Assembly (NCBI RefSeq): GCF_000661955.1
Contig: NZ_CP007597.1
Span: forward strand, 3,917,728-3,981,727
Length of the DNA stretch: 64,000 nucleotides
Direction: 5' to 3'
Source of the DNA: Stenotrophomonas rhizophila
Lineage (GTDB): Bacteria > Pseudomonadota > Gammaproteobacteria > Xanthomonadales > Xanthomonadaceae
The translations under genes were made by a program, and so were the position numbers. The notes under the pieces were generated by a model that saw only the letters and a list, made by a program, of their open reading frames with translations, made no database searches and was not told where the DNA came from. Of the stretch, positions 1 to 64,000 are shown in pieces (position 1 is the first letter of the stretch; every line of letters begins with the position of its first letter).

Positions 1-14
1 CGGGAAGCATTGTC

Positions 15-39
15 GTAGCCGACCAACGGTCGGCTCTAC
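15..39 (-). repeat. SMAG-type palindromic repeat
   Basis: A short palindrome whose arms pair through CCGACC and GGTCGG; read on the minus strand it begins GTAGAGCCGACC. It lies just downstream of the M14 peptidase stop codon (TGA at 42-44) and can form a hairpin at the 3' end of that transcript. The left window edge cuts off any partner copy. Confidence 0.85.
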
Positions 40-41
40 CG

Positions 42-2624
42 TCAGCCGCGTTGTTTGGTCGGGTTGAGCTGGTTGCCGAAGAAGATGGCGTTCAACAGCA
101 GGCGCTCGGTGCCGTGCCAGTACTTGCGGTGTGCCGGGTCGTCGGCGAACAGGACCACGTTGCCCTGCCCCTGCGGCGATACCAGCAGCCAGGCGGCACC
201 GGCCACGCGGTTGCGGTTGGTCTCGGACAGGTAGCCGTTGACGCGCGGCGTTTCATCCACGCGAACCACGGTGGAGAACGGATTGCGGCTGGGCTTGAAG
301 CGGATGCCGTTTTCCTTGTTGATCGCCAGCTGCGTGCGCGGCAGGCCGAAGCCCAGCGGATGGCTGGTATCCACCTGCGCACTGAGGATGTTGCCGCTCA
401 CCCGCTCGATGGCGGCAATGTCGCGCTGGTCGCCGAAGGCACGCCGCGCTGCGTCGGGTTCCTTCTCGTCTTCGCCCAGCACTTCATCGGCCAGCTTCTG
501 TTCGATCGCCCAGCGCGCGGCGGTGCCGTAGGTCACCAGCGACCCGCCCGCGTTGATCCAGCGCTTGAGTGCGGCCACCGCTGCCGCGTCCACGCCGGTG
601 TAGGTGCCACCGGCCAGCACGATCGTGGTGTAGCGATCCAGTTCCACCTTGCCGAGCTGGGCCGGATCAAGCTTGCTGGCCGGCAGCTGCACCTGCTGGT
701 CGAGCACGAACCAGGCCGAGCCGATCTCGGTGGCACTGACGCCCTCGCCCATCACCAGCGCCACGGCCGGTTTGCGCAGCGCCTTGACGCTGTCGCTGCC
801 CAGGTCGATGCCGCTGCGGCTCTGGCCACTGGCCAGCGCCTGCACGCGCACACCGGCAGCACGCGCGGCCTCGTCGACCGCCGCCAGCAGCGCCGCGCCG
901 GCCAGCGGTTGCCCGGCCACCGGAATCACCACGCTGCCGCGTGCGAACGCCTGCTCGCCATCGACGGTGGCGGCGGTGAACGGCTGGAACGCGGCGCGGG
1001 TCAGCAGGCCCCGTGCCTGCAGTGCGTACAGCGCGCGGCTGGCGTTGTAGTCGCGCCAGTCCAGCACATAGGCGTAGCCGGCCTGCCCGCCCACCACGCC
1101 GCCCTGGGCCGGCGCTACCGCTGCCACGCGCTGGCCACCGCCGATACGGCTGCGGCTGCCGGCAAACGCCACGCCGTAGGCCGGTGCGATCGCATAGGAG
1201 GTGCTGCCGTAGAACACGTCACCCTTGATCGGCGGCGTGTCGGCGAAGATCGAATGGACCAGCCGGAACTGCGGCTGCGCGGTGGGCACCACGTAGGCGC
1301 TGCCCGGCTCGAAGCGCTGCCCCTCCACGGTCACGGCGGTGCCCAAGGCCTCCACCGTGATCTGGTGCTGCAACAGCAGGTCCAACAGCCGGGCCGTCAG
1401 CCCCGGATCGTGCGCGTCGCCGAACACGAACGCCTTCACCGGCTGCTGGCCGGCCTGCTTCAGTGCCGACTGGAAGAACTCCTTCTGCAGTTTGAGCAGC
1501 CCATCGCGTTCGGTCACCGCGCCGCGGATGGTGCCCAGCCCGGTAGCCACCTGGTTGCGGATGGTGAAGGGGAAGGTCAACAGACCGTTGACCGATTCCT
1601 GCACGCGACCGCGCGAACTGGCCTGTTCCACAGTGACGCCGACCGCGCCGTGGAAGTCCGGATAGGTGGAGCCGTACACCGGCGAGAAGTTGTCGAAGTT
1701 CTCGCCCGTGTAATACAGCGAACCCAGCGCATCCAGCGCCTGCGCGTGGTACTTGGCCAGCGTCTTGTTGAAGGCGTACGACGAGGCCGGCAACAGCGGG
1801 CTGTGCATGCTCGCCGGCGACGGTTCGAAGTAGTAGGTACTGTCCTTGCCCATCTCGTGGAAATCGATCTGGACGTTGGGATACCAGCGGTGGAAGTAAG
1901 CGATCTTCGGCCGCGTGTCCTGCTGGGTCAGGGCCAGCCAGTCGCGGTTGAGGTCGGTGAAGTAGTGGTTGGTGCGGCCCTGCGGGAACGGTTCGACATG
2001 TTCCTTGTCAGCCGGATCGGCCGAGGCCGGGGAAGAGGCATAGGCGTTGTGCCAGCTGGCCGCGCGGTCGCGCCCGTCCGGGTTCTGCGCCGGGTCGAAC
2101 AGCACCACTGCCTGCTGCAGCCACTGCGCGGTGTCGGCACTGCGGCTGGCCACCAGGTAATAGGCGGTGAGCAGCGCGGCTTCGCCGCTGGAGGTTTCAT
2201 TGCCATGCACGCTGTAGCCCAGCCACACCACCACCGGGCTGCTGCCGGCCGCGCTCAGCGGCTGGGCCGGATCGGCCAGGGTGACGTGCTGGCGGCGCAG
2301 CGTTTCCAGCTGCTGCTGGTTCTGCGCCGAGGTCACCGTGGCGATCACCAGCGGGCGGCCCTCGTAGCTGCTGCCGATCTGCTCGACCTTGATCTTGTCC
2401 GAGTGCCTGGCCAGTTCGTTGAAGTAGGCCACCAGCTGGTCGTGCCGCGTGTAGCGGCTGCCGATCTCGTAGCCGAGGAACTGCTGCGGGGTGGGAATGG
2501 ACGGGTCGAACTCGCCGCCCTGCGGGAAGAAATACGCGCTCTGCGCGAACGCTGGCGCGGCCAGCAACCACAACGCGCCCACCAGCCAGGTGATGGGACG
2601 TGACACGACACGATGCAAAGACAC
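42..2624 (-). CDS. Secreted M14 family zinc carboxypeptidase
   Basis: Zinc metallocarboxypeptidase-like protein of about 860 residues. I chose the GTG at 2624 as start because it puts a clean signal segment (WLVGALWLLAAPAFA) near the N terminus; an in-frame ATG at 2678 would add 18 mostly arginine-rich residues. The zinc site shows as HGNE (His near residue 140, Glu near 143) and a second His in IDFHEMG (near 257). The M14 domain fills roughly residues 35-370. The C-terminal part contains VVLAGGTYTG and GGSLVTYG, resembling the amidotransferase-like domain attached to many long bacterial M14 proteins. The gene follows the TonB receptor gene by 108 bp on the same strand, so a shared transcript for cleaving and importing peptides is likely (inference). 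Family assignment is firm; substrate is unknown. Confidence 0.9.
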   Translation of the reverse strand: MSLHRVVSRPITWLVGALWLLAAPAFAQSAYFFPQGGEFDPSIPTPQQFLGYEIGSRYTRHDQLVAYFNELARHSDKIKVEQIGSSYEGRPLVIATVTSAQNQQQLETLRRQHVTLADPAQPLSAAGSSPVVVWLGYSVHGNETSSGEAALLTAYYLVASRSADTAQWLQQAVVLFDPAQNPDGRDRAASWHNAYASSPASADPADKEHVEPFPQGRTNHYFTDLNRDWLALTQQDTRPKIAYFHRWYPNVQIDFHEMGKDSTYYFEPSPASMHSPLLPASSYAFNKTLAKYHAQALDALGSLYYTGENFDNFSPVYGSTYPDFHGAVGVTVEQASSRGRVQESVNGLLTFPFTIRNQVATGLGTIRGAVTERDGLLKLQKEFFQSALKQAGQQPVKAFVFGDAHDPGLTARLLDLLLQHQITVEALGTAVTVEGQRFEPGSAYVVPTAQPQFRLVHSIFADTPPIKGDVFYGSTSYAIAPAYGVAFAGSRSRIGGGQRVAAVAPAQGGVVGGQAGYAYVLDWRDYNASRALYALQARGLLTRAAFQPFTAATVDGEQAFARGSVVIPVAGQPLAGAALLAAVDEAARAAGVRVQALASGQSRSGIDLGSDSVKALRKPAVALVMGEGVSATEIGSAWFVLDQQVQLPASKLDPAQLGKVELDRYTTIVLAGGTYTGVDAAAVAALKRWINAGGSLVTYGTAARWAIEQKLADEVLGEDEKEPDAARRAFGDQRDIAAIERVSGNILSAQVDTSHPLGFGLPRTQLAINKENGIRFKPSRNPFSTVVRVDETPRVNGYLSETNRNRVAGAAWLLVSPQGQGNVVLFADDPAHRKYWHGTERLLLNAIFFGNQLNPTKQRG

Positions 2625-2732
2625 AGCAGTTCCCCATGAAGCGGGCCGGCCTCTCCGCCGGCCCCGTTGAATGCGCACGCTCCGGTGCAGCCAGGTGCCG
2701 GGCCGGCGCGCGAAGGCGACCGGCCCGCAGGT

Positions 2733-5378
2733 TCAGAAGCGGTAGTCGAAGCCCACCGTGAAGTAGCGGCCGCGCAGGTCGTACTGACTGAAGTCGTACG
2801 GCGCGCGGATACCCGGGAAGGACGCGTCGTACGGCGGTTCCTCGTCGGCCAGGTTCTGGATCTTGGCGTACACGGTCAGCTTCTCCACGCCGGTGTAGGC
2901 CAGGTACAGATCGAACTGGCTGTACGCATCCACGCGGTCCTGCACGGCAGTGGCCGCTGCGCTGGCCTTCTGGTCATAGCCGCTGGTGTAGTACCAGGTC
3001 AGCGCGGTGCGGAAGTCGCCGTAGCTCCAGTCCAAGGTGGTGGTCGCCTTGTTCTTGGGCAGGGTCGCGCCGAGATTGCTGCCGGCGTAGTCCACCAGCG
3101 GGCCACCGACCACCGTCGGGCGGCTGTAGTTGCGCACGTGGGTGAAAGCGCTGCTGAGCGCGAAGTCACCGGCGCGCGCAGTCGGGAAGCGCTGGCGCAG
3201 TTCCACGTCGAAGCCGGAGGTCTTCAGCTCGCTCAGGTTCTGGTAGCGGTTGTAGACCGCCAGCAGCTTGCCGCGGTCATCGCGCAGCACCGCACCGGGT
3301 ACATCGTCGGTGACCAGGGTCTGGGTGTTGTTGGTCCCGACCAGGTTCTCCAGCTCGATGCGGTAGTAGTCCACGCTCAGGCTGGTGTTGGACCACGGCG
3401 AGAGCACGATGCCGGCGTTGAAGCTCTTGGTGCGCTCGGGCTTGAGGTCGTTGTTGCCCACGGTGAAGAAGGTCGGGTTCTGGCGTGAGCCCGGCACGTC
3501 CGGATCACGCGGGTCGATCACGCTGCCGTAGGCGATGCTGGTGCTGTTGGAGTTCTCCGACAGCGACGGTGCACGGAAGCCCTTGGAGGCCGCGGCACGC
3601 ACCAGCAGGATGTCCCAGGGCTGCCAGCGCAGGCTGAGCTTGGGCGAGAACGCATCGCCGAAGTCGCTGTAGTGGTCGGCGCGTGCGGCCGCCTGCAGTT
3701 CCAGGCGCTCGGCCAGCGGCACGTTCACTTCGGCATAGGCGGCGGTGACCTTGCGCTCGCCGTGCACTTCGGCGATGGCCGGGCGGATCTGCAGGCCGGC
3801 ATCGATCTGCCACGGGTTGTTGGAGTCGAGCTTCTCGCGGCGCCATTCGGCACCGGCGGCGAAGCCGATCTCACCGGCCCAGGTGTGGCCCAGCGCGCCG
3901 GAAATCTTCGCGTCCACGCCCTGCAGCACCGACTCGGCCGGGCGCAGCGTGCTGATGTTGATCGCGTTGAGCACCTCCGGCGCGGTGGCCGACGGATTGA
4001 GCAGGTTGTAGCTGCCGCTGGCCAGCGCATCGGCCAGCGCGTAACGGTTGGCGAAGCCGCCGGACACGGTCTCGCGCTCGCTGCTGCGTGCGCCGAACGC
4101 GCCCACTTCCCAGTCCCAGTTCTGCAGGCTGCCGCGCAGCCCGACCAGGCCGCGGTAGGCCTGCGAACGGTTGGTCTTGATGGTCGGGCCGAGGTTGAAG
4201 AAGGTGTACTCGATCGGCACCGCGCGGCCGTACGGGTTGTACGGGCTGCTCGCCGGCAGGTTGGACGACACCGGCTCGGCCAGGCCGGTATCGGCGTTGA
4301 GCGCGAAGCGGCCGCTTTCCAGGGTGAAGAACGGGCTGCTGCCGAACCAGGAGACACCCTTGATGTCGCTGTGGAGCACCTCGCCGAAGGCTTCGACGTT
4401 GTCGTTCACCCGGAAGGTGCCGTTGACGTAGGCCTGGTAGCGTTTGGTCGACGGGATCAGCGTGGTGTACGGCGCCTGGTTGAAACCGCAGGTGTTGCCG
4501 GCCAGGCCGTCGATCGGCGCGCTGGCCACCAGCGTGGTGCCCTGCGGGCAGTTACCGCTGGCGTCGAGCATCGGCACCGAGGTGCCGTTGACCAGATAGC
4601 GCGCGCCCTTGGCCGACCAGCCGTTCCAGCGGCCACCGGGCTTGTCGGTGTAGATGCCCGACTTGGTGAGGTCGCGCTGGTCCTGGTCCAGGCGTTCGCG
4701 GTTGTAGCCTTCCAGGCTGACCAGGATGTTGTAGCCGTCGGCGTCCAGGTCACCGATGCCGCCGATGAACTTCAGGTTCTGCTCGTCCAGTCCGCCCTGA
4801 TCGGCGGTGCCCAGGCTGCCGCCCAGTTCGGCGCCCTGGAAATTCTGCCGGGTAATGATGTTGACCACGCCGGCCACGGCGTCCGACCCGTACACCGCCG
4901 AGGCGCCGTCCTTGAGCACCTCGATGCGTTCCACGGCGACGAGCGGCAGCGCGTTGAGGTTGACGAAGGTGTCCGACAGGCCGCCAGCCGGGAAGCCGTA
5001 GTTGGCCAGGCGGCGGCCGTTGAGCAGCACCAGCGTGTTCTTCTGCGACAGGCCGCGCAGGCCGATGCCGGCCGAGCCGGACGCCCAGCCGTTGTTGGTG
5101 GTCTCGTTGTTGGCGTTGCCGGTATTGGCCGAGATCGAGCGTAGCAGGTCGGCGACGGTGGCCTTGCCGGTCTCCTCCAGTTGCTGGCGGTCGATCACCT
5201 GGACCGGATTGGCCGACTCGGTATCGGTGCGCTTGATGTTGGAGCCGGTGACGCGCACGGCGGCAAGGGTCTTGCTGTCGCCGGCAGCGGTGGCATCGGT
5301 GGCGGTATCGGCAAACGCAGGCAAAGGCGTGGCCAGAGCAGCAGACAGCGCTGCTACAAGAAGGGTGTGCTTGGGCAT
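2733..5378 (-). CDS. TonB-dependent outer membrane receptor
   Basis: Outer-membrane receptor of about 881 residues. The start at 5378 gives MPKHTLLVAALSAALATPLP, a standard signal peptide ending at AFA; an ATG at 5432 would add 18 residues in front of it. The mature N terminus carries a TonB-box-like stretch (LAAVRVTGSNI), followed by the plug domain (NPVQVIDRQQLEETG, LVLLNGRRLANYG, IEVLKDGASAVYGSDAVAGV) and a C-terminal 22-strand barrel with the usual aromatic end (YFTVGFDYRF). TonB and the proton motive force would drive ligand import. It is the first gene of a probable operon with the secreted M14 peptidase, suggesting peptide uptake. A 17-bp direct repeat lies about 70 bp upstream of the start. 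Confidence 0.93.
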   Translation of the reverse strand: MPKHTLLVAALSAALATPLPAFADTATDATAAGDSKTLAAVRVTGSNIKRTDTESANPVQVIDRQQLEETGKATVADLLRSISANTGNANNETTNNGWASGSAGIGLRGLSQKNTLVLLNGRRLANYGFPAGGLSDTFVNLNALPLVAVERIEVLKDGASAVYGSDAVAGVVNIITRQNFQGAELGGSLGTADQGGLDEQNLKFIGGIGDLDADGYNILVSLEGYNRERLDQDQRDLTKSGIYTDKPGGRWNGWSAKGARYLVNGTSVPMLDASGNCPQGTTLVASAPIDGLAGNTCGFNQAPYTTLIPSTKRYQAYVNGTFRVNDNVEAFGEVLHSDIKGVSWFGSSPFFTLESGRFALNADTGLAEPVSSNLPASSPYNPYGRAVPIEYTFFNLGPTIKTNRSQAYRGLVGLRGSLQNWDWEVGAFGARSSERETVSGGFANRYALADALASGSYNLLNPSATAPEVLNAINISTLRPAESVLQGVDAKISGALGHTWAGEIGFAAGAEWRREKLDSNNPWQIDAGLQIRPAIAEVHGERKVTAAYAEVNVPLAERLELQAAARADHYSDFGDAFSPKLSLRWQPWDILLVRAAASKGFRAPSLSENSNSTSIAYGSVIDPRDPDVPGSRQNPTFFTVGNNDLKPERTKSFNAGIVLSPWSNTSLSVDYYRIELENLVGTNNTQTLVTDDVPGAVLRDDRGKLLAVYNRYQNLSELKTSGFDVELRQRFPTARAGDFALSSAFTHVRNYSRPTVVGGPLVDYAGSNLGATLPKNKATTTLDWSYGDFRTALTWYYTSGYDQKASAAATAVQDRVDAYSQFDLYLAYTGVEKLTVYAKIQNLADEEPPYDASFPGIRAPYDFSQYDLRGRYFTVGFDYRF

Positions 5379-5446
5379 GAACTTCAGTGGGGTGGTGGAC
5401 GACAAGTTCCGCAGTAGTCCATGCCTGGCCATGAACCGGCCAATAA

Positions 5447-5494
5447 CATCTCTTCATACGGATATAAGAGAAACTACCATCTCTTCATCCGGAT
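5447..5494. promoter_or_regulatory. Direct repeat in the TonB receptor promoter region
   Basis: CATCTCTTCATACGGAT at 5447-5463 recurs with one change (CATCTCTTCATCCGGAT) at 5478-5494. The 31-bp period is close to three helical turns, which suits two regulator subunits bound on one DNA face. It lies upstream of the receptor start. No known regulator motif is recognised. Confidence 0.4.
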
Positions 5495-5566
5495 GGATAG
5501 ATTTGGTTTCGCCTGCATCCATGTCCCGCCCCCACGCCGGCATGGGCCGCCCGCTACAATGGCGGC

Positions 5567-5920
5567 ATGGAAATCTTCAAAGTCTTTACCCTCGAAGCGG
5601 CCCACCGCCTGCCCAACGTGCCGCCGGGCCACAAGTGCGCGCGCCTGCACGGGCACTCGTTCCGGGTGGAACTGAAAGTGGAAGGCGAACCCGGCGAGCA
5701 GACCGGCTGGATCATGGACTTCGGCGACGTCAAGGCGGCCTTCCAGCCGATCTACGACCGCCTGGACCACCACTACCTCAACGACATCCCGGGCCTGGAG
5801 AATCCGACCAGCGAGCGCCTGGCGATCTGGATCTGGAACGAACTCAAGCCGGCCCTGCCGCAGCTGAGCGAAGTGACCGTCCACGAAACCTGCACCTCCG
5901 GCTGCCGCTACCGCGGCTGA
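5567..5920 (+). CDS. queD: 6-carboxytetrahydropterin synthase QueD
   Basis: Converts 7,8-dihydroneopterin triphosphate to 6-carboxy-tetrahydropterin in the cytosol, the first committed step towards queuosine in tRNA. The 117 residues match the family's usual length. The zinc ligands show as His in EAAHRL near the N terminus and the HGH of CARLHGHSF, with the catalytic Cys just before it; MDFGDVK, DHHYLND and the C-terminal VHETCTSGC are also family hallmarks. It stands alone between the TonB receptor (divergent) and the phasin gene, followed by a SMAG hairpin. Confidence 0.96.
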
Positions 5921-5934
5921 CCCGGCAGCGCGCG

Positions 5935-5957
5935 GTAGAGCCGACCGTTGGTCGGCT
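5935..5957 (+). repeat. SMAG-type palindromic repeat
   Basis: Single copy starting GTAGAGCCGACC with complementary arm GGTCGGCTC, 14 bp after the queD stop codon. It may serve as a 3' hairpin for queD mRNA. Confidence 0.85.
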
Positions 5958-6047
5958 CCCGACCCATCATCATCGCCCGCAAGCCTGCGCAACCCATTGA
6001 TTGGAAAGCGGTTTAACTGAAACCGGACCACAACTGGCAACAAAATG

Positions 6048-6085
6048 TTGCAATGCAATATTTTCGGCGTATGCTGCATTGCATC
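6048..6085. promoter_or_regulatory. TGCA-type inverted repeat upstream of the phasin gene
   Basis: TGCAATGCA at 6049-6057 and its exact inverse TGCATTGCA at 6075-6083, with centres 26 bp apart, lie 23-57 bp before the phasin ATG. Repressors of the PhaR family, which control phasin genes in other proteobacteria, are known to bind TGC/GCA-rich dyads, so this is a good operator candidate. The link to PhaR is inference. Confidence 0.45.
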
Positions 6086-6105
6086 AACGTTCTCGAGCCG
6101 CTCCC

Positions 6106-6462
6106 ATGGCGTCCGCGTTCACCGATTCCTTCAGCGACTACACCCGCCAGCTGGCCGCCACGGCCACGCGTGCCAATCGGCTCGCACTGGAAAATGCCGA
6201 AAGCATGTTCGGCGTGCAGTTGAAGACGCTGGAAAAGAACATCACCGCCACCAGCGGGTTCTTCGGTGAAATCGCGCAGTCACAGGAACCCGGCACGCTG
6301 TTGCCCAAGGGCGCGCAGCTGGCCCGTGACAACCTCGCCCGTTGGACCCGTGCCCACCAGGACGTGGTCGACCTGGGGCTGAAAGCCTCCGAGGCGTTCA
6401 GCGAGCTGGTCCGGGGTCCGTCCGCGGATGCCCCTGCCAAGGCGGGCGCTGCCAAGCGCTGA
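6106..6462 (+). CDS. Phasin family protein
   Basis: Small alpha-helical protein (118 residues) of the phasin type that coats polyhydroxyalkanoate granules. The start at 6106 (MASAFTDSF) was chosen because the frame upstream lacks any family similarity and the phasin core begins here. The core (YTRQLAATATRANRLALENAE, SMFGVQLKTLEKN) is a long amphipathic helix, followed by a second helical part (DNLARWTRAHQDVVDL) and a disordered Ala/Lys tail. It is shorter than many phasins but within the range seen. No polymer synthase is in the window, so involvement in granules is inferred from the family. Confidence 0.75.
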   Translation: MASAFTDSFSDYTRQLAATATRANRLALENAESMFGVQLKTLEKNITATSGFFGEIAQSQEPGTLLPKGAQLARDNLARWTRAHQDVVDLGLKASEAFSELVRGPSADAPAKAGAAKR

Positions 6463-6480
6463 GCCACACCCGCATCGAAT

Positions 6481-6548
6481 TTGCGTGGGTCCCTCCCCCC
6501 ACGCAATCCCAGACCCGACAGAACCCTCCCTCTGTCGGGTCTTTTTTT
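6481..6548 (+). terminator. Tandem hairpins, the second an intrinsic terminator, after the phasin gene
   Basis: Two consecutive stem-loops: TTGCGTGGG/CCCACGCAA (6481-6506, no T-run) and ACCCGACAGA/TCTGTCGGGT (6513-6540) followed by seven T residues. The second is a textbook Rho-independent terminator and separates the phasin unit from the Abi locus. Confidence 0.9.
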
Positions 6549-6641
6549 GGGCGCGGGGCATGGCCGCTAAAGCGCGCCTGAACCGGTGGCACCGCGCGCC
6601 GACATTTCATTACTGGCGTCACACTCCTGACGTGTCATTAC

Positions 6642-6670
6642 TTGCGGGTAATCCATGCGATGGCTAGACT
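6642..6670 (+). promoter_or_regulatory. Candidate sigma-70 promoter for a small RNA ahead of the Abi gene
   Basis: TTGCGG (6642-6647), a 17-bp spacer and TAGACT (6665-6670) match three and four positions of the -35 and -10 consensus at the ideal distance. Transcription would begin near 6677, just before the hairpin element. An 8-bp direct repeat TCATTACT (6607-6614 and 6635-6642) lies just upstream. Confidence 0.4.
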
Positions 6671-6676
6671 TGCCGT

Positions 6677-6740
6677 AACACACCCGCCACGCCTCTGACG
6701 CGATCTTTCGCGCCATGCTCAAATTGGCGGGTTTTTTTTT
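6677..6740 (+). ncRNA. Candidate structured RNA with intrinsic terminator upstream of the Abi_2 gene (abiF-RNA-like)
   Basis: A compact unit of about 64 nt lies between the candidate promoter and the Abi gene. The outer stem pairs CCCGCCA (6683-6689) with TGGCGGG (6725-6731), directly followed by nine T residues (6732-6740), so transcripts should end here, 26 bp before the Abi start. Inside sits a second hairpin, CGCGA (6699-6703)/TCGCG (6708-6712) with loop TCTT, extended by G-C and T-A pairs across one mismatch. The 12 nt between the two stems on the 3' side stay free and could pair elsewhere. A conserved RNA motif named abiF RNA has been reported upstream of Abi_2 genes; whether this one fits that model needs a covariance search. 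It has no tandem repeats, unlike ToxI-type antitoxins. Confidence 0.6.
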
Positions 6741-6760
6741 GCCGCTATCAGGGGGGCGGC
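6741..6760 (+). promoter_or_regulatory. Hairpin holding the ribosome binding site of the Abi gene
   Basis: GCCGC (6741-6745) pairs with GCGGC (6756-6760), leaving the loop TATCAGGGGG. The purine tract AGGGGG, 11 nt before the ATG at 6767, is the only plausible Shine-Dalgarno sequence, so this small stem could modulate translation. Confidence 0.35.
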
Positions 6761-6766
6761 GTCAGG

Positions 6767-7672
6767 ATGACTCGATACCTCAAGCAAGCGCTAACGTTTC
6801 AGGCGCAGCTGCAACAACTGCAGTCGCGCGGATTAGGCATAGCGGACCTCGACACCGCCAATCGCTACCTGCAGCGCGTCGGCTACTACAGGCTGATGGG
6901 CTATCTATACCTGCAACGCATGCCCGGTAGTGACCAATTCTTGCGTGGCGCAACCTTCGAGGAAGCCGTCTCCCTGTATGAATTCGATCGCGGCCTGCGA
7001 GATCTCGTGATGGAGGCTGTTGGTCATATCGAGGTAGCAACCCGCACGCTGCTCACCTATCACTTCTCCCATGCCTACGGGCCTTTCGGGCACCTGGATC
7101 CCAGGAACTTTTCCTTCTCCCCAGCAGACCACCGTACGTGGGTGGATGGGATCAGCAAGGAGATCTCACGTTCCAAGGAGACGTTCATTCGTCACTATCA
7201 GGACACGTACTCCACTCCGGCGTTCCCACTGGTTCCCATCTGGATGGCGACGGAGGTGATGTCGCTGGGATCCCTCTCGCGCTTCTACAAAGCGCTACGG
7301 GCGGTGGAGCAGAAGGTGATAGCACGCGATGTTGAGATGGCCGCACCGGTGCTGCAGAACTGGTTGCATGTCACGAGCGTGGCGCGCAACGTGGTTGCAC
7401 ACCACGGACGCTTGTGGAACAAGGAACTTGGCGTCAGCGCGGCACGTCCACGATCTGCCGGCTGGTCTGAGCCAGAAGCACCGTTCCCTCCGGGCCGGGT
7501 CTTCTTTCTTCTCCTGCTGCTTCGCCGCCTCCTGAAGCAGACCACGGCAGATGCTGTTCTTTGGCGTGACCGGGTGGACACCCACCTTCAGAAGGGGCTG
7601 ACCACTGATAGGCATATCAGCGGACTTGGCGCCACACACGCGTGGCAGACACACCGCCTCTGGAGATTGTGA
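6767..7672 (+). CDS. Abi_2 (AbiD/AbiF) family abortive-infection protein, HEPN-type
   Basis: Protein of 301 residues of the Abi_2 family, known for phage abortive infection in lactococci. The N terminus (KQALTFQAQLQQLQSRGL, then RVGYYRLMGYLY) and the middle (LYEFDRGLRDLVMEAVGHIEVATRT) are family signatures. Near residue 210 stands RNVVAHHGRLWN, the R-x4-H HEPN ribonuclease motif with the RLWN tail usual for Abi_2, so RNA cleavage on infection is likely. The C-terminal 75 residues are less conserved. GC content is visibly lower than in neighbours (two 60-base lines counted at 58% and 50%, against 78% for one in the adjacent kinase gene), suggesting acquisition by transfer. No integrase or repeat borders it. 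The terminator-ended RNA immediately upstream suggests RNA-based control. Confidence 0.85.
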   Translation: MTRYLKQALTFQAQLQQLQSRGLGIADLDTANRYLQRVGYYRLMGYLYLQRMPGSDQFLRGATFEEAVSLYEFDRGLRDLVMEAVGHIEVATRTLLTYHFSHAYGPFGHLDPRNFSFSPADHRTWVDGISKEISRSKETFIRHYQDTYSTPAFPLVPIWMATEVMSLGSLSRFYKALRAVEQKVIARDVEMAAPVLQNWLHVTSVARNVVAHHGRLWNKELGVSAARPRSAGWSEPEAPFPPGRVFFLLLLLRRLLKQTTADAVLWRDRVDTHLQKGLTTDRHISGLGATHAWQTHRLWRL

Positions 7673-7718
7673 GGGACCGTCGCAGCAGGTCCCGTTGGCC
7701 AGTTCCTCACACGGTGCG

Positions 7719-9188
7719 TCAGCGCACCGCCACCGGCAGCGTAAACACGAACAACGCGCCGTCGCGGCTGTCCATCAGGCGGATCTGCCGGTGATGCAGC
7801 TGCAGGATGCGATGCACGATCAACAGCCCCAGCCCGCCGCTGTCCGGGCGCGCACTGCCCAGCGCCGGCGGCGTACTGAACAATGACGCGCGGCGCTCGG
7901 GCGCGATGCCCGGGCCGGTGTCGGCGATGGCCACCTGCACCTCGCCGTCCTGCGCGCGCAGCACCACTTCGATGCGGCCGCCTTCGGGCGTGTGCCGGAT
8001 CGCGTTGTCCAGCAGGTTGGTCAGCACGCGCTCGATCAGCCCCAGGTCGGCCACGACCGCGGGCAGCCCCGGCGGAATGTCGGCGGTGAGCGTCTGCCGG
8101 CGTGCCTGCGCAGCCAGCTCGAACTTCTGGAACACGTCCTGGACCAGGTCGGGCAGCGAGAACGCCTGCAGATCCAGGCTGACCCCGCCGTGCTCCAGTC
8201 GTGCCAGTTCGAACAGCGCCTGTGCCAGCGCGCCCACCTTGCGGCTCTGCGCCAACGCGATGCCCAGGTAGCGCTGGCGTTCGTCGGCGCCCAGCGTGGC
8301 GTCCTTCAACGCCAGCGTTTCCAGGTAGCCATGCAGCGACGACAACGGCGTGCGCAGGTCATGGGAGATGTTGGCCACCAGCTCGCGCCGCTGCAGGTCC
8401 TGCTCGCGCAGCTGCTGCCACTGTTCGCCCAGGCGCTGGCCCATGTGCCCGAAGCTGTGCTGCAGGATCGCCAGCTCGTCGCGCTCACCGGCCCGCAGCG
8501 GGGTGGGTGGCAGCGGCGTGCCGACACCGGCGGCGTCCACGTCGAAAGCCTGGATGCGCCGGGTCAGCTGGCGCAGGGGGCGGGTCACCCAGCGGAACGC
8601 GACCACGCCGGCCAGCAGCCCGACCACCGCCACGATGGCCAGCGACCACAGCGTGGTGCGCAGGGTCGCATTGGCGGCGATGTTGGCCGCCAGCGCCTCG
8701 CGCTGCTCGCCCACCAGCACCACGTAGATGTAGCCGGCCTGGCGCCCCTGCACCCACAACGGCGCGGCATTGAACACCTTGCGGCCGGTCGCGCTGCGCG
8801 GGTCGTCGCCGAGGATAGGCAGGGGCTCGTCGTGCAACAGCGCCTGCACCGGGGCCAGGTCCACGCGGTCGCGCTTGAGGTGGCCGTCGGGCGCGTCGTG
8901 GCCGAGGATGCGGCCTTCGTCGTCCAGCAGATAGACCTCGACGCTGGGGTTGACCGCCATCAGCTTGCCGAACAGCGCGCGCACTTCGCCGCCGCGCATG
9001 CCGCGTGCGTCCATCAGTTCGCCGCTGCGTGCGATGTGCTCGGCCAGCCCGCGCGACAGCCGCTGCACGGTTTCCTGCTCGTGCATGGCGGTGCTGCGCA
9101 TCTGGATCCACAGCAGCGCGCCGCAGCAGGCCAGCAGCAGCGCGCAGAACACCACCGACAGGCGCTGGGACAAGGTCAGGCGGATCAT
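7719..9188 (-). CDS. Membrane sensor histidine kinase
   Basis: Two-component sensor of 489 residues. A first membrane helix (residues ~8-28, VVFCALLLACCGALLWI) and a second (~180-200, LWSLAIVAVVGLLAGVVAF) bracket a periplasmic domain of about 150 residues; a HAMP linker follows. The kinase core shows the phospho-acceptor in NISHDLRTPLSSL (~residue 275), N box NLLDNAIRHTP, G1 DTGPGIAP and G2 GGLGLLIVH. Its ATG overlaps the response regulator's TGA by 4 bp, so translation is coupled. The pair is transcribed away from the periplasmic methionine sulfoxide reductase operon; control of that operon is plausible by analogy with other redox two-component systems, but not shown. Confidence 0.92.
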   Translation of the reverse strand: MIRLTLSQRLSVVFCALLLACCGALLWIQMRSTAMHEQETVQRLSRGLAEHIARSGELMDARGMRGGEVRALFGKLMAVNPSVEVYLLDDEGRILGHDAPDGHLKRDRVDLAPVQALLHDEPLPILGDDPRSATGRKVFNAAPLWVQGRQAGYIYVVLVGEQREALAANIAANATLRTTLWSLAIVAVVGLLAGVVAFRWVTRPLRQLTRRIQAFDVDAAGVGTPLPPTPLRAGERDELAILQHSFGHMGQRLGEQWQQLREQDLQRRELVANISHDLRTPLSSLHGYLETLALKDATLGADERQRYLGIALAQSRKVGALAQALFELARLEHGGVSLDLQAFSLPDLVQDVFQKFELAAQARRQTLTADIPPGLPAVVADLGLIERVLTNLLDNAIRHTPEGGRIEVVLRAQDGEVQVAIADTGPGIAPERRASLFSTPPALGSARPDSGGLGLLIVHRILQLHHRQIRLMDSRDGALFVFTLPVAVR

Positions 9189-9904
9189 GCGGCGTCCCCG
9201 TCAGTGTCGACCAGCTTGTAGCCCCGCCCCCACACCGTCTGGATGCGCTGCGGCGCGGCCGGGTCGCGTTCGATCTTGTTGCGCAGCCGGTTGATGTGGG
9301 TGTTCACGGTGTGCTCGTAGCCGTCGTGCTGGTAGCCCCAGACCTGGTTGAGCAGGTCCATGCGCGAATACACCTGGCCCGGATGCCGGGCAAAGAAATA
9401 CAGCAGGTCGAATTCGCGCGGGGTCAGTTCCAAGGGGCGGCCTTCCACCTGCGCGGTGCGTGCAACCGGGTCGATGCGCAGCCCGGCCACCTCGGTTTCG
9501 CCGGCATCGATGCGGGCGTTCTGCGCCATGGCCTCCACGCGCCGCAGCAGCGCCTTCACCCGCGCCACCAGTTCCAGCATCGAGAAGGGTTTGGCCAGGT
9601 AGTCGTCGGCGCCCAGTTCCAGGCCCAGGATGCGATGCACTTCGCTGGCCCGCGCACTGGTGATGATGATCGGCGTATAGCGCGCCATCGCCCGGGCACG
9701 CTTGCAGATCTCCAGCCCGTCCACGCCCGGCAGCATCAGGTCCAGCACCAGCGCGCTCCAGGGCTGCGCTTCGAGCAGGGCCAGGCCCTCGTCGCCGGTG
9801 GCGGCGTGGGTGACCTCATAGCCTTCGTCGCGCAGGTGCATGCGCAGCAGGTTGGCGATATGGACATCGTCTTCGACGATCAGGACACGCTTGGCGCTGC
9901 TCAT
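9185..9904 (-). CDS. OmpR/PhoB-type response regulator
   Basis: Response regulator of 239 residues. Receiver domain (residues 1-120): acidic pocket EDD, phospho-acceptor Asp in LVLDLMLPGVDG, Thr/Ser in IIITSA and Lys in LAKPFSM. DNA-binding winged helix at the C terminus: LTPREFDLLYFFARHPGQVYSR, HTVNTHINRLRNKIE, WGRGYKLV. I start at 9904 (MSSAKRVLIVEDD); an ATG at 9940 would add 12 proline-rich residues and neither has a clear ribosome binding site. It overlaps the sensor gene downstream and is divergent from msrB, with about 150 bp between. Confidence 0.93.
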   Translation of the reverse strand: MSSAKRVLIVEDDVHIANLLRMHLRDEGYEVTHAATGDEGLALLEAQPWSALVLDLMLPGVDGLEICKRARAMARYTPIIITSARASEVHRILGLELGADDYLAKPFSMLELVARVKALLRRVEAMAQNARIDAGETEVAGLRIDPVARTAQVEGRPLELTPREFDLLYFFARHPGQVYSRMDLLNQVWGYQHDGYEHTVNTHINRLRNKIERDPAAPQRIQTVWGRGYKLVDTDGDAA

Positions 9905-10052
9905 CGGTGCGGGCGGGCCGGTAGGGGGAACAGGCTGCATTGTCGGCCGATCCGGGCCCGGATGTGTCACGGAAAATTTAACCCTGCGTGAGGATTCGTT
10001 GACCGGCCCGGGCGCAGCATGGCCGCATCGTTTCCCTCCCAGGAGATCGGCC

Positions 10053-10559
10053 ATGCGTTACACCCGTCGCAATGTGCTCGGCATGGGCGCCATGACGGCC
10101 GCCGCCGGCCTGTTCGGCCTGACCGCATGCAGCGGCCCGGCACCGGCCGCACCGGCGGCCCCCACGCGCCGTTTCGAGGTGATGCGCACCGACGCGCAGT
10201 GGCGCGAACAGCTCAGCCCGGCCGCCTACGCCGTCCTGCGCCGCCAGAGCACCGAACGGCCCTACAGCAGCCCGCTCAACAAGGAGCACCGGCGCGGCAC
10301 CTTCAGCTGCGCCGGCTGCGCGCTGCCGCTGTTTTCCTCGTCCACCAAGTTCGACAGCGGCACCGGCTGGCCCAGCTTCTGGGCGCCCCTGCACGGCGCC
10401 GTGGAGGAAGACCGCGACACCACGCTGGGCATGATCCGCATCGAGGCGCACTGCCGACGCTGCGGTGGCCACCTGGGCCATGTGTTCGACGACGGTCCAC
10501 GCCCCACCGGTCTGCGCTACTGCATGAACGGCGTGGCGATGCGCTTCACCGCGGCCTGA
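10053..10559 (+). CDS. msrB: Extracytoplasmic peptide-methionine (R)-S-oxide reductase MsrB, Tat lipoprotein
   Basis: Reduces the R form of methionine sulfoxide in exported proteins. The 168 residues open with TRRNVLGMG, a twin-arginine motif, a hydrophobic stretch and a lipobox ending LTAC, so the enzyme is probably exported by Tat and lipid-anchored. The MsrB domain has both zinc CxxC pairs (CAGC, CRRC), [25 protein letters not shown] and the catalytic Cys in RYCMN. A Shine-Dalgarno AGGAG sits 7 bp before the start. It is first in an operon with the electron donor (36 bp on) and msrA. A separate cytosolic MsrB lies at 37054. Confidence 0.95.
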   Translation: MRYTRRNVLGMGAMTAAAGLFGLTACSGPAPAAPAAPTRRFEVMRTDAQWREQLSPAAYAVLRRQSTERPYSSPLNKEHRRGTFSCAGCALPLFSSSTKFDSGTGWPSFWAPLHGAVEEDRDTTLGMIRIEAHCRRCGGHLGHVFDDGPRPTGLRYCMNGVAMRFTAA

Positions 10560-10594
10560 GCGCCGCTTCCCCTGCATCCTGGAAGGATCTGACC

Positions 10595-12373
10595 ATGTTC
10601 CTGCTTGTCCTGGCCTATCTTGGCGGCGTACTTACCATCCTCAGCCCGTGCATCCTGCCGGTGCTGCCGTTCGTGTTCGCCCGCTCGGACCGCCCCTTCC
10701 TGCGCAGCGGCCTGCCGCTGCTGGTGGGCATGACGCTGATGTTCGCGGTGGTGGCCAGCCTGGCCGCGGTGGGCAGCCAGTGGGTGGCCCAGGCCAACCA
10801 GATCGGGCGCTGGATCGCGCTGGTGGTGATGGCGGTGTTCGCGCTGGCGCTGCTGTGGCCGTCGCTGGCCAACCGCCTGCTGTCGCCGTTCCAGCGGCTG
10901 GGCGCGCGGCTCAGTGCTTCGGCCGATGCGGCCAGTGATGCCGGGCGCGGCGGGGTGGGCACCTCGCTGCTGATCGGCATCGCCACCGGCCTGCTCTGGG
11001 CACCGTGCGCCGGGCCGATCCTGGGGCTGATCCTCACCGGCGCGGCGCTCAATGGCGCCAGCGTCGGCACCAGCGGACTGCTGCTGGCCTATGCGCTCGG
11101 CGCCGCCACGTCGCTGGCCCTGGCGATCTGGATCGGCGGGCGCGTGTTTGCCGCGCTCAAGCAGCGCCTGGGCGTGGGCGAGTGGATCCGCCGCGCACTC
11201 GGCGTGGCCGCGCTGCTGGCGGTGGTGGCGATCGGCATGGGCTGGGACACCGGCGTGCTGACCCGGCTGTCCACGGTGAGTACGGCCAAGCTCGAGCAGG
11301 GCCTGCTGGACGTACTGCCGGGGCAGGAACCGGCCGCGGGCGGTTCGATGATGATGATGGCCGCCAACGCGCCAGCCGGCGCGCCCTTGCCGGTGGAAGG
11401 CACCCTGCCCTCGCTGGCCGGCGCCACCGGCTGGCTCAACAGCCCGCCGCTGAGCGCCGAGGCATTGCGCGGCAAGGTGGTGCTGGTCGATTTCTGGACC
11501 TACTCGTGCATCAACTGCCTGCGCGCCATGCCGTACGTGCGCGAGTGGGCCGAGCGTTACCGCGACCACGGCCTGGTGGTGATCGGCGTGCACGCCCCGG
11601 AGTTTGCTTTCGAGCGCAGCCTGGGCAACGTGCAGCGCGCGGTGAAGGACCTGAAGGTCACCTACCCGGTGGCGATCGACAACGACTTTGCGATCTGGCG
11701 CGGCTTCAACAACCGCTACTGGCCCGCGCACTACTTCATCGATGCGGAAGGCCGCATCCGTGCGCACCACTTCGGCGAAGGCAATTACGCGCAGTCCGAG
11801 CAGATCATCCGCCAGCTGCTGCGCGAGGCCGGCAACACCCTGCCCGACGAACCGGCGCAGGCGATGGCGATGGCCGCCGCGGCGCCGCGCGATGGCATCG
11901 AGCAGCAGGCCGACATGCGCAACCTGAAATCGCCGGAAACCTACCTGGGCCATGCGCGCGCGCAGAGCTTCGCCTCGCCTGGCGGGCAGCAGCCGGACCA
12001 TGCCACCGACTACACCGTGCCGGCCACCTTGCGCTTGAACCAGTGGGCGCTGGGTGGGCGCTGGACGGTGGGCGAGGAAGACGCACACCTGGACGCAGCC
12101 GGTGGCCGGATCGCCTTCCGCTTCCATGCCCGCGACCTGCACCTGGTGCTGGCCCCGGCCGTGGATGGCAAACCACTGCGCTACCGCGTGCGCATCGACG
12201 GCCAGCCGCCGGGCGCGGCCGCCGGGGGCGATGTGTCGGCCGATGGCAGCGGCCAGGTCGGCGAGCACCGGCTGTACCAGTTGATCCGCCAGCGCGGCGA
12301 TGTTCGTGAACGCACCTTCGAGATCGAGTTCCTTGATCCGGGCGTGCATGCCTATGCCTTTACGTTCGGTTGA
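10595..12373 (+). CDS. CcdA-thioredoxin-like fusion (DipZ-type) membrane thiol donor
   Basis: Protein of 592 residues with three parts. Residues 1-230 are a DsbD/CcdA-type membrane domain with six or so helices; the two transport cysteines appear in ILSPCILPVLPF and LLWAPCAGPILG. Residues ~285-430 form a TlpA/AhpC-like thioredoxin domain, redox motif CINC in DFWTYSCINCLRAMPY. Residues ~460-592 are a beta-rich C-terminal domain as in mycobacterial DipZ. It should carry electrons from cytosolic thioredoxin across the membrane. Standing between periplasmic msrB and msrA, its likely clients are those reductases, much as the thioredoxin-like domain of PilB and DsbD serve MsrAB in Neisseria (analogy). 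GGAAGGA precedes the ATG by 7 bp. Confidence 0.9.
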   Translation: MFLLVLAYLGGVLTILSPCILPVLPFVFARSDRPFLRSGLPLLVGMTLMFAVVASLAAVGSQWVAQANQIGRWIALVVMAVFALALLWPSLANRLLSPFQRLGARLSASADAASDAGRGGVGTSLLIGIATGLLWAPCAGPILGLILTGAALNGASVGTSGLLLAYALGAATSLALAIWIGGRVFAALKQRLGVGEWIRRALGVAALLAVVAIGMGWDTGVLTRLSTVSTAKLEQGLLDVLPGQEPAAGGSMMMMAANAPAGAPLPVEGTLPSLAGATGWLNSPPLSAEALRGKVVLVDFWTYSCINCLRAMPYVREWAERYRDHGLVVIGVHAPEFAFERSLGNVQRAVKDLKVTYPVAIDNDFAIWRGFNNRYWPAHYFIDAEGRIRAHHFGEGNYAQSEQIIRQLLREAGNTLPDEPAQAMAMAAAAPRDGIEQQADMRNLKSPETYLGHARAQSFASPGGQQPDHATDYTVPATLRLNQWALGGRWTVGEEDAHLDAAGGRIAFRFHARDLHLVLAPAVDGKPLRYRVRIDGQPPGAAAGGDVSADGSGQVGEHRLYQLIRQRGDVRERTFEIEFLDPGVHAYAFTFG

Positions 12374-12389
12374 GCCCTGGAGGCCTTCG

Positions 12390-13136
12390 ATGAAGATCGC
12401 AATGGACAAACTGGTGGCCGGCAGCATCGCGGCGGTGATCGCGGCGATGACCATCACCGCGGTGGTCAGCCTGGATCGCCCGGCGCAGGCGGCCACGGCG
12501 CAGGCGCAGGCGCTGGTGACGCTGCCTGCGCCCACCGGCACGGCCGACTTCAAGCCGCCCGGCATCAAGCGCGCGCGGGTGGTGTTTGCCGGCGGCTGCT
12601 TCTGGGGCGTGCAGGGCGTGTTCCAGCACATCAACGGCGTGGACAACGCGGTGTCCGGCTACATCGGCGGCAGCGCGGGCGATGCCAGCTACACGCGCGT
12701 GGGCAGCGGCGGCACCGGCCATGCCGAGGCGGTGCAGGTCACCTACGATCCGTCGAAGGTGAGCTACGGGCAGCTGATGCAGGTGTTCTTCTCGGTGGCC
12801 CACGACCCCACCCAGCTCAATCGCCAGGGACCTGATCGCGGCACGCAGTATCGTTCGGCGGTGTTTGCCGACGATGCCGGGCAGCGCGATGCCACCCAGG
12901 CGTATATCGCCCAGCTGCAGCGCGCCAAGGCGTTCCGCGCCCCGGTGGTGACCACGGTCGAGGGCGGCAAGCGCTTCTATCCGGCCGAGGGCTACCACCA
13001 GAACTACCTCACCCTGCACCCGGAGTCGCTGTATATCCGCATCAACGACCTGCCGAAGGTGGAGGCGCTCAAGCGCCAGTACCCGGCCCTGTACCGAGAC
13101 ACGCCGCGGCTGGTGTCCACGCTGTCGGCGCGCTGA
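12390..13136 (+). CDS. msrA: Exported peptide-methionine (S)-S-oxide reductase MsrA
   Basis: Reduces the S form of methionine sulfoxide. The 248 residues start with a hydrophobic segment (LVAGSIAAVIAAMTITAVV) that serves as signal peptide or anchor, so this copy acts outside the cytosol. The catalytic motif GGCFWG stands near residue 70; GYIGG, GTGHAEAVQVTYDP, FFSVAHDPTQLNRQGPD and YHQNYL are family hallmarks. The start at 12390 has GGAGG 6 bp upstream and follows the DipZ-like gene by 16 bp; it closes the msrB-dipZ-msrA operon. A head-to-head SMAG pair follows. Confidence 0.94.
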   Translation: MKIAMDKLVAGSIAAVIAAMTITAVVSLDRPAQAATAQAQALVTLPAPTGTADFKPPGIKRARVVFAGGCFWGVQGVFQHINGVDNAVSGYIGGSAGDASYTRVGSGGTGHAEAVQVTYDPSKVSYGQLMQVFFSVAHDPTQLNRQGPDRGTQYRSAVFADDAGQRDATQAYIAQLQRAKAFRAPVVTTVEGGKRFYPAEGYHQNYLTLHPESLYIRINDLPKVEALKRQYPALYRDTPRLVSTLSAR

Positions 13137-13150
13137 AAAATGCCCCCCGG

Positions 13151-13220
13151 GTAGAGCCGACCGTTGGTCGGCTGCCTTTGGGTGCCGGGATACGTGCAGC
13201 CGACCAACGGTCGGCTCTAC
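13151..13220. repeat. Head-to-head SMAG pair
   Basis: Forward copy 13151-13175 (GTAGAGCCGACCGTTGGTCG...) and inverse copy 13196-13220, separated by 20 bp. Together they can fold into one long hairpin of about 25 bp at the 3' end of the msr operon transcript, or into two small ones. Confidence 0.88.
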
Positions 13221-13400
13221 CCGGACGGGGTCGAAAAAAGTGCACGGCGCAACACGGCACCGCCGTGCACGAGGGAAGTCCGGCAGGCGCAGCGGCGGGC
13301 CGCACTGCGCGGGAGGGAGCATGCTAGGCTGCGCGCAGCAGCGGATACAGAGCCAGCTTCCGGCCATCCGCACGGTTACAGATTGCGGCGGACTCTCCCC

Positions 13401-14819
13401 ATGGCAGCCAACCTTTACCAATCCCTGGCCGATGAAATGGCCGATGCCATCCACAGCGGTCGGTTGCCGGTGGGCACCCGCCTGCCCTCGCTGCGTGGCC
13501 TGGCGGCGCAGCGCCAGCTCAGCCTCAACACCGTCATTGCTGCCTATCGCCAGCTCGAAGATGCCGGCCTGGTGGTACCGCGGCCCAAGGCCGGCTTCGT
13601 GGTCAGCCCGCGCCTGGCCGAACCGACCCGCTCGCTGCGCCAGGCACCGTCGCTGGCCACCACCCAGGCCCAACAGCTGATGATGGCGCGGGTGCTGGCC
13701 GCGCAGCAGCAACCGGGCATCGTCGACCTGGCTTTCGCCGGCCCGCGCGGGCGTCGCTTCTATCCCGGCGACAAACTGGCGCGCAGTACCGCGCAGGTGC
13801 TGCGCCGCGCCGGCATGGTGGAAACCTATGCCCGCCCGAATGCGGCCACCCGGCTGCTGGAGCAGATCGTGCGGCGCGGGCCACGGCTGGGCCTGCACAC
13901 CAGCACCGAGCGCCTGGTCCTCACCCATGGCGCCATGGAAGCGCTGCAGCTGGCCCTGCGCGCGGTGACGCGGCCCGGGGATGCGGTGGGGATCGAAGCA
14001 CCGTCCTACTTCAACCTGTACCCGCTGCTCAGCAATCTGGGCCTGAAGGCCATCGAGCTGCCCACCGATCCGCGCCGCGGGCTGGATGTGGATGCCGTGG
14101 CCGCGCAGCTGGAACGCGGTGCGCTGCGTGCGATCGTGGCCATGCCCACCGTGCACAACCCGCTCGGCTGCACCATGCCCGTGGCCGAAAAGCAGCGCCT
14201 GGCCGCGCTGGTCAACCACTACCGCATTCCCCTCATCGAAGACGCGGTGTATGCCGAACTGCAGTTCCAGGAGCCGCTGGCGCCGCTGCTGAAATCCTTC
14301 GATGAAGACGGTTGGGTAATGGTGTGCAGCAGCTTCTCCAAGACACTGGCGCCGGACTACCGCATCGGTTGGCTCGATGCGGGGCGGTTCGCCGCCGACA
14401 TCCAGCTGCTCAAGTTCCAGTCCACCGGGGCCGAGCCGCGCCTGCTCGGCGAGGCCGTGGGCGCGTTCCTGGAAGCGGGCAGCTACGAGCACCACCTGCG
14501 CACGCTGCGCCGCCTGTACAACGACCAGGTGCGGCGCGTGCGCGCGCTGATCGCCCAGCACTTCCCGGCCGGCACGTTGGCCACCCAGCCCACCGGCGGC
14601 TTCCTGCTGTGGGTGGAGCTGCCCGCCGGCATCGACACCGGCGCGCTGTTCGAACAGGCCTTGGCGCGCGGCGTGGTGTTCATGCCCGGCCAGGTGTACT
14701 CACGCGGCGCGCGCTACCGGCATTGCCTGCGGTTGTCGTGCTGCCAGGAACTGGACGCGGCGTACGTGGACGCGATCGCCACGCTGGGGCAGCTGGCCTG
14801 CGCCCTGCGCGACGCCTGA
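13401..14819 (+). CDS. MocR-type regulator: GntR DNA-binding domain fused to aminotransferase
   Basis: Transcription regulator of 472 residues. Residues 1-75 form a GntR winged helix (LADEMADAIHSGRLPVGTRLPSLRGL, LSLNTVIAAYRQLEDAGLVV). Residues ~110-465 are a type I aminotransferase fold with the PLP lysine in SFSKTLAPDYRIGW, NPLG in the binding loop (MPTVHNPLGCTM) and the Asp of IPLIEDAVY. MocR proteins bind PLP or amino compounds and control nearby or distant genes. The start at 13401 gives the normal N terminus; the frame upstream crosses the repeat. No aminotransferase or vitamin B6 gene is adjacent, so the target is not evident. It ends 15 bp before convergent bioD. Confidence 0.92.
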   Translation: MAANLYQSLADEMADAIHSGRLPVGTRLPSLRGLAAQRQLSLNTVIAAYRQLEDAGLVVPRPKAGFVVSPRLAEPTRSLRQAPSLATTQAQQLMMARVLAAQQQPGIVDLAFAGPRGRRFYPGDKLARSTAQVLRRAGMVETYARPNAATRLLEQIVRRGPRLGLHTSTERLVLTHGAMEALQLALRAVTRPGDAVGIEAPSYFNLYPLLSNLGLKAIELPTDPRRGLDVDAVAAQLERGALRAIVAMPTVHNPLGCTMPVAEKQRLAALVNHYRIPLIEDAVYAELQFQEPLAPLLKSFDEDGWVMVCSSFSKTLAPDYRIGWLDAGRFAADIQLLKFQSTGAEPRLLGEAVGAFLEAGSYEHHLRTLRRLYNDQVRRVRALIAQHFPAGTLATQPTGGFLLWVELPAGIDTGALFEQALARGVVFMPGQVYSRGARYRHCLRLSCCQELDAAYVDAIATLGQLACALRDA

Positions 14820-14834
14820 GTCCAAGCCCCGCGG

Positions 14835-15512
14835 TTACAGCTGCAGGCACCCGGCCAGCCCGGCCGGATCGGCCCCGGGCGCAAAGGGCAGGCGGCCCAG
14901 GCACGGCATCGCAAGGCGGTCGCGCAGCATGGTCATGTTGTCGTCGATGCGCGCCATCTGCGGGTCGACCTCGTTGCCGATCCAGCCGATGCAGGTGGCC
15001 CCGCTGGCCGCGATCGCCGCCGCGGTGAGGCGCGCATGGTTCAGGCAACCCAGCCGCAGGCCCACCACCATCACCACCGGCAGCTGCAGCGCGTGTACCA
15101 GGTGGGCCTGGTCCAGCGTGGCCGACAGCGGTGCCAGCCAGCCGCCCACGCCCTCCACCACCACCGTGTCGGCCTGTGCGCGCAGCCGCCCGAAGGCCGC
15201 CTCGATCGGGCCCAGCGCCAGCTGCACGCCGGCGTCGGCGGCGGCCAGCTCGGGCGCCAGCGGCAGGGGCAGCGCGTACGGGTTGAGGTCGGCGTAGGCC
15301 GGCACCGGCTGGCTGGCGGCCAGCAGCGCGGTGGCGTCCTCGTTGCGCCACCCGTGCGCGGTGCGCTCGCAGCCGCTGGCCACCGGCTTCATCCCCACCG
15401 CCGTGCCACCACGCTGGCGCAGCGCGTGCAGCAGCACACAGCTGCTGAAGGTCTTGCCGATACCGGTGTCGGTACCGGTGACATACAGGGCGGGAAGCGG
15501 GGAGGCGGTCAT
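14835..15512 (-). CDS. bioD: Dethiobiotin synthase BioD
   Basis: ATP-dependent ligase that closes the ureido ring of dethiobiotin from 7,8-diaminopelargonate and CO2, the penultimate step of biotin synthesis in the cytosol. The 225 residues begin PLPALYVTGTDTGIGKTFSS, with the P-loop GTDTGIGKT, then MKPVASG with the catalytic Lys and VEGVGGWLAPL. I start at 15512; an ATG at 15542 would add ten residues. It is divergent from the free-methionine-sulfoxide reductase gene with about 75 bp between. No other bio gene is in the window. Confidence 0.94.
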   Translation of the reverse strand: MTASPLPALYVTGTDTGIGKTFSSCVLLHALRQRGGTAVGMKPVASGCERTAHGWRNEDATALLAASQPVPAYADLNPYALPLPLAPELAAADAGVQLALGPIEAAFGRLRAQADTVVVEGVGGWLAPLSATLDQAHLVHALQLPVVMVVGLRLGCLNHARLTAAAIAASGATCIGWIGNEVDPQMARIDDNMTMLRDRLAMPCLGRLPFAPGADPAGLAGCLQL

Positions 15513-15586
15513 CACGGCCGGGATCGGGAAGGAGCGGTGCATTATCGACGGTCCCGGCGCGGCCTGCTGCTTGCTAGACTCCGGGC

Positions 15587-16069
15587 ATGTTCGATACTTC
15601 CACGCTCACCGGCAGCAAGCCGGAACAGTACGGCCAGCTGCTGGCCCAGGCCCGCGCACTGGTACACGGCGAGCGCGACCGCATCGCCAATGCGGCCAAC
15701 CTGTCGGCCCTGGTCTACCACGCCCTGCCGCACCTGAACTGGGTGGGCTTCTACTTCTTCGACGGCACCGAGCTGGTGGTCGGCCCGTTCCAGGGGCTGC
15801 CGGCCTGCGTGCGCATCCCGCTGGACAAGGGCGTGTGCGGCGCGGCGGCCAGCCAGCGCGTGACCCAGCGCATTGAAGACGTGGATGCCTTCCCCGGCCA
15901 CATCGCCTGTGATTCGGCGTCGCGCTCGGAACTGGTGGTGCCACTGGTCCACGGCGATACCCTGATCGGCGTGTTCGACCTGGACAGCCCCTCGCTGGCG
16001 CGTTTCGACGCCGACGATCAGGCCGGCCTGGAGGCGATCGCCGCGGTGTTCGTCGAGGCCCTGGGATGA
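15587..16069 (+). CDS. Free methionine-(R)-sulfoxide reductase (GAF domain)
   Basis: Single GAF domain of 160 residues that reduces free, not protein-bound, methionine R-sulfoxide in the cytosol. The three conserved cysteines of the fRMsr class are present: PACVRI (~residue 84), GVCGAA (~94) and HIACDSASRSE (~118), the last being the catalytic one. NWVGFYF, LVVGPFQG and GVFDLDSP complete the family pattern. Its stop overlaps the next start by 4 bp. This is one of four methionine sulfoxide reductases in the window. Confidence 0.92.
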   Translation: MFDTSTLTGSKPEQYGQLLAQARALVHGERDRIANAANLSALVYHALPHLNWVGFYFFDGTELVVGPFQGLPACVRIPLDKGVCGAAASQRVTQRIEDVDAFPGHIACDSASRSELVVPLVHGDTLIGVFDLDSPSLARFDADDQAGLEAIAAVFVEALG

Positions 16070-16440
16070 GCACCAAGCTGCGCAACATCGGTCCCAAGAG
16101 CGCAGCCTGGCTGCGCCAGGTCGGGTTGCGCACGCCCGAGGAGCTGATCGCGATCGGCGCGGTCGGCGCGTTCGTGAAGGTGCGCCGCGCCGGCTTCAAG
16201 CCCAGCCTCAACCTGCTCTACTCGCTGGAAGGCGCGCTGCAGGACTGCCATTGGCAGGAACTGCCCGAAGCACGCCGCACCGAACTGGTGGCCGAGTACG
16301 AGGCCATCATTGCCGACAAGCCCCTGAAAAAGGCACCGCCGGCGTCCGGCCCGGTCTACGACCGCACCGCCGAACGTCGCGATGATGAAGCCGACACCGA
16401 CGACGTGCCGCCGTTCGAACCGGACGACGAGACGTCGTAA
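16066..16440 (+). CDS. TfoX/Sxy C-terminal domain protein
   Basis: Protein of 124 residues containing only the C-terminal TfoX domain: LRNIGPKSAAWLRQVGLRTPEEL, then GAVGAFVKVRRAGFKPSLNLLYSLEGAL. This domain has a helix-hairpin-helix-like fold; its role without the N-terminal TfoX part is unknown. The last 35 residues are acidic and disordered. ATGA overlap with the fRMsr gene shows coupled translation, though no functional link between the two is known to me. Confidence 0.85.
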   Translation: MSTKLRNIGPKSAAWLRQVGLRTPEELIAIGAVGAFVKVRRAGFKPSLNLLYSLEGALQDCHWQELPEARRTELVAEYEAIIADKPLKKAPPASGPVYDRTAERRDDEADTDDVPPFEPDDETS

Positions 16441-16450
16441 CGCCGCGCGA

Positions 16451-17029
16451 TCAAGGCTGCTGCAGTTCCAGCAGTTCGCCCCACAGGCGGTCGTCCTCGC
16501 GCTCCACGCGCAGCTGCAGGCGGGTGCCGTGGTCGATGCGCAATGCCCAGCACATCGCCATCGGCAGGCCACACACCTGCGACAGCACCATCCGCAACGG
16601 GCCGCCATGGCTGACGATCAGGGTGGGCAGCGGGTCGGGGTCATCCAGCAACCGGTGCAGGCCACGGGCAATGCGGCGCTCGAAGTGGCCCCAGCTTTCG
16701 CCGTGCGGCGGCGGGTTGGCGTGCGGGTCCAGGTGGAACGCCGACAGCTCCTGCATCGGCAGCTCATGCAGCGCCTGCCCATCCCAGTCGCCGAAGTCGA
16801 GTTCGGCCCACTCCTCGTCGGCCACCACTTCCACCCCGTGCGGCAACGCGAGCGCATCGGCAGTGGCCAGCGCACGCTGGCGGGGCGAGCTCACCACGCG
16901 TTGCCAGGGCAGCCCCGCATAGCGTGCGCACAGGGCGTCGGTACTGCCGTCTTCCAGCACGGGGTCGGTGCGCCCGTCCAGGTGGCCGTCACGGCCGGTG
17001 CTGGCGTGGCGGATCAGGTCCAGGATCAC
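16451..17029 (-). CDS. Histidine phosphatase family protein (CobC-like)
   Basis: Phosphoglycerate-mutase-like phosphatase of 192 residues. The catalytic His is in LIRHAST, Arg in SSPRQRAL, the Glu/Asp part in EEWAELDFGDWDGQ and the second His in VSHGGPLRMVL. I take the GTG at 17029 as start, since RHA normally follows within about ten residues; the frame stays open upstream without similarity. The divergent cobalamin riboswitch and btuB next door favour alpha-ribazole phosphatase (CobC), which dephosphorylates the lower ligand precursor of cobalamin; general phosphohistidine phosphatases share the same motifs, so this is inference. Confidence 0.82.
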   Translation of the reverse strand: MILDLIRHASTGRDGHLDGRTDPVLEDGSTDALCARYAGLPWQRVVSSPRQRALATADALALPHGVEVVADEEWAELDFGDWDGQALHELPMQELSAFHLDPHANPPPHGESWGHFERRIARGLHRLLDDPDPLPTLIVSHGGPLRMVLSQVCGLPMAMCWALRIDHGTRLQLRVEREDDRLWGELLELQQP

Positions 17030-17189
17030 GCCGCTGCCTGCGCGGTGGATGGAGCGGAACGGTGCTGCAACCTCGAAGGGGTCATGGGCATCACATCGTG
17101 GAACGAGGGGCATTCTAACCGCTCGCTCCGTGCCACCCCGCCGCGCCGGCTGCCGCAGCCAGGCCTTTGCTCTACACTGCGCGCACTTC

Positions 17190-17395
17190 CAGGTGACCTG
17201 CGGCGCATGCCGGCAGGTTGAAACGGGAAGCCGGTGACGCAGCAGACCCTTGCCTGCCACTCCGGCGCTGCCCCCGCAACGGTAAGCGTGGAAACACCCG
17301 GCATTACGCCACTGTGCTTGCGCATGGGAAGGCGCCGGGTGCGATGGCCCTGGCCATCGGCCCGCAAGCCCGGAGACCGGCCTGGAAGACGACTG
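17190..17395 (+). promoter_or_regulatory. Cobalamin riboswitch
   Basis: The leader of btuB holds the conserved parts of an AdoCbl riboswitch in order: GAAACGGGAAGCCGGTGACG (17219-17238), the B12 box region CGCTGCCCCCGCAACGGTAA (~17267-17286), GCCACTG (~17308), GGGAAGG (~17327) and the closing AAGCCCGGAGACC (~17366-17378). With cobalamin bound, expression of the downstream receptor should be shut off. Boundaries are approximate by about 10 nt. It starts about 160 bp from the divergent CobC-like gene. Confidence 0.92.
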
Positions 17396-17524
17396 GTTGC
17401 GATGCGGCGGGCATGGCGGCGGCAAGCGGCGCCGTGCGCGTGTCCGCCCACCGTCGATCCATCCCTGCAGCGCGATCATCCCCACCCCTTGCCGCGCGGG
17501 CGTGCGCGGTGCATGGAGTCATCG

Positions 17525-19366
17525 ATGAAGCTGCAGATCCAAGTCCTTTCCCTGGCCGTGCTGTCGGCCCTGCCCCTGCTGGCGTCGGCCCAGGACGAGG
17601 CGACCGCGCTGGACCAGGTCCTGGTCACCGCCACCCGCACCCCGATCGCCCTGCAGGACAGCATCTCCCCGGCGCAGGTGATCGACCGCGCCGAGATCGA
17701 GCGCAGCCAGGCGCCGTCGCTGCAGGACCTGCTGCGTGGCCGCGCCGGCATCAACCTCAACAACAGTGGCGGGCTGGGCAAGCAGAGCTCGCTGTTCCTG
17801 CGCGGCACCAACTCGGCCCACACCCTGGTGCTGGTGGACGGCGTGCGCATCAACACCGGCGACCTGGGCCTGGCCATGATCCAGGACCTGCCGCTGGCGC
17901 AGATCGAGCGCATTGAAATCGTGCGCGGGCCGCAGTCCAGCCTGTACGGTGCCGACGCGATCGGCGGGGTGATCCAGATCTTCACCCGCCGCAACGCCGG
18001 CACCTTCGCCCCGCACTTCCAGGTGGGTGGCGGCAGCAACGGCCTGCGCGAAGCCAGCGGCGGCTTCGGCGGCAGCGGCGCGCGTGGCTGGTTCGGCACC
18101 GACATCGCCTACCAGCACACCGACGGTATCAACTCGTGCCGCGGCGATGCCGCGACCTTCGCCGGCTGCGGTGCCGATGAGCCCGACCGCGACGGCTACC
18201 GCAACCTGTCGATGAGCCTGCGCGGCGGTTACGCGCTGACCGATGCGCTGAGCGTGGAAGGGACCGCGCTGCGCGCCGAAGGCGAGAACCACTACGACGG
18301 TTACTACAACTATTCGGAAACGCTGCAGCAGGTGCTGGGCGGCAAGGTGCGTTACACCCCCAGCGAGCGCTTCACCCTGACCGCCAACGTCGGGCGTGCC
18401 GACAACGAATCGGACAACTACAACGGCAGCACCTGGCTGGGTGCGGCGCAGACCCACCGCAACAGCGCCTCGGTGCAGGCCGACGTGGGCATCGCCGAGG
18501 GCCAGCTGCTCAGCGCCGGCGTGGACTGGAGCCAGGACAACCTGGACGGCAGCAGCGCTGGCTACCTGGTCGACAGCCGCGACAATACCGGCGTGTTCGT
18601 GCAGTACCAGGGCCGCTTCGGCGCGCACCACCTGCAGGCCAGCGTGCGCAACGACGACAACGAGCAGTTCGGCAACCACACCACCGGCAGCCTGGGCTGG
18701 GGCCTGGAGCTGGGCAGCGGGTTCCGCCTCAACGCCAGCTACGGCACCGCGTTCAAGGCCCCGACCTTCAGCGATCTGTACGACCCGTGGAGCGGCGTGC
18801 CGGGCCTGGACCCGGAAAAGTCGAAGAGTGCCAACGTCGGCATCGCCCAGCAGGGCGACGGCTGGCGCTGGGGCCTGGACGTGTACGAAACCCGCATCGA
18901 CGACCTGATCACCTACGACGCCACCACCTTCATGATGTCGCAGGTGGAGAAGGCGCGCATCCGCGGTGCCGAGTTGACCGGTGGCATCACCCTGGCCGGG
19001 TTCGACGTGAACGCCCAGCTCAGCCACACCGATCCACGCAACCGCACCAACGGCAGCGCGCAGTTCGACAACTGGCTGGCCCGCCGCTCGCAGAATACCG
19101 CGCGCCTGGACATTGACCGCAGCTTCGGTGGCTTCCGCGCCGGCGTGACCGCCAACGGTGCCGGCAAGCGCTACGACAACGCCGCCAACACCGTGCGCCT
19201 GGCCGGTTACGGCACGCTCGACCTGCGCCTGGAATACGCACTGAGCCGCGACTGGTCGGTGCTCGGCCGGGTCAGCAATGTGTTCGACCGCGATTACGAA
19301 ACGGTGGCCTGGTACAACCAGCCCGGCCGCGAGTACCGCCTGAGCGTGCGCTACCAGCCGAAATAA
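17525..19366 (+). CDS. btuB: Vitamin B12 TonB-dependent receptor BtuB
   Basis: Outer-membrane cobalamin receptor of 613 residues, the usual BtuB size. Signal peptide MKLQIQVLSLAVLSALPLLA ends at ASA; the TonB box is DQVLVTATR; the plug holds SLQDLLRGRAGINLNNSGG, LFLRGTNSAHTLVLVDGVR and VRGPQSSLYGADAIGG. The barrel ends REYRLSVRYQPK. GGAG stands 6 bp before the chosen ATG at 17525; an ATG at 17513 would add four residues. The cobalamin riboswitch in its leader identifies the substrate and gives its regulation. Three tandem repeats follow. Confidence 0.95.
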   Translation: MKLQIQVLSLAVLSALPLLASAQDEATALDQVLVTATRTPIALQDSISPAQVIDRAEIERSQAPSLQDLLRGRAGINLNNSGGLGKQSSLFLRGTNSAHTLVLVDGVRINTGDLGLAMIQDLPLAQIERIEIVRGPQSSLYGADAIGGVIQIFTRRNAGTFAPHFQVGGGSNGLREASGGFGGSGARGWFGTDIAYQHTDGINSCRGDAATFAGCGADEPDRDGYRNLSMSLRGGYALTDALSVEGTALRAEGENHYDGYYNYSETLQQVLGGKVRYTPSERFTLTANVGRADNESDNYNGSTWLGAAQTHRNSASVQADVGIAEGQLLSAGVDWSQDNLDGSSAGYLVDSRDNTGVFVQYQGRFGAHHLQASVRNDDNEQFGNHTTGSLGWGLELGSGFRLNASYGTAFKAPTFSDLYDPWSGVPGLDPEKSKSANVGIAQQGDGWRWGLDVYETRIDDLITYDATTFMMSQVEKARIRGAELTGGITLAGFDVNAQLSHTDPRNRTNGSAQFDNWLARRSQNTARLDIDRSFGGFRAGVTANGAGKRYDNAANTVRLAGYGTLDLRLEYALSRDWSVLGRVSNVFDRDYETVAWYNQPGREYRLSVRYQPK

Positions 19367-19404
19367 GGGATCTGGACGGCGGCACTGCCGCCGTCCCACC
19401 CTCG

Positions 19405-19508
19405 GTAGGTGCCGACCGTTGGTCGGCACAATCATTGAACCTGGGTAGGTGCCGACCGTTGGTCGGCACACCTGATTGCCCTGGTAGGTGCCGACCGTTG
19501 GTCGGCAC
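19405..19508 (+). repeat. Three SMAG variants in direct tandem
   Basis: Copies beginning GTAGGTGCCGACCG at 19405-19429, 19445-19469 and 19484-19508, all in the same direction with spacers of 14-15 bp. This GTAGGTG variant recurs at 40607 and 40694. They separate btuB from convergent gph. Confidence 0.88.
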
Positions 19509-19527
19509 ACGTGTCAACCGCCGCCGG

Positions 19528-20190
19528 TTACAGCACCAGCAATTCCCGCAGATCATCCACCACGGCCACCGCCTCGACGTTGTCCAGATCCAGCCCGCGC
19601 GGATATCCATAGCGCACCAGCGCCACCGGCATGCCTGCATCCACCGCCGCGCGGTAATCGGTGATCGAATCGCCCACCATCAAGGCGGCCTCGACGGCCA
19701 CCTCGAACTGAGCGGCGATATGCCGCAACGGCGCACCACTGGGCTTGCGTTCCGGCAGCGAATCGCCGCCCAGCACCAGCGCAAACTGATCCTGCAGCCC
19801 GAAGTGCTGCAGCAACGGCGCCACCAGCGCGGACGGTTTGTTCGTGCAGATCGCCAGCGTCACCGCGCGTTCCCGCAACGCAGCCAACGTTTCGGCCACA
19901 CCATCGAACAGGCGCGGACTGCGCAACAGGCAGGCCTCGTAGTGCCGCATGAAACCGGGCATGACCGTGTCCAGATCGATATCACTGCCGGCCGCGGTGA
20001 ATGCCTGTTCGACAAGCCGGCGCACGCCATCGCCGATCCAGGTCAGTACCGTGGCCTCCGCCACGCGGGGCAACTGCCAGTCCTGTAGCGTGCGGTTCAA
20101 CGCTTCGGCAATATCGGCCGCGCTGTCCACCAGCGTGCCATCCAGATCGAACACCACCAACGGATACGGATACGACAAGGCAATGCTCAC
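19528..20190 (-). CDS. gph: Phosphoglycolate phosphatase / HAD phosphatase Gph
   Basis: HAD-superfamily phosphatase of about 220 residues that clears 2-phosphoglycolate formed in DNA repair and oxygenase side reactions. Motif I VFDLDGTLVDSAADI, motif II AICTNKP, motif III Lys in ERKPSG and motif IV LMVGDSITDYRAA are all present, with an alpha-helical cap between. The start is uncertain: GTG at 20190 is taken, a TTG at 20178 has GGAAGTGAG 8 bp upstream, and an ATG at 20214 is also in frame. It lies alone between repeat clusters. Confidence 0.88.
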   Translation of the reverse strand: MSIALSYPYPLVVFDLDGTLVDSAADIAEALNRTLQDWQLPRVAEATVLTWIGDGVRRLVEQAFTAAGSDIDLDTVMPGFMRHYEACLLRSPRLFDGVAETLAALRERAVTLAICTNKPSALVAPLLQHFGLQDQFALVLGGDSLPERKPSGAPLRHIAAQFEVAVEAALMVGDSITDYRAAVDAGMPVALVRYGYPRGLDLDNVEAVAVVDDLRELLVL

Positions 20191-20252
20191 TTCCACAGCA
20201 CAGGGAAGCGCCATTGTACGGAGGTGCGTGTGTGATACCGATGCACGCCCCG

Positions 20253-20360
20253 GTAGAGCCGACCGTTGGTCGGCTGCACGCGCCCGCTGCGGTTGCGGTT
20301 GCGCGGCGTGCTGATGCGCGGTTGCCGGATCAAGTGCAGCCGACCAACGGTCGGCTCTAC
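20253..20360. repeat. Head-to-head SMAG pair
   Basis: Forward copy 20253-20278 and exact inverse 20335-20360 (26-bp arms), with 56 bp between, in the gph-LysR interval. Folding as one stem would loop out the spacer. Confidence 0.88.
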
Positions 20361-20371
20361 CGGGGCCGCGT

Positions 20372-21274
20372 TTACAGCTGCGCCAGGAATTCCGGGCTGG
20401 CAAAGCGTTCCACCAGGAAATCCAGGAAGCTGCGCATGATCGTCGGCAGCTGCCGGCGGGAGGCATACACCGCGTGGATGCCCAGCCCTTCCACCTGGTA
20501 ATCGGGCAGCACTTCAATCAATTCGCCACTGTGCAGCAACGGGGCGATCTGGTAGGTGGGCAGCATCGCGATACCCGCGCCGGCGCGCACCGCTTCCAGC
20601 AGCAGCGATGCTTCGTTGGCGCTGATGTTGCCGCCCACTGCCACCGCGATCGCGCGGCCATCGCGCTGCAGGTGCCACACGCTCTTGCCCACGTAATGGT
20701 GGGTCAGGCAGTTGTGCGCGGCCAGCGCGTCGGCCGTGGTTGGCGCACCGCGTTCGGCCAGGTACGACGGCGCCGCGCACAGCACCGAGCGGCACGGTGC
20801 CAACCGCCGTGCGATCAGCGCCGGGTCGATCGCGCGCGAAATGCGCACCGCGATATCCACGCGCTCTTCCACCAGGTTGACCACCCGGTCCACCAGCAGC
20901 AGTTCCACCCGCGTCAGCGGATACCGCTTGACGAAGTCGGCCACCGCGGCGGCCAAGTGGATCTGCCCGAACGACACGCTTGCCGTGACCCGGATCAACC
21001 CGTGCGGCTCGGGGTTGTCGGTGGCCAGTTCGCCGTGCAGCTCATCGCCGATCGCCAGCATCTGCCGGAACCGCAGCAGCGCCGCCTCGCCCGGGCCGGT
21101 CAGGCTGATCCGGCGCGTGGTCCGGTGCAGCAACCGCGCGCCCAGCCAGCGCTCCACCTCGGCCAGGTAGCGGGTCACCATCGCCCGCGACATGTCCAAC
21201 GCGTCGGCTGCCGCGGTCAGGCTGCCGCGCTCGACCACCTCCACGAACACGTTCATCGCCGTCATGCGGTCCAT
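20372..21274 (-). CDS. LysR-family transcription regulator
   Basis: Regulator of 300 residues. Helix-turn-helix at residues ~20-40 (GSLTAAADALDMSRAMVTRYLAEVERWLGARLLHRTTR) and a substrate-binding domain from ~95 (LIRVTASVSFGQIHLAAAV, DIAVRISRAIDPALIARRL, CLTHHYVG). The RTTRRISLT and LIARRL parts place it in the CrgA/DmlR-like group. It is divergent from the NAD(P)-binding oxidoreductase gene with 97 bp between, the normal arrangement for a LysR regulator and its target. Confidence 0.92.
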   Translation of the reverse strand: MDRMTAMNVFVEVVERGSLTAAADALDMSRAMVTRYLAEVERWLGARLLHRTTRRISLTGPGEAALLRFRQMLAIGDELHGELATDNPEPHGLIRVTASVSFGQIHLAAAVADFVKRYPLTRVELLLVDRVVNLVEERVDIAVRISRAIDPALIARRLAPCRSVLCAAPSYLAERGAPTTADALAAHNCLTHHYVGKSVWHLQRDGRAIAVAVGGNISANEASLLLEAVRAGAGIAMLPTYQIAPLLHSGELIEVLPDYQVEGLGIHAVYASRRQLPTIMRSFLDFLVERFASPEFLAQL

Positions 21275-21371
21275 TTGATCGATCCGTGCAACAAATTAGC
21301 CCGTTATACGCGGTTTTTCGTTCGATTCCAGACGCATACGCTGGCCTTCCTTCCTCAACGGACCTGCCCCC

Positions 21372-22010
21372 ATGAAAATCGCCCTCGTTGGTGCCACCGG
21401 CAACATCGGCCGTGAAATCGCCCGCCAGGCTCTCGCCCGCGGCCACCAGGTCACCGCCATCGTGCGCCGTGAAACCGACCTGCCGGCCGAACTGGACGGC
21501 GCCCAGCTGGCCGTCGCCGCGCTGGACGACACCGACGCCCTGGCTGCGGTGATCGCCGGCCACGACGTGCTGGCCAGCGCCTTCGGCCCGCGCCCGGGTG
21601 ATGCCCCCAGCACCGTGACCACCACCAGCGCCGCGCTGGTCAAGGCCGCGCGCCAGGCCGGCGTGCCCCGCTTCATCATGGTCGGCGGCGCCGGCAGCCT
21701 GGAAGTCGCCCCCGGCGTGCAGCTGGTGGATACCGAAGGCTTCCCGGATGCCTACAAGCCGGTCGCCCTGGCCGCGCGCGACACCCTCAAGCAGCTGCAG
21801 GCCGTCGACGACCTGGACTGGACCTTCTACTCGCCCGCCGCCGAGATCGGCCCCGGCCCGCAGCGCGGTGGCTTCCGCACCCAGGCGACGAATTTCCTGG
21901 TCGGCGATGACGGCCACAGCCGGATCAGCTACCCCGACTACGCCGACGCCTTCGTCAGCGAGATTGAAACGCCGCAGTACGTGCGGCAGATCGCCACGGT
22001 TGCGTATTGA
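21372..22010 (+). CDS. NAD(P)-binding oxidoreductase (NmrA/YwnB-like atypical SDR)
   Basis: Rossmann-fold protein of 212 residues with the cofactor motif GATGNIGREIA at the very N terminus and the atypical-SDR middle (VKAARQAGVPRFIMVGGAGSLE, DWTFYSPAAEIGPG). There is no classical YxxxK. Homologues reduce quinones or flavins, or act as redox sensors; the true substrate is unknown. It is probably controlled by the divergent LysR, and is followed after 143 bp by an exported MBL-fold protein, a pairing seen in several proteobacteria. Confidence 0.87.
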   Translation: MKIALVGATGNIGREIARQALARGHQVTAIVRRETDLPAELDGAQLAVAALDDTDALAAVIAGHDVLASAFGPRPGDAPSTVTTTSAALVKAARQAGVPRFIMVGGAGSLEVAPGVQLVDTEGFPDAYKPVALAARDTLKQLQAVDDLDWTFYSPAAEIGPGPQRGGFRTQATNFLVGDDGHSRISYPDYADAFVSEIETPQYVRQIATVAY

Positions 22011-22028
22011 CCGAGCCGCCGATCTGGA

Positions 22029-22053
22029 GCAGCCGACCAACGGTCGGCTCTAC
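22029..22053 (-). repeat. SMAG-type palindromic repeat
   Basis: Single inverse copy (minus strand begins GTAGAGCCGACC) 19 bp after the oxidoreductase stop codon and directly before the 27-bp tandem repeats. Confidence 0.85.
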
Positions 22054-22054
22054 C

Positions 22055-22135
22055 GGTCCCGGTGTCATGTCGGGGCCGTCTGGTCCCGGTGTCATGTCGG
22101 GGCCGTCTGGCCCCGGTGTCATGCCGGGGCCGTTC
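22055..22135 (+). repeat. Three tandem 27-bp hairpin units
   Basis: Units at 22055-22081, 22082-22108 and 22109-22135. The first two are identical; each contains an 8-bp arm, loop TGTCATG and complementary arm. Unit 3 pairs perfectly (GGCCCCGG/CCGGGGCC); units 1 and 2 (GGTCCCGG/TCGGGGCC) also close fully if G-U pairs are allowed, so hairpin formation on the plus strand is kept. They lie 19 bp before the MBL-fold gene. Confidence 0.8.
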
Positions 22136-22153
22136 TGCACAGGAATTCTTGAT

Positions 22154-23068
22154 ATGCCGACCTTCTCCCGCACCACCTTGGCCCTGGCGTTGACGCTCGG
22201 TACCGCGCTCGGCGTGACCGCACCGGCCATCAGCCACGCCGCCGCGGCCACCGCCGATGCCCACGCGCTGCAGGTGCAGCCATACCACCCCGGCGACACC
22301 GCCCTGTTCTCCGTAGCCTCCACCCTGATCACCGGCCAGCACGACGCGATCCTCGTCGACGCCCAGTTCGCCGCGTCCGACGCCGCCCAGCTGGTGCAGC
22401 GCATCCGTGCGTCCGGCAAGCAGCTGACCACCATCTACATCAGCCACGGCGACCCCGACTACTACTTCGGCCTGGCCACCCTGCAGGACGCCTTCCCCCA
22501 CGCCCGCATCGTCGCCACCGCCCAAACCGTCGCCCACATCACCGCCACCCAGGCCGGCAAACTGGCCTACTGGGGCCCGCAGATGGGCGCCGACAAACCC
22601 AGCCGCATCGTCGTCCCCGACGTCCTCCAGGGCGACACCCTCACCCTCGAGGGCCAGCCGATGACCCTCATCGGCCTGCACGGCCCCACCCCCGACCGCA
22701 CCGTGCTCTGGATCCCCAGCCTGCGCACCCTCGTCGGCGGCATCCCGGTGGTCGCCGGCGAACACGTCTGGATGGCCGACACCCAAAGCCCCCAATCGCA
22801 CACCGACTGGCTGACCACCCTGACCACCCTCGCGGCCCTCAAGCCCGCCCACGTCATCCCCGGCCACTACGCCCGCGGTGCCGCACTCGACGCCACCGCC
22901 CTCACCTTCACCGCCGATTACATCCGCGCCTTTGATGAAGAAACCGCACGCAGCAAGAATGCGGACGCCTTGATTGCCGCAATGAAAAAACGTTACCCGA
23001 CCCTGCAGGGTGTGGGTTCGTTGGAGATCAGTGCGAAGGTCGCGAAGGGGGAAATGCAGTGGCCGTGA
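22154..23068 (+). CDS. Exported MBL-fold metallo-hydrolase-like protein with altered metal motif
   Basis: Metallo-beta-lactamase-fold protein of 304 residues, signal peptide MPTFSRTTLALALTLGTALG ending near SHAAAA. Where active enzymes have HxHxDH, this one reads HGDPDYYFG: the first His and the Asp remain, but the second and third His are Asp and Tyr. The later strand has GLHGPTPDRTVLWIP and a C-terminal GHYARG. It may bind metal differently or not be a hydrolase. AGGA stands 9 bp before the ATG at 22154. Codons are strongly C-ending (GCC, ACC, CTC), more than in neighbours. It follows the LysR-controlled oxidoreductase. Confidence 0.82.
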   Translation: MPTFSRTTLALALTLGTALGVTAPAISHAAAATADAHALQVQPYHPGDTALFSVASTLITGQHDAILVDAQFAASDAAQLVQRIRASGKQLTTIYISHGDPDYYFGLATLQDAFPHARIVATAQTVAHITATQAGKLAYWGPQMGADKPSRIVVPDVLQGDTLTLEGQPMTLIGLHGPTPDRTVLWIPSLRTLVGGIPVVAGEHVWMADTQSPQSHTDWLTTLTTLAALKPAHVIPGHYARGAALDATALTFTADYIRAFDEETARSKNADALIAAMKKRYPTLQGVGSLEISAKVAKGEMQWP

Positions 23069-23494
23069 TGGTGTGACATGCGACAGAGAAAAGCGATGTA
23101 ACGCATCAAAGAAAATGCGCAACGTTGTTCAGTGTCATGCCACGACAGAACGTTGAGAGAGTATCGGCAGTCGATTGGGATGCGACCCTACCGAGCAGAA
23201 ATTTCCAAGCACGATAAGCATGACGTGCACGATAAGCGTCGCGCGTTGCGCAGATGACGCCGTTGCCCGCCCCAACGCGCCGACCGAGTATCAGGGGGTG
23301 GTGCGGGTGGGTTGGCGGGACCGTTGGGCGCCATGGATGGCGCTCACGAGCCCCCAAGGATGGGTTTACGGCGTGTCCCGCCAACCCACCCGCGCCACCC
23401 AGACCCTCATCAGGCACGCACCAACGCACTGGCTCTCAGCTGTTCGCTGTTCGCTGTTCGCCTTCAGCTTCTAGCTGTTCGCCACAAGCGAAAA
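23069..23494. other. Intergenic region with repeats, no gene
   Basis: No credible gene. It holds a GTAGGGTCG-type repeat (23167-23191, inverse), the near repeat CACGATAAGC twice (from about 23209 and 23229), a large inverted repeat with perfect 19-bp arms at 23303-23393, and the heptamer/octamer CTGTTCGC in three to four copies near 23441-23482. It separates the convergent MBL and dinB genes. Confidence 0.7.
23303..23393. repeat. Inverted repeat with perfect 19-bp arms and inner hairpin
   Basis: GCGGGTGGGTTGGCGGGAC at 23303-23321 is matched exactly by its inverse complement at 23375-23393. The 53-bp loop contains a second stem, GCGCCAT/ATGGCGC, so the whole can fold as a branched structure. 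It lies between convergent genes and could terminate both, or be a non-autonomous mobile repeat; I see no target duplication. Confidence 0.8.
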
Positions 23495-24577
23495 TCACTC
23501 GCCATCCAGATGATCAAACAGCCCAGGCTGGCTCACCGCCTCGCGCTCGCGGAACCCGCCCAACCCCACCCCCACCAACCGATACCGCGTCTCTGCCGGC
23601 AGATCCACCCGCGCCCGCAACGCCAGCGCGATATCGCGCAACTCCTCACCCGATTCCGGCGGCGACTCCGGCGTAAAACTCCGCGTAATGATCCGGAACT
23701 GCGACGTCTTCAACTTCAGCACCACCGTGTGCCCCACCCGCTCCGTCTTCCGCGTCGCCCGCCACGTCTTCCCCGCCAACTCCACGATCGCCGCCTCCAG
23801 CGCCTCCAACGGCAGATCCTCCGCGAACGTATCTTCCGACGAAATCGACTGCACCGGCTGGTCCGGCTCCACCGCCCGCTCATCGATCCCCCGCGCCCGA
23901 TTGAACAACCGCGCACCAAACGTCCCGAACCGCCCCTCCAACACCTCCAGCGGCAATGACCGCAGATCGCCCACCGTCACGATCCCCAACTCTGCCAGCT
24001 TCCCCGCCATCACCTTCCCCACCCCCGGCACCCGGTTCACCGGCAGCGGCGTCAGAAACTGCTCCACCCGATGCGGCGGCACCACGAACTGACCGTCCGG
24101 CTTGCGCCAGTCCGATGCGATTTTCGCCAGAAACTTGTTCGGCGCGATCCCCGCCGACGCCGTCAACGACGTCTCCTCACGGATCTCCCCCCGGATGATC
24201 GCCGCGATCTCCGTCGCCACCGTCATCCCCCCCTTGTGCACCGTCACATCCAGATACGCCTCATCCAACGACAACGGCTCCACCAGATCCGTATGCCGCA
24301 GGAAAATCTCCCGCACCTGCCGCGACACCGCCTTGTAGCGCACAAAGTCCGGCGGCACGAACACCGCGTCCGGACACAACCGCTCCGCACGCAGCGCCGG
24401 CATCGCCGACCGGATCCCGAACACCCGCGCCTCGTACGACGCCGCGCACACCACCGAACGTGCCCCCTTCCACGCCACCACCACCGGCTTGCCGCGCAGC
24501 GACGGATCGTCGCGCTGCTCCACCGACGCGTAGAACGCGTCCATGTCCACATGGATGATTTTGCGCAGAACAGACAC
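23495..24577 (-). CDS. dinB: DNA polymerase IV (translesion, Y family)
   Basis: Error-prone polymerase of 360 residues for bypass of damaged bases. Palm motifs: IIHVDMDAFYASVE with the metal Asp, and SLDEAYLDVT with the Asp-Glu pair. Then TASAGIAPNKFLAKIASDWRKP, the helix-hairpin-helix PGVGKVMAGKLAELGI and a little-finger domain. The C terminus QPGLFD fits the beta-clamp binding motif. Codons end mainly in G (GCG, ACG, GGG), unlike the C-ending use of other genes here; together with the opposite MBL gene this makes the plus strand C-rich over about 2.4 kb. No clear LexA site was seen upstream. Confidence 0.95.
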   Translation of the reverse strand: MSVLRKIIHVDMDAFYASVEQRDDPSLRGKPVVVAWKGARSVVCAASYEARVFGIRSAMPALRAERLCPDAVFVPPDFVRYKAVSRQVREIFLRHTDLVEPLSLDEAYLDVTVHKGGMTVATEIAAIIRGEIREETSLTASAGIAPNKFLAKIASDWRKPDGQFVVPPHRVEQFLTPLPVNRVPGVGKVMAGKLAELGIVTVGDLRSLPLEVLEGRFGTFGARLFNRARGIDERAVEPDQPVQSISSEDTFAEDLPLEALEAAIVELAGKTWRATRKTERVGHTVVLKLKTSQFRIITRSFTPESPPESGEELRDIALALRARVDLPAETRYRLVGVGLGGFREREAVSQPGLFDHLDGE

Positions 24578-24816
24578 GGCGGGAAGACTCGGACCTGGAA
24601 GCAGATGCGTAGATGAACAAGATTACAGCCACACGCCTGAGTATGGTCTTTTCATAACAACAACATGCGTTTTTCAAGCTGAAAACACTACGCCGGCGTA
24701 CGGTTAAAACGTTTGATTGAATCACTTTTCCTCTGCACTCTTGCGCACTTGGTTCCAGCAACACAGCCTGCCCATGGCCGGCTTTACCCGATGGCTTCTT
24801 CAGGATTGCGCTTTCC
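24578..24816 (+). promoter_or_regulatory. AT-richer promoter region of fabA with a 12-bp palindrome
   Basis: The interval between divergent dinB and fabA is AT-richer than its surroundings. TACGCCGGCGTA (24689-24700) is a perfect palindrome and is followed by GTTAAAACGTTTGATT (24702-24717), itself centred on AACGTT. In gamma-proteobacteria fabA/fabB are controlled by regulators such as FabR, FadR or DesT; none of their known sites is matched closely, so the palindrome is only a candidate operator. Confidence 0.35.
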
Positions 24817-25332
24817 ATGACTCGTCTCCACGCGTTCTCGCGCGAACAACTGCTGGCCAGCGCCCGCGGTGAACTGTTCGGCCCGGGCAGCGGTCGCCTG
24901 CCCAACGATCCGATGCTGATGTTCGATCGCATCACCGACATCCGCGACGACGGCGGCCCCCACGGCAAGGGACTGGTACGCGCCGAACTGGATATCCGCC
25001 CGGACCTGTGGTTCTTCGGCTGCCACTTCATCGGCGACCCCGTCATGCCCGGCTGCCTCGGCCTGGATGCCATGTGGCAGCTCACCGGCTTCTACCTCAC
25101 CTGGCTGGGCGCGCCCGGCCGTGGCCGCGCCCTGGGCTGCGGTGAAGTGAAGTTCACCGGCCAGGTACTGCCGGAGGCCAAGCTGGTGAGCTACGAAATC
25201 GACATTACCCGCGTCATCAACCGCAAGCTGGTGATGGCCCAGGCCGACGCCCGCATGCTGGTGGACGGCCGTGAAATCTACTCCGCCAAAGACCTCCGCG
25301 TAGGTCTGTTCACTTCCACCGAGAACTTCTGA
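24817..25332 (+). CDS. fabA: 3-hydroxydecanoyl-ACP dehydratase/isomerase FabA
   Basis: Dehydrates 3-hydroxydecanoyl-ACP and isomerises the product to cis-3-decenoyl-ACP, the branch point to unsaturated fatty acids. The 171 residues are the standard length. The hot-dog core shows the catalytic His in [24 protein letters not shown] (split: His in CHFIGDP, Asp in LGLDAMWQ) and [13 protein letters not shown]. The stop TGA overlaps the fabB ATG by one base (TGATG), so fabA-fabB is one translational unit. Confidence 0.98.
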
Positions 25333-26540
25333 TGCGTCGCGTCGTCATTACCGGAATGGGCATCACCTCGTGCCTGGGCAACGATCTGGACACGGTCTCC
25401 AGCGCACTGCGTGAAGGCCGCGCTGGCATCCGCCACCTGCCCGACCATGCCGAAGCCGGCCTGCGCAGCCACGTCGGTGGCAACATCGAACTGGACCTGG
25501 ACGCGCAGATCGACCGCAAGGTCAAGCGCTTCATGAGCGATGCCTCGGCGTACGCCTACATCGCCATGCGCGATGCGATCGCTGATGCCGGCCTGGACGA
25601 GGCGCAGGTCGCCAATCCGCGTACCGGCCTGATCGCCGGCTCCGGCGGCGGCTCCAGCCAGTGGCAGGTCGAATCGGCCGACATCCTGCGCGCCCGTGGC
25701 GTGCGCAAGGTGGGCCCGTACATGGTGCCGCGCACGATGTGCTCCACCGTGTCGGCCTGCCTGGCCACCGCCTTCCAGATCAAGGGCCTGAGCTACTCGC
25801 TGTCCGCGGCCTGCGCCACCTCGGCGCACTGCATCGGCGCGGCGGCCGACCTGATCCGCCATGGCGCACAGGACGTGATGTTCGCCGGCGGCGGTGAAGA
25901 CCTGCACTGGTCGATGAGCGTCATGTTCGACGCCATGGGCGCGCTGTCCACCCGCTTCAACGACACCCCGGCCAGCGCCTCGCGCCCGTACGACAAGGAC
26001 CGCGACGGCTTCGTCATCGCCGGTGGCGGCGGCATGCTGGTGCTGGAAGATTACGACCACGCCGTGGCACGTGGCGCGCGCATCTATGCCGAACTGGTGG
26101 GCTACGGCGTCACCTCCGACGGTGCCGACATGGTCGCCCCGTCCGGTGAAGGCGCGGTGCGCTGCATGAACATGGCCATGGCCAACCTGAGTGGTCCGAT
26201 CGACTACCTCAACACGCACGGCACCTCCACCCCGCTGGGCGATGTGACCGAGCTGAAGGCCGTGCGCGAAGTGTTCGGCCAGGACGTGCCGCCGCTGTCG
26301 TCGACCAAGGCGCTGTCGGGCCATTCGCTGGGCGCAGCCAGCGTGCACGAAGCGATCTACTGCCTGCTGATGATGCGCGACGGCTTCATCGCCGGCTCGG
26401 CCAACATCGGCGAGCTGGACCCGCTGGTGGAAGGCTTCCCGATCGTGCGCGAAAGCCAGGATGCGCAGTTGAACACGGTGATGTCCAACAGCTTCGGCTT
26501 CGGCGGCACCAACGCAGCGCTGGTGTTCGGCCGGGTGTGA
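25332..26540 (+). CDS. fabB: Beta-ketoacyl-ACP synthase I FabB
   Basis: Condensing enzyme of 402 residues that elongates the cis-3-decenoyl-ACP made by FabA. Catalytic Cys in [12 protein letters not shown] (~residue 160), His in [12 protein letters not shown] (~295) and His in [14 protein letters not shown] (~330) give the Cys-His-His triad; the C terminus [15 protein letters not shown] is typical. It is translationally coupled to fabA and followed by a strong terminator. The pairing marks the FabA/FabB anaerobic route to unsaturated fatty acids. Confidence 0.98.
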
Positions 26541-26562
26541 TGCCTGGTTGATGCAGTGACAG

Positions 26563-26592
26563 AAAAACCCGGCCAGCGCGCCGGGTTTTTTT
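26563..26592 (+). terminator. Intrinsic terminator after fabB
   Basis: AAAAACCCGGC, a short loop and GCCGGGTTTTTTTG form a stem of about 10 bp with T residues on the plus side and A residues before it, so it can act in both directions. Confidence 0.92.
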
Positions 26593-26906
26593 GTGCCCCG
26601 ATGGGGGCGGTGAGTGTTGGTGGGGAGACGGAGCTGCTGGCAGCCAGGTGATGCGGTCTTCGGCGGCGGTCATGCGTTCGTCGCGCCGGTCAGCGGTGTC
26701 GGCGGTCGTTTGGGAACCGACCCTACCGGGGTTCACGTGCAGTATCCCCAACAAGGCAGATGCGGCGCGCCACCAACGTCGTCGACCAACGCGCTGGCGG
26801 ACCATCGCTGGTAGGGTCGCTCCCCAGACGACCGCACGTTCCGCGCCCCGGCCGATGGTGGGCAGGACCCTGGCCGGAGACGCTGCTCGCCGGTTGGAAC
26901 CCCGAT
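26593..26906. other. Intergenic region with a pair of GTAGGGTCG repeats
   Basis: No gene is supported. An inverse copy (26702-26726) and a forward copy (26811-26835) of the repeat with core GTAGGGTCG...CGACCGC lie back to back 84 bp apart. The rest shows nothing recognisable. Confidence 0.7.
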
Positions 26907-27584
26907 CTACTGCAGATGCGGCAGCAGCAGGGTGTGCGCGTCTGCCAGCGAGTCGACGATGCGGTGGCCCAGGGCGCGCAGGTCGTCGTCGGGGTGCACC
27001 AGGTCGGGTACCTGGATTGCGGTCATGCCCGCGCCCACCGCGGCACGAATGCCGGCCGGCGAGTCTTCCAGTGCCAGGCAGCGCGCCGGGTCCTTGCCCA
27101 GCTTCTGCGCGGCCAGCAGGTAGATGTCCGGGGCCGGCTTGGGGTGGGCCACGTCGCTGCTGGTCACCACCACCTCGAAGAACGGCAGCAGGCCGGCCGC
27201 GGCCAGCTTGCGCGACGCGCGGGGCTGGCGGGTCGAGGTGGCCACCGCGCGCGCGATGCCGTGGTCGTGCAGCAGCTGCAGCAGGTCCAGGATGCCCGGA
27301 CGCAACGGCAGGCCTTCCTGCGTGCGCGCTTCGTACAGGTCATGGCAGCGCGCGAACAACGCCGCCACCTGCCCTGCATCGATGTGCTGCAGCAACAGGC
27401 GCTCGCAGTCGCGGTCGCCCAGGCCGACGAAGCGCAGCCAGAAGTCATCGGCGAGCGGCAGCGCCAGCTCGTGCGCCGCCTGCGTCCAGCAGGCGATCGA
27501 CACCCGCTCGCTGTCGATCATCAGGCCGTCCATGTCGAAGATGACGGCGTCCGGCAGGAACGGCAACGCGGCAATCGCGGTCAT
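26907..27584 (-). CDS. HAD-IA family phosphatase (beta-phosphoglucomutase-like)
   Basis: HAD phosphatase of 225 residues. Motif I VIFDMDGLMIDSERV, motif II VATSTRQPRA, motif III Lys in DVAHPKPAPDIYLLAA and motif IV LALEDSPAGIRAAVGAGM. The helical cap lies between residues ~25 and 90. The series MDGLMIDSE and KPAPDIYLLAA is typical of phosphatases acting on sugar phosphates or related small molecules; the substrate cannot be told. Its ATG overlaps the rsuA stop by 4 bp, making it the last gene of the rsmC-rsuA-HAD operon. The stop is TAG. Confidence 0.88.
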   Translation of the reverse strand: MTAIAALPFLPDAVIFDMDGLMIDSERVSIACWTQAAHELALPLADDFWLRFVGLGDRDCERLLLQHIDAGQVAALFARCHDLYEARTQEGLPLRPGILDLLQLLHDHGIARAVATSTRQPRASRKLAAAGLLPFFEVVVTSSDVAHPKPAPDIYLLAAQKLGKDPARCLALEDSPAGIRAAVGAGMTAIQVPDLVHPDDDLRALGHRIVDSLADAHTLLLPHLQ

Positions 27585-28285
27585 GGCACGTTGAAGAGCG
27601 TTTCAAGATCGGCGGCATCCAGGATGCGCCACTGCCCTTCGCCGAGGTCGCCCAGGGTCAGCCCGCCGATGCGGCTGCGGTGCAGCGCCGCGACGTGGTT
27701 GCCCACCGCCGCGAACATGCGCCGCGCCTGGTGGTAACGGCCTTCGTGCAGCACCAGCTGCGCCTGGCGCGGCGACTGCACGTGCAGTTCGGCCGGCAGC
27801 AGCGGCTTGTCATCCGATTCCAGCAGCAGCGTGCCGCTGGCAAAACGCGCGGTTTCGTCGCCACGCAGGTCTTCGGCCAGGGTGACCTCATAGGCCTTGT
27901 CCAGGCGCGACTTGGGCGAGACGATGCGGTGCAGCAGCGCGCCGTCGTCGGTCATCAGCAGCATGCCGCTGGTGTCACGATCCAGCCGGCCCACCGACGA
28001 CAACAGCGGCGAACGTTCGCGGAAACGCGGCGGCAGCAGGTCGTAGATCAAGCGGCCCTTGTCCTTGGTCGAACAGGTGTAGTCGCGCGGCTTGTGCAGC
28101 ATCAGGGTCAGGCCCTGCGGCGGGTCCAGCGGTTCGCCCTCGACCCGGATCGCCTCGTGCGCGACCACGTCATCGGTGTACAGCACCTCGCCGTCGGCAT
28201 CGGTGACCAGGCCGTCGCGGAACATCCCCTGCACCTGCTTGCGGCTGCCATAGCCCAGGTTGGCCAGAAGCTTGACCAGCTTCAC
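27581..28285 (-). CDS. rsuA: 16S rRNA pseudouridine(516) synthase RsuA
   Basis: Isomerises U516 of 16S rRNA. The 234 residues contain an N-terminal S4-like RNA-binding part (VKLVKLLANLGYGSRKQVQGMFRDGLV) and the synthase domain with the catalytic Asp in SSVGRLDRDTSGMLLMTDDG and the later KAYEVTL and EGRYHQARRMFAAVGNHV. The GTG start at 28285 forms a GTGA overlap with the rsmC stop; the stop overlaps the HAD gene start. Both upstream neighbours modify small-subunit rRNA, a sensible pairing. Confidence 0.94.
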   Translation of the reverse strand: MKLVKLLANLGYGSRKQVQGMFRDGLVTDADGEVLYTDDVVAHEAIRVEGEPLDPPQGLTLMLHKPRDYTCSTKDKGRLIYDLLPPRFRERSPLLSSVGRLDRDTSGMLLMTDDGALLHRIVSPKSRLDKAYEVTLAEDLRGDETARFASGTLLLESDDKPLLPAELHVQSPRQAQLVLHEGRYHQARRMFAAVGNHVAALHRSRIGGLTLGDLGEGQWRILDAADLETLFNVP

Positions 28286-29403
28286 GCGCGGCCTCCGCGG
28301 CCCCACGACGGCTCACGTTCCCGCGGCCCCCGGACCGGCGTGGCGGTCTTGCTGGCCTTGGTGGCCTGGATCAGCTTGAAGCCGTCGCGCTCGGCGGCCA
28401 CGCGGACCTGGCCGAAGCTTTCGTTGAGGATCTGCTCGTACGGCAGGTGGCGGTTGGCCACCAGCCACATGCGCCCGCCCGGGCGCAGCGCCTGCGCGGC
28501 CACGGCGATGAAGCGCTGGCCGATGTCGGGGCGGTCGGCACGCGAGGGGGTGTGGAACGGCGGGTTGGTCACGATGAAGTCGTACTGCGCCTCGATCCCG
28601 GCGGTCACGTCCTGCCAGTGATAGGTCAGCGCGGCCGGCGCGCCGAGCGCGTCCAGGTTGGTGCGGGCCAGCGCCAGCGCGCGGCCTTCGGCCTCATACA
28701 GGTCCAGCCCGGTCACGCCGGGGCAACGGGCCAGCACTTCGGCGGACAGGTAACCAAAACCGGCGCCCAGGTCGGCACCGCGCCCGGCCAGGTCGGCCGG
28801 CAGCTGCTCCACCAGCAGCGCCGAGGCCGGGTCGATGCGGTCCCAGGCGAAGATGCCCGGGCGGCTCTGGAAGCGGCCGCCCAGAATCGCGCGGGGCGCG
28901 TCGAGGGTGGCCCAGCGCTTGGCCAGCGCGGCGTCGTGCTGGCCATCGAGCGGCGCGGTCCAGTAGGCGCGGCAGTGGTTCTTGGTGAGCTTGCCGCCCA
29001 GGCCGGTCAGCTGCTGCAGGTCGCCTTCGCCGGAGCGGGCGCCTTCGTTGTTGTGCTGGCAGGCCACCACCACCCCGCCCGGGGCGGCCAGCGCCACGGC
29101 GCGGGCAAACAGCGCCTTGGCTTCCTCACGCTGGCGCGGCGGCAGCACCAGCACCACTGCGTAGCGGGTGCTGTCGTCGGCCAGCTGCTGCTCGTCGCGG
29201 ACGGTCCAGCCGCTGGCTTCCAGCGCATCGGCGAACGGCCGGAAGCTCTGCTCGCAGACCAGCTGGGTCGGCTGGGCGTGCTCACGCAGGGGCCAGCCGT
29301 CGCGGGCGCGCAGGAACAGCACCGGGCCGGCGGGCCAGGACAGCACGCCACTGGCGAACGGCAGGAACAGGGTTTCCAGGGGAGCGTCGTGCTGGGCAGC
29401 CAT
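28282..29403 (-). CDS. rsmC: 16S rRNA (guanine-N2)-methyltransferase RsmC/RlmG-like
   Basis: Two-domain methyltransferase of about 373 residues. The N-terminal half is a degenerate methyltransferase-like domain (VLVLPPRQREEAKALFA); the C-terminal half carries the SAM site (GADLGAGFGYLSAEVLA) and the catalytic NPPF in DFIVTNPPFHTPSRAD. RsmC methylates G1207 of 16S rRNA; RlmG methylates 23S G1835 and looks similar, so the exact base is inferred. The start at 29403 (MAAQHDAP) is chosen over 29418 and 29496; none has a strong ribosome binding site. First gene of the operon with rsuA. Confidence 0.88.
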   Translation of the reverse strand: MAAQHDAPLETLFLPFASGVLSWPAGPVLFLRARDGWPLREHAQPTQLVCEQSFRPFADALEASGWTVRDEQQLADDSTRYAVVLVLPPRQREEAKALFARAVALAAPGGVVVACQHNNEGARSGEGDLQQLTGLGGKLTKNHCRAYWTAPLDGQHDAALAKRWATLDAPRAILGGRFQSRPGIFAWDRIDPASALLVEQLPADLAGRGADLGAGFGYLSAEVLARCPGVTGLDLYEAEGRALALARTNLDALGAPAALTYHWQDVTAGIEAQYDFIVTNPPFHTPSRADRPDIGQRFIAVAAQALRPGGRMWLVANRHLPYEQILNESFGQVRVAAERDGFKLIQATKASKTATPVRGPREREPSWGRGGRA

Positions 29404-29558
29404 CGAGAGGGGGCACATCTTGAAAAGAGACCGCCATTCTACCGGTTCGCCCGGATCGCCTCCGCCCGGGCCCGATTTGCGTTTATTCAACGCCATGTTG
29501 ATGCCCCGGCAACATCCAAACCGTCAGGGTGGAGGCTCATTTGCGATGGAGATGGCTC

Positions 29559-29822
29559 ATGCGTGCATTGTTTGTCGGTGGCGTGGTCGACAACAGCGAG
29601 ATGGACATCGAGGGCGCCCAGCCCCCGGTGCACTACCCCCAGGACACCGGCGGCGGTCACTCACGCTACCGCCTGCACCAGGTCGGCAAGCAGGCCGACG
29701 GCACGGTGGCGTACGCGGTGTATGGCGCGCCGGACATGGCCGACGACGAGGTCTCGCGGGTGGCCGACGAACGCGCGTATGCACGGCGTTTCGAGGCCGA
29801 GCCCGAGGTGTTCGTGCACTGA
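29559..29822 (+). CDS. Small conserved hypothetical protein
   Basis: Protein of 87 residues, not recognised. It opens with MRALFVGGVVDNSEMD, reads like a small beta-rich cytosolic domain (HYPQDTGGGHSRYRLHQ, VAYAVYGAPDMADDEV) and ends REREF-free acidic residues FEAEPEVFVH. GGAG lies 9 bp before the ATG. It is divergent from rsmC and has normal high-GC codon use, so it is very probably a real gene. Confidence 0.7.
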   Translation: MRALFVGGVVDNSEMDIEGAQPPVHYPQDTGGGHSRYRLHQVGKQADGTVAYAVYGAPDMADDEVSRVADERAYARRFEAEPEVFVH

Positions 29823-29943
29823 TGCGGGGATAAGCGCAGGCGCTGCCGCTTCGTGCCGGCCCTGCGCTTTTACGTCGCCGTGCGGGCGCTGACGCGCATG
29901 GCGACTGGTTCAGCCCAATCACGCCGGTCTGCCCGGCGCGGGG

Positions 29944-30234
29944 TTACTCGACCGGGGGCAGCTGGCGGATGCTGGCGATCCGGTCGAGCCACACCAGGTG
30001 CTGCTGCACCGGGCTATCCAGGTCGTCGAGCCGCAGCTGGCCATTGCTGCCTTCGTTCTCGTCGGCATCGCGGTACTGCTGCAGGGTGGGCTGCACCGCG
30101 ACGGTGCCCAGCAGGCGGGTGCCGTCGTCCAGGGTGATCTCGACGTGGGTCTGGCCGCGCAGCTGCGGCAGCAGGGCTTCCAGCGCCGCGATCCGGGCCG
30201 GATCGGTATGGATGGTCGGGGCGTAACGGGACAT
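29944..30234 (-). CDS. DUF3247 family protein
   Basis: Protein of 96 residues that matches the xanthomonad-restricted DUF3247 family: HVEITLDDGTRLLGTVAVQPTLQQYRD and a C-terminal VWLDRIASIRQLPPVE. The fold looks like a small Sm-like or beta-barrel RNA-binding domain, but the function is unknown. It follows the hybrid kinase gene by 29 bp on the same strand and may share its transcript. Confidence 0.8.
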   Translation of the reverse strand: MSRYAPTIHTDPARIAALEALLPQLRGQTHVEITLDDGTRLLGTVAVQPTLQQYRDADENEGSNGQLRLDDLDSPVQQHLVWLDRIASIRQLPPVE

Positions 30235-30263
30235 GGGGACTCCTGTGGGGTACGTGTGCGGGG

Positions 30264-32234
30264 TTACCGGCGCTGCTCGGCCAGTACGCTGCGCACGGCC
30301 GAGACCAGCTGGGCCACCGAATACGGCTTGGCCACATGCTCCTGGAACCCGGAGGCGAGCGCCCGCTTGCGGTCGTCGGCACGGGCCAGCGCGGTGACCG
30401 CCACCGCCGGCAGCACCTGCGCTTCCACGCCGATGTCCTCGCGTAGCGTCCGTACCAGGCCGTAACCGTCCATGCCAGGCATGCCGATGTCGGTCAGCAG
30501 CACGTCGATGCCTTCATGCCCGCCCCGGTCCAGCAGGGCCAGTGCCTCGCCCGCCGAGGCGGCCGCGGTGACTTCGGCGCCCTGCTCCTCCAACAGCCGG
30601 CGCAGGTATTCGAGCACTTCGGGCTGGTCTTCCACCGCCAGCAGGTGCAGGCCCTTGAGCGGGAACGGCTCGATCACCTGTTCCCCTATCGGGCCACTGA
30701 ACACCTCGCGCAGCGGGCGGCCGTCGGCCTGCGGCTGGTAGCGCGGCAGGCGCACGGTGAACGTGGCGCCGTGGCCGGCACCCTCGCTGGTGGCCGCCAC
30801 GGTGCCGCCGTGCAGCTCCACCAGCTGCTGCGCAATCGCCAGGCCCAGCCCGAGACCGCCATGGCGGCGGGTGGTGGTGCCATCGGCCTGGCGGAAGCGG
30901 CTGAACAGGTGGCGCAGGAATTCGGGGGCGATGCCGTCGCCGGTGTCGGCCACGCTGATCGACCAGTGGCCGCCATCGCTCGCCAGGGTGACGGCCACGG
31001 TGCCTTCGGCGGGGGTGAACTTGATCGCGTTGGACAACAGGTTCCACAGCACCTGCTGCAGCCGCGTGGCGTCGCCCAGCACCAGCGTGGGCTCGTCAGG
31101 CAGCGACAGGGTCATGTGCAGTGCCTTGCCTTCGGCCACCAGTTCCTGCGCCCGCATGGCTTCGGTCAGCTGCGCGCGCAGGTCCAGCACTTCCACTTCC
31201 AGCTGCACCTTGCCCAGCAGCATGCTGCTCAGGTCGAGCATGTCCGAGATCAGGCGCTTCTGCGCCATCGCACTGTTGGCGATCACGCCCAGGCCCTTGT
31301 ACAGCGGGCTGGTGGCATCCACACGCTGCAGCAGCAGTTCGCTCCAGCCCAGGATGGTGGTCAGCGGGGTGCGCAGTTCGTGCGACAGCGTGGCCAGGAA
31401 CTCGTCCTTGAGCCGCGCCATGTTTTCAGCGGCACTGCGCGCGGCGCGCTCGGACTGCAGCAGCTCCTCGCGCGCCATTTCAATTTCGCGGCGCTCGGTC
31501 ACGTCCGGGCTGCTGCCGGCCAGGCCGATGAAGTGGCCCATGCGCGAGAACCGCGGGCGGGCATTCATTTCCAGCCAGCGCCATTGGCCATCGGCACGCA
31601 GGCCGCGCACCAGCGCATGCATCGACCGCTGCGCCTTCAGCGCTTCCTGCAGCTCGTAATCAAATACCGACGCGTCATCAGGATGGACCAGGCCCCGCCA
31701 GACGTTCTCGGGCACGCGCTGTTCGTCGCCGCCGAAGAACTCGCTGAAGGCGCTGTTGACGAAGCGCGCATGGCCCGCTTCGTCCAGTACCCACACCGGC
31801 ATGGGCAGGCCATCGGCGAGCGCACTGAAGCGCGCTTCACTTTCCGCCAGTTCCACTTCGATCTGCTTGCGGCTGCTGACGTCGAAGAACACCACGGCCA
31901 CCTGGTGGTCGCCCGGCTCGCCCACCCGCACCGCTTCCACCGAATACCAGCGGCCCAGCGCACGCGCTTCCAGTTCGAACTGCTGGGATTGGCCGGTGAG
32001 GGCCACCTGGCCGTAGATGCGGAACCAGTCCGGCTCGTGGTCCGGCTGCAGCGCGGTCATGCGCTGCCCGCGCGCGTTGGCCAGCCCGGTGTTGCGCTCG
32101 AAGGCGTCGTTGACCTCAAGGAAGCGGTAATCCACCGCCTTGTTGTCGTCGAACAGCACTTCGATCACGCAGAAGCCGGCGTTCATCTGCTCCAGCACGC
32201 TCCGGTACATCCCCGCGTGGGACGCAACTGTCAT
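30264..32234 (-). CDS. PAS-domain hybrid histidine kinase / response regulator
   Basis: Cytosolic hybrid sensor of about 656 residues with no membrane helix. Order: PAS 1 (residues ~5-120, VIEVLFDDNKAVDYRFLEVN), PAS 2 (~130-250, FINSAFSEFFGG-like stretch), HisKA with phospho-His in ATLSHELRTPLTTILGW (~300), HATPase (N box NLLSNAIKFTP, G1 DTGDGIAPE, G2 GGLGLGLAI) and a C-terminal receiver with Asp in VLLTDIGMPGMDGYG and Lys in VAKPYSV. The first PAS resembles domains reading small ligands or redox state. No output regulator is adjacent. The start at 32234 is preferred; an ATG at 32318 would add 28 residues of low-complexity sequence. Confidence 0.9.
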   Translation of the reverse strand: MTVASHAGMYRSVLEQMNAGFCVIEVLFDDNKAVDYRFLEVNDAFERNTGLANARGQRMTALQPDHEPDWFRIYGQVALTGQSQQFELEARALGRWYSVEAVRVGEPGDHQVAVVFFDVSSRKQIEVELAESEARFSALADGLPMPVWVLDEAGHARFVNSAFSEFFGGDEQRVPENVWRGLVHPDDASVFDYELQEALKAQRSMHALVRGLRADGQWRWLEMNARPRFSRMGHFIGLAGSSPDVTERREIEMAREELLQSERAARSAAENMARLKDEFLATLSHELRTPLTTILGWSELLLQRVDATSPLYKGLGVIANSAMAQKRLISDMLDLSSMLLGKVQLEVEVLDLRAQLTEAMRAQELVAEGKALHMTLSLPDEPTLVLGDATRLQQVLWNLLSNAIKFTPAEGTVAVTLASDGGHWSISVADTGDGIAPEFLRHLFSRFRQADGTTTRRHGGLGLGLAIAQQLVELHGGTVAATSEGAGHGATFTVRLPRYQPQADGRPLREVFSGPIGEQVIEPFPLKGLHLLAVEDQPEVLEYLRRLLEEQGAEVTAAASAGEALALLDRGGHEGIDVLLTDIGMPGMDGYGLVRTLREDIGVEAQVLPAVAVTALARADDRKRALASGFQEHVAKPYSVAQLVSAVRSVLAEQRR

Positions 32235-32495
32235 GAAAGAGGGGCGTTCAAGAGTGGAAGTAGGCAGGCTGGGCAAGGGCGTCAAGGGGGCAACTGGCGA
32301 AACAGAGGGACACAGCATCTTCCAGAGGGCGTATTCGTAGCGTCAAGCGCCATGGGTGGGATTGACGTGGCCGACGACGTAGGTGAATTGGCGGCAACCG
32401 CCGCAGCGGCTGACGCAATTGGCGATTGTCCCACCGGGTGATCAGGATCACACTGAAAACCTGATCCCGTCTGTGATCGTGATCGAGGAGTCGTC

Positions 32496-33065
32496 ATGAA
32501 CCGCAAACCGTTGGTGGCCGGTCTGTTGACCTGCCTGTTGGTGATCGGCAGCGCGAACGCCGCGGGGCCCCGTACCGTGACCGACCCCCAGGCGCCCCGT
32601 GCCCTGAGCGGCGATGGCCCGGTCAAGGTGTCGTGGACCGACCCGGCCCAGTTCACCGAGATCCGGCAAAGCACCAACCGCTTCGAAGCCCAGCGCGGCA
32701 ACTGGGTCCAGCAGCTGGCTACCTACGTCCAGACCAGCGCCGGCAAGCAGCTGCAGCCGGGGCAGACGCTGGATGTGACCCTGACCGACATCAAACGCGC
32801 CGGTGACTACGAGCCGTGGCACGGGCCGCGCGGCAACGATATCCGCATCCTGCGCGACGTCTACCCGCCGCGCATCGCGCTGACCTTCACCCTCACCGAT
32901 GCCCAGGGGCAGGTGCTGGCGCAGGGCGAGCGCAAGCTGTCCGACAGCGGCTACCTGCACAACATCGGCCTGCAACGCGATACCGACCCGCTGCGCTATG
33001 AGAAGCGGCTGGTGGATGACTGGGTCCGCCGCGACCTGCGCAGCGACGCCACCGCCAGCCGCTGA
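32496..33065 (+). CDS. DUF3016 domain protein, exported
   Basis: Protein of 189 residues with a clear signal peptide (LVAGLLTCLLVIGSANA). The mature part matches DUF3016: VKVSWTDPAQFTEIR, WVQQLATYVQ, QTLDVTLTDIKRAGDYEPWHG, and LSDSGYLHNIGLQRDTDPLRYEKRLVDDW. It should be periplasmic; function unknown. GAGGAG precedes the ATG by 5-6 bp. It is convergent with alr, sharing a hairpin between the stops. Confidence 0.88.
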   Translation: MNRKPLVAGLLTCLLVIGSANAAGPRTVTDPQAPRALSGDGPVKVSWTDPAQFTEIRQSTNRFEAQRGNWVQQLATYVQTSAGKQLQPGQTLDVTLTDIKRAGDYEPWHGPRGNDIRILRDVYPPRIALTFTLTDAQGQVLAQGERKLSDSGYLHNIGLQRDTDPLRYEKRLVDDWVRRDLRSDATASR

Positions 33066-33069
33066 CGGT

Positions 33070-33092
33070 GGCGCCACGCCGGGCGTGGCGCC
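33070..33092. terminator. Hairpin between convergent DUF3016 and alr genes
   Basis: GGCGCCACGC and GCGTGGCGCC pair perfectly over 10 bp with loop CGG. No T-run follows on either side, so it may be a weak or factor-dependent terminator for both genes. Confidence 0.65.
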
Positions 33093-33095
33093 CCC

Positions 33096-34172
33096 TCAGC
33101 CGCCCAGGTGCTGGTGCGGTACCCGCTTGACCGCGCACGGCAGCTGATAGGCGCTGACCCCGCACAGCGGCGCCAGCACATCCAGCCGCGGTGACTCACC
33201 CCACAGGGTCACCGTGCTGCCTACCCCGGCGTCGGGCAGGTCGGTGAGGTCCACGGTCAGCATGTCCATCGAGACCCGGCCGATCAGCGTGCCGGGCTGC
33301 CCGTCGATCTGCACCGGGGTGCCATTCGGGGCGAACTGCGGGTAGCCGTCGGCATACCCCAGGGCGACCACGCCCACCCGGGTGGGCCGCTGCGCGACGA
33401 ACCGCGCGCCATAACCCACCGGTTCGCCGATGCCGATCTCACGCACGGCGAAGATTTTCGACTGCATGGTCATGACCGGGCGCAGCCGCTCGGTGAGCAC
33501 CGAATGGGTGGGCAGCGGGTTGGCGCCGTACAGCATCAGCCCCGGTCGCACCCAATCGCTGCGGACGTCCGGCCAGCCCAGCAGGGCCGGCGAATTGCAC
33601 AGGCTGGTCTCACCGGCCAGGCCGTCGATGGTGGCGGCGAACAGGTCGGCCTGCTCGCGGGTGCGCAGACTGTCCAGCTCGTCGGCGCGGGCCATGTGGC
33701 TCATCAGCACCATCGGCGCCACCTGCGGCAGCGCGCTCAGGCGGGCGTGCGCGGCGCGGAAGTCGGCCGGCGACAGGCCGAGGCGGTGCATGCCGCTGTC
33801 CAGCTTCAACCAGATCTTCAACAGGGCAGTGGTCTGGAAGGCCAGCACCGCCTCCACCTGCCACGGCGCGCCCACGGCGAACCACAGGTCGTGCTGCACG
33901 ATCAGCGGCAGCTCGTCGGCGTCGAAGAAGCCTTCCAGCAGCACGATCGGCGTGGTGATGCCGGCCTGGCGCAGTTCCAGCGCCTCTTCGATGCAGGCCA
34001 CGCCGAACGCGTCGGCCTGGCCCTGCAGCGCGCGCGCGCAGGCAATGGCGCCGTGGCCGTAGGCATCGGCCTTGATGGCCGCCAGGGTCTTGCGACCGCC
34101 GCCCAGTTCACGGGCAAGCTGGAAATTGGCGCGCAACGCGTCCAGGTCAATCAACGCGCGGGCTGGGCGCAT
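33096..34172 (-). CDS. alr: Alanine racemase, catabolic type (Alr/DadX)
   Basis: PLP enzyme of 358 residues that interconverts L- and D-alanine. The PLP lysine stands in [13 protein letters not shown] (~residue 34) and the catalytic Tyr in [18 protein letters not shown] (~250). It begins inside the end of dadA (22-bp overlap) and is therefore co-transcribed with it. The dadA-dadX arrangement means its main task is to feed L-alanine into oxidation, though it may also supply D-alanine for the cell wall. Confidence 0.95.
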
Positions 34173-35461
34173 GCTTTGGGCTCACTATGAACAACGGATG
34201 CGGCCGTGTGGCCGTAGCGGAAGATATCCAGGCCTTCGGTACTGATCTGCGGCTGGCGCGCGCTCATCAGGTCGGCCAGGTAACGGCCCGAACCGCAGGC
34301 CATGGTCCACCCCAGCGTGCCGTGGCCGGTGTTGAGGAACAGGTTGCGGTACGGGGTGGCGCCGATCACCGGGGTGCCATCGGGCGTGGCCGGGCGCAGG
34401 CCGGTCCAGAACTCGGCACGCGACAGGTCGCCGCCGTCCGGGTACAGGTCGCCCACCACTTTTTCCAGGGTGGCGCGGCGGCGCGGCGACAGCGACAGGT
34501 CGAACCCGCCCACTTCAGCCATCCCGCCCACGCGGATGCGGTCATCGAACCGGGTCACCGCCACCTTGTAGCTCTCGTCCAGGATGGTCGAGGTGGGGGC
34601 CATGGCCGGGTTGGTGATCGGCAGGGTCAGCGAGTAGCCCTTGAGCGGGTAGACCGGCAGGCGCAGGCCGAGCGGGTCCACCAGCGACGGCGAATAGCTG
34701 CCCAGCGCGACCACGTAGCGGTCGGCGGTTTCCAGCGTGCCGTCGATGCGCACGCCGGTGATGCGGTCGCCGTCGGTCTGCAGGCCGGCGATGTCCTGGT
34801 CGAAGCGGAACTCGACGCCGGCGTCCACGCACATCTGCGCCAGGCGCCGGGTGAACAGCTGGCAGTCGCCGGTCTGGTCGCGCGGCAGCCACAGCGCGCC
34901 GACCAGTTTGTCGGCGACCCCGGCCAGGGCCGGCTCGTGGGCGATGATGCCGTCGCGGTCGAGCACCTTGTAGGGCACCCCGTACTGGGCCAGCACTTCG
35001 ATGTCCTGCGCCGAGGCGTCCAGCTGCTGCTGGGTGCGGAACAGCTGGGTGGTGCCCAGGTCGCGGCCTTCGAATTCGATACCGGTCTGCTCGCGCAGCT
35101 CGTTCAGGCAGTCGCGGCTGTACTCGGACATGCGCACCATGCGCGCCTTGTTGATGGCATAACGCTCATGGGTGCAATTGCGCAGCATCTGCGCCAGCCA
35201 CAGGTACTGGCGCCAGTCCAGGCCGGGGCGGATGGCCAGCGGCGCATGTTCGGAGAACAGCCACTTGACCGCCTTGAGCGGCACGCCCGGCGCGGCCCAC
35301 GGCGAGGTGTAGCCGAACGACAGCTGGCCGGCGTTGGCGAAACTGGTTTCCAGCGCCGGACCGGGCTGGCGGTCCACGACCGTGACTTCAAACCCGGCCT
35401 GCCGCAGGTACCAGGCACTGGTGGTGCCGATGACGCCGCTGCCAAGGACTAGAACGCGCAT
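34151..35461 (-). CDS. dadA: D-amino acid dehydrogenase DadA
   Basis: FAD enzyme of 436 residues that oxidises D-alanine to pyruvate and passes electrons to the respiratory chain at the inner membrane. The N terminus [19 protein letters not shown] is the FAD-binding motif; [33 protein letters not shown] and [20 protein letters not shown] are DadA hallmarks. It is the first gene of dadA-alr and is divergent from an Lrp/AsnC regulator. A dyad at 35517 lies in the shared promoter region. Confidence 0.97.
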
Positions 35462-35516
35462 GTAGCTTCTCCGACCCGATCATTCCCTGCACTGGAGCGT
35501 GCCGGGACCATAATTG

Positions 35517-35531
35517 CGGAAGTATATTCCG
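35517..35531. promoter_or_regulatory. Candidate Lrp/AsnC operator between dadA and its regulator
   Basis: CGGAAGTATATTCCG is a 15-bp dyad with perfect 5-bp arms, 56 bp before dadA and 80 bp before the regulator's start. Lrp-type regulators bind degenerate palindromes of about 15 bp with an AT-rich centre, which this fits. Confidence 0.5.
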
Positions 35532-35610
35532 GCCAAACCAAGCTTTTGCCCTGTTTTTAGGAGCGATGACAGGATATTGTCGCGCCAACCCCCATGCCTG
35601 GATGACGCCG

Positions 35611-36090
35611 ATGGCCGTGCGCCCCCGCGAACTGGACAAGATCGACCGCAAGATCCTGCGCATCCTGCAGGACGAAGGCCGCATTTCCTTTACCGAACTG
35701 GGCGAACGGGTGGGTCTGTCGACCACGCCCTGCACCGAACGGGTGCGGCGGCTGGAACGCGATGGGGCCATCACCGGCTACTACGCCAAGCTCGACCCGC
35801 ACTACCTCAAGGCCAGCCTGCTGGTGTTCGTGGAGATCAGCCTGGCCTACAAGTCCGGCGACATCTTCGAGGAATTCCGCCGCGCGGCCCTGAAGCTGCC
35901 CAATGTGCTGGAGTGCCACCTGGTGTCGGGCGATTTCGACTACCTGCTCAAGGCGCGCATCAGCGAGATGGCGTCGTACCGCAAGCTGCTCGGCAGCACC
36001 CTGCTGACCCTGCCGCACGTGCGCGAATCCAAGAGCTACATCGTGATGGAAGAGGTGAAGGAAACGCTGACCCTGCCGATCCCGGATTGA
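35611..36090 (+). CDS. Lrp/AsnC-family transcription regulator
   Basis: Regulator of about 159 residues. N-terminal helix-turn-helix (LDKIDRKILRILQDEGRISFTELGERVGLSTTPCTERVRRLE) and a C-terminal RAM ligand-binding domain (LVFVEISL, VLECHLVSGDFDYLLKARI). The strength of the match to Lrp itself (STTPCTERVRRLERDG) and the divergent dadA-alr suggest that it activates alanine catabolism in response to L-alanine or leucine. Start taken at 35611 (MAVRPRELDKIDR); ATGs at 35602 and 35566 are in frame. Confidence 0.93.
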   Translation: MAVRPRELDKIDRKILRILQDEGRISFTELGERVGLSTTPCTERVRRLERDGAITGYYAKLDPHYLKASLLVFVEISLAYKSGDIFEEFRRAALKLPNVLECHLVSGDFDYLLKARISEMASYRKLLGSTLLTLPHVRESKSYIVMEEVKETLTLPIPD

Positions 36091-36110
36091 ACCGGGGCAT
36101 TGAATGCAGA

Positions 36111-36136
36111 AGGCGGCGCGCTTGCGCGCACCGCCT
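36111..36136. terminator. Hairpin between convergent Lrp and Gln-rich genes
   Basis: AGGCGGCGCGC pairs with GCGCG..CCGCCT across a two-base bulge, followed by TGTGGTCATGC. No T-run; probably a structural 3' end for both convergent genes. Confidence 0.55.
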
Positions 36137-36157
36137 GTGGTCATGCAATCCCGCGCG

Positions 36158-36325
36158 TCAGCGCTGTTGTTTGGAATCGGGGTGACGCTGGTCCGGCTGC
36201 TTGCCCTTCTGGCTCTGCTGGTCCCACTGTTGCTGGTTCTGCTGTCCGGCCTTCTGGTGCTGTTGCTGACTGCCCTGCTGTTCCTGCGGCATCTTGCCGC
36301 CTTTCTGGTTCTGCTGGTTGGTCAT
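36158..36325 (-). CDS. Small glutamine-rich hydrophilic protein
   Basis: Protein of 55 residues of which 22 are Gln; it has no hydrophobic core and should be disordered. It begins MTNQQNQKGGKMPQEQQ, so a single KGG motif recalls the stress-induced KGG proteins, but the rest does not match. AGAAGAG lies 9 bp before the ATG at 36325. Similar Gln-rich small proteins are seen in xanthomonads; the function is unknown. An in-frame ATG at 36379 would add 18 unrelated residues. Confidence 0.6.
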   Translation of the reverse strand: MTNQQNQKGGKMPQEQQGSQQQHQKAGQQNQQQWDQQSQKGKQPDQRHPDSKQQR

Positions 36326-36495
36326 GATTGCACTCTTCTGGAAAACCCTTCGGAATACGCCGCGTTCCGGCGCACGCAAAGGGTCGCGCGAAAACGGTTA
36401 AACACAGGCGAAAAAGCGGTGAGATGGCGCGTTGATGCAGCTGACTGTGCGGCGTGGTTTGTGCACCGTTCATGCGCTGCACCAGTGCACGCCGC

Positions 36496-36912
36496 TTACG
36501 GTCGAATCTGCTGCCCATCGCCACTGGGAATGGCGTCGTAGTACTTGCCAGTGCGGGTATCGAGCACCCGGTTCGGCCCGACCTGTTTGGCGCCGGGAAT
36601 GATCCGCCCGTGGCGGTCATACACCTTGGGCTGCAGGGCGGGGCCCTGGATCGGTTGCGTCGGGCCGGTACCCCGGGCCTCGATGGGATGACTGCGCAGT
36701 TGCTGCTGGACCTGGCTGTTGGATTTCACCGGCGCCATCTGCCCGGACAGGCTGTCCACCGGCGCAGGGCGCACCGGAGTGGGCAGCGGCGCCGGCGGCG
36801 CCACCACCACCGGGCGGGTCGCGGTGGGATTGGGCGGCGGACCGATCTGGGCCATGCCGATGGCCGGCAGCATCAGGCCCAGCGCGGTGGCGAAGCGGAC
36901 GTGGCGGGACAT
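36496..36912 (-). CDS. Exported proline-rich hypothetical protein
   Basis: Protein of 138 residues with a signal peptide (FATALGLMLPAIGMAQ). A proline-rich linker (PPPNPTATRPVVVAPPAPLP) is followed by a C-terminal part with repeated turn motifs: KVYDRHGRIIPGAKQVGPNRV and LDTRTGKYYDAIPSGDGQQ. No family is recognised. GGAG lies 7 bp before the ATG. Probably periplasmic; function unknown. Confidence 0.72.
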   Translation of the reverse strand: MSRHVRFATALGLMLPAIGMAQIGPPPNPTATRPVVVAPPAPLPTPVRPAPVDSLSGQMAPVKSNSQVQQQLRSHPIEARGTGPTQPIQGPALQPKVYDRHGRIIPGAKQVGPNRVLDTRTGKYYDAIPSGDGQQIRP

Positions 36913-37053
36913 GGCAGGCTCCGGCGGGGTGGGTTACTGCACCTTGCACCCATGCAGGTATCAGCACCATGAACGCGCCTGGATCGCCGGGGCGTCGGCT
37001 TGAAGCCCGCGATCCCGGCCCAATCTTGAACCCACCCCCGCGAGGAACCGCCG

Positions 37054-37521
37054 ATGACCGCCTTCGATCTCTCTCCCCCCAGCGACGCCCAGCGCGACGC
37101 CCTGGTGGCCGGCCTCAGCGCCGACGAACGCCGGGTGCTGCTTCAGCACGGCACTGAAGCGCCGTTCTGCGGCGTGTTCCTGGACAACAAGCAGGACGGC
37201 GTCTATGGCTGCCGCCTGTGTGGACTGCCGTTGTTCCGGTCCAGCACCAAATTCGACTCCGGCACTGGCTGGCCCAGCTTCTTCGCCCCGTTCGACCCGG
37301 CCCACGTGCGCGAGATCCGCGACATCAGCCACGGCATGGTCCGCACGGAAATCGTCTGCGCGCGGTGTGACAGCCATCTCGGCCATGTGTTCCCCGATGG
37401 CCCGCCGCCGACCCACGAGCGGCACTGCCTGAACTCGGTCTCGCTGTCGTTCACCCCGAACGGACAGGCGTATCCGGATCTGCTGCAGCGCGGCGGGGCC
37501 GAGGCCCAACCGGCCGGCTGA
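37054..37521 (+). CDS. msrB: Peptide-methionine (R)-S-oxide reductase MsrB, cytosolic
   Basis: Second MsrB, 155 residues, without a signal peptide and so cytosolic. Zinc pairs CRLC and [18 protein letters not shown] and the catalytic Cys in RHCLNSVSL are present; a second Cys in EAPFCGVF could resolve the disulfide. It is a single gene upstream of motA and differs clearly in sequence from the exported copy at 10053. Confidence 0.95.
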
Positions 37522-37557
37522 ATCTGCAAAAGTGTGACATTGAGCGAACGGTCCCCT

Positions 37558-37584
37558 TCAGAAAACCGGGAACGGGGCCGACAT
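37558..37584 (+). promoter_or_regulatory. Weak FliA (sigma-28)-like promoter for motAB
   Basis: GCCGACAT (37577-37584) matches the sigma-28 -10 element GCCGATAA at six positions, with TCAGAAAA 11 bp upstream, a poor -35. It lies 30 bp before motA. Confidence 0.3.
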
Positions 37585-37613
37585 GGAGGTATCCCCTACT
37601 CCGCGCCGGCCCC

Positions 37614-38468
37614 ATGCTCATCATCGTTGGATTCCTCATCGTCATCATCAGCGTGCTCGGCGGCTACATCGGCGCGCACGGCAAGCTGGCTGCCTTATGG
37701 CAGCCCTATGAGCTGGTCATCATCGGCGGCGCGGCACTGGGCGCGTTCCTGGTCGGCACCCCGTTCAAGACCGTCAAGCAGACCCTGAAGGCCACCGTGG
37801 GCGTGTTCAAGGGCCCGGCCTACAAGCAGCAGGACTACATCGACGTCCTGAGCCTGCTCTACGAACTGCTCAACAAGGCCCGCCGCGAAGGCTTCATGGC
37901 GCTGGAAGACCATGTGGAGCGCCCGGCCGAAAGCAGCATCTTCGCCAACTACCCCAAGGTGCAGGCAGACCACCACCTGGTCGACTTCATCACCGACTGC
38001 CTGCGCCTGATGATCGGCAGCAACATCGAGCCGCACGAGCTGGAGCCGCTGCTGGAGCTGGAGCTGGAAAAGCACCATGCCGAAGCGATGCAGCCCTCGG
38101 CGGTGCTCAACAAGGTGTCCGACGGCCTGCCCGGTTTCGGCATCGTGGCCGCGGTGCTGGGCATCGTGATCACCATGGGCTCGATCGGCGGGGAAATCAC
38201 CGAAGTGGGCGCGCACGTCGCCGGCGCGCTGGTCGGTACCTTCCTGGGCATCCTGCTGGCCTACGGTTTCGTCAGCCCGCTGGCCGCGGCGGTGGAAGCG
38301 CGCGCCGAGCAGGACAGCCGCATCTATGAGTCGGTGAAGACCGCGCTGCTGGCCTGCCTGCGCGGCTACAACCCGAAGATCGCGCTGGAGTTCGCCCGCA
38401 AGACCCTGCCTTCGAACGTGCGCCCGGGCTTCAGCGCCTTCGAGCAGCACCTCAAGACGGTCAAGTAA
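37614..38468 (+). CDS. motA: Flagellar stator protein MotA
   Basis: Inner-membrane stator subunit of 284 residues that forms the ion channel with MotB. Four membrane helices: residues ~2-20 (IIVGFLIVIISVLGGYI), ~30-50, ~165-190 (GFGIVAAVLGIVITMGSIG) and ~200-220 (GALVGTFLGILLAYGFVSPL). The cytosolic loop holds the charged residues touching FliG. The stop precedes motB by 9 bp. No other flagellar genes are in the window, so motAB is detached from the main cluster, as usual in xanthomonads. Confidence 0.96.
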   Translation: MLIIVGFLIVIISVLGGYIGAHGKLAALWQPYELVIIGGAALGAFLVGTPFKTVKQTLKATVGVFKGPAYKQQDYIDVLSLLYELLNKARREGFMALEDHVERPAESSIFANYPKVQADHHLVDFITDCLRLMIGSNIEPHELEPLLELELEKHHAEAMQPSAVLNKVSDGLPGFGIVAAVLGIVITMGSIGGEITEVGAHVAGALVGTFLGILLAYGFVSPLAAAVEARAEQDSRIYESVKTALLACLRGYNPKIALEFARKTLPSNVRPGFSAFEQHLKTVK

Positions 38469-38477
38469 GGCACCCCC

Positions 38478-39422
38478 ATGGCCGAGAACAAACCCACCGT
38501 CATCGTCCGCCGGGTCAAGAAGGCCGGCCACGCTGCCCACCATGGCGGCGCCTGGAAAGTGGCCTACGCCGACTTCGTCACCGCGATGATGGCGTTCTTC
38601 CTGGTGCTGTGGCTGATGGCGGCCACCACCAAGCCCGAGCGCGCGGCCATTTCCGAGTACTTCCGCAACCCCAGTCCGCTGGTTGGGCAGAGCTCCACCC
38701 CGGCGCCCGGCATGGCCGGTCCGGGCGGGGCCAGCACCTCGATGATCAAGCTGGGCGGCGCCACCGACATCTCGCGCGGCAACAGCAACGACCCGTTCCA
38801 GTCCCAGCAGACCGCCAAGCCGATCCCGCAGACCGAACGCGAGCGCGAGCAGCAGCAACTGGAAGCGCTGAAACGGGAGCTGGAAGAGGCCATCAGCAAG
38901 AGCCAGGCGCTGGAGCCGTTCAAGGACCAGCTGCTGCTGGACCTGACCCCGGAAGGCCTGCGCATCCAGATCGTGGACAAGCAGAACCGCCCGATGTTCG
39001 ACATGGGCAGCGCAGCGCTCAAGCCGTACACCCGCGAAATCCTGCGCGAGCTGTCGCAGTTCATCAACCACGTGCCGAACCGGATCAGCATCACCGGCCA
39101 CACCGACACCACCGCTTACAACGCGGTGCACGGCTACAGCAACTGGGAGCTCAGCGCCGACCGCGCCAACGCCGCCCGGCGTGCGTTGCTGGACGGTGGC
39201 ATGACCGAAGAGAAGGTGACCCGGGTGGTCGGCCTGTCCTCCTCGGTGCTGTTCGACAAGGCCCAACCGGACAACCCGATCAACCGCCGCATCAGCATCG
39301 TGGTGATGACCAAGGCGGCCGAAGCGGCGGCCCTGGCCGGTGCCGGACAGGAAGTCGCGTTGTCGCCCACCACCGGCGACGCCGACATCCACGCCGCACA
39401 GGCGCCAGCGGCGACGCCCTGA
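38478..39422 (+). CDS. motB: Flagellar stator protein MotB
   Basis: Stator subunit of 314 residues. One membrane helix after the basic N terminus (GGAWKVAYADFVTAMMAFFLVLWLMA) contains the ion-binding Asp of YADFVTAMM; a proton-driven motor is usual with MotA of this type. A plug/linker follows, then the OmpA-like peptidoglycan-binding domain (ISITGHTDTTAY, NWELSADRANAARRALLDGG, NRRISIVVMT). It is co-transcribed with motA and ends near a hairpin-rich region. Confidence 0.96.
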   Translation: MAENKPTVIVRRVKKAGHAAHHGGAWKVAYADFVTAMMAFFLVLWLMAATTKPERAAISEYFRNPSPLVGQSSTPAPGMAGPGGASTSMIKLGGATDISRGNSNDPFQSQQTAKPIPQTEREREQQQLEALKRELEEAISKSQALEPFKDQLLLDLTPEGLRIQIVDKQNRPMFDMGSAALKPYTREILRELSQFINHVPNRISITGHTDTTAYNAVHGYSNWELSADRANAARRALLDGGMTEEKVTRVVGLSSSVLFDKAQPDNPINRRISIVVMTKAAEAAALAGAGQEVALSPTTGDADIHAAQAPAATP

Positions 39423-39798
39423 CCGGCGGCCGGTCGGGGGTCGGTCAGTCGTGCGGGCCGGTCGGAGGGCCGCACGGCCGGTCGGTGCGCGCCACGTTCG
39501 GTTGATGCCTGCACGCCCAGACGATGCACGCCTCGCACGCTGGTAGGGTCGCGCCCCAGCCGACTGCACGCGCATGGGCAGCGTTCGATAGGGGCATGAC
39601 CTTCAACGGAATGACCGCTTCCAGACGCCATGTCGTTGGAGGCCATGCGTCCCCGGGCGCGGACAGGCTACCGGCAGTCGGTTGGGACCCGACCCTACCG
39701 CGGTGGGCCGCATTCGATGGGGGCATGACCGCAATGGCCGACGTCTGCGGCCAACCCCCATTACAATGGGGTCTTTCCACGTACAGATAGATCCCACC
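39423..39798. other. Repeat-rich intergenic region
   Basis: No gene. It has a hairpin CGTGCGG/CCGCACG (39450-39476) that may end motB transcripts, a forward GTAGGGTCG repeat (39543-39567) and an inverse one (39674-39698), two copies of the sequence GGGGCATGACC (from about 39591 and 39719), and the promoter dyad of the next gene. Confidence 0.7.
39756..39771 (+). promoter_or_regulatory. Dyad overlapping a -10 element upstream of the acidic-tail protein gene
   Basis: CCCCATTACAATGGGG has perfect 7-bp arms around AC. The inner TACAAT (39762-39767) is a good -10 element, so a protein bound to the dyad would block RNA polymerase. It lies 28 bp before the ATG at 39799. Confidence 0.5.
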
Positions 39799-40320
39799 AT
39801 GTCCAAGCAGTCCAAGGCCAAGCGCGACAAGCGCAAGAAGCTGCAGCCCAAGCGCCCGATCAACCGCCTCAACGCCCAGCAGCAGGTGCAGAACCACGCC
39901 GTGCTGACCAACGAAGAGGGCCAGGTCGTGGCCGCGATCGGCCTGCAGGGCACCGAATGGCTGCTGGCCATCGGCGGCCAGACCATGGGCAACGCCGACA
40001 ACCCGATCCCGATGCTGGCCATGCTCAAGCACCTGTCCAACGTGCAGGAAAAGGAAGGCCGCAAGGTCAACCTGGAATACTCGAGCCAGCTGCAGCAGCT
40101 GATCGACGACCTGGCCGCCGACGAAGGCAAGACCGCCGACGAGTACCTGACCCAGCTGGTGTCCGAGTTTGAAGGCGTGGAAGGCGAAGAAGGCGAAGAA
40201 GGCGAAGACGCCGAAACCGCTGCCGACGCCAGCGAAGACGCCCCGGTGGCAGACGAGGCCGGCACCGATGCCGCCGCCGACGCCACCCCGGCCGCCAGCG
40301 ACGACAAGCCGCAGGCCTGA
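39799..40320 (+). CDS. Conserved hypothetical protein with basic head and acidic tail
   Basis: Protein of 173 residues. The N terminus is strongly basic (SKQSKAKRDKRKKLQPKRP), the middle looks folded (VVAAIGLQGTEWLLAIGGQ, NPIPMLAMLKHLSNVQEKEG) and the last 45 residues are almost all Ala, Glu, Asp and Gly with three copies of GEEGE-like units. Such polarity suggests binding to RNA or ribosomes, but no family function is known to me. The ATG at 39799 follows the dyad promoter; the frame upstream is repeat sequence. Confidence 0.72.
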   Translation: MSKQSKAKRDKRKKLQPKRPINRLNAQQQVQNHAVLTNEEGQVVAAIGLQGTEWLLAIGGQTMGNADNPIPMLAMLKHLSNVQEKEGRKVNLEYSSQLQQLIDDLAADEGKTADEYLTQLVSEFEGVEGEEGEEGEDAETAADASEDAPVADEAGTDAAADATPAASDDKPQA

Positions 40321-40334
40321 GCCACGGCCACCCG

Positions 40335-40610
40335 GTGACGGTCTATATCGACGATGCGGTCCACCCCTGGCGCGGCGAGCGCTGGGCGCATCTGATGGCC
40401 GACACCCTGCCCGAGCTGCACGCCATGGCGGCGCAGCTCGGGATTCCCCGACGGGCGTTCCAGAACCGCCCCAGCGGCGCGCATTACGACGTCCCCGCCC
40501 CGCTTCGCCTTCAGGCGATCGAACGCGGCGCACAGGCCATCTCGCGGCACACCGACCGCGCGCTGGTCAAAGCCGTCATCGCCAACGCGCGAAGCCAATA
40601 CCAGGGGTAG
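40335..40610 (+). CDS. DUF4031 family protein
   Basis: Protein of 91 residues, GTG start at 40335. It matches DUF4031: VYIDDAVHPWRGERWAHLMADT, ELHAMAAQLGIPRRAFQ and HYDVPAPLRLQAIERGAQAI. Function unknown. It follows the acidic-tail gene by 14 bp and may share its mRNA. Its TAG stop (40608-40610) is the TAG of the GTAG end of a SMAG repeat. Confidence 0.85.
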   Translation: MTVYIDDAVHPWRGERWAHLMADTLPELHAMAAQLGIPRRAFQNRPSGAHYDVPAPLRLQAIERGAQAISRHTDRALVKAVIANARSQYQG

Positions 40611-40718
40611 GTGCCGACCGTTGGTCGGCAGATCCCTGCCCCGCGCCCGGTGAATGCCCGCCGTTGATCGGCAAACGCATTACCCGCGCCGGCAGGTGCC
40701 GACCGTTTGTCGGCACAC
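40607..40718 (+). repeat. SMAG variants in direct array
   Basis: Forward GTAGGTGCCGACCG copy at 40607-40630, a degenerate middle piece around 40652-40674 (GCCCGCCGTTGATCGGC) and a third copy at 40694-40716 (AGGTGCCGACCGTTTGTCGG). The first one supplies the stop codon of the DUF4031 gene. Confidence 0.8.
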
Positions 40719-40727
40719 CAGCACCCC

Positions 40728-41270
40728 TCAGAACGGGTCCGACCCCGGCCGCACTTCCACGCCCAGCAGCGAGCACAACGCCAGCATGGCGTCATCGTCG
40801 CGGTTGAGCGCCATCCAGCCGGCCAGGCCGCCATTGCCCGTATCCACGCTCCACAGCGCGTAGTTGTGCTCGCGCAGGCGGTCGTGCGCGGTGGCCATCA
40901 GCGCCGGTGCATCGGTGGCGGCCGCGAAATCCTCATCGTCCAGGTCGCCACCCCAGTCCAGCTGCAGGTTCCAGCGCGCCGCCAGCTCATTGATCGCCGA
41001 CACCAGCGCATCGGGGTCCTCACGGTCCACCTCGAACCCCGACTGCCAGGCAATGGCGGCCATCAGCGGCGGCAGCCAGTCGGCTTCTTCGTCGATCTCC
41101 TCGCCGCTTTCCAGCAGCGCCTCGCGCCAGCGGTTGAACTGCTGCAGCGCCAGCTCGTCATCGCCCGGGTTGATCAGCACGAACAGGTTCCAGATCCGCG
41201 CCTCGAAGTCGTCTTCGTCGAAATCGCGCTCGTCTTCTTCGAAGTCGAAATAATCGCTGTTGTCAGGCAT
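40728..41270 (-). CDS. Acidic hypothetical protein (possibly DUF6630)
   Basis: Cytosolic protein of 180 residues, acidic N terminus (SDYFDFEEDERDFDEDDFE) and a helical body: IWNLFVLINPGDDELALQQF, LPPLMAAIAWQSGFEVDRED, YALWSVDTGNGGLAGWMAL. The end of the sequence recalls the DUF6630 family, but I am not certain. AAGGAA lies 9 bp before the ATG at 41270; two ATGs just upstream are in frame. It is divergent from the DUF3297 gene. Confidence 0.68.
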   Translation of the reverse strand: MPDNSDYFDFEEDERDFDEDDFEARIWNLFVLINPGDDELALQQFNRWREALLESGEEIDEEADWLPPLMAAIAWQSGFEVDREDPDALVSAINELAARWNLQLDWGGDLDDEDFAAATDAPALMATAHDRLREHNYALWSVDTGNGGLAGWMALNRDDDAMLALCSLLGVEVRPGSDPF

Positions 41271-41408
41271 GACCGGCATTTCCTTGAGGCAGGCGGGCAT
41301 TCTGCCGTGCAGCGGCGTTGGCAGGAAGCGAAATTCGGCGTGGGCCGCGTCGCGGTTTATCCTGTGCGCCTGGAAGATGGCCGTGGTGGCCATCACAACT
41401 GAATGCCC

Positions 41409-41660
41409 ATGAGCGATACCCCTCCCGATCACCTGGCGATCAACCCGACCAGCCCCTTCCACGATGCCGCCGCCCTGGAGCGCGGGGTGGGCATCCGTTT
41501 CAACGAGGTCGAGCGCGACAACGTTGAAGAGTATTCGGTCAGCGAAGGCTGGATCCGCGTGCAGGCCGGCAAGGCCCGCGACCGCCGTGGCAACCCGATG
41601 ACCATCAAGATCAAGGGCACCGTGGTGGCGTATTACCTGGATCAGAAAACCGACGCGTGA
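41409..41660 (+). CDS. DUF3297 family protein
   Basis: Small protein of 83 residues matching DUF3297: DHLAINPTSPFHDAAALERGVGIRFN, NVEEYSVSEGWIRV and GNPMTIKIKGTVVAYYLD. It is a cytosolic beta-rich domain of unknown function, widespread in proteobacteria. The start may be the ATG at 41409 or at 41403, two codons upstream. Confidence 0.85.
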   Translation: MSDTPPDHLAINPTSPFHDAAALERGVGIRFNEVERDNVEEYSVSEGWIRVQAGKARDRRGNPMTIKIKGTVVAYYLDQKTDA

Positions 41661-41698
41661 TCCGCGTTGATGGCCGGCCCCCCGCGGCCGGTCGCCGG

Positions 41699-41786
41699 GT
41701 AGAGCCACCCCATGGGTGGCTGTGTTCCGGGTCAGGCGTACCTCATGTACCCGGCATCGCGACAGCCACCCATGGGGTGGCCCTAC
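41699..41786. repeat. Head-to-head GTAGAGCCACCC repeat pair
   Basis: Forward copy 41699-41722 (GTAGAGCCACCCCATGGGTG) and inverse copy 41763-41786 with 40 bp between. The GTAG end and design are those of SMAG elements but the stem is CCACCC/GGGTGG, so it is a separate subfamily. It separates convergent DUF3297 and antiporter genes. Confidence 0.85.
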
Positions 41787-41805
41787 CGGTCGAACGGGCC
41801 ACGGT

Positions 41806-43449
41806 TCAATCGCGTTGGCGGGTTTCCAGCAGGTCCAGGTTGCGGATCAGCTTGCGCGAGACCTCGTCGGAAATGGTGCCGCGCCGGGTCAACCGGAACA
41901 GCTCCTCGCGCTCGGCGGTCAGACCGGCGCCGCGCAACTGGCGGTAGCCCTGCTCCATGCGCTGCACCTTTTCCGGGTCCGCATCCGGGCCGTCGTCCTT
42001 CTCAAGATTGCGCTGGTACAGCAGGCTCACCCGTGAGGCGGCGTCGTTGTAGAGCTGCACGTTCTCGGTGGTCTGGTTCTGCACCAGCTGCTGGCGCATG
42101 CGCTCCACCCCGGCCAGCGCCGCCTTGGACGCCAGCCGCCGGGCCAGATCCTCGGCCTTGCGCTCGCCCGAATCGGCCGGCAGCTCCAACCCCTTCAGCA
42201 ACCGCGGCAATGCCACGCTGGCGCCCACCAGCGACACCAGGATCACCGCCGCCGCCAGGAAGATCACCAGATCGCGCGCCGGGAAGGCACTGCCATCGGG
42301 CAGGAACAGCGGCAGGGTGAGCACGCCGGCCAGGGTGATCGCACCGCGCACGCCGGCCACCGAGGTGGCCACCACGATCCGCCACGACGTGCCCGGCCGC
42401 GCTTCACCGCGGTGACGCGCCCGCAGCACGCTCCAGCGCAGCGACAGCCACACCCAGGCCAGGCGCAGCAGCACCAGCGCCAGGTTGATCACCACCACGT
42501 ACACCAGCAGCCACCACGCGCTGTGGTGGCCGCTCTCGCTGACTGTCTTGATCGCACGTTCGACGATGCCCGGCAGCTGTTCGCCCAGCAGCACGAACAT
42601 GATGCCGTTGAAGCTGAACTGCAGCATTCCCCACACGGCCGCGCGTTGCACGCGCATGCTGCCCGACACCCGGCCGGTGAGCTCGACGTAGCTCATGGTG
42701 ATGCCCGCCGCCACCGCGGCCAGAATGCCCGACGCGTTGGCCTCTTCGGCCAGCAGGTAGGCGGCGAACGGAATCAGCAGGTTGACCAGCAGCGCTGCAC
42801 CGGGCTCCTCGCCGAAGCGCCGCCACAGCCAGCGCTGGAAGGTCGACACGCCCAGGGTGACGGCCGCGCCGATCGCCACGCCGGCCAGCGCCACCCACAG
42901 GAAGGTGAGCGATGCGGTGGCCAGCGAGAAGCTGCCGGTCATCACCGCGGCCACGGCAAAGCGGAAGCAGACCAGGCCGGACGCATCGTTCAACAGCGAC
43001 TCGCCTTCCAGGATGTGCATCAGCCGCTTGGGAATGGGCGCGCGTGCAGCGATCGATCCGACCGCCACCGGGTCGGTGGGCGAGATGATCGCCGCCAGGG
43101 CGAAGGCCACCGCCAGCGGCATCACCGGAATCATCCAGTGGATCAGGAAGCCGGCACCGATCACGGTGAACACCACCAGGCCGAACGCCAGCTCCAGGAT
43201 CACGCCCTTGTCGCGGAACAGGCCCTGCTTGGGAATGCGCCAGCCGTCCAGGAACAGCAGCGGCGGCAGGAACAGCAGGAAGAACATCTCCGGTTCCAGC
43301 GCGTGGCCACGGTTGAACACCCCGGCAATGACCGCGCCCAGGCCGATCTGCACCAACGGCAGCGGCAACGACAGCGGCAACACCCGGACCAGGTAGCCGC
43401 TGGCGACCACGGCCACCAGCATCGCCAGGACGACTTCAATGGTATGCAT
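41806..43449 (-). CDS. Na+/H+ antiporter of the CPA1 (NhaP/YjcE) type
   Basis: Inner-membrane exchanger of 547 residues with about 12 membrane helices (residues ~1-400). Diagnostic motifs: LFLPPLLFLDGWRIP, AAIISPTDPVAVGSI, HILEGESLLNDASGLVCFRFA with the ion-binding Asp, and GVRGAITLAGVLTLPL. The last 130 residues are a cytosolic helical tail (RMRQQLVQNQTTENVQLYNDA). It should expel Na+ (or K+) for protons. Start at 43449 (MHTIEVVLAMLV); the frame upstream lacks similarity. Confidence 0.93.
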   Translation of the reverse strand: MHTIEVVLAMLVAVVASGYLVRVLPLSLPLPLVQIGLGAVIAGVFNRGHALEPEMFFLLFLPPLLFLDGWRIPKQGLFRDKGVILELAFGLVVFTVIGAGFLIHWMIPVMPLAVAFALAAIISPTDPVAVGSIAARAPIPKRLMHILEGESLLNDASGLVCFRFAVAAVMTGSFSLATASLTFLWVALAGVAIGAAVTLGVSTFQRWLWRRFGEEPGAALLVNLLIPFAAYLLAEEANASGILAAVAAGITMSYVELTGRVSGSMRVQRAAVWGMLQFSFNGIMFVLLGEQLPGIVERAIKTVSESGHHSAWWLLVYVVVINLALVLLRLAWVWLSLRWSVLRARHRGEARPGTSWRIVVATSVAGVRGAITLAGVLTLPLFLPDGSAFPARDLVIFLAAAVILVSLVGASVALPRLLKGLELPADSGERKAEDLARRLASKAALAGVERMRQQLVQNQTTENVQLYNDAASRVSLLYQRNLEKDDGPDADPEKVQRMEQGYRQLRGAGLTAEREELFRLTRRGTISDEVSRKLIRNLDLLETRQRD

Positions 43450-43561
43450 GCATTTTCCAGTGGACGGCGCGAGGGGGGGAGGCTGCGGGCAGCCAGGCGC
43501 CGGAAACTGCAAAAAAACTACCACACCCATCCACCTGCGCGAACGCCGGGCCTGCCGCGGC

Positions 43562-44212
43562 TCAGTGGCGGGACAGCAGCTCGCGCGCGGTCCACGCGTT
43601 GAAATCGGCCTGCATCGCAGCCGTCAGCGTGTGGTCGGCCGGGTAGCCGTGCAATGCGTGGTCCACGCCCAGCGCCTGCAGCCGCGCCGCTGCAGCGGTG
43701 GCCAGCGCGAACGGCAGCTTGCTGTCCTGCTCACCGTGCAGGATCAACCCGCGCACGCCACGCGTGGCGATGTCGGCGGGAACGTGCGGTGCGATTTCCG
43801 GCAGGATGCGCCCGGACAGGATCGCGAACCGGCGCGCCACCTGCGGCGCGGTGAGCGACACGCTGGCACTCAGGATGCCGCCCTGGCTGAAGCCGGCCAC
43901 CAGCGTGTGCGCGGCATCCACGCCGTGCTCTGCCTGCAATGCGCGCACGTAGTCGATAAGCAGCAGACGGCTGGCCTCGGCCTGCGCCGGGTCGATCACC
44001 GGCCCCTGCGCGCCGAACTGCACGGTGAACCAGCCGAACGCATCCGCCCCGAACGCCAGCGGCGCGCGCGGCAGCACCACCTGCAGGCGCTTATCCAGCC
44101 CGTCCGCCAGTGCCTGCAGCGAACGCTCGTTGCTGCCCACGCCATGCAGCAGCACCACCAGCCCGTGCGCCGGGCCGGTGGCAGGGCGCGCCACGGCGTG
44201 CAGCGTGCTCAT
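43562..44212 (-). CDS. Alpha/beta hydrolase (carboxylesterase, YpfH-like)
   Basis: Serine hydrolase of 216 residues of the phospholipase/carboxylesterase family. Triad: Ser in VAGFSQGGILS, Asp in LHGEQDSKLPF, His in YPADHTLTA; oxyanion loop VLLHGVGSNERS. It cleaves small esters; the substrate is not evident. Its ATG overlaps the dioxygenase stop by 4 bp; it is the last gene of the DoxX-dioxygenase-hydrolase operon divergent from a LysR regulator. Confidence 0.92.
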   Translation of the reverse strand: MSTLHAVARPATGPAHGLVVLLHGVGSNERSLQALADGLDKRLQVVLPRAPLAFGADAFGWFTVQFGAQGPVIDPAQAEASRLLLIDYVRALQAEHGVDAAHTLVAGFSQGGILSASVSLTAPQVARRFAILSGRILPEIAPHVPADIATRGVRGLILHGEQDSKLPFALATAAAARLQALGVDHALHGYPADHTLTAAMQADFNAWTARELLSRH

Positions 44213-45003
44213 GCCGCGGCCCCGTCGAAGCGGTAGATGTCCATCGCCAGGAACCCCGCATCGATACCCGCATCGATGCGCTGCGCACCCAGCGTCTCAC
44301 TCCCGGCAGCGCCCATGGCCACATGCAGCGGCTGCAGGTGCTCGTCGGTCGGGTGCGCCTGCGCTGCGTGCGGCGCGCGGGCACGGTAGTCGAGCAGCGC
44401 GGCGGTGTCGTCCTCCTGCAGGCGCTGTTCGACCCAGCCGATGAAGGGACGCACGTAGGGCGCTTCCTTGCCGTCCTGGTAGTTGCCCCAGTCGTGCAGG
44501 TTGTGGGTGATGCTGCCGGAGCCGATCACCAGCACGCCCTGCTCGCGCAGCGGTGCCAGTGCGCGGCCCAGCGCGAACTGGTGGGCCGGCCCCAGCAGCG
44601 GCTGGATCGCCAGCGGCACCACCGGAATGTCGGCCTGCGGGTACAGGAAGCGCAGCGGCACCCAGGCGCCGTGGTCGAGGCCGCGTTTGGGGTCCAGCGC
44701 GGTCGGCAGCCCGGCCGCCGCCAGCCGCGCGGCGATCTCGTCGGCCAGGGCCGGGTCGCCCGGGGCCGGGTACTGCAGGTCGAACAGCGCCTGCGGGAAG
44801 CCGCCGAAATCGTGGATGGTGGGCGGTTGCGCGTGTGCGCCCACTGCCGGCTGGTGGGTCAGCCAGTGCGCCGAGGCCATCACGATGGCGCGCGGGCGCG
44901 GCAACTGCGCGGCCAGCGCCGCGAGGCGTTCGCCGACCAGACCGGGGTGGAGCGCGGTCATCGGCGAACCATGGGAGATGTACAGCGAAGGCAGACGGGA
45001 CAT
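44209..45003 (-). CDS. ygiD: DODA-type extradiol dioxygenase (YgiD-like)
   Basis: Class III extradiol ring-cleavage dioxygenase of 264 residues. Metal ligands: His in LYISHGSPMTAL (~residue 10), His in IHDFGGFPQ and the catalytic His in GSGSITHNLHDW; RGLDHGAWVPLRFLYP is typical. E. coli YgiD opens L-DOPA in the 4,5 position; here the natural substrate is unknown. Start at 45003 (MSRLPSLYISHGSP). It lies 37 bp after doxX and is translationally coupled to the hydrolase. Confidence 0.93.
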   Translation of the reverse strand: MSRLPSLYISHGSPMTALHPGLVGERLAALAAQLPRPRAIVMASAHWLTHQPAVGAHAQPPTIHDFGGFPQALFDLQYPAPGDPALADEIAARLAAAGLPTALDPKRGLDHGAWVPLRFLYPQADIPVVPLAIQPLLGPAHQFALGRALAPLREQGVLVIGSGSITHNLHDWGNYQDGKEAPYVRPFIGWVEQRLQEDDTAALLDYRARAPHAAQAHPTDEHLQPLHVAMGAAGSETLGAQRIDAGIDAGFLAMDIYRFDGAAA

Positions 45004-45040
45004 CACAGGCTCCAAGGAAGGATCAACGACGGTGCAGTGC

Positions 45041-45451
45041 TCAGCGCGAGGCGAGCGTCCACTTGCCATCGCCGATGCAGAACAGCACCAGCAGCGCCAG
45101 CGCCCAGAACGCCGGGTATTCCCAGCCGCCGCCGGCGTTGGCGAAGCTGAAGCCGTTGGCGCCGTGCACGCTCACGATGGTGCCCAGCAGCAGCGGCACG
45201 CCCAGCAGCCCCACCCACCGCGCGTACACGCCCAGCAGCAGCGCCGCGGCAAGGGTGAGCTCCAGCACGAGGGCGACGTAACCGAGTGCGCCGGGCAGGC
45301 CCAGCGACTGGAAGTACGCCGCGGTGCCGGCCGGGGTGAACACCAGCAGTTTGGTCAGGCCATGCACCAGGAACAGCGCGCCCAGGCCCCAGCGCAGCAG
45401 GGTGGCGCCGACAGGGGCGAGCGCGGAAACACGGAGAGCGGTGGTAGGCAT
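45041..45451 (-). CDS. DoxX family membrane protein
   Basis: Four-helix membrane protein of 136 residues: TLLRWGLGALFLVHGLTKLL, LGYVALVLELTLAAALLLG, VGLLGVPLLLGTIVSVHG and YPAFWALALLVLFCIGDGKW. DoxX/DoxD-like proteins are linked to quinone or thiol redox reactions, but this group is not characterised. GAGGTG lies 5 bp before the ATG. First gene of the operon; the divergent LysR at 45548 probably controls it. Confidence 0.9.
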   Translation of the reverse strand: MPTTALRVSALAPVGATLLRWGLGALFLVHGLTKLLVFTPAGTAAYFQSLGLPGALGYVALVLELTLAAALLLGVYARWVGLLGVPLLLGTIVSVHGANGFSFANAGGGWEYPAFWALALLVLFCIGDGKWTLASR

Positions 45452-45547
45452 GGGACACCTCGCGGACTAGGATGGCGACAGGTTATTGCGCTCAGCCGTG
45501 GCGATAAATACGATCAGACGACGCTGTTTATTACAGGATCTGAAACA

Positions 45548-46429
45548 ATGGATACCCTCGACGCGATGCGTGTGTTCGTGGCGGTGGTGGAACGCAACGG
45601 CTTCAGCGCGGCCGCCCAGGCCTTGGATATGTCCACCGCCGGGGTCACCCGGCAGATCGCCGCGCTGGAAAAGCGCCTGTCCACGCGCCTGCTCAACCGC
45701 ACCACGCGCCGGGTAAGCCCCACCAGCACCGGCGCGGCCTACTACGCGCAATGCGTGCAGCTGCTGGCCCAGTTCGACGCACTGGAAGCAGGCATCGGCG
45801 CGCAGGCGCTGGAACCGTCGGGGCTGCTGCGGGTCAACGCCCCGGTCAGCTACGGCATCGGCCGGCTGGGACCGCTGCTGGCCGGCTACCGCGCGCGCTA
45901 CCCGCAGGTGCAGCTGGACCTGTCGCTGTCCGACCGCCTGGTGGACATGGTGGAAGAAGGCTACGACGTGGCCATCCGAATCACCCGCCAACCCAACCCG
46001 GCGCTGATCGCACGCAAGCTGGCCGACACCCACATCACCCTGTGTGCCGCCCCCGCCTACCTGGACGCCCACGGCCGCCCGCAACAGCCCGACGACCTGT
46101 CCGACCACGAATGCCTGGGCTACAGCTACTGGGGCGGCGGCGACAGCTGGCAACTGCGCGGCCCGCGCGGCGAGGTGTCGGTGCCGGTGCACGGCGGCCT
46201 GCGCGCCAACAACGGCGACGTGCTGCGCGAGGCCGCGTTGGCCGGCATGGGCATCATCCTGCAGCCGGACTTCCTGATTGCCGACGCGCTGGCCGACGGC
46301 CGCCTGGAACGCCTGCTGCCGGAGTGGGAGATCGCGCCGATCAGCATTTTCGCCGTCTACACCAGCCGCAACCATCTGGCCCCGAAGGTGCGCAGCTTCA
46401 TTGATTATCTGGTGGAGGCGTTGGGGTGA
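45548..46429 (+). CDS. LysR-family transcription regulator
   Basis: Regulator of 293 residues. Helix-turn-helix at residues ~18-40 (NGFSAAAQALDMSTAGVTRQIAALEKRL) and the CrgA-type effector domain (LLRVNAPVSYGIGRLGPLL, YDVAIRITRQPNPALIARKL). It is divergent from the DoxX-dioxygenase-hydrolase operon with 96 bp between, where ATAAATAC and GTTTAT form a loose dyad (45503-45533). Regulators in this position often respond to quinones or phenols; not shown here. Confidence 0.92.
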   Translation: MDTLDAMRVFVAVVERNGFSAAAQALDMSTAGVTRQIAALEKRLSTRLLNRTTRRVSPTSTGAAYYAQCVQLLAQFDALEAGIGAQALEPSGLLRVNAPVSYGIGRLGPLLAGYRARYPQVQLDLSLSDRLVDMVEEGYDVAIRITRQPNPALIARKLADTHITLCAAPAYLDAHGRPQQPDDLSDHECLGYSYWGGGDSWQLRGPRGEVSVPVHGGLRANNGDVLREAALAGMGIILQPDFLIADALADGRLERLLPEWEIAPISIFAVYTSRNHLAPKVRSFIDYLVEALG

Positions 46430-46450
46430 CGGCGGGCGTTTGCGTGTAGA

Positions 46451-46602
46451 GCAGCCGGGCAGAGCCCGGCGCTACGGGGTGACGGCCGCCGAAAACACGC
46501 GTCGGGCGCTGGCAGCCGGGCAGAGCCCGGCGCTACGGGATGATGGCGGCCGAAAATACGCATCGTGCGCTGGCAACCGGGCAGAGCCCGACGGCATGAG
46601 TT
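46451..46602 (+). repeat. 61-bp tandem repeat containing a SMAG variant
   Basis: Unit 1 (46451-46511) and unit 2 (46512-46572) share the period of 61 bp with a few changes; a partial third unit (46573-46602) follows. Each unit begins with an inverse GCAGCCGGGCAGAGCCCGGC palindrome and continues with GACGGCCGCCGAAAA-type sequence. The array fills the gap between the LysR gene and the convergent EAL gene. Confidence 0.85.
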
Positions 46603-46610
46603 GGTAATGC

Positions 46611-46635
46611 GTAGCGCCGGGCTCTGCCCGGCTGC
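46611..46635 (+). repeat. SMAG variant, forward copy
   Basis: GTAGCGCCGGGCTCTGCCCG... in the opposite direction to the three copies of the 61-bp array, ending 7 bp before the EAL gene stop. Confidence 0.85.
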
Positions 46636-46641
46636 CTTGCA

Positions 46642-49593
46642 TCAGGTGGCCTCGGCGGTTTCCAACCGCGCGATCACCTCGACCAGCGGCGAGGGGCGGC
46701 CCAGCAGGTAACCCTGCACCTGGTCGCAGCCGTGCGCGGCCAGCCACTGATGCTGGCCCGGCGTTTCCACGCCCTCGGCGATCACCGTCAGGCCCATGCT
46801 GTGACCCAGCGACAACAGCGCGCGGCAGATCGATGCATTGCGCGGATTGGTTTCCACATCGGAAACGAAACTGCGGTCGATCTTCAGGATGTCCAGCGGC
46901 AGGTGCTGCAGGTAGGACATGTTGGAATACCCGGTGCCGAAGTCGTCCAGCGAAATGCACACGCCCTGCTCGTGCAGCCGCTGCATCGTCTGCTTGGCCT
47001 GGGCCGGCTTGCGCATCAGGCTGCTCTCGGTCAGCTCCACCTGCAACGCGCCGCGCTCCAGCCCGAACTCCTGCGTTGCGCGTGCGAATTCGGCCACCAG
47101 GTCGCTGTTGAAGAACTGCACCGCCGACACGTTCACCGCGATCGGCAACGGCCAGCCTGCATCGGCCAACCGCCGCTGCGCCTGCGCCGCCGCCCGGATC
47201 ACCCAGCGCCCCAACGCCAGGATCAACCCGGTGTCTTCGCACAACTGGATGAACTCGCCCGGCGGAATGAAACTGCCGTCGGCCTGCGGCCAGCGCAGCA
47301 ATGCCTCCAACGCCGCCGGCGTACCGTCGCTGGCGTGGCAGATCGGCTGGTAGTACAGCTCGAACTCGGTGTCGATCGCGCTGTGGATGCGCCCGGCCAG
47401 GCGCAGCCGCTCGGCCAGCCGCGAACTCACCGTGGTGTCGAACCAGGCAATCACACTGCCCTCGTCACGCGCGGCGTGCGCGGCCTGTGCGGCCATGCCG
47501 ATCAGCTGTTCGGCCGGCACGTTGTCACCGTCGAACTTCACCGCCACGCCGATCCGCGGCTCGAACTGGTGCAGCCAGTCCTGTCCGCGCACCGGCTCCG
47601 ATACCGTCTGCACCAGCGTATCCAGCGCCGTCTGGCGCTCGTGGTCGTCGCGGATGGCGAAGATGAAATCTTCCGCCGGCTGGAATGCCAGCAGGCCATA
47701 GCGCGTGCCCAGCCCGCCGAGGCGCTTGGCCATGGCCTGCAGCACCACATCGCCCACTTCGCGACCCAGCGTATCGGCCACCAGCTGCAGCCCGCGGAAC
47801 TGCACGTAGGCGATGGTGTAGCCGCCGCCCTCCTCGTCCAGCTGCGCGGCCAGCGCGCGCGTATTGAGCAGGCCGGTGGCCGGGTTGTGGGTGGCGTGAT
47901 ACGCCAGGTCACGCTCGTAGGCCAGCCGCTCGCTGATGTCCTCGGCCAGCACCAGGCAGGCCTGGCGCCCGTCGAAATCCAGCCGCGACAGATGCGCGCG
48001 CACCTCGAACAGGGTGCCGTCCTTGCGCCGGTGCACGCGTACCTGCGCGTCCTGTGCATCGCCGATGGTGGCGCGCGAAATCGCGCCGCGGATTTCGTCC
48101 CAGCCTTCGCGCGGGCGGATGTCCAGGATGCTCATCGACAGGAACTCGTCGCGGCTGTAGCCGTACTGCTTCACCGCTGCTTCGTTGACCTCCATGAAGC
48201 GCAGTGTGTCCGGGTCGAACACCCAGAACGGGGCGGGATTGCGGTCGAACAGCAGCCGGAACTGACGCTCAGCCTGCTGCACGCGGGCCAGCGCCTGCAC
48301 GCGTTCGCTCACATCGGTGAGCGCGCCGATCATGTGCCGCTGCCGGTCCGCCACCGCCACCCGCTGGCCGCGCGCCGACACCCAGCGCACCGTGCCACCG
48401 GGCAGCACCACCCGGAACATTTCATCCAGCACGCCGTTGCCGGCGAAGGCGTTGTCGAAGGCCAGCTGCATGCGCTCGGCATCCTCGCGGTGCACCCGCG
48501 CGAAGAACGCGGCCACCGGCAGGCTTTCAGTCTCGATGCCGAAGATCTCCCGCGCCAGCGGCGACCAGCGCAGCTGCGAGGCATCCTCGTCCACGTACCA
48601 CGTGCATACCTTGCCGACCTGGTGGGCCATCAGCAGCTCGGCGTGGCCGGTGCGCAGTTCCTCGGTGAGCGCATCCTGGCTGCGGGTGGCACGGCGCACG
48701 CTCACAAACACCAGCGCGAACACACCCCAGTACAACAAGTACAGCGCCACCGATGCCTGCACGTAGGGCCACCACGGGGCCAGCACGTCCGCGCGGCCCA
48801 ACCCGGCGTACACCGCGATGGGGTACTGACCCAACGTGGTGAGCGTGGAAATCCGCTCGATGTTGTCGATGGCGCTGGTTTCAACGCCCAGCGGCACCAC
48901 GGCGTCGCGGCGCAGCATCTCGCGCTTGCCGAGCCCGAAACGTTGCCCGGTGAGGCCCACGGTGTCCGGGCTGCGCGCCAGCACGTAGCCCTGCGCATCG
49001 GTGATCGAGATGACGCCCTGGTCGCCGGTGTCCATGCCACCGATGATCGATTGCAGCTCGCTGGTGTGCAGCCGGCTCAGCAGCCAGCGGTCGTCGCCCA
49101 TGCGCAAGGCCAGCGGCAGCACCCAGCGCTGCGCATTGCGCTGCTGCGGCGGCCCCAGGTAGAGCCGGCTGTCGCTGCCGCGATTGGTATCCACGGCCCA
49201 CAGCGGCAGGTACAGGTCGCCGCTGCCACTGGTCAGTGCGCGGCCGTACTGGTCCACCACCACGATGCTGTCCAGCTCGGCATGCCGCTGCAGTACCCCG
49301 CCGATGGCGTCGTCCAGCAGGTCCGGCGCCTGCATCGGGACCCGCTCGAACAGCAATGCGCCGTCCTCGGCGATGCCCAGGATGGCCCGCTCCAGGTTGC
49401 GCAGCTCCAGCCGCAGCAGGCGCTGCGATCCGGTGGCCAACGCCGCGCTCTGGCGCTGCGCGGCTTCCTGGCGGCGCTGGTAATCGTTGGCCAGCGTCAG
49501 CGCCAGCCCAACGGCCAGCAGCACGCCCAGGCTGACGCCCAGCCACACGATCGTGCGCAATGGCCGCGCCAAGGCGCGGTTCAACGCGGGCAT
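46642..49593 (-). CDS. Membrane PAS-GGDEF(degenerate)-EAL cyclic-di-GMP phosphodiesterase
   Basis: Signalling protein of 983 residues. Membrane helix ~13-36 (TIVWLGVSLGVLLAVGLALTL), periplasmic Cache-like sensor ~40-285, second helix ~295-315 (ALYLLYWGVFALVFV), two PAS domains (~340-450, 465-580), a GGDEF-like domain lacking the GGDEF motif (PAEDFIF in its place) and a C-terminal EAL domain with all catalytic parts: ALEALLRW, NVSAVQF, ELTESSLM, DDFGTGYSN, ILKIDRSFV, VIAEGVET. It should hydrolyse cyclic-di-GMP, with the degenerate domain perhaps sensing GTP. GGAGAGG lies 7 bp before the ATG at 49593. Confidence 0.92.
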   Translation of the reverse strand: MPALNRALARPLRTIVWLGVSLGVLLAVGLALTLANDYQRRQEAAQRQSAALATGSQRLLRLELRNLERAILGIAEDGALLFERVPMQAPDLLDDAIGGVLQRHAELDSIVVVDQYGRALTSGSGDLYLPLWAVDTNRGSDSRLYLGPPQQRNAQRWVLPLALRMGDDRWLLSRLHTSELQSIIGGMDTGDQGVISITDAQGYVLARSPDTVGLTGQRFGLGKREMLRRDAVVPLGVETSAIDNIERISTLTTLGQYPIAVYAGLGRADVLAPWWPYVQASVALYLLYWGVFALVFVSVRRATRSQDALTEELRTGHAELLMAHQVGKVCTWYVDEDASQLRWSPLAREIFGIETESLPVAAFFARVHREDAERMQLAFDNAFAGNGVLDEMFRVVLPGGTVRWVSARGQRVAVADRQRHMIGALTDVSERVQALARVQQAERQFRLLFDRNPAPFWVFDPDTLRFMEVNEAAVKQYGYSRDEFLSMSILDIRPREGWDEIRGAISRATIGDAQDAQVRVHRRKDGTLFEVRAHLSRLDFDGRQACLVLAEDISERLAYERDLAYHATHNPATGLLNTRALAAQLDEEGGGYTIAYVQFRGLQLVADTLGREVGDVVLQAMAKRLGGLGTRYGLLAFQPAEDFIFAIRDDHERQTALDTLVQTVSEPVRGQDWLHQFEPRIGVAVKFDGDNVPAEQLIGMAAQAAHAARDEGSVIAWFDTTVSSRLAERLRLAGRIHSAIDTEFELYYQPICHASDGTPAALEALLRWPQADGSFIPPGEFIQLCEDTGLILALGRWVIRAAAQAQRRLADAGWPLPIAVNVSAVQFFNSDLVAEFARATQEFGLERGALQVELTESSLMRKPAQAKQTMQRLHEQGVCISLDDFGTGYSNMSYLQHLPLDILKIDRSFVSDVETNPRNASICRALLSLGHSMGLTVIAEGVETPGQHQWLAAHGCDQVQGYLLGRPSPLVEVIARLETAEAT

Positions 49594-49891
49594 TGCCGAC
49601 CTCTCCCGCTGCGATGGGCTGACTTCATGCGTAAACGCTTCCTGGTTTCCCCAAACCTGAGCGGCCGAAGCCCGGGATTCTTGACCTCTGCGTCGCCCCG
49701 CCGTGCCTGCACGCGGGCGCGCCCCGAATCCTGTCTGCCAGCATGCACCAGCGCGTGCAGCACGGGAAGAGCCACGGCGGCGGGCGGCGCGGAAAACGGC
49801 CACGCTTGGCACAGCCAGGCACGGCTGCAGCGGCAACCCACCCCGTCCCCGGGGGATTAGACTTGGGGTTTCCCCGTTGCCTGAGAAGTCC
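49594..49891. other. Divergent promoter region of the EAL and M13 genes
   Basis: About 300 bp without a credible gene. A short open frame from 49627 (+) has arginine- and serine-rich composition typical of chance frames. No clear operator or repeat is visible; the promoters of both flanking genes must lie here. Confidence 0.5.
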
Positions 49892-52012
49892 ATGTCCACG
49901 CTGCGCCGCCCTACCCTGATGCTTGCCATCGCCGCCAGCCTGTCGCTGGGCCTGAGCGCCTGCGACCGTGAGCCGGCCGCCCCCGTCGCCACCGCGCCGG
50001 ACAGCCCCGCCGCGGCACCGGCCGCGCCCAAGCCGCAGCTGGGCAGCTTCGGCTTCGATGCGACCGGCATGGACCGCAGCGTCGCCGCCGGTGACGACTT
50101 CTTCGGCTTTGCCAACGGCAGCTGGGTGAAGAACACCGAGATCCCGGCCGACCGCTCCAGCTACGGCAGCTTCAATGTCATTGCCGAGAAGACCCTGGCC
50201 GACACCCGCGCCATCCTTGAAGGCGCCGCCGCCGACACCAAGGCCAGTGGCGAGGCCAAGCTGATTGGCGACTACTACGCCGCATTCATGGACGAAGCCG
50301 GCATCGAGTCGCGTGGCGTGGCCGCGGTGAAGCCGGAACTGGACGCGATCGGCGGCATCGCCGACAAGGCCGCGCTGGCCACCACCCTGGGTGGCACCCT
50401 GCGCGCCGACGTCGACCTGCTGAATGCGACCAACTTCTACACCGACCGCCTGTTCGGCGTATGGGTGTCGGTGGACCTGCTGCAGCCGGACCGCAATGCG
50501 CCGTACCTGGTGCAGGGTGGCCTGGGCCTGCCCGACCGCGACTTCTACCTGCAGGGCGGCCGCATGGCCGAGCTGCGCAAGCAGTACCAGGCCTACATCG
50601 CCCAGGTGCTGCAGTTGGCCGGCGTTGCCGACCCGGCGGCCAAGGCGCAGCGCATCCTGGCGCTGGAGACCAAGATCGCCCAGGCCCACGCCACCCAGGA
50701 AGAAACCAATGATGTGGCCAAGGGCGCCAATGCCTGGAAGCAGGCCGACCTGAACGCCAAGGCGCCGGGCATGGACTGGGCCGCGTTCCTGGCCGGTGCC
50801 AAGTTGGGCGAGCAGCAGGACTTCATCGTGTGGCAGCCCAAGGCCGTGGCCGGCATCTCGCGCCTGGTGGCCACCGAGCCGCTGGATGTGTGGAAGGACT
50901 ACCTGGCCTTCCACGCGCTGGACCGCGCCGCGCCGTACCTGCCCAAGACCTTCGCCGATGCGCGCTTCGCCTTCCACGGCACCACCTTGAACGGCACCCC
51001 GCAGCAGAGCGAACGCTGGAAGCGCGCGGTGGATGACAGCAACCACGCCGTCGGCGAGGCCATCGGCAAGCTGTATGTGGAACGCCACTTCGACCCGGCC
51101 ACCAAGGCCCGCGCCGATGAGATGGCCAAGAACATCATCGCTGCCTTCGCCAAGCGCATCGACGCGCTGGCGTGGATGTCGCCGCAGACCAAGGCACACG
51201 CCAAGGCCAAGGTGGCCGGGCTGACCGTGGGCATGGGCTACCCGGACACCTGGCGCGACTACAGCGGCCTGGAGATCAAGCGCGACGACGCACTGGGCAA
51301 TGCCGAGCGCGCCGAGCAGTTCGAGTACCAGCGCAACATCGCCAAGCTGGGCAAGCCGGTCGACCACGGCGAGTGGGCGATGCTGCCGCAGACCATCAAC
51401 GCGATGAACGTGCCGCTGGAAAACCGCCTGGTGTTCCCGGCCGCGATCCTGCAGCCGCCGTTCTTCGATGGTGCTGCCGACGACGCGGTGAACTACGGCG
51501 CGATCGGTGCGGTGATCGGCCATGAGATCAGCCACGGCTTCGACAATGCCGGTGCGCTGTTCGATGAAACCGGCAAGCTCCACAACTGGTGGACGGCCGA
51601 TGACCTGAAGAAGTTCAACGCCGCCGGCGATGCGCTGGCCGCGCAGTTCAGCAGCTACCAGCCGTTCCCGGGCGTGTCGGTCAACGGCCGCCTGACCCTG
51701 GGCGAGAACATCGCCGACGTGGCCGGCCTGGCCACCGCCTACGACGCCTACCAGCTGTCGCTGCAGGGCAAGCCGGGCCAGACCCTGGAAGGCTTCAGCC
51801 CGGACCAGCGGTTCTTCCTGGGCTTTGCCCAGGCCTGGCGCAGCAAGGCGCGCGAGCAGGCCCTGCGCAACTCGCTGCTGACCAACGTGCACGCACCGGG
51901 CCAGTTCCGCGCGCTCACCGTGCGCAACCTGGACGCGTGGTACCCGGCGTTCGAGGTCAAGGAAGGCCAGAAGCTGTACCTGGCCCCGGACAAGCGGGTC
52001 AAGGTGTGGTGA
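49892..52012 (+). CDS. M13 family zinc metallopeptidase, lipoprotein (PepO/neprilysin-like)
   Basis: Peptidase of 706 residues cleaving small peptides. The N terminus LMLAIAASLSLGLSACDRE has a lipobox (LSAC), so the enzyme is lipid-anchored in the envelope; a Pro/Ala linker follows. Zinc site HEISH in VIGHEISHGFDNAGALFDETG, third ligand Glu in LGENIADVAGL; NAMN-like NAMNVPLENRLVFPAAILQPPF and the C-terminal CxxW replaced by AWYPAF. Start at 49892. Two hairpins follow its stop. It is divergent from the EAL gene. Confidence 0.95.
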   Translation: MSTLRRPTLMLAIAASLSLGLSACDREPAAPVATAPDSPAAAPAAPKPQLGSFGFDATGMDRSVAAGDDFFGFANGSWVKNTEIPADRSSYGSFNVIAEKTLADTRAILEGAAADTKASGEAKLIGDYYAAFMDEAGIESRGVAAVKPELDAIGGIADKAALATTLGGTLRADVDLLNATNFYTDRLFGVWVSVDLLQPDRNAPYLVQGGLGLPDRDFYLQGGRMAELRKQYQAYIAQVLQLAGVADPAAKAQRILALETKIAQAHATQEETNDVAKGANAWKQADLNAKAPGMDWAAFLAGAKLGEQQDFIVWQPKAVAGISRLVATEPLDVWKDYLAFHALDRAAPYLPKTFADARFAFHGTTLNGTPQQSERWKRAVDDSNHAVGEAIGKLYVERHFDPATKARADEMAKNIIAAFAKRIDALAWMSPQTKAHAKAKVAGLTVGMGYPDTWRDYSGLEIKRDDALGNAERAEQFEYQRNIAKLGKPVDHGEWAMLPQTINAMNVPLENRLVFPAAILQPPFFDGAADDAVNYGAIGAVIGHEISHGFDNAGALFDETGKLHNWWTADDLKKFNAAGDALAAQFSSYQPFPGVSVNGRLTLGENIADVAGLATAYDAYQLSLQGKPGQTLEGFSPDQRFFLGFAQAWRSKAREQALRNSLLTNVHAPGQFRALTVRNLDAWYPAFEVKEGQKLYLAPDKRVKVW

Positions 52013-52014
52013 TC

Positions 52015-52070
52015 GGTGTCACCGCGCGACGGTGACACCTGAAAACGGGCGCTTCGGCGCCCGTTTTCGC
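52015..52070 (+). terminator. Two consecutive hairpins after the M13 gene
   Basis: GGTGTCACCG/CGGTGACACC (52015-52039, 10-bp stem, loop CGCGA) begins 3 bp after the stop codon, followed by GAAAACGGGCGC TTCG GCGCCCGTTTTC (52041-52068) with a stable tetraloop and a short T tract. The second is an intrinsic terminator that can act in both directions. Confidence 0.88.
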
Positions 52071-52123
52071 GTCTGGGGGCGCGGTGAACAGCCGGCGCGC
52101 ATCGGCGTGGTGTTGAACGCCCG

Positions 52124-52228
52124 GTAGAGCCGACCGTTGGTCGGCTGCCCTCCGCGACACCCCACGCACACCCGCACGCCAATCCGGGCCGTGCGGCGAT
52201 GGCGCAGCCGACCAACGGTCGGCTCTAC
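52124..52228. repeat. Head-to-head SMAG pair
   Basis: Forward copy 52124-52148 and inverse copy 52204-52228, 55 bp apart. The inverse copy overlaps the 3' end of the MpaB-like gene: the TAG stop of that gene (52225-52227) is part of the repeat's GTAG end. Confidence 0.88.
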
Positions 52229-53148
52229 GGGGGAGGCCACTCGGCCAGCACGCTGGCCGGCAGGCCCATCCGCGCGCAGGCACGCGGGGCCAGACCATCC
52301 TGCAGCGCGCGCCGGAACAACGGCGTCATCGCGCGCAGCACGCGGGCGGACGTGCGTGCCTGCGCGCGTTGCATTGCCGTGCGTTCCAGCATCGCCTCGG
52401 CCCAGTCCGGCAACAACGCCGCACCCGCGCCCAGGAACAGCTCACGCGACAATCCGGCCATCGGCACCGGCAGGCGGATGCCCGACAACACCCCCAGCAC
52501 TTCGCGCGAGCGCCCATCGAACCGAAGCTGCGGCAGCTGCCGGGCGAAGTACGCGTCCACCTCCGCTTCAGACGCGGGCACCTGGGTGGCGCCCAGTGCC
52601 TCGGCAACGCGCTTGTACTCGCGGTAATACTGGTCGGCCACCGCACCGGGCACCTCGCGGCAGTAGCGCCGGCAGCCTTGCAGGAAACCGTAGGCCTCGG
52701 TCACGTGGACCCAGGTGAGCAAGGCCGGATCATCGGCTGAATACGCGCGGCCGTCGGCACTGTGCCCGCGCACCTGCGCGTGAATGCGCGTGACCTTGGC
52801 CACCAGCGCATCCACCTCGGCGCTGGGCGCATAGGTGGTGCCGGCCACGAAGGCCGTGGTGCGACGCAGCCGTCCGACCAGGTCGTCGCGGAAGTTGGAG
52901 TGGTCGTACACCCCGGCCAGGGCCAGCGGGTGCAGGGTCTGCAGCATCAAGGCACACAGGCCGCCGGCGAGCATGCCGGGGAATTCCGAATGCACCCGCC
53001 AGGTCGCGCTGTGCGGCCCGAACCAGCCCGGATCGCCCTGCGGGTGGTCGTACTCGATGCCGCTCTGGCCGCGGGGGAAGGCGCCCAGCACCCAACGCCG
53101 GATGGGCGCGGTGACAGGCTGGGAAAGACGGTGCAGCAACGGCGGCAT
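52225..53148 (-). CDS. Oxygenase MpaB family (DUF2236) protein
   Basis: Protein of 307 residues of the DUF2236/MpaB family, related to heme proteins such as latex-clearing protein. Family signatures: GWFGPHSATWRVHSEFPGMLAG, LMLQTLHPLALAGVYDHSNFRDD, LTWVHVTEAYGFLQGCRRY and YYREYKRVAEALGA. Several conserved histidines could bind heme. No signal peptide. Function in bacteria is unclear; some act on mycophenolate or isoprenoids. The last three residues before the stop are prolines, and the stop itself comes from a SMAG element, hinting that the original C terminus was changed when the repeat inserted (inference). Confidence 0.88.
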   Translation of the reverse strand: MPPLLHRLSQPVTAPIRRWVLGAFPRGQSGIEYDHPQGDPGWFGPHSATWRVHSEFPGMLAGGLCALMLQTLHPLALAGVYDHSNFRDDLVGRLRRTTAFVAGTTYAPSAEVDALVAKVTRIHAQVRGHSADGRAYSADDPALLTWVHVTEAYGFLQGCRRYCREVPGAVADQYYREYKRVAEALGATQVPASEAEVDAYFARQLPQLRFDGRSREVLGVLSGIRLPVPMAGLSRELFLGAGAALLPDWAEAMLERTAMQRAQARTSARVLRAMTPLFRRALQDGLAPRACARMGLPASVLAEWPPP

Positions 53149-53457
53149 CTCGGGGGTCCAATCGGGCGGAGGCGACGGCAGTCTGCGCGGTCGGGGCCGA
53201 TTCTGGCCGATCCCGGCGCCCCCGGGGAGCCCCTGCGCTTAACCGGCGTTCGATGTGCAGGTGCAGCATGATTTTACCTGCGACATCTTGTCGCACGCTG
53301 CGATGGCGATGATGCACCGCATCAGGCCACCCGCATTCAGAAATATCAGCCCGGTGGCTTCGCATTTCCCCCATTGCACGACCCGCTGGAAGTGCTAGAA
53401 CTGAATCCGCCTCACGTTCGTCCAATGCGCTGCCGCACGTTCCAGAAGGAGCACGTC
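53149..53457. promoter_or_regulatory. Divergent intergenic region with a 17-bp dyad
   Basis: No gene is visible. TGCGACATCTTGTCGCA (53279-53295) is a perfect 7+3+7 palindrome, about 130 bp upstream of the MpaB-like start and 163 bp upstream of the membrane-protein start. It looks like a regulator site; I cannot name the regulator. Confidence 0.5.
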
Positions 53458-54072
53458 ATGATCGCTTTGTTCAAGGGTTTGGGTTTGCTGTTGCAGGACA
53501 ACGAGCTGTACAACAGCCCGTTCGAAAAACAGGTCGCGCATTGGCGTAACAAGAGCGAGCAGCAGATCCGCGAGGAAGTGGCGGTGCTGGCCAAGGCCAA
53601 GGGCCAGTGGCTGATGGCCTCGATCGTCGGCTGGCAGGCCGCTTCGCTGCTGATCCTGGGCCTGATCTCCAACTATCTGTGGAAAGACGATTTCCATATC
53701 ACCTTCACCCGCGTGGTGATCGTGTTCGGCTCGTGGATTTCCATCCTGTTCGTGATCTGGTTCATGGCCAACATGTTCGACCACACGGCCGGTTTCGAGC
53801 GCTGGATGAAGGCCTTCAACAGCCGCGCCCGCATCACCTCCGACGCCGACAGCGTGGAATGCGTGGCCGAAGCGCTGGACATGGCCCAGCACTATCCCGA
53901 CGTGCTGGACTACAAGCAGGCCGTCACCGCGCGCCGCGAGCTTCGCCACGAAGACATCCGCATCATGCGCGAGATCGGTCGGATGCAGCAGCACACCGAG
54001 CTGGTGGGCCAGCTCAACCATGTGGGCGAGCAGGACAACCGCAGCAACCTGCACCTGCAACCCGCATTCTGA
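53458..54072 (+). CDS. Hypothetical inner-membrane protein
   Basis: Protein of 204 residues with two membrane helices (~60-78, LMASIVGWQAASLLILGLIS; ~90-110, VVIVFGSWISILFVIWFMANM) flanked by cytosolic helices: an N-terminal EKQVAHWRNKSEQQIREEVAVLAK that could form a coiled coil, and a C-terminal tail (RRELRHEDIRIMREIGRMQQ). No family is recognised. AGAAGGAG lies 7 bp before the ATG. It is convergent with a lipoprotein gene, sharing a strong terminator. Confidence 0.75.
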   Translation: MIALFKGLGLLLQDNELYNSPFEKQVAHWRNKSEQQIREEVAVLAKAKGQWLMASIVGWQAASLLILGLISNYLWKDDFHITFTRVVIVFGSWISILFVIWFMANMFDHTAGFERWMKAFNSRARITSDADSVECVAEALDMAQHYPDVLDYKQAVTARRELRHEDIRIMREIGRMQQHTELVGQLNHVGEQDNRSNLHLQPAF

Positions 54073-54096
54073 CCAACCCGGAAAGTGGGGGGAGCC

Positions 54097-54134
54097 ACAA
54101 TGCCACCGTGATCACTCACGGTGGCATTGTTCTT
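54097..54134. terminator. Bidirectional terminator overlapping the lipoprotein 3' end
   Basis: ACAATGCCACCGTGA and TCACGGTGGCATTGT pair perfectly over 15 bp with a 4-nt loop, followed by TCTTT on the plus side. The loop holds the stop codon (TGA read on the minus strand, 54112-54114) of the convergent lipoprotein gene, so its last codons form half the stem. Confidence 0.85.
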
Positions 54135-54456
54135 TGGGCTGCTCGCTGACGCACTGGTTGAAGCCGGTGGGCAACCCGGCCATCTGTTCGGTCTTGCCGA
54201 CCGCCACGGCCAGCCGGTGCAGCGGCGGTTTGGTGCACGCCGCGTCCTTGCTGCAGGTGGGATCAAGCAGCAGGTAGTGGCAGGTTCCACTGCTGCTGGC
54301 GATGCACTCGAAGTGCGCCACGCCGTCCACCAGGGTGCTCTTGCTGTACAGCGCATCCACGCCGTTGGCACGGATGCGGGTCACCGAGGTGTTGCTGGAC
54401 TGCTGGCACCCGGCCAGCAGCAGTACGGCGACGCACAGGGGCAGGAAAGTACGCAT
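54112..54456 (-). CDS. Small lipoprotein of unknown function
   Basis: Protein of 114 residues beginning MRTFLPLCVAVLLLAGCQQ, with a lipobox LLAGC; the Gln after Cys favours outer-membrane sorting. The mature part contains six cysteines, suggesting disulfides (CIASSSGTCHYLLLDPTCSKDAACTK in two pieces). Start at the ATG 54456, with GGAG 5 bp upstream; a GTG two codons earlier is possible. Not recognised as a named family. Confidence 0.75.
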   Translation of the reverse strand: MRTFLPLCVAVLLLAGCQQSSNTSVTRIRANGVDALYSKSTLVDGVAHFECIASSSGTCHYLLLDPTCSKDAACTKPPLHRLAVAVGKTEQMAGLPTGFNQCVSEQPKEQCHRE

Positions 54457-54489
54457 GATCACTCCAGGAAAAATGAGGGCCTGCTCTGG

Positions 54490-55263
54490 CTACATGCCCC
54501 GGAACAAGCTCATGAACGGTTGACTGACATTGAGTACTTCGGCCCGGTGTTTCAGACGCAGCTGGCCGCGCCCGGTATCGTCGCGGCTCACCGCCGCCAC
54601 CGCTTTCATGTTCACGATGGTGGAACGATGCACCTGGCGGAAACGCTGCGGGTCCAGCACGTCCAGCAGCTCGCGCAGCGGCGTGCGCAGCAGGCTTTCG
54701 CCCTGCTCGGTGACCACCGTGGTGTACTTGCTGTCGGCACGGAAATACAGCACGTCTTCGAGCATGATCAGCTGGGTGTCGCGGCCGTTGCTGGCGGTGA
54801 TCCAGGCCAGCGGCGGCGCGCTGCTGGGCGCGCTGCCGCCCTGCCCCAGACGCTGCAGCAGCTGCTCCAGCATGGCGTTGTCCGGCCGGCCCTGCTGCAT
54901 GCGCGCCAGGATGCGCTCGCGCGTGGCCAGCAGGCGCTCATCGCTGACCGGCTTGAGCAGGTAGTCCATCGCGCCCTGTTCGAAGGCGTCGATGGCGTAC
55001 TGGTCGTAGGCGGTCACGAACACCACCTGGGTGCGCGGGCTGATCTCGGGCAGCGCACGTGCCACGTCGATGCCGGTGATGCCGGGCATGCGGATGTCCA
55101 GGAAGGCCAGGTCCGGCTTCAACTCGGCCAGCCGTTCCAGCGCGCACGCACCGTCTTCGCATTCGGCCACCAGCCGCAGCTCCGGCCACAGCCGTTGCAG
55201 CTGCGCCACCAGCGACTGCCGCAGCAGGTCTTCGTCTTCGGCGATCAGGGCATCAAGCTGCAT
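54490..55263 (-). CDS. LytTR-family response regulator
   Basis: Response regulator of 257 residues. Receiver domain with EDED, Asp in LAFLDIRMPGITG and Lys in MDYLLKPVSD; after a Gly/Ser/Ala-rich linker (~125-150) follows a LytTR DNA-binding domain (LYFRADSKYTTVVTE, RTPLRELLDVLDPQRFRQVHRSTIVNM). The start at 55263 overlaps the sensor gene's end by 11 bp. Regulators of this type (AlgR, LytR) often control surface polysaccharide or peptidoglycan genes; target here unknown. Confidence 0.93.
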   Translation of the reverse strand: MQLDALIAEDEDLLRQSLVAQLQRLWPELRLVAECEDGACALERLAELKPDLAFLDIRMPGITGIDVARALPEISPRTQVVFVTAYDQYAIDAFEQGAMDYLLKPVSDERLLATRERILARMQQGRPDNAMLEQLLQRLGQGGSAPSSAPPLAWITASNGRDTQLIMLEDVLYFRADSKYTTVVTEQGESLLRTPLRELLDVLDPQRFRQVHRSTIVNMKAVAAVSRDDTGRGQLRLKHRAEVLNVSQPFMSLFRGM

Positions 55264-56545
55264 GGACGGCCTCGCGCGCATCGCGCGGCAGGGTGATGGT
55301 GGCGGCGACGCCGCTGGGGAAGTTGGACACGATGGCGACGCCGGCGCGGTCGCCGCAGGTCAGACGCAGGCGTTCGCGCAGGTTCTTCAAGCCGATGCCG
55401 GTGCCGCTGGTGCCCTGGCCGAACCCCAGCCCGTCGTCGGCAACGGTGAGGGTGACATGGTCATCGAAGGCGCGCGCGATGATCCACACCGTGCCGCCAC
55501 CCGGCTTGGGCTCCAGGCCATGCTTGATGGCGTTTTCCACCAGCGTCTGCAGCGCCATCGACGGCAGCGGCAGGCCGGTCAGTGCCGGCGGCACGTCAAC
55601 CTGCAGCGCCAGCCGCGCGCCCATGCGGATCTTGAGGATTTCCAGGTAGGCCTGGGTGCGTTCCAGCTCCACGCCCAGCGTGGACATGGACTCCTCCACG
55701 CTGGGCAGCGAGCTGCGCAGGTACTGGATGAGATGTCCCAGCATCTGGTCGGCGCGCGGCGGGTCGGTACGGGTCAGCACCTGTGCGTTGGCCAGCGTGT
55801 TGTACAGGAAATGCGGTTCCACCTGGGCATGCAGCAGGTTGAGCTTGGCTACCGACAGTTCCTTCTCGGTGGCGGTCTGTTCGGCCGCGGCCTGCTCATC
55901 GCGGCGCTGCTCGGACACCCGCCGGGTGATGGCGCGGGTAACCGCTTCGGCATTCTCGAAGTTGCTGCCCTCATCCACGGCCAGCAGGTCGGCCCAGACC
56001 CCCGCGTCGGGTTCGAACAGCAGGGTCACGCTGCTGGTGCCCTGCCCCGGGGTGACCGTGGCCAGCACGCTGTTGCGGCGGATCGCCAGCCGTGCCGGCA
56101 GGTTCCAGCGCGAGGGCGGGCGGCCGTTGTAGGGATCCACGCGGCGCACGTAGGCGCGCACCTGCAGGCTGCCGGCGGCGCTTTCGATGTCTTCCACGCG
56201 GGGCAGCTCGGCGATGGCCTTTTCCAGCAGCGCGAAGGCCGGGCCGGCATCCATCGGCAGTTCGATCTGGCGGCGCTGGCGGCTGGACAGGGTGGTGCCG
56301 TCCAGGCGCCCGGCGATCAACCAGACCCGGCGGATGTGGGTGATGCAGCTGCCGATGGCGGTGACCGCCAGGAACATGGCCAGCAGCCCGAAGACCCAAC
56401 CGGGGCCATCGTCCATGCCGCTGAAGATGCCACTCCAGACGAAGCCGGCCACGATGATGGCGACGGCCCAGGCCAACAGGATGCGAAGGATCAGTGCGAG
56501 GCTGGCGAACACGGCGGCGTCTTCACGATGGGATGGGCCGAGCAT
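55253..56545 (-). CDS. LytS/AlgZ-type sensor histidine kinase
   Basis: Sensor of about 430 residues. Two membrane helices near the N terminus (~15-35 ILRILLAWAVAIIVAGFVW; ~42-62 WVFGLLAMFLAVTAIGSC), then an unusual cytosolic region of ~160 residues (IELPMDAGPAFALLEKAIAEL, SSVTLLFEPDAGVWADLLAV) before the His-kinase domain with phospho-His in HAQVEPHFLYNTLANAQ, then LVENAIKHGLEPK and GIGLKNLRERL. Start at 56545 (MLGPSHRED) is uncertain; ATGs upstream are in frame. It forms one operon with the LytTR regulator. Confidence 0.88.
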   Translation of the reverse strand: MLGPSHREDAAVFASLALILRILLAWAVAIIVAGFVWSGIFSGMDDGPGWVFGLLAMFLAVTAIGSCITHIRRVWLIAGRLDGTTLSSRQRRQIELPMDAGPAFALLEKAIAELPRVEDIESAAGSLQVRAYVRRVDPYNGRPPSRWNLPARLAIRRNSVLATVTPGQGTSSVTLLFEPDAGVWADLLAVDEGSNFENAEAVTRAITRRVSEQRRDEQAAAEQTATEKELSVAKLNLLHAQVEPHFLYNTLANAQVLTRTDPPRADQMLGHLIQYLRSSLPSVEESMSTLGVELERTQAYLEILKIRMGARLALQVDVPPALTGLPLPSMALQTLVENAIKHGLEPKPGGGTVWIIARAFDDHVTLTVADDGLGFGQGTSGTGIGLKNLRERLRLTCGDRAGVAIVSNFPSGVAATITLPRDAREAVHAA

Positions 56546-56639
56546 AGCCCTGCCGCCGGCCAGGACAAGCGGCATGCGACGAAGGCGGGGAATGGGGGGA
56601 TGAAGCCGCGCTCTGCCCGGATAACGTAACGCCCCGGGT

Positions 56640-56668
56640 GTCCCCACCGGCGTTGTGCCGGTGGGGAC
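56640..56668. terminator. Strong hairpin after the M28 peptidase gene
   Basis: GTCCCCACCGGC and GCCGGTGGGGAC form a perfect 12-bp stem with loop GTTGT, 7 bp beyond the M28 stop codon. No T-run; likely a 3'-end stabilising or factor-assisted terminator. Confidence 0.7.
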
Positions 56669-56674
56669 GGTGGG

Positions 56675-58324
56675 TCACTTGCGCTCGGCGGCGCTGGCTT
56701 CACGCGGGGCGCGGAACTGGGAATCGGCGCTCCAGTTCGGCCAGGCGCGGGAATTGGCCAGCTGGTTGCCCAGCGTGTACAGCACCTCCAGGTCGCGCGA
56801 GGCACCGGCGAAGGTCCAGTCCGGCTGCCACTGATCGCCCTGCTGGTGGTAGCGCTTGGCGGTGTAGTCGTCCGAAGCGGCCTTGCCGGCCGCCACGCCG
56901 CCGTTCACCCAATCCTGGCCGGCCGAGTAGGACACCGCCGGCACGCCGCGCTTGGCGAACGGGAAGTGATCCGAGCGGAAGAACAGGCCGGCCTCCGGCT
57001 TCGGGTCCGGGGTGTAGCGGATGTCCCAGCCCTTGGCCACGTCCTTGAGCTGGTCCAGCAGTTCCAGCTTGGCCGACCCGTAGATGCCGAAATCACGCGA
57101 CGGCCCGAACGGCGCCATGCCGTCCATGTTGATCACCGCCACGGTCTTGCTCAGCGGATACAGCGGGTGGCTGGCGTAGTACTCCGAGCCCAGCAGGCCC
57201 TTTTCCTCGGCGGTGACGGCCAGGAACAGCACCGAACGCTCCGGGCGCTTGCCCTTGGCAAACCCGCGCGCCAGTTCGATCAGCGAGGCGGTGCCGCTGG
57301 CGTTGTCGAGGGCGCCGTTGAAGATGGTGTCGCCGTTGGCGTCGGGCTTGCCCACGCCGATGTGGTCCCAGTGCGCGCTGTACACCACGGTCTCGTCCGG
57401 ATGCGTGCGGCCTTCCAGGCGCGCGGCCACGTTGTGCGAAGTGATGACCTCGGTCTTGACCGCGTACTTGGCCGAGAAGGTTTCGCCCTTCAGTTCCACC
57501 GGCTTGAAATCGCGGGTCTGTGCCTGGCGCTTGAGCGCCTCGAAATCGAGCCCGGCGCGCTTGAACAGGTCCACCGCCAGATCGCGCTGGATCCAGCCTT
57601 CCAGCAGCGGGTGTGCGTCGGCCGGATTGTCACGGACCACGTCGAACATGGTGTTGGTGTTGGAGCCGGCCACGGTGGCCCAGCCGTACGACGCTGGTGC
57701 CGTCTCGTGCACGATCAGCACGCCGAGGGCGCCCTGGCGCGCGCCTTCTTCGTACTTGTAGGTCCAGCGACCGTAATAGGTCATGCCCTTGCCGTCGAAG
57801 TCGCCCTGGCCGCTTTCAAAGTCCGGGTCGTTGATCAGCACCACGGCGATCTTGCCCTTCAGGTCCACGCCCTTGAAGTCGTCCCAGTTGCGCTCGCCGG
57901 CCTTGACGCCGTAGCCGAGGAAGACCAGCGGCGCGTTCTTGATGTCCACGTTGCTGGCACCGTTCATCGCCGCGCGCACGGCGATTTCCTTGCCCTGGCT
58001 CAAGGCCTGCGGCGTGCCCTTGCTGCTCAGCGACAGGCTCGGCGCACCGACGATATCGCCCTTGAGCAGCGGCACGGCCTGGGTCCACAGGCGCTTGCCG
58101 TCCTTGAGGTCGCCGCCCGGCTGCAGCCCGGCTGCTGCGAACTGCTTGCTCAGGAAGGCCACGGTTTTCTCTTCACCGGCGGTGGCCGGGGAGCGGCCTT
58201 CGTAGGCGTCGGAGGCCAGTTCCTTGACGTCCGCGGAGATCCGCGCCCCGTCGAATTTGGGCGTTGCCGCCATCAGGGCGCCGGACACCGACAGGGCCAG
58301 CACGCTCAGTACTACTCGTTTCAT
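56675..58324 (-). CDS. Exported M28 family aminopeptidase with PA domain
   Basis: Zinc aminopeptidase of 549 residues. Signal peptide MKRVVLSVLALSVSGALMAA. An N-terminal part (~20-110), a PA domain insert (~130-260, IKNAPLVFLGYGVKAGERN, KIAVVLINDPDF) and the M28 catalytic domain: VVYSAHWDHIGVG (zinc His, Asp), NGALDNASGTASLIELA (bridging Asp), TAEEKGLLGSEYY (catalytic Glu), VINMDGMAPFG (Asp) and RSDHFPFAKRGVPAV (His). All ligands are present, so it should be active in the periplasm or outside. Start at 58324. Confidence 0.95.
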   Translation of the reverse strand: MKRVVLSVLALSVSGALMAATPKFDGARISADVKELASDAYEGRSPATAGEEKTVAFLSKQFAAAGLQPGGDLKDGKRLWTQAVPLLKGDIVGAPSLSLSSKGTPQALSQGKEIAVRAAMNGASNVDIKNAPLVFLGYGVKAGERNWDDFKGVDLKGKIAVVLINDPDFESGQGDFDGKGMTYYGRWTYKYEEGARQGALGVLIVHETAPASYGWATVAGSNTNTMFDVVRDNPADAHPLLEGWIQRDLAVDLFKRAGLDFEALKRQAQTRDFKPVELKGETFSAKYAVKTEVITSHNVAARLEGRTHPDETVVYSAHWDHIGVGKPDANGDTIFNGALDNASGTASLIELARGFAKGKRPERSVLFLAVTAEEKGLLGSEYYASHPLYPLSKTVAVINMDGMAPFGPSRDFGIYGSAKLELLDQLKDVAKGWDIRYTPDPKPEAGLFFRSDHFPFAKRGVPAVSYSAGQDWVNGGVAAGKAASDDYTAKRYHQQGDQWQPDWTFAGASRDLEVLYTLGNQLANSRAWPNWSADSQFRAPREASAAERK

Positions 58325-58369
58325 CGCTCTCTCCACAGCCAGGACCACGAAACCCCAAGTGTAGGCGAA

Positions 58370-58540
58370 GTAGAGCGGGGCTCTGCCCCGCTGCCCTAGC
58401 CCGCAACAGCCGCCGCGTAGAGCGGGGCTCTGCCCCGCTGCCTCGACCGCACCGCGCAATGCACAGCAGCCGGGCAGAGCCCGGCTCTACGGTGGTGGGG
58501 CCGCGCGACGCGACAGCAGCCGGGCAGAGCCCGGCTCTAC
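58370..58540. repeat. Cluster of four SMAG variants
   Basis: Two forward copies (58370-58394 and 58417-58441, GTAGAGCGGGGCTCTGCCCC...) are followed by two inverse copies of a different stem (58466-58490 and 58516-58540, GCAGCCGGGCAGAGCCCGGC...). The last two belong to a 50-bp tandem duplication that includes GGTGGGGCCGCGC. The cluster fills the gap between the M28 and sigma factor genes. Confidence 0.88.
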
Positions 58541-58582
58541 CGCGGTGGGGCCGCGCCGTCCGACGGTGTGCCGCAGCCGGCG

Positions 58583-59845
58583 TTACGCGATCGGGACGGC
58601 CTGCGCCCGTGCCAGCAGCACCGCCTGCTCGCGGGCGTTGGCAGTGAGGTGGGCGGCGCGCAGGAAGGCGGCGCGCGCTTCCTCGCCGCGCCCGAGCTGC
58701 AGCAGCAGGTCGCCCTGCACCGCCGCCAGCGGGGCATAGCCGTGCAGGCGCGGGTCCTGCGCCAACTGCTCCACCAACGGCCATGCCGCCGCCGCGCCCT
58801 GCGCGCGCGACACCGCGACCGCCCGGTTCAATTCGATCACCGGCGACGGCTGCTGCACAGCCAGCCGTTGGTACAGCGCCGCCATCGCCGCCCAGTCGGT
58901 GTCCTGGACGCGACGCGCGCGGGCATGGCAATCGGCGATTGCCGCCTGCAGCACATAGGGATCATCGCTGCCGCCCAGCGCCATCGCCTGGGCCAGCGCG
59001 GCCTGCCCACGCGCGATCTGCAGCCAGTCCCAGCGCGCACGGTCCTGTTCGGGCAGCAGGATCGGCGTGCCGTGCGCATCCACCCGCGCCGCCGCGCGCG
59101 AGGCCTGCAGTTCCATCAGCGCCAGCAGCCCGTGCACCTGCGGCCACGCCGGCAACCGGCTGGCCAACACCCGCCCCAGCCGCAGGGCTTCCTCACACAG
59201 CGCCGGACGCATCCAGTCGTCGCCCACGCTGGCGGTGTAGCCCTCGTTGAACACCAGGTAGACCACCTCCAGCACCGACTCCAGCCGTTCCGGCAACGCC
59301 GCCTGGCGCGGCACTTCGAAGGCCACCTGCTTGCTGGCCAGGGTGCGCTTGGCACGCACGATGCGCTGGGCGATGGTCGGTTCGGGCTGCAGGAACGCCC
59401 GCGCGATCTCGTCGGTCGTCAGCCCGCCCAGCAGGCGCAACGTCAGCGCTACCCGCGCATCGGCCGAAAGCACCGGGTGGCAGGCCACGAACATCAGGCG
59501 CAACAGGTCATCGCCGATGTCGTCCTGCAGCGCATCGCTATCGTCGGGCAGCGGCAACGGCTGCGGCTCCAGTTCGCTGCCCCACAGCGCATGCTGGCCG
59601 GCCACGCGCTGGTGCTGACGCAACACGTCGATGGCGCGATTGCGTGCGGTGGTCATCAGCCACGCTCCCGGGTTGTCCGGAACCCCCTGCGTCGGCCAAC
59701 GCTCCAGCGCGGCCAGCCAGGTGTCCTGGGCCAGTTCTTCGGCACGCCCCACGTCGCCGCGCAGCATCCGCGCCAGGCGTGCGATCAGGGCCGGCGACTC
59801 CATGCGCCAGAGGGTGTCCAAGCGGTGCGACAAGGCGTTTTCCAT
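58583..59845 (-). CDS. ECF sigma factor of the ECF42 type with TPR extension
   Basis: Sigma factor of 420 residues. Region 2 (~10-80: RGDVGRAEELAQDTWLAALERWP, LMTTARNRAIDVLRQ), region 4 (~130-185: VALTLRLLGGLTTDEIARAFLQPEPTIAQRIVRAKRTL) and a C-terminal extension of more than 200 residues of TPR-like helices (YASVG-type, AAMAALYQRLAVQQPSPVIELNRAVAVS, GRGEEARAAFLRAA). This long extension and the DGPF/YCII and VOC genes just upstream are the signs of the ECF42 group, which has no anti-sigma factor. It is last in an operon of four. A promoter resembling ECF42 targets lies before the first gene. Confidence 0.93.
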   Translation of the reverse strand: MENALSHRLDTLWRMESPALIARLARMLRGDVGRAEELAQDTWLAALERWPTQGVPDNPGAWLMTTARNRAIDVLRQHQRVAGQHALWGSELEPQPLPLPDDSDALQDDIGDDLLRLMFVACHPVLSADARVALTLRLLGGLTTDEIARAFLQPEPTIAQRIVRAKRTLASKQVAFEVPRQAALPERLESVLEVVYLVFNEGYTASVGDDWMRPALCEEALRLGRVLASRLPAWPQVHGLLALMELQASRAAARVDAHGTPILLPEQDRARWDWLQIARGQAALAQAMALGGSDDPYVLQAAIADCHARARRVQDTDWAAMAALYQRLAVQQPSPVIELNRAVAVSRAQGAAAAWPLVEQLAQDPRLHGYAPLAAVQGDLLLQLGRGEEARAAFLRAAHLTANAREQAVLLARAQAVPIA

Positions 59846-59908
59846 GCGGGCGATCAAAGCACTGGCGGCAGGCGGGTACAAGCCCGCCGCCAGCGCGACC
59901 ACGGCAGC

Positions 59909-59932
59909 CAGCGGGGCAGAGCCCCGCTCTAC
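59909..59932 (-). repeat. SMAG variant inside the sigma factor operon
   Basis: Inverse copy of the AGCGGGGCAGAGCCCCGCTC type between the VOC and sigma factor genes. Its GTAG end supplies the TAG stop (59929-59931) of the VOC gene. A hairpin here could adjust how much of the transcript reaches the sigma factor gene. Confidence 0.85.
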
Positions 59933-60333
59933 GGTTGGCCGTCCATGTGCGCGATCTCCCACAGGTGGCCGTCCAGGTCCTGGAAGCCGCGCTGGTATAT
60001 GAAGCCGTAGTCGCGCGCGGGCATCGGCTCGCTGGCACCGGCTTTCAGGGCCGTGTCCACCAGCGCGTCGACCGCCGTGCGGCTGGTCGCCGACAGGCAG
60101 GTGATCACCTCGGTCTGCTGGCGCGCGTCGCTGATCGGCCGAGTCGTGAAGCCGGCGAAGAAAGACTCCACCAGCAGCATCACGAAGATGCTGTCGCTGA
60201 TGATCATGCAGGCCGCGTTGTCGTCGGTGAAGGTCGGGTTGAAGGTGTAGCCCAGTGAGCCGAAGAAGGTCTTGGACGCTTCCAGGTCGCGCACGGGCAG
60301 GTTGACGAAGATCATCTGCGGGGAATCGGTCAC
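59929..60333 (-). CDS. VOC family protein (glyoxalase/bleomycin-resistance fold)
   Basis: Protein of 134 residues: MIFVNLPVRDLEASKTFFGSLGY, ISDSIFVMLLVESFF and GFIYQRGFQDLDGHLWEI. The VOC fold is clear, but substrate is unknown; proteins like this often stand next to ECF42 sigma factors. It has 25 bp to the PhnB-like gene upstream and 83 bp to the sigma factor gene, with a SMAG element between. Stop TAG comes from that element. Confidence 0.88.
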   Translation of the reverse strand: MTDSPQMIFVNLPVRDLEASKTFFGSLGYTFNPTFTDDNAACMIISDSIFVMLLVESFFAGFTTRPISDARQQTEVITCLSATSRTAVDALVDTALKAGASEPMPARDYGFIYQRGFQDLDGHLWEIAHMDGQP

Positions 60334-60358
60334 GGTGCCATCCTTAGAAGTGTGCGAA

Positions 60359-60781
60359 TCAGGGTTGTTTCATGCAGTTGACCATCCACGGCTTGCCGTA
60401 GCGGTCGATCAGGAAGCCCCAGCGGTGTGCCCAGAACGTTTCGCCGATCGGCATCTTGACCTCACCGCCGTCAGCCAGCGCCTTGAACACGCGCTCGGCC
60501 TCTTCCACCGTGTCCACGTCGATGTTGATGGTGGTGCTGTTCTCCCCGCCACTGGACGGGCCATCGGCGGCCATCAGGATCGCGCTGCCCACCTCCAGCT
60601 GGCTGTGCGCCACGTGGTCCAGGGATTCGGGCGGCATCTCGCCGCAGCCATCGGTGTTCTCCATGGGCGGCATGTCGCGGTACCGCATTTCAGAGGTGAC
60701 CTTGCCGCCCAGCACGTGCGCGTAGAAGGCCATTGCCTCGTGGGTTTTGCCGTTGAAGCCAAGGAACGGAATCAGTTTCAT
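60359..60781 (-). CDS. VOC family protein, PhnB-like
   Basis: Protein of 140 residues of the PhnB/3-demethylubiquinone-like VOC group: LIPFLGFNGKTHEAMAFYAHVLGGKV, HSQLEVGSAILMAADGP and AHRWGFLIDRYGKPWMVNC. Likely cytosolic; function unknown. GGAG lies 9 bp before the ATG. Second gene of the operon led by the YCII protein. Confidence 0.9.
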   Translation of the reverse strand: MKLIPFLGFNGKTHEAMAFYAHVLGGKVTSEMRYRDMPPMENTDGCGEMPPESLDHVAHSQLEVGSAILMAADGPSSGGENSTTINIDVDTVEEAERVFKALADGGEVKMPIGETFWAHRWGFLIDRYGKPWMVNCMKQP

Positions 60782-60806
60782 GGGTGTGCTCCAGGGACGT
60801 GGGGGG

Positions 60807-61226
60807 TTAGTCGGCGGTGCCGATCTGCTCGCGCAGACGCTGTTCCTGCGCCTGTAATTCGGGGGTGAAGGCCTCGCCGAAATCCTCGGCGCTGAGGATC
60901 GGGCGCAGCTCGACCACGCTGCCGGGGCCGAACGGGGCGCGCGTGAGCCACTCGGTGGCTTCATCCAGCGAGCGCACCTGCCAGAGCCAGAAGCCGCAGA
61001 CCAGCTCGCGGGTCTCGGCGAAGGGGCCGTCGATCACCCACGGCGCCTGCGCCCCGAAGGCCACGCGCCGGGCGCGCGAGGTGGGGTGCAGGCCCTCGCC
61101 GGCCAGCATGATGCCGGCCTGCACCAGCTGTTCGTTGTAGGCGCCCATGGCGCGGATTTCCTGCTCGGTCGGCATCTCACCGGCCTCGGTCTCCGGGGTC
61201 GCCTTGACCAGTACCATGACTTTCAT
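60807..61226 (-). CDS. YCII-related (DGPF) protein
   Basis: Protein of 139 residues of the YCII/DGPF family: MVLVKATPETEAGEMPTEQ, AGEGLHPTSRARRV and the name-giving VIDGPFAETRELVCGFWLWQV. DGPF proteins are the usual partners of ECF42 sigma factors; their chemistry is unknown, though related YciI is a dehydrochlorinase-like enzyme. First gene of the operon, preceded by a promoter of ECF type at 61276-61302. A paralogue is divergent at 61428. Confidence 0.92.
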   Translation of the reverse strand: MKVMVLVKATPETEAGEMPTEQEIRAMGAYNEQLVQAGIMLAGEGLHPTSRARRVAFGAQAPWVIDGPFAETRELVCGFWLWQVRSLDEATEWLTRAPFGPGSVVELRPILSAEDFGEAFTPELQAQEQRLREQIGTAD

Positions 61227-61275
61227 CGGTGTTTCCCTCAGGGCAGGCCCGGTTGGTGGGCCCTTCAAGGGATAC

Positions 61276-61302
61276 AACGCAGCCGGGCACCGGAAATCGA
61301 CA
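61276..61302 (-). promoter_or_regulatory. Candidate ECF42-type promoter
   Basis: On the minus strand TGTCGA (61302-61297), a 17-bp spacer and CGTT (61279-61276) lie about 50 bp before the YCII start. As I recall, ECF42 target promoters have a conserved TGTCGA -35 and a CG-beginning -10, so the sigma factor probably controls its own operon. Confidence 0.55.
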
Positions 61303-61427
61303 CGCCGGCAAAAATAATTTTCTGCCGCCCCCGGTGCCGCCTGAACAGGCACCTCGTGCCGCGCTGCAACAGCACGGTAGCGCCAGCTGCGGCATCATGG
61401 CCGCCCCTGCCCCGGAGCGTGCCGGCC

Positions 61428-61802
61428 ATGCAATTCCTGCTGCTGATCTACATCGACGACGGCCTGTTGCAGGCCCTGCCCGGCGAGGAATACGACCGCC
61501 TCATGCACGACTGCCTGCAGCATGCCGATGCACTGCAGGCCGACGGCACCTTGGTGCTGGCGCAGAAACTGGAACCGGTGCACAGCGCCCGTACCCTGCG
61601 CACCCGCCAGGGCAAGGAGCGCATCATCGACGGGCCGTTCGCCGAAACCCACGAACTGCTGGCCGGCTTCAACCTGATCAACGCACGCGACCACGACGAC
61701 GCACTGCGCATCGCCCGGCAGTTTCCGTGGTCGCGCTTTGGCAGCATCGAAGTGCGGCCGCTGGCCGACATGGACGCCGAGCGCGAACGCGTCGGCGCCT
61801 GA
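61428..61802 (+). CDS. YCII-related (DGPF) protein, divergent paralogue
   Basis: Protein of 124 residues: MQFLLLIYIDDGLLQALPGEEYDRLMHD, LVLAQKLEPVHSARTLR, RIIDGPFAETHELLAGF. Same family as the operon copy, with the DGPFAET motif, but on the opposite strand with 201 bp between. I see no TGTCGA-type promoter for it, so it may be expressed independently. It ends 6 bp before the convergent NHL gene. Confidence 0.9.
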   Translation: MQFLLLIYIDDGLLQALPGEEYDRLMHDCLQHADALQADGTLVLAQKLEPVHSARTLRTRQGKERIIDGPFAETHELLAGFNLINARDHDDALRIARQFPWSRFGSIEVRPLADMDAERERVGA

Positions 61803-61808
61803 GCCGCG

Positions 61809-63887
61809 CTACAGCAGCGTGATCTTCAGGTCGCGCGCGCCCACGCCCTCGTTGCCGCTGTAGTCGCGCACGCTCGCCCGGATCACGTAGTCGCCGGCGG
61901 GCAGCGCGTCGGGCCGCCAGCGCCCGGTTTCCACCAGTCCGTCGCGCACCGTGTTGGTCACCAGGTAGCGGAAGCGCGTGACCGCACTGCCATGCACGGT
62001 GATGCCGCTATCCGGTGCGTAGGCCACCACGGTGGCACTGTCCTGGGGCGGCATGCGGTTGAACACGATGTTGAAGCGCGGCTGCTCGTAACCGGCCAGC
62101 GGCTGGCCCTGCGCATCCAGGATCTGGTACCCCACCTGGTAGGCGCCCAGGCGACGCCGCGGCAGGTTGCGATCCACCTGGTCCCAGGCTTCCACCACGA
62201 TCTGCACGCCCGGGCCCTGCCGTGGCACCACCACCGGCGCCGTGCCCACGGCCTTGATCGGTAGATCCTGGTCATCCAGCACTTCCACCGAGGTGACGCG
62301 CGGTGCGAACGCATCGGCGTAGCCGACAAAGCCCAGCGCCACCGCGTTGCGCTCGAACCCACTGGCCCCCACGCTCAGATGCACGTGTGCCATGCGGTTG
62401 ATGCTGCCCAGCGGTTCACCCACATGGAACCGCGTGCCACGACGCACGCGCACCCGTTCCAGCTTTCCGTCCAGGCCCAGCACCTGCTGCCAGCGGGGGT
62501 CGAACGCCTGGCCGCGCGGATCGCGCCCCACCTGCATGTGGATGTACTTGAGCCGACCCAGTGCCAGGCCTTCGGCCTGCCCGCCCACCGACCAGCTGGC
62601 AAACGCGCTGTCGACCTTGCCGTCGGCGATCGCCAGCACGCGCTGGCCGACATCGCCGCGGATGTCGAAGCCACCGTGCAGGTGATGGCGGCTCTCGCCG
62701 GTGAAGTTGCCGCGCACCTCACCCAGCGTGCCCACCACTTCATGCCATCCGTCCTGGGGGGCCAGCGGCCAGCGCCCGCCCGTCACCGGCAATGGCGCGT
62801 CGGCGGCCGGACCGGTCAACGCCGGTGCCGGCACCGCACCGATGTCCAGCGGACGCAGCCGGTGCACGCGGTACGCCGCCGCATCGGCCAGATAGACACC
62901 GCCCTGCGCATCCAGCGCCAACCCGCTGGGCCGCGCAAAGCGCGGCTGCGGTGAAACGCCCGCCAATGCCACCTGGTGGCCCTGGGTGGACACCTGCACC
63001 ACCTTGCCGTTGATATCGCCCACGTACAGCACATCATCATGAGTGACGGCCACCGACAACGGCCCGCTCATCACGCTGCCGTTGGCCACCTGGGTGCGCA
63101 GCATGCCGTCCGGCGACAGTCGCCGGATGGCGTTGTTGTACAGGTCGGCGATCAGCAGGTTGCCGTGGCTGTCCAGCGCCAGTGCCACCGGCGTATCCAG
63201 CCGCGATTCGGCCCCGAAGCCGTCCACGTTGCCCGGGTGCTCGCCGCCTGCTGCCGTGCGCACCGTGCCGTCCGGCTCGATCACCCGGATGCGGTCGTTG
63301 TAGGTATCGGCCACGTACACGCGGCCGGTGGCATCCACGGCCACGCCCATGGGCGCATCGAACCGCGCCTGCGCGGCCGGCCCATCGGCAAAGCCCGCCA
63401 CCCCGTCGCCGGCGAGCGTGCTCACCACGCCATCGGGACCGATCCGGCGGATGCGGTGGTTGCCGGTATCGGCCACGTACACGTTGCCCGCGGCATCCAG
63501 CGCGATGCCGGACGGGGTATGGAACTGTGCCTGCACGCCGGGCCCATCGCGCCACCCCTCACCGGTGCCGGCCAACGTATCCACGCGCCCATCGGGATAC
63601 ACGCGGCGGATACGATTGTTGTCGCCGGCATCGGCGATGTAGGCCACACCGTGCGCATCCACCGCCAGCGCATACGGGTCGGCGAAGCGCGCCTGTGCGC
63701 CCGCGCCATCGCGCAGGCCGCCCACGCCATCGCCGGCCAGCGTGTCGATCTGCGCCTGCCACGCCAGCGGCGTGGGTACCGGGCCCTGTTCAACCGGCGC
63801 CGATGCAGGCGTGTCGAAAAACGTCCATGCCAGTGCCGCAGCGGTGATCGCCACCACCCCGCCGATCATTACCTGCCAACGTTTCAT
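61809..63887 (-). CDS. Exported NHL beta-propeller fused to an M23-like peptidase domain
   Basis: Protein of 692 residues. A signal or anchor segment (MIGGVVAITAAALAWTFF) is followed by six NHL repeats (~50-355) of the pattern PxGIALDAAGNVYVADTGNHRIRRI, enough for a closed propeller. Residues ~385-525 form an M23 (LytM)-like domain: HGGFDIRGDVG gives the HxxxD zinc motif and AHVHLSVG the HxH motif, so it may cut peptidoglycan. The C-terminal 160 residues are beta-rich (Ig-like: SGNEGVGARDLKITLL). I choose the ATG at 63887, since AGGG lies 7 bp upstream. The combination is unusual. Confidence 0.85.
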   Translation of the reverse strand: MKRWQVMIGGVVAITAAALAWTFFDTPASAPVEQGPVPTPLAWQAQIDTLAGDGVGGLRDGAGAQARFADPYALAVDAHGVAYIADAGDNNRIRRVYPDGRVDTLAGTGEGWRDGPGVQAQFHTPSGIALDAAGNVYVADTGNHRIRRIGPDGVVSTLAGDGVAGFADGPAAQARFDAPMGVAVDATGRVYVADTYNDRIRVIEPDGTVRTAAGGEHPGNVDGFGAESRLDTPVALALDSHGNLLIADLYNNAIRRLSPDGMLRTQVANGSVMSGPLSVAVTHDDVLYVGDINGKVVQVSTQGHQVALAGVSPQPRFARPSGLALDAQGGVYLADAAAYRVHRLRPLDIGAVPAPALTGPAADAPLPVTGGRWPLAPQDGWHEVVGTLGEVRGNFTGESRHHLHGGFDIRGDVGQRVLAIADGKVDSAFASWSVGGQAEGLALGRLKYIHMQVGRDPRGQAFDPRWQQVLGLDGKLERVRVRRGTRFHVGEPLGSINRMAHVHLSVGASGFERNAVALGFVGYADAFAPRVTSVEVLDDQDLPIKAVGTAPVVVPRQGPGVQIVVEAWDQVDRNLPRRRLGAYQVGYQILDAQGQPLAGYEQPRFNIVFNRMPPQDSATVVAYAPDSGITVHGSAVTRFRYLVTNTVRDGLVETGRWRPDALPAGDYVIRASVRDYSGNEGVGARDLKITLL

Positions 63888-64000
63888 TGCCATCCCTGCG
63901 CTTGTCCGGCGTAGACCTTAAACGTTGCCTGCGCGTCTGCACACCCCATGCGCTTGTGTGGCTGCGTGGTTCCGGGTTCAATCGGTGCAGACCCCACGCA
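63888..64000. other. Right edge of the window
   Basis: Upstream region of the NHL-M23 gene. No gene or repeat is visible in these 113 bases; the promoter of that gene should lie here. Confidence 0.4.

What the first reader, a model, noticed from the sequence alone, without database searches (positions are those of the whole stretch)
6642..7672. Abi_2 defence gene preceded by its own promoter-structured RNA-terminator unit
A promoter-like pair (TTGCGG-17-TAGACT), a nested two-stem RNA of about 64 nt ending in nine T residues, and then an Abi_2 gene with the HEPN motif RNVVAH follow within 125 bp. The terminator stands directly before the toxin-like gene, as in RNA-antitoxin (type III-like) systems where read-through gives the protein and termination gives an excess of RNA. 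A conserved motif called abiF RNA is known upstream of Abi_2 genes, so this may be its xanthomonad form or a new variant; the RNA has no tandem repeats, so it is not ToxIN-like. Low GC of the gene suggests recent transfer as a defence cassette. This is my best candidate for a little-described system.
Basis: partly seen in the sequence, partly recalled or inferred. Interest (0 to 1): 0.8.

Follow-up and report, generated by a model that had tools for sequence, protein, structure and literature searches.

The report
AbiF toxin with its RNA antitoxin
This bacterial gene and the small hairpin RNA in front of it look like a known kind of anti-phage toxin-antitoxin pair (AbiF with abiF RNA), and following it up showed that many viral sequences carry the same kind of RNA alone, perhaps to disarm such toxins.

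Summary
A promoter-like pair, a structured ~64-nt RNA ending in U9 and an Abi_2 gene with an intact HEPN motif lie within 125 bp. The RNA matches Rfam abiF (RF03085) over its full length, but at 29.2 bits against a cut-off of 37: it has a longer apical hairpin and one broken P2 pair. Of 115 homologous loci, 95 have such an RNA directly upstream, with compensatory changes. The protein matches PbAbiF, whose structure is solved (8vz6). Published work shows AbiF is a toxin held by this RNA. So this is a new member of a known type III-like toxin-antitoxin system, present or absent as a 1.2-kb cassette. The surprise lies outside the window: of 79 viral contigs with a confirmed abiF RNA, 75 show no Abi_2 gene, and isolated phages such as Acj61 and PZL-Ah8 carry one. 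The outer stems pair even where the search did not fix them. I read these as RNA decoys against AbiF, like pseudo-ToxI; that function is inferred and untested.

The parts
6642..6670 (+). promoter-like pair TTGCGG-17-TAGACT
   Evidence: read; TTG...TANNNT at the same place in 9 of 9 relatives printed; -10-like word of 5-6 of 6 letters just upstream of the leader in 28 of 88 homologues against 2 of 88 for the same test 30 nt further up; not listed by the strict scan
6677..6740 (+). abiF RNA (predicted antitoxin): leader AACA, stems, U9
   Evidence: Rfam RF03085 at 6683-6732, 29.2 bits, E 0.0077, gathering 37; R1 63.3 bits, but the window (as L005) is in that model's training set; fold z -3.0
6677..6680 (+). 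AACA 5' leader, inferred start of the transcript; outside the Rfam model
   Evidence: AAYA at the start of the RNA in 88 of 95 homologous loci; only about half of the viral RNAs have it (32 of 61)
6682..6689 (+). P1 5' arm, pairs with 6725-6732
   Evidence: fold; compensatory changes in homologues
6691..6718 (+). P2 (6691-6692/6717-6718, with C6690.U6719 unpaired) and apical P3 (6696-6697/6714-6715, 6699-6703/6708-6712)
   Evidence: fold; P2 in the Rfam alignment; folds of close relatives
6719..6724 (+). 3' bulge UCAAAU, the same six letters as the Rfam consensus
   Evidence: alignment; a single-stranded bulge of PbAbiFr is the reported inhibitory element (PMC12737573); that it corresponds to these bases is my inference
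6725..6740 (+). P1 3' arm plus nine T: abiF stem and intrinsic terminator in one
6767..7672 (+). abiF (Abi_2) gene, 301 aa, HEPN RNVVAH at 207-212
   Evidence: PF07751 4e-54; PADLOC AbiD 1.2e-65; PDB 8vz6 1.7e-38; R207, N208, H212 invariant in 42 sequences; AlphaFold2 pLDDT 96.1
6553..7732 (.). variable cassette: promoter, RNA and gene
   Evidence: congeners G302 and G303 have 13 bp where the window has 1178 bp

Best explanation
The locus is a stand-alone type III-like toxin-antitoxin cassette of the AbiF family. One promoter makes a transcript that starts at AACA. Most transcription stops in the U-run right after the RNA, giving an excess of a ~64-nt abiF RNA; read-through gives the AbiF mRNA. 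AbiF is a dimeric HEPN ribonuclease. The RNA binds it, and its 3' bulge blocks the active site. When phage infection or loss of the cassette upsets the balance, free AbiF cuts RNA and stops growth. Shown here by sequence: anatomy, family membership, covariation, cassette boundaries. Taken from published relatives: toxicity, RNA binding, termination and read-through, dimer. Inferred: transcript start, phage trigger and defence at this locus.
For: Rfam abiF match, with a close relative over the cut-off. abiF RNA upstream of 95 of 115 homologous loci; 9 of 11 pairs with changes on both sides, 0 of 500 shuffles as high. Intact HEPN and a sequence match to PbAbiF 8vz6 with R207/H212 aligned to R210/H215. 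C. difficile AbiF is toxic and is neutralised by its abiF RNA in cis and trans; its terminator limits read-through (PMC12373285). PbAbiF-RNA complex (PMC12737573). Empty sites in congeners.
Against: No expression, toxicity or phage data for this locus. The Rfam score is under the gathering cut-off and one P2 pair is a C.U mismatch here. The 95 of 115 count comes from loci chosen by likeness to this protein; in the genus, 9 of 17 Abi_2 matches over 150 bits have an R1 match upstream. Some Abi_2 genes without the RNA follow an hsdS gene, so the RNA is not universal in the family. With partners slid by one column, 4 pairs and 17 cells still show changes on both sides, against 9 and 28. The strict scan lists no promoter. 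The structure library search could not be run.
Confidence: 0.9

Rival explanations
1. The RNA is only a transcription attenuator for the gene (a leader with a terminator) and does not bind the protein.
For: The stem runs straight into U9, so termination alone would lower expression; in C. difficile the terminator does so (PMC12373285).
Against: Core, leader and bulge are conserved beyond what a terminator needs; a relative's RNA acts in trans by binding the toxin; several Bacteroidota loci have a separate terminator-like hairpin downstream of the abiF stem (by eye).
Confidence: 0.05
2. The protein uses the RNA as a guide, in the manner of Cas13.
For: AbiF is described as the ancestor of Cas13 (PMC12737573; PMC12373285).
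Against: No spacer-like variable tract is seen: the RNA is structured and its core is conserved; a review says AbiF lacks RNA-targeting specificity (PMC12948488, passage).
Confidence: 0.02
3. The cassette is a decaying passenger without function.
For: Remnants occur in congeners: G354 keeps a 3' piece of the gene, G308 the RNA and the first codons.
Against: Here the reading frame, HEPN motif, promoter-like pair, outer stem and U-run are intact.
Confidence: 0.03

Closest known systems
AbiF-RCd22 of Clostridioides difficile phi027 (PMC12373285; abstract, passages, section 6 and discussion read)
   Same: Abi_2 HEPN protein, abiF RNA upstream under one promoter, terminator before the gene
   Different: RCd22 has two abiF motifs and a separate terminator hairpin after them; here one motif whose outer stem is itself followed by U9; chromosomal cassette, not a lysis module
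PbAbiF-AbiFr (PDB 8VZ6; known to me through passages of PMC12373285 and PMC12737573; primary paper not seen)
   Same: one RNA per protein; HEPN R/H residues aligned
   Different: here 20 nt stand in the apical part where the Rfam model has 7; PbAbiFr itself was not compared
ToxIN, CptNI, TenpNI type III systems (PMC12373285 discussion)
   Same: RNA antitoxin, terminator, toxin ribonuclease in that order
   Different: no tandem repeats here; the protein is Abi_2
pseudo-ToxI of phage PhiTE (PMC3475682, abstract and section list seen) and RNA anti-CRISPRs (PMC10651486, start of the abstract and one reference-list passage seen)
   Same: a phage carries a lone copy of the RNA part of a host defence system
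   Different: for the viral RNAs found here the lone RNA is abiF; decoy function not shown
abiF sRNA of lytic cyanophage S-CREM1 (PMC9964418, passages read)
   Same: an abiF RNA in a lytic phage
   Different: reported as one Rfam hit; the passages I saw give no antitoxin or counter-defence reading of it

Membership tests
Rfam RF03085 abiF RNA | score over the gathering cut-off (37 bits) | tested here: not met
   29.2 bits, E 0.0077, same score in the whole-genome search; relative L006 41.0 bits, over the cut-off
Rfam RF03085 abiF RNA | P1, P2, conserved core and 3' bulge | tested here: met
   model positions 1-37 aligned, letters near consensus; one P2 pair broken
Rfam RF03085 abiF RNA | conserved pairing among homologues | tested here: met
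   A2, 66 distinct rows: 9 of 11 pairs with changes on both sides, covariation score 0.141 against 0.048 shuffled; the alignment is fitted to the structure and so leans towards it
AbiF / Abi_2 (PF07751) | domain over the curated cut-off | tested here: met
   184.2 bits, cut-off 25.6
AbiF / Abi_2 (PF07751) | intact HEPN R-N-x3-H | tested here: met
   R207, N208, H212 invariant in 42 sequences
AbiF / Abi_2 (PF07751) | toxic ribonuclease | not testable with these tools
   toxicity shown for relatives only
type III toxin-antitoxin | RNA gene, terminator, toxin gene under one promoter | tested here: met
   order read; promoter by position and conservation only, not by the strict scan
type III toxin-antitoxin | direct RNA-protein neutralisation | not testable with these tools
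   shown for RCd22-AbiF
type III toxin-antitoxin | antitoxin RNA made of repeats, named a key feature of known type III systems (PMC12373285) | tested here: not met
   one motif only; so I call it type III-like
ToxIN family | ToxN-like toxin | tested here: not met
   the only Pfam family found is Abi_2

The most novel reading that the evidence does not exclude
Phages of many kinds carry solitary abiF RNAs as RNA decoys that bind and silence host AbiF toxins of the sort found in this window: a widespread RNA-based anti-abortive-infection strategy, parallel to pseudo-ToxI and RNA anti-CRISPRs. In this reading the window's cassette is one side of an arms race fought over a ~40-nt RNA shape.
Probability: 0.5. 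Interest if true: 0.85.

Novelty: new member of a known kind. Interest (0 to 1): 0.5.

Why it matters
The cassette itself adds a compact gammaproteobacterial form in which the antitoxin stem and the terminator are one. The wider result may matter more. If phages carry lone abiF RNAs to disarm AbiF, an RNA family listed in Rfam as a plain sRNA becomes a marker of counter-defence in viral genomes. Cas13 is thought to derive from AbiF, so such a decoy would also bear on how HEPN defence and its inhibitors evolved together. It could be tested soon: the B. subtilis phage SBSphiJ1 carries the core with pairing flanks, and close relatives hold the same region.

Tried and rejected
RNAalifold on the plain MAFFT alignment A1 predicted no pairs: in 10 of 34 rows 7 or fewer of the 11 pairs form, as the 3' arm is out of register, so I gave model R1 its structure by hand. 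A cis-regulatory role for the phage RNAs was considered and set aside, because the genes beside them differ between the annotated named phages. Two of the 11 named-phage places fetched, Vibrio vB_VnaS-L3 and Synechococcus SynMITS9220M01, look like plain terminators and are not counted. A plasmid search matched only the kinase end of the query, in 7 Burkholderia records. Viral scans with P0029 and with the second Abi_2 gave no relative. BLAST of the window's own RNA against named phages gave only 14 weak places, E about 8. The tRNA-neighbour result (7 of 14 loci with a tRNA, random mean 1.42) is a lead only: the 350-nt limit was chosen after seeing the table and some loci are related. Structure comparison with the PDB failed four times on a full queue.

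Full report
What is there. At 6642-7672 (+) the window has a promoter-like pair (6642-6647 and 6665-6670), a hairpin RNA (6677-6740) ending in nine T, and a 301-aa ORF (6767-7672). The stretch 6675-6742 folds at -22.5 kcal/mol against -14.2, sd 2.75, for 200 shuffles; z -3.0, one shuffle as good. The ORF is Pfam Abi_2 (4e-54) and PADLOC AbiD (1.2e-65); NCBIfam names nothing. G+C is 59.4% in the gene and 68.2% in the window; 3 of 631 windows of that size are as low.

Which RNA. An Rfam scan of the whole window at curated cut-offs lists only a cobalamin riboswitch. With a relaxed threshold on 6500-7800, abiF RNA RF03085 matches 6683-6732 over its full length at 29.2 bits (cut-off 37, E 0.0077). 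The alignment has 20 nt where the model has 7 (a longer apical hairpin) and one inner-stem pair is broken (C.U); the rest is near consensus. In the relative L006 that position is A-U and the score is 41.0, over the cut-off. Of the 20 loci scanned, Rfam recovers abiF at its cut-off in 3 (L006, L114, L115).

Homologues. Searches with the protein gave matches in 27 of 297 genomes of the family at E <= 1e-20, the best 80 of 121 loci in GTDB genomes and 6 loci in viral contigs. I aligned 34 RNAs picked by eye from these, the window's included (A1), and built model R1 with a structure given by hand. R1 was run on 100 and 17 sources. One search judged 115 loci, leaving out the window itself (L005) and the second Abi_2 of its genome (L003, L033): 95 have an R1 match on the coding strand within 300 nt of the start (median 33 nt from the end of the match), 2 have too little upstream DNA, 18 have none. 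Two further matches lay elsewhere. Three loci (L032, L038, L079) have two motifs. By eye, L108 and perhaps L050, L055 and L111 among the 18 also have abiF-like hairpins. The loci were chosen by likeness to this protein. In the genus at large, 9 of 17 Abi_2 matches over 150 bits have an R1 match upstream (the weakest, G163, at 34 bits).

Covariation. On A2 (86 rows, 66 distinct) 9 of 11 pairs have changes on both sides, 28 such cells, covariation 0.141 against 0.048, sd 0.007, shuffled; 0 of 500 shuffles reach the observed value on any of the five measures. Sliding partners by 1-3 columns drops pairing from 87% to 31-48%; at +1 there are still 4 such pairs and 17 cells. The alignment was fitted to the structure, so it leans that way. 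The innermost P1 pair is the least kept (37 of 63 cells unpaired).

5' leader and promoter. AAYA stands at the start of the RNA in 88 of 95 loci, and a -10-like word of 5-6 of 6 letters sits just upstream in 28 of 88 against 2 of 88 for the same test 30 nt further up. I infer that AACA is the 5' end of the transcript. The Rfam match does not include it.

Protein. The PDB sequence match is 8vz6 (1.7e-38) with R207/H212 on R210/H215, the PbAbiF residues whose double alanine variant is reported inactive (PMC12373285, discussion). R207, N208, H212 are invariant in 42 sequences. AlphaFold2 gives pLDDT 96.1, pTM 0.91. The fold search could not be run.

Mechanism from relatives. AbiF of C. difficile is toxic in C. 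difficile and E. coli; RCd22, with two abiF motifs, neutralises it in cis and trans by direct binding; the terminator limits read-through (PMC12373285; abstract, passages, section 6 and discussion). A review describes PbAbiF-AbiFr and an inhibitory bulge (PMC12737573, passages). The 2017 paper that, as I recall, defined abiF RNA is not held, and the primary PbAbiF paper was not seen; I know both by recall and through these papers.

Mobility. Flank searches in 91 genomes of the genus, the window's own among them, show that the cassette is missing at this site from close relatives. Of 42 genomes I entered from the tables, 41 have both flanks on one contig; 9 of these have less than 100 bp between them, and G302 and G303 just 13 bp where the window has 1178. 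The other 32 have 142 bp to 5.1 kb there, so the site is a variable spot. G354 keeps a 3' piece of the gene at this site (38 aa, 74% identical). The genus is Stenotrophomonas by inference: G267, same genus, matches the S. pavanii contig of L036 in length and coordinates.

RNA without a gene in cellular genomes. At E <= 1e-5 R1 finds 11 RNAs in 91 genomes of the genus and 15 in 297 of the family, 24 distinct (stricter filters, so weak ones are lost). By coordinates 20 stand next to an Abi_2 match and 4 are in genomes with no Abi_2 match: G308 (behind a glmS-like gene, with what look like the first codons of a lost gene), G359, G301 and G230. The G230 copy lies near a Q-like antitermination gene, a dGTP diphosphohydrolase-like gene and a VRR-NUC gene, so in a prophage-like stretch.

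RNA without a gene in viruses. That led to a scan of viral contigs with a pattern fixing the 5' part and the P1 3' arm. R1 confirms 79 of 80. PF07751 over the whole records finds Abi_2 in the same 4 records where a local profile had found it and in 0 of the other 75. Those 75 have a median length of 17.8 kb and 26 are 35 kb or more; none is given as complete, so absence is from what is held. In these RNAs the inner pair, whose 3' side the pattern did not fix, is C-G in 46, A-U in 16 and unpaired in 2 of 64 distinct rows; 16 cells with changes on both sides against 4.6 shuffled, 0 of 500. The count of such pairs (1) and of pair types does not exceed the shuffles, since the pattern fixed the other pairs. 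Of 61 distinct solitary RNAs 32 have the AAYA leader and 55 a T-rich tail, so the leader is less regular than in the gene-linked RNAs. Rfam at its own cut-off finds abiF in 10 of 10 of these viral loci given to it, and not in L208 (G230).

P1-blind test. A P1 stem of 6 bp or more is possible in 47 of 55 and 44 of 70, against means of 19% and 14% (maxima 31.5% and 23%) in 200 reshuffles. There are 31 and 43 distinct 5' arms. Leaving out CCGCC arms it is 33 of 40 and 38 of 59 against 14% and 17% (maxima 31% and 27%). So 8 and 26 flanks show no such stem under these rules. A profile made from the homologues finds no Abi_2 in those 55 and 70 loci; it finds the 4 known ones. I infer selection on the structure.

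Named phages. BLAST with three viral RNAs (and 78 with a fourth) listed 35, 5, 5 and 1 records; I fetched 11 places. Rfam at its cut-off finds abiF RNA in Acinetobacter phage Acj61 (58.0 bits), Aeromonas phage PZL-Ah8 (50.1), the environmental genome ctMEh928 (40.0) and Rhizobium phage RHEph21 (38.0): 4 of the 8 given to it. By eye the core with pairing flanks is also in phiNIT1, SNW-1, DuncansLeg and AsC4_1, where R1 gives 12.6 or 11.7 bits for SNW-1 and DuncansLeg and no match at that core for phiNIT1 and AsC4_1, so these rest on my reading. A 241-nt stretch around the phiNIT1 RNA matches 39 Bacillus phage records, all over at least 80% of it; I read 6. Between the three Nitunavirus and three Grisebachstrassevirus members the P1 arms change from CCUAC/GUAGG to CUCAC/GUGAG, two compensated pairs, with the leader and most of the core kept; the predicted folds of the former are weak (-4.9 to -8.4 kcal/mol). 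tblastn of the window protein finds Abi_2 in 78 phage records, and by their organism names none is an Acinetobacter, Aeromonas, Rhizobium, Bacillus, Sulfurimonas or Mycobacterium phage. Genes next to the RNA differ: capsid assembly, homing endonuclease, tRNA genes.

What the viral RNAs may do. The RNA antitoxin works in trans in the C. difficile system. A lone copy made during infection could bind AbiF; the core of viral L272 and of the gene-linked bacterial L114 differ by one letter in 26. pseudo-ToxI is the precedent (PMC3475682, abstract). Against: no binding data; the viral records are mostly fragments; a phage partner that is not of Abi_2 type is not excluded; no host AbiF was matched to a given phage. 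In print I saw abiF RNA in cyanophage S-CREM1 and, per that paper, three phage entries in Rfam, without a decoy reading in the passages seen. The listings of searches (cut at 15 of 29 papers) showed no paper that names such a decoy, within this open-licence library; I saw listings and passages, not whole texts.

Noticed in passing
viral contigs L213-L292, L344-L409, L443-L517; named phage loci L333, L334, L335, L337, L340: abiF RNAs without an Abi_2 gene in viral contigs and in named phages (see full report).
   Followed up: yes
own genome C1:3230467-3231615 (-), L033: A second, longer Abi_2 protein (383 aa) is preceded by a different hairpin-terminator (leader AACAGA, stem GCCAAAUC/GGUUUGGC, U8), with the same stem in G319 and G353. 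Not found by Rfam at its cut-off nor by R1 (as L003).
   Followed up: partly
L186, L190, L191, L192, L194, L195, L196: Abi_2 genes right after an hsdS-like gene (C-terminal FSGQL by script in 7; Methylase_S by Pfam in 4 of 4 tested). Five of the seven were searched with R1 under other ids (L021-L023, L025, L027) and have no match: perhaps a second lifestyle of the family inside type I restriction operons.
   Followed up: partly
window 6553-7732 and the same site in congeners: Variable spot between a short gene's terminator and a sensor kinase gene; 13 bp to about 5 kb in the genomes compared. That the left-hand gene is phasin-like is my reading, not tested.
   Followed up: partly
L123 (G354); L151 (G308): Remnants: a 3' piece of the abi gene at the same site, and an intact-looking RNA with only first codons left behind a glmS-like gene.
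   Followed up: partly
L229, L230, L243, L246, L271, L276, L292: Viral abiF RNAs lie within 350 nt of a tRNA gene in 7 of the 14 loci that have one; random mean 1.42.
   Followed up: partly
own genome C1:107652-108098 (-), L004: A third, weak Abi_2 match (25 bits; 32.2 with its neighbours in the frame) without an R1 match.
   Followed up: no
window 17174-17399 (+): Cobalamin riboswitch, 110.5 bits.
   Followed up: no
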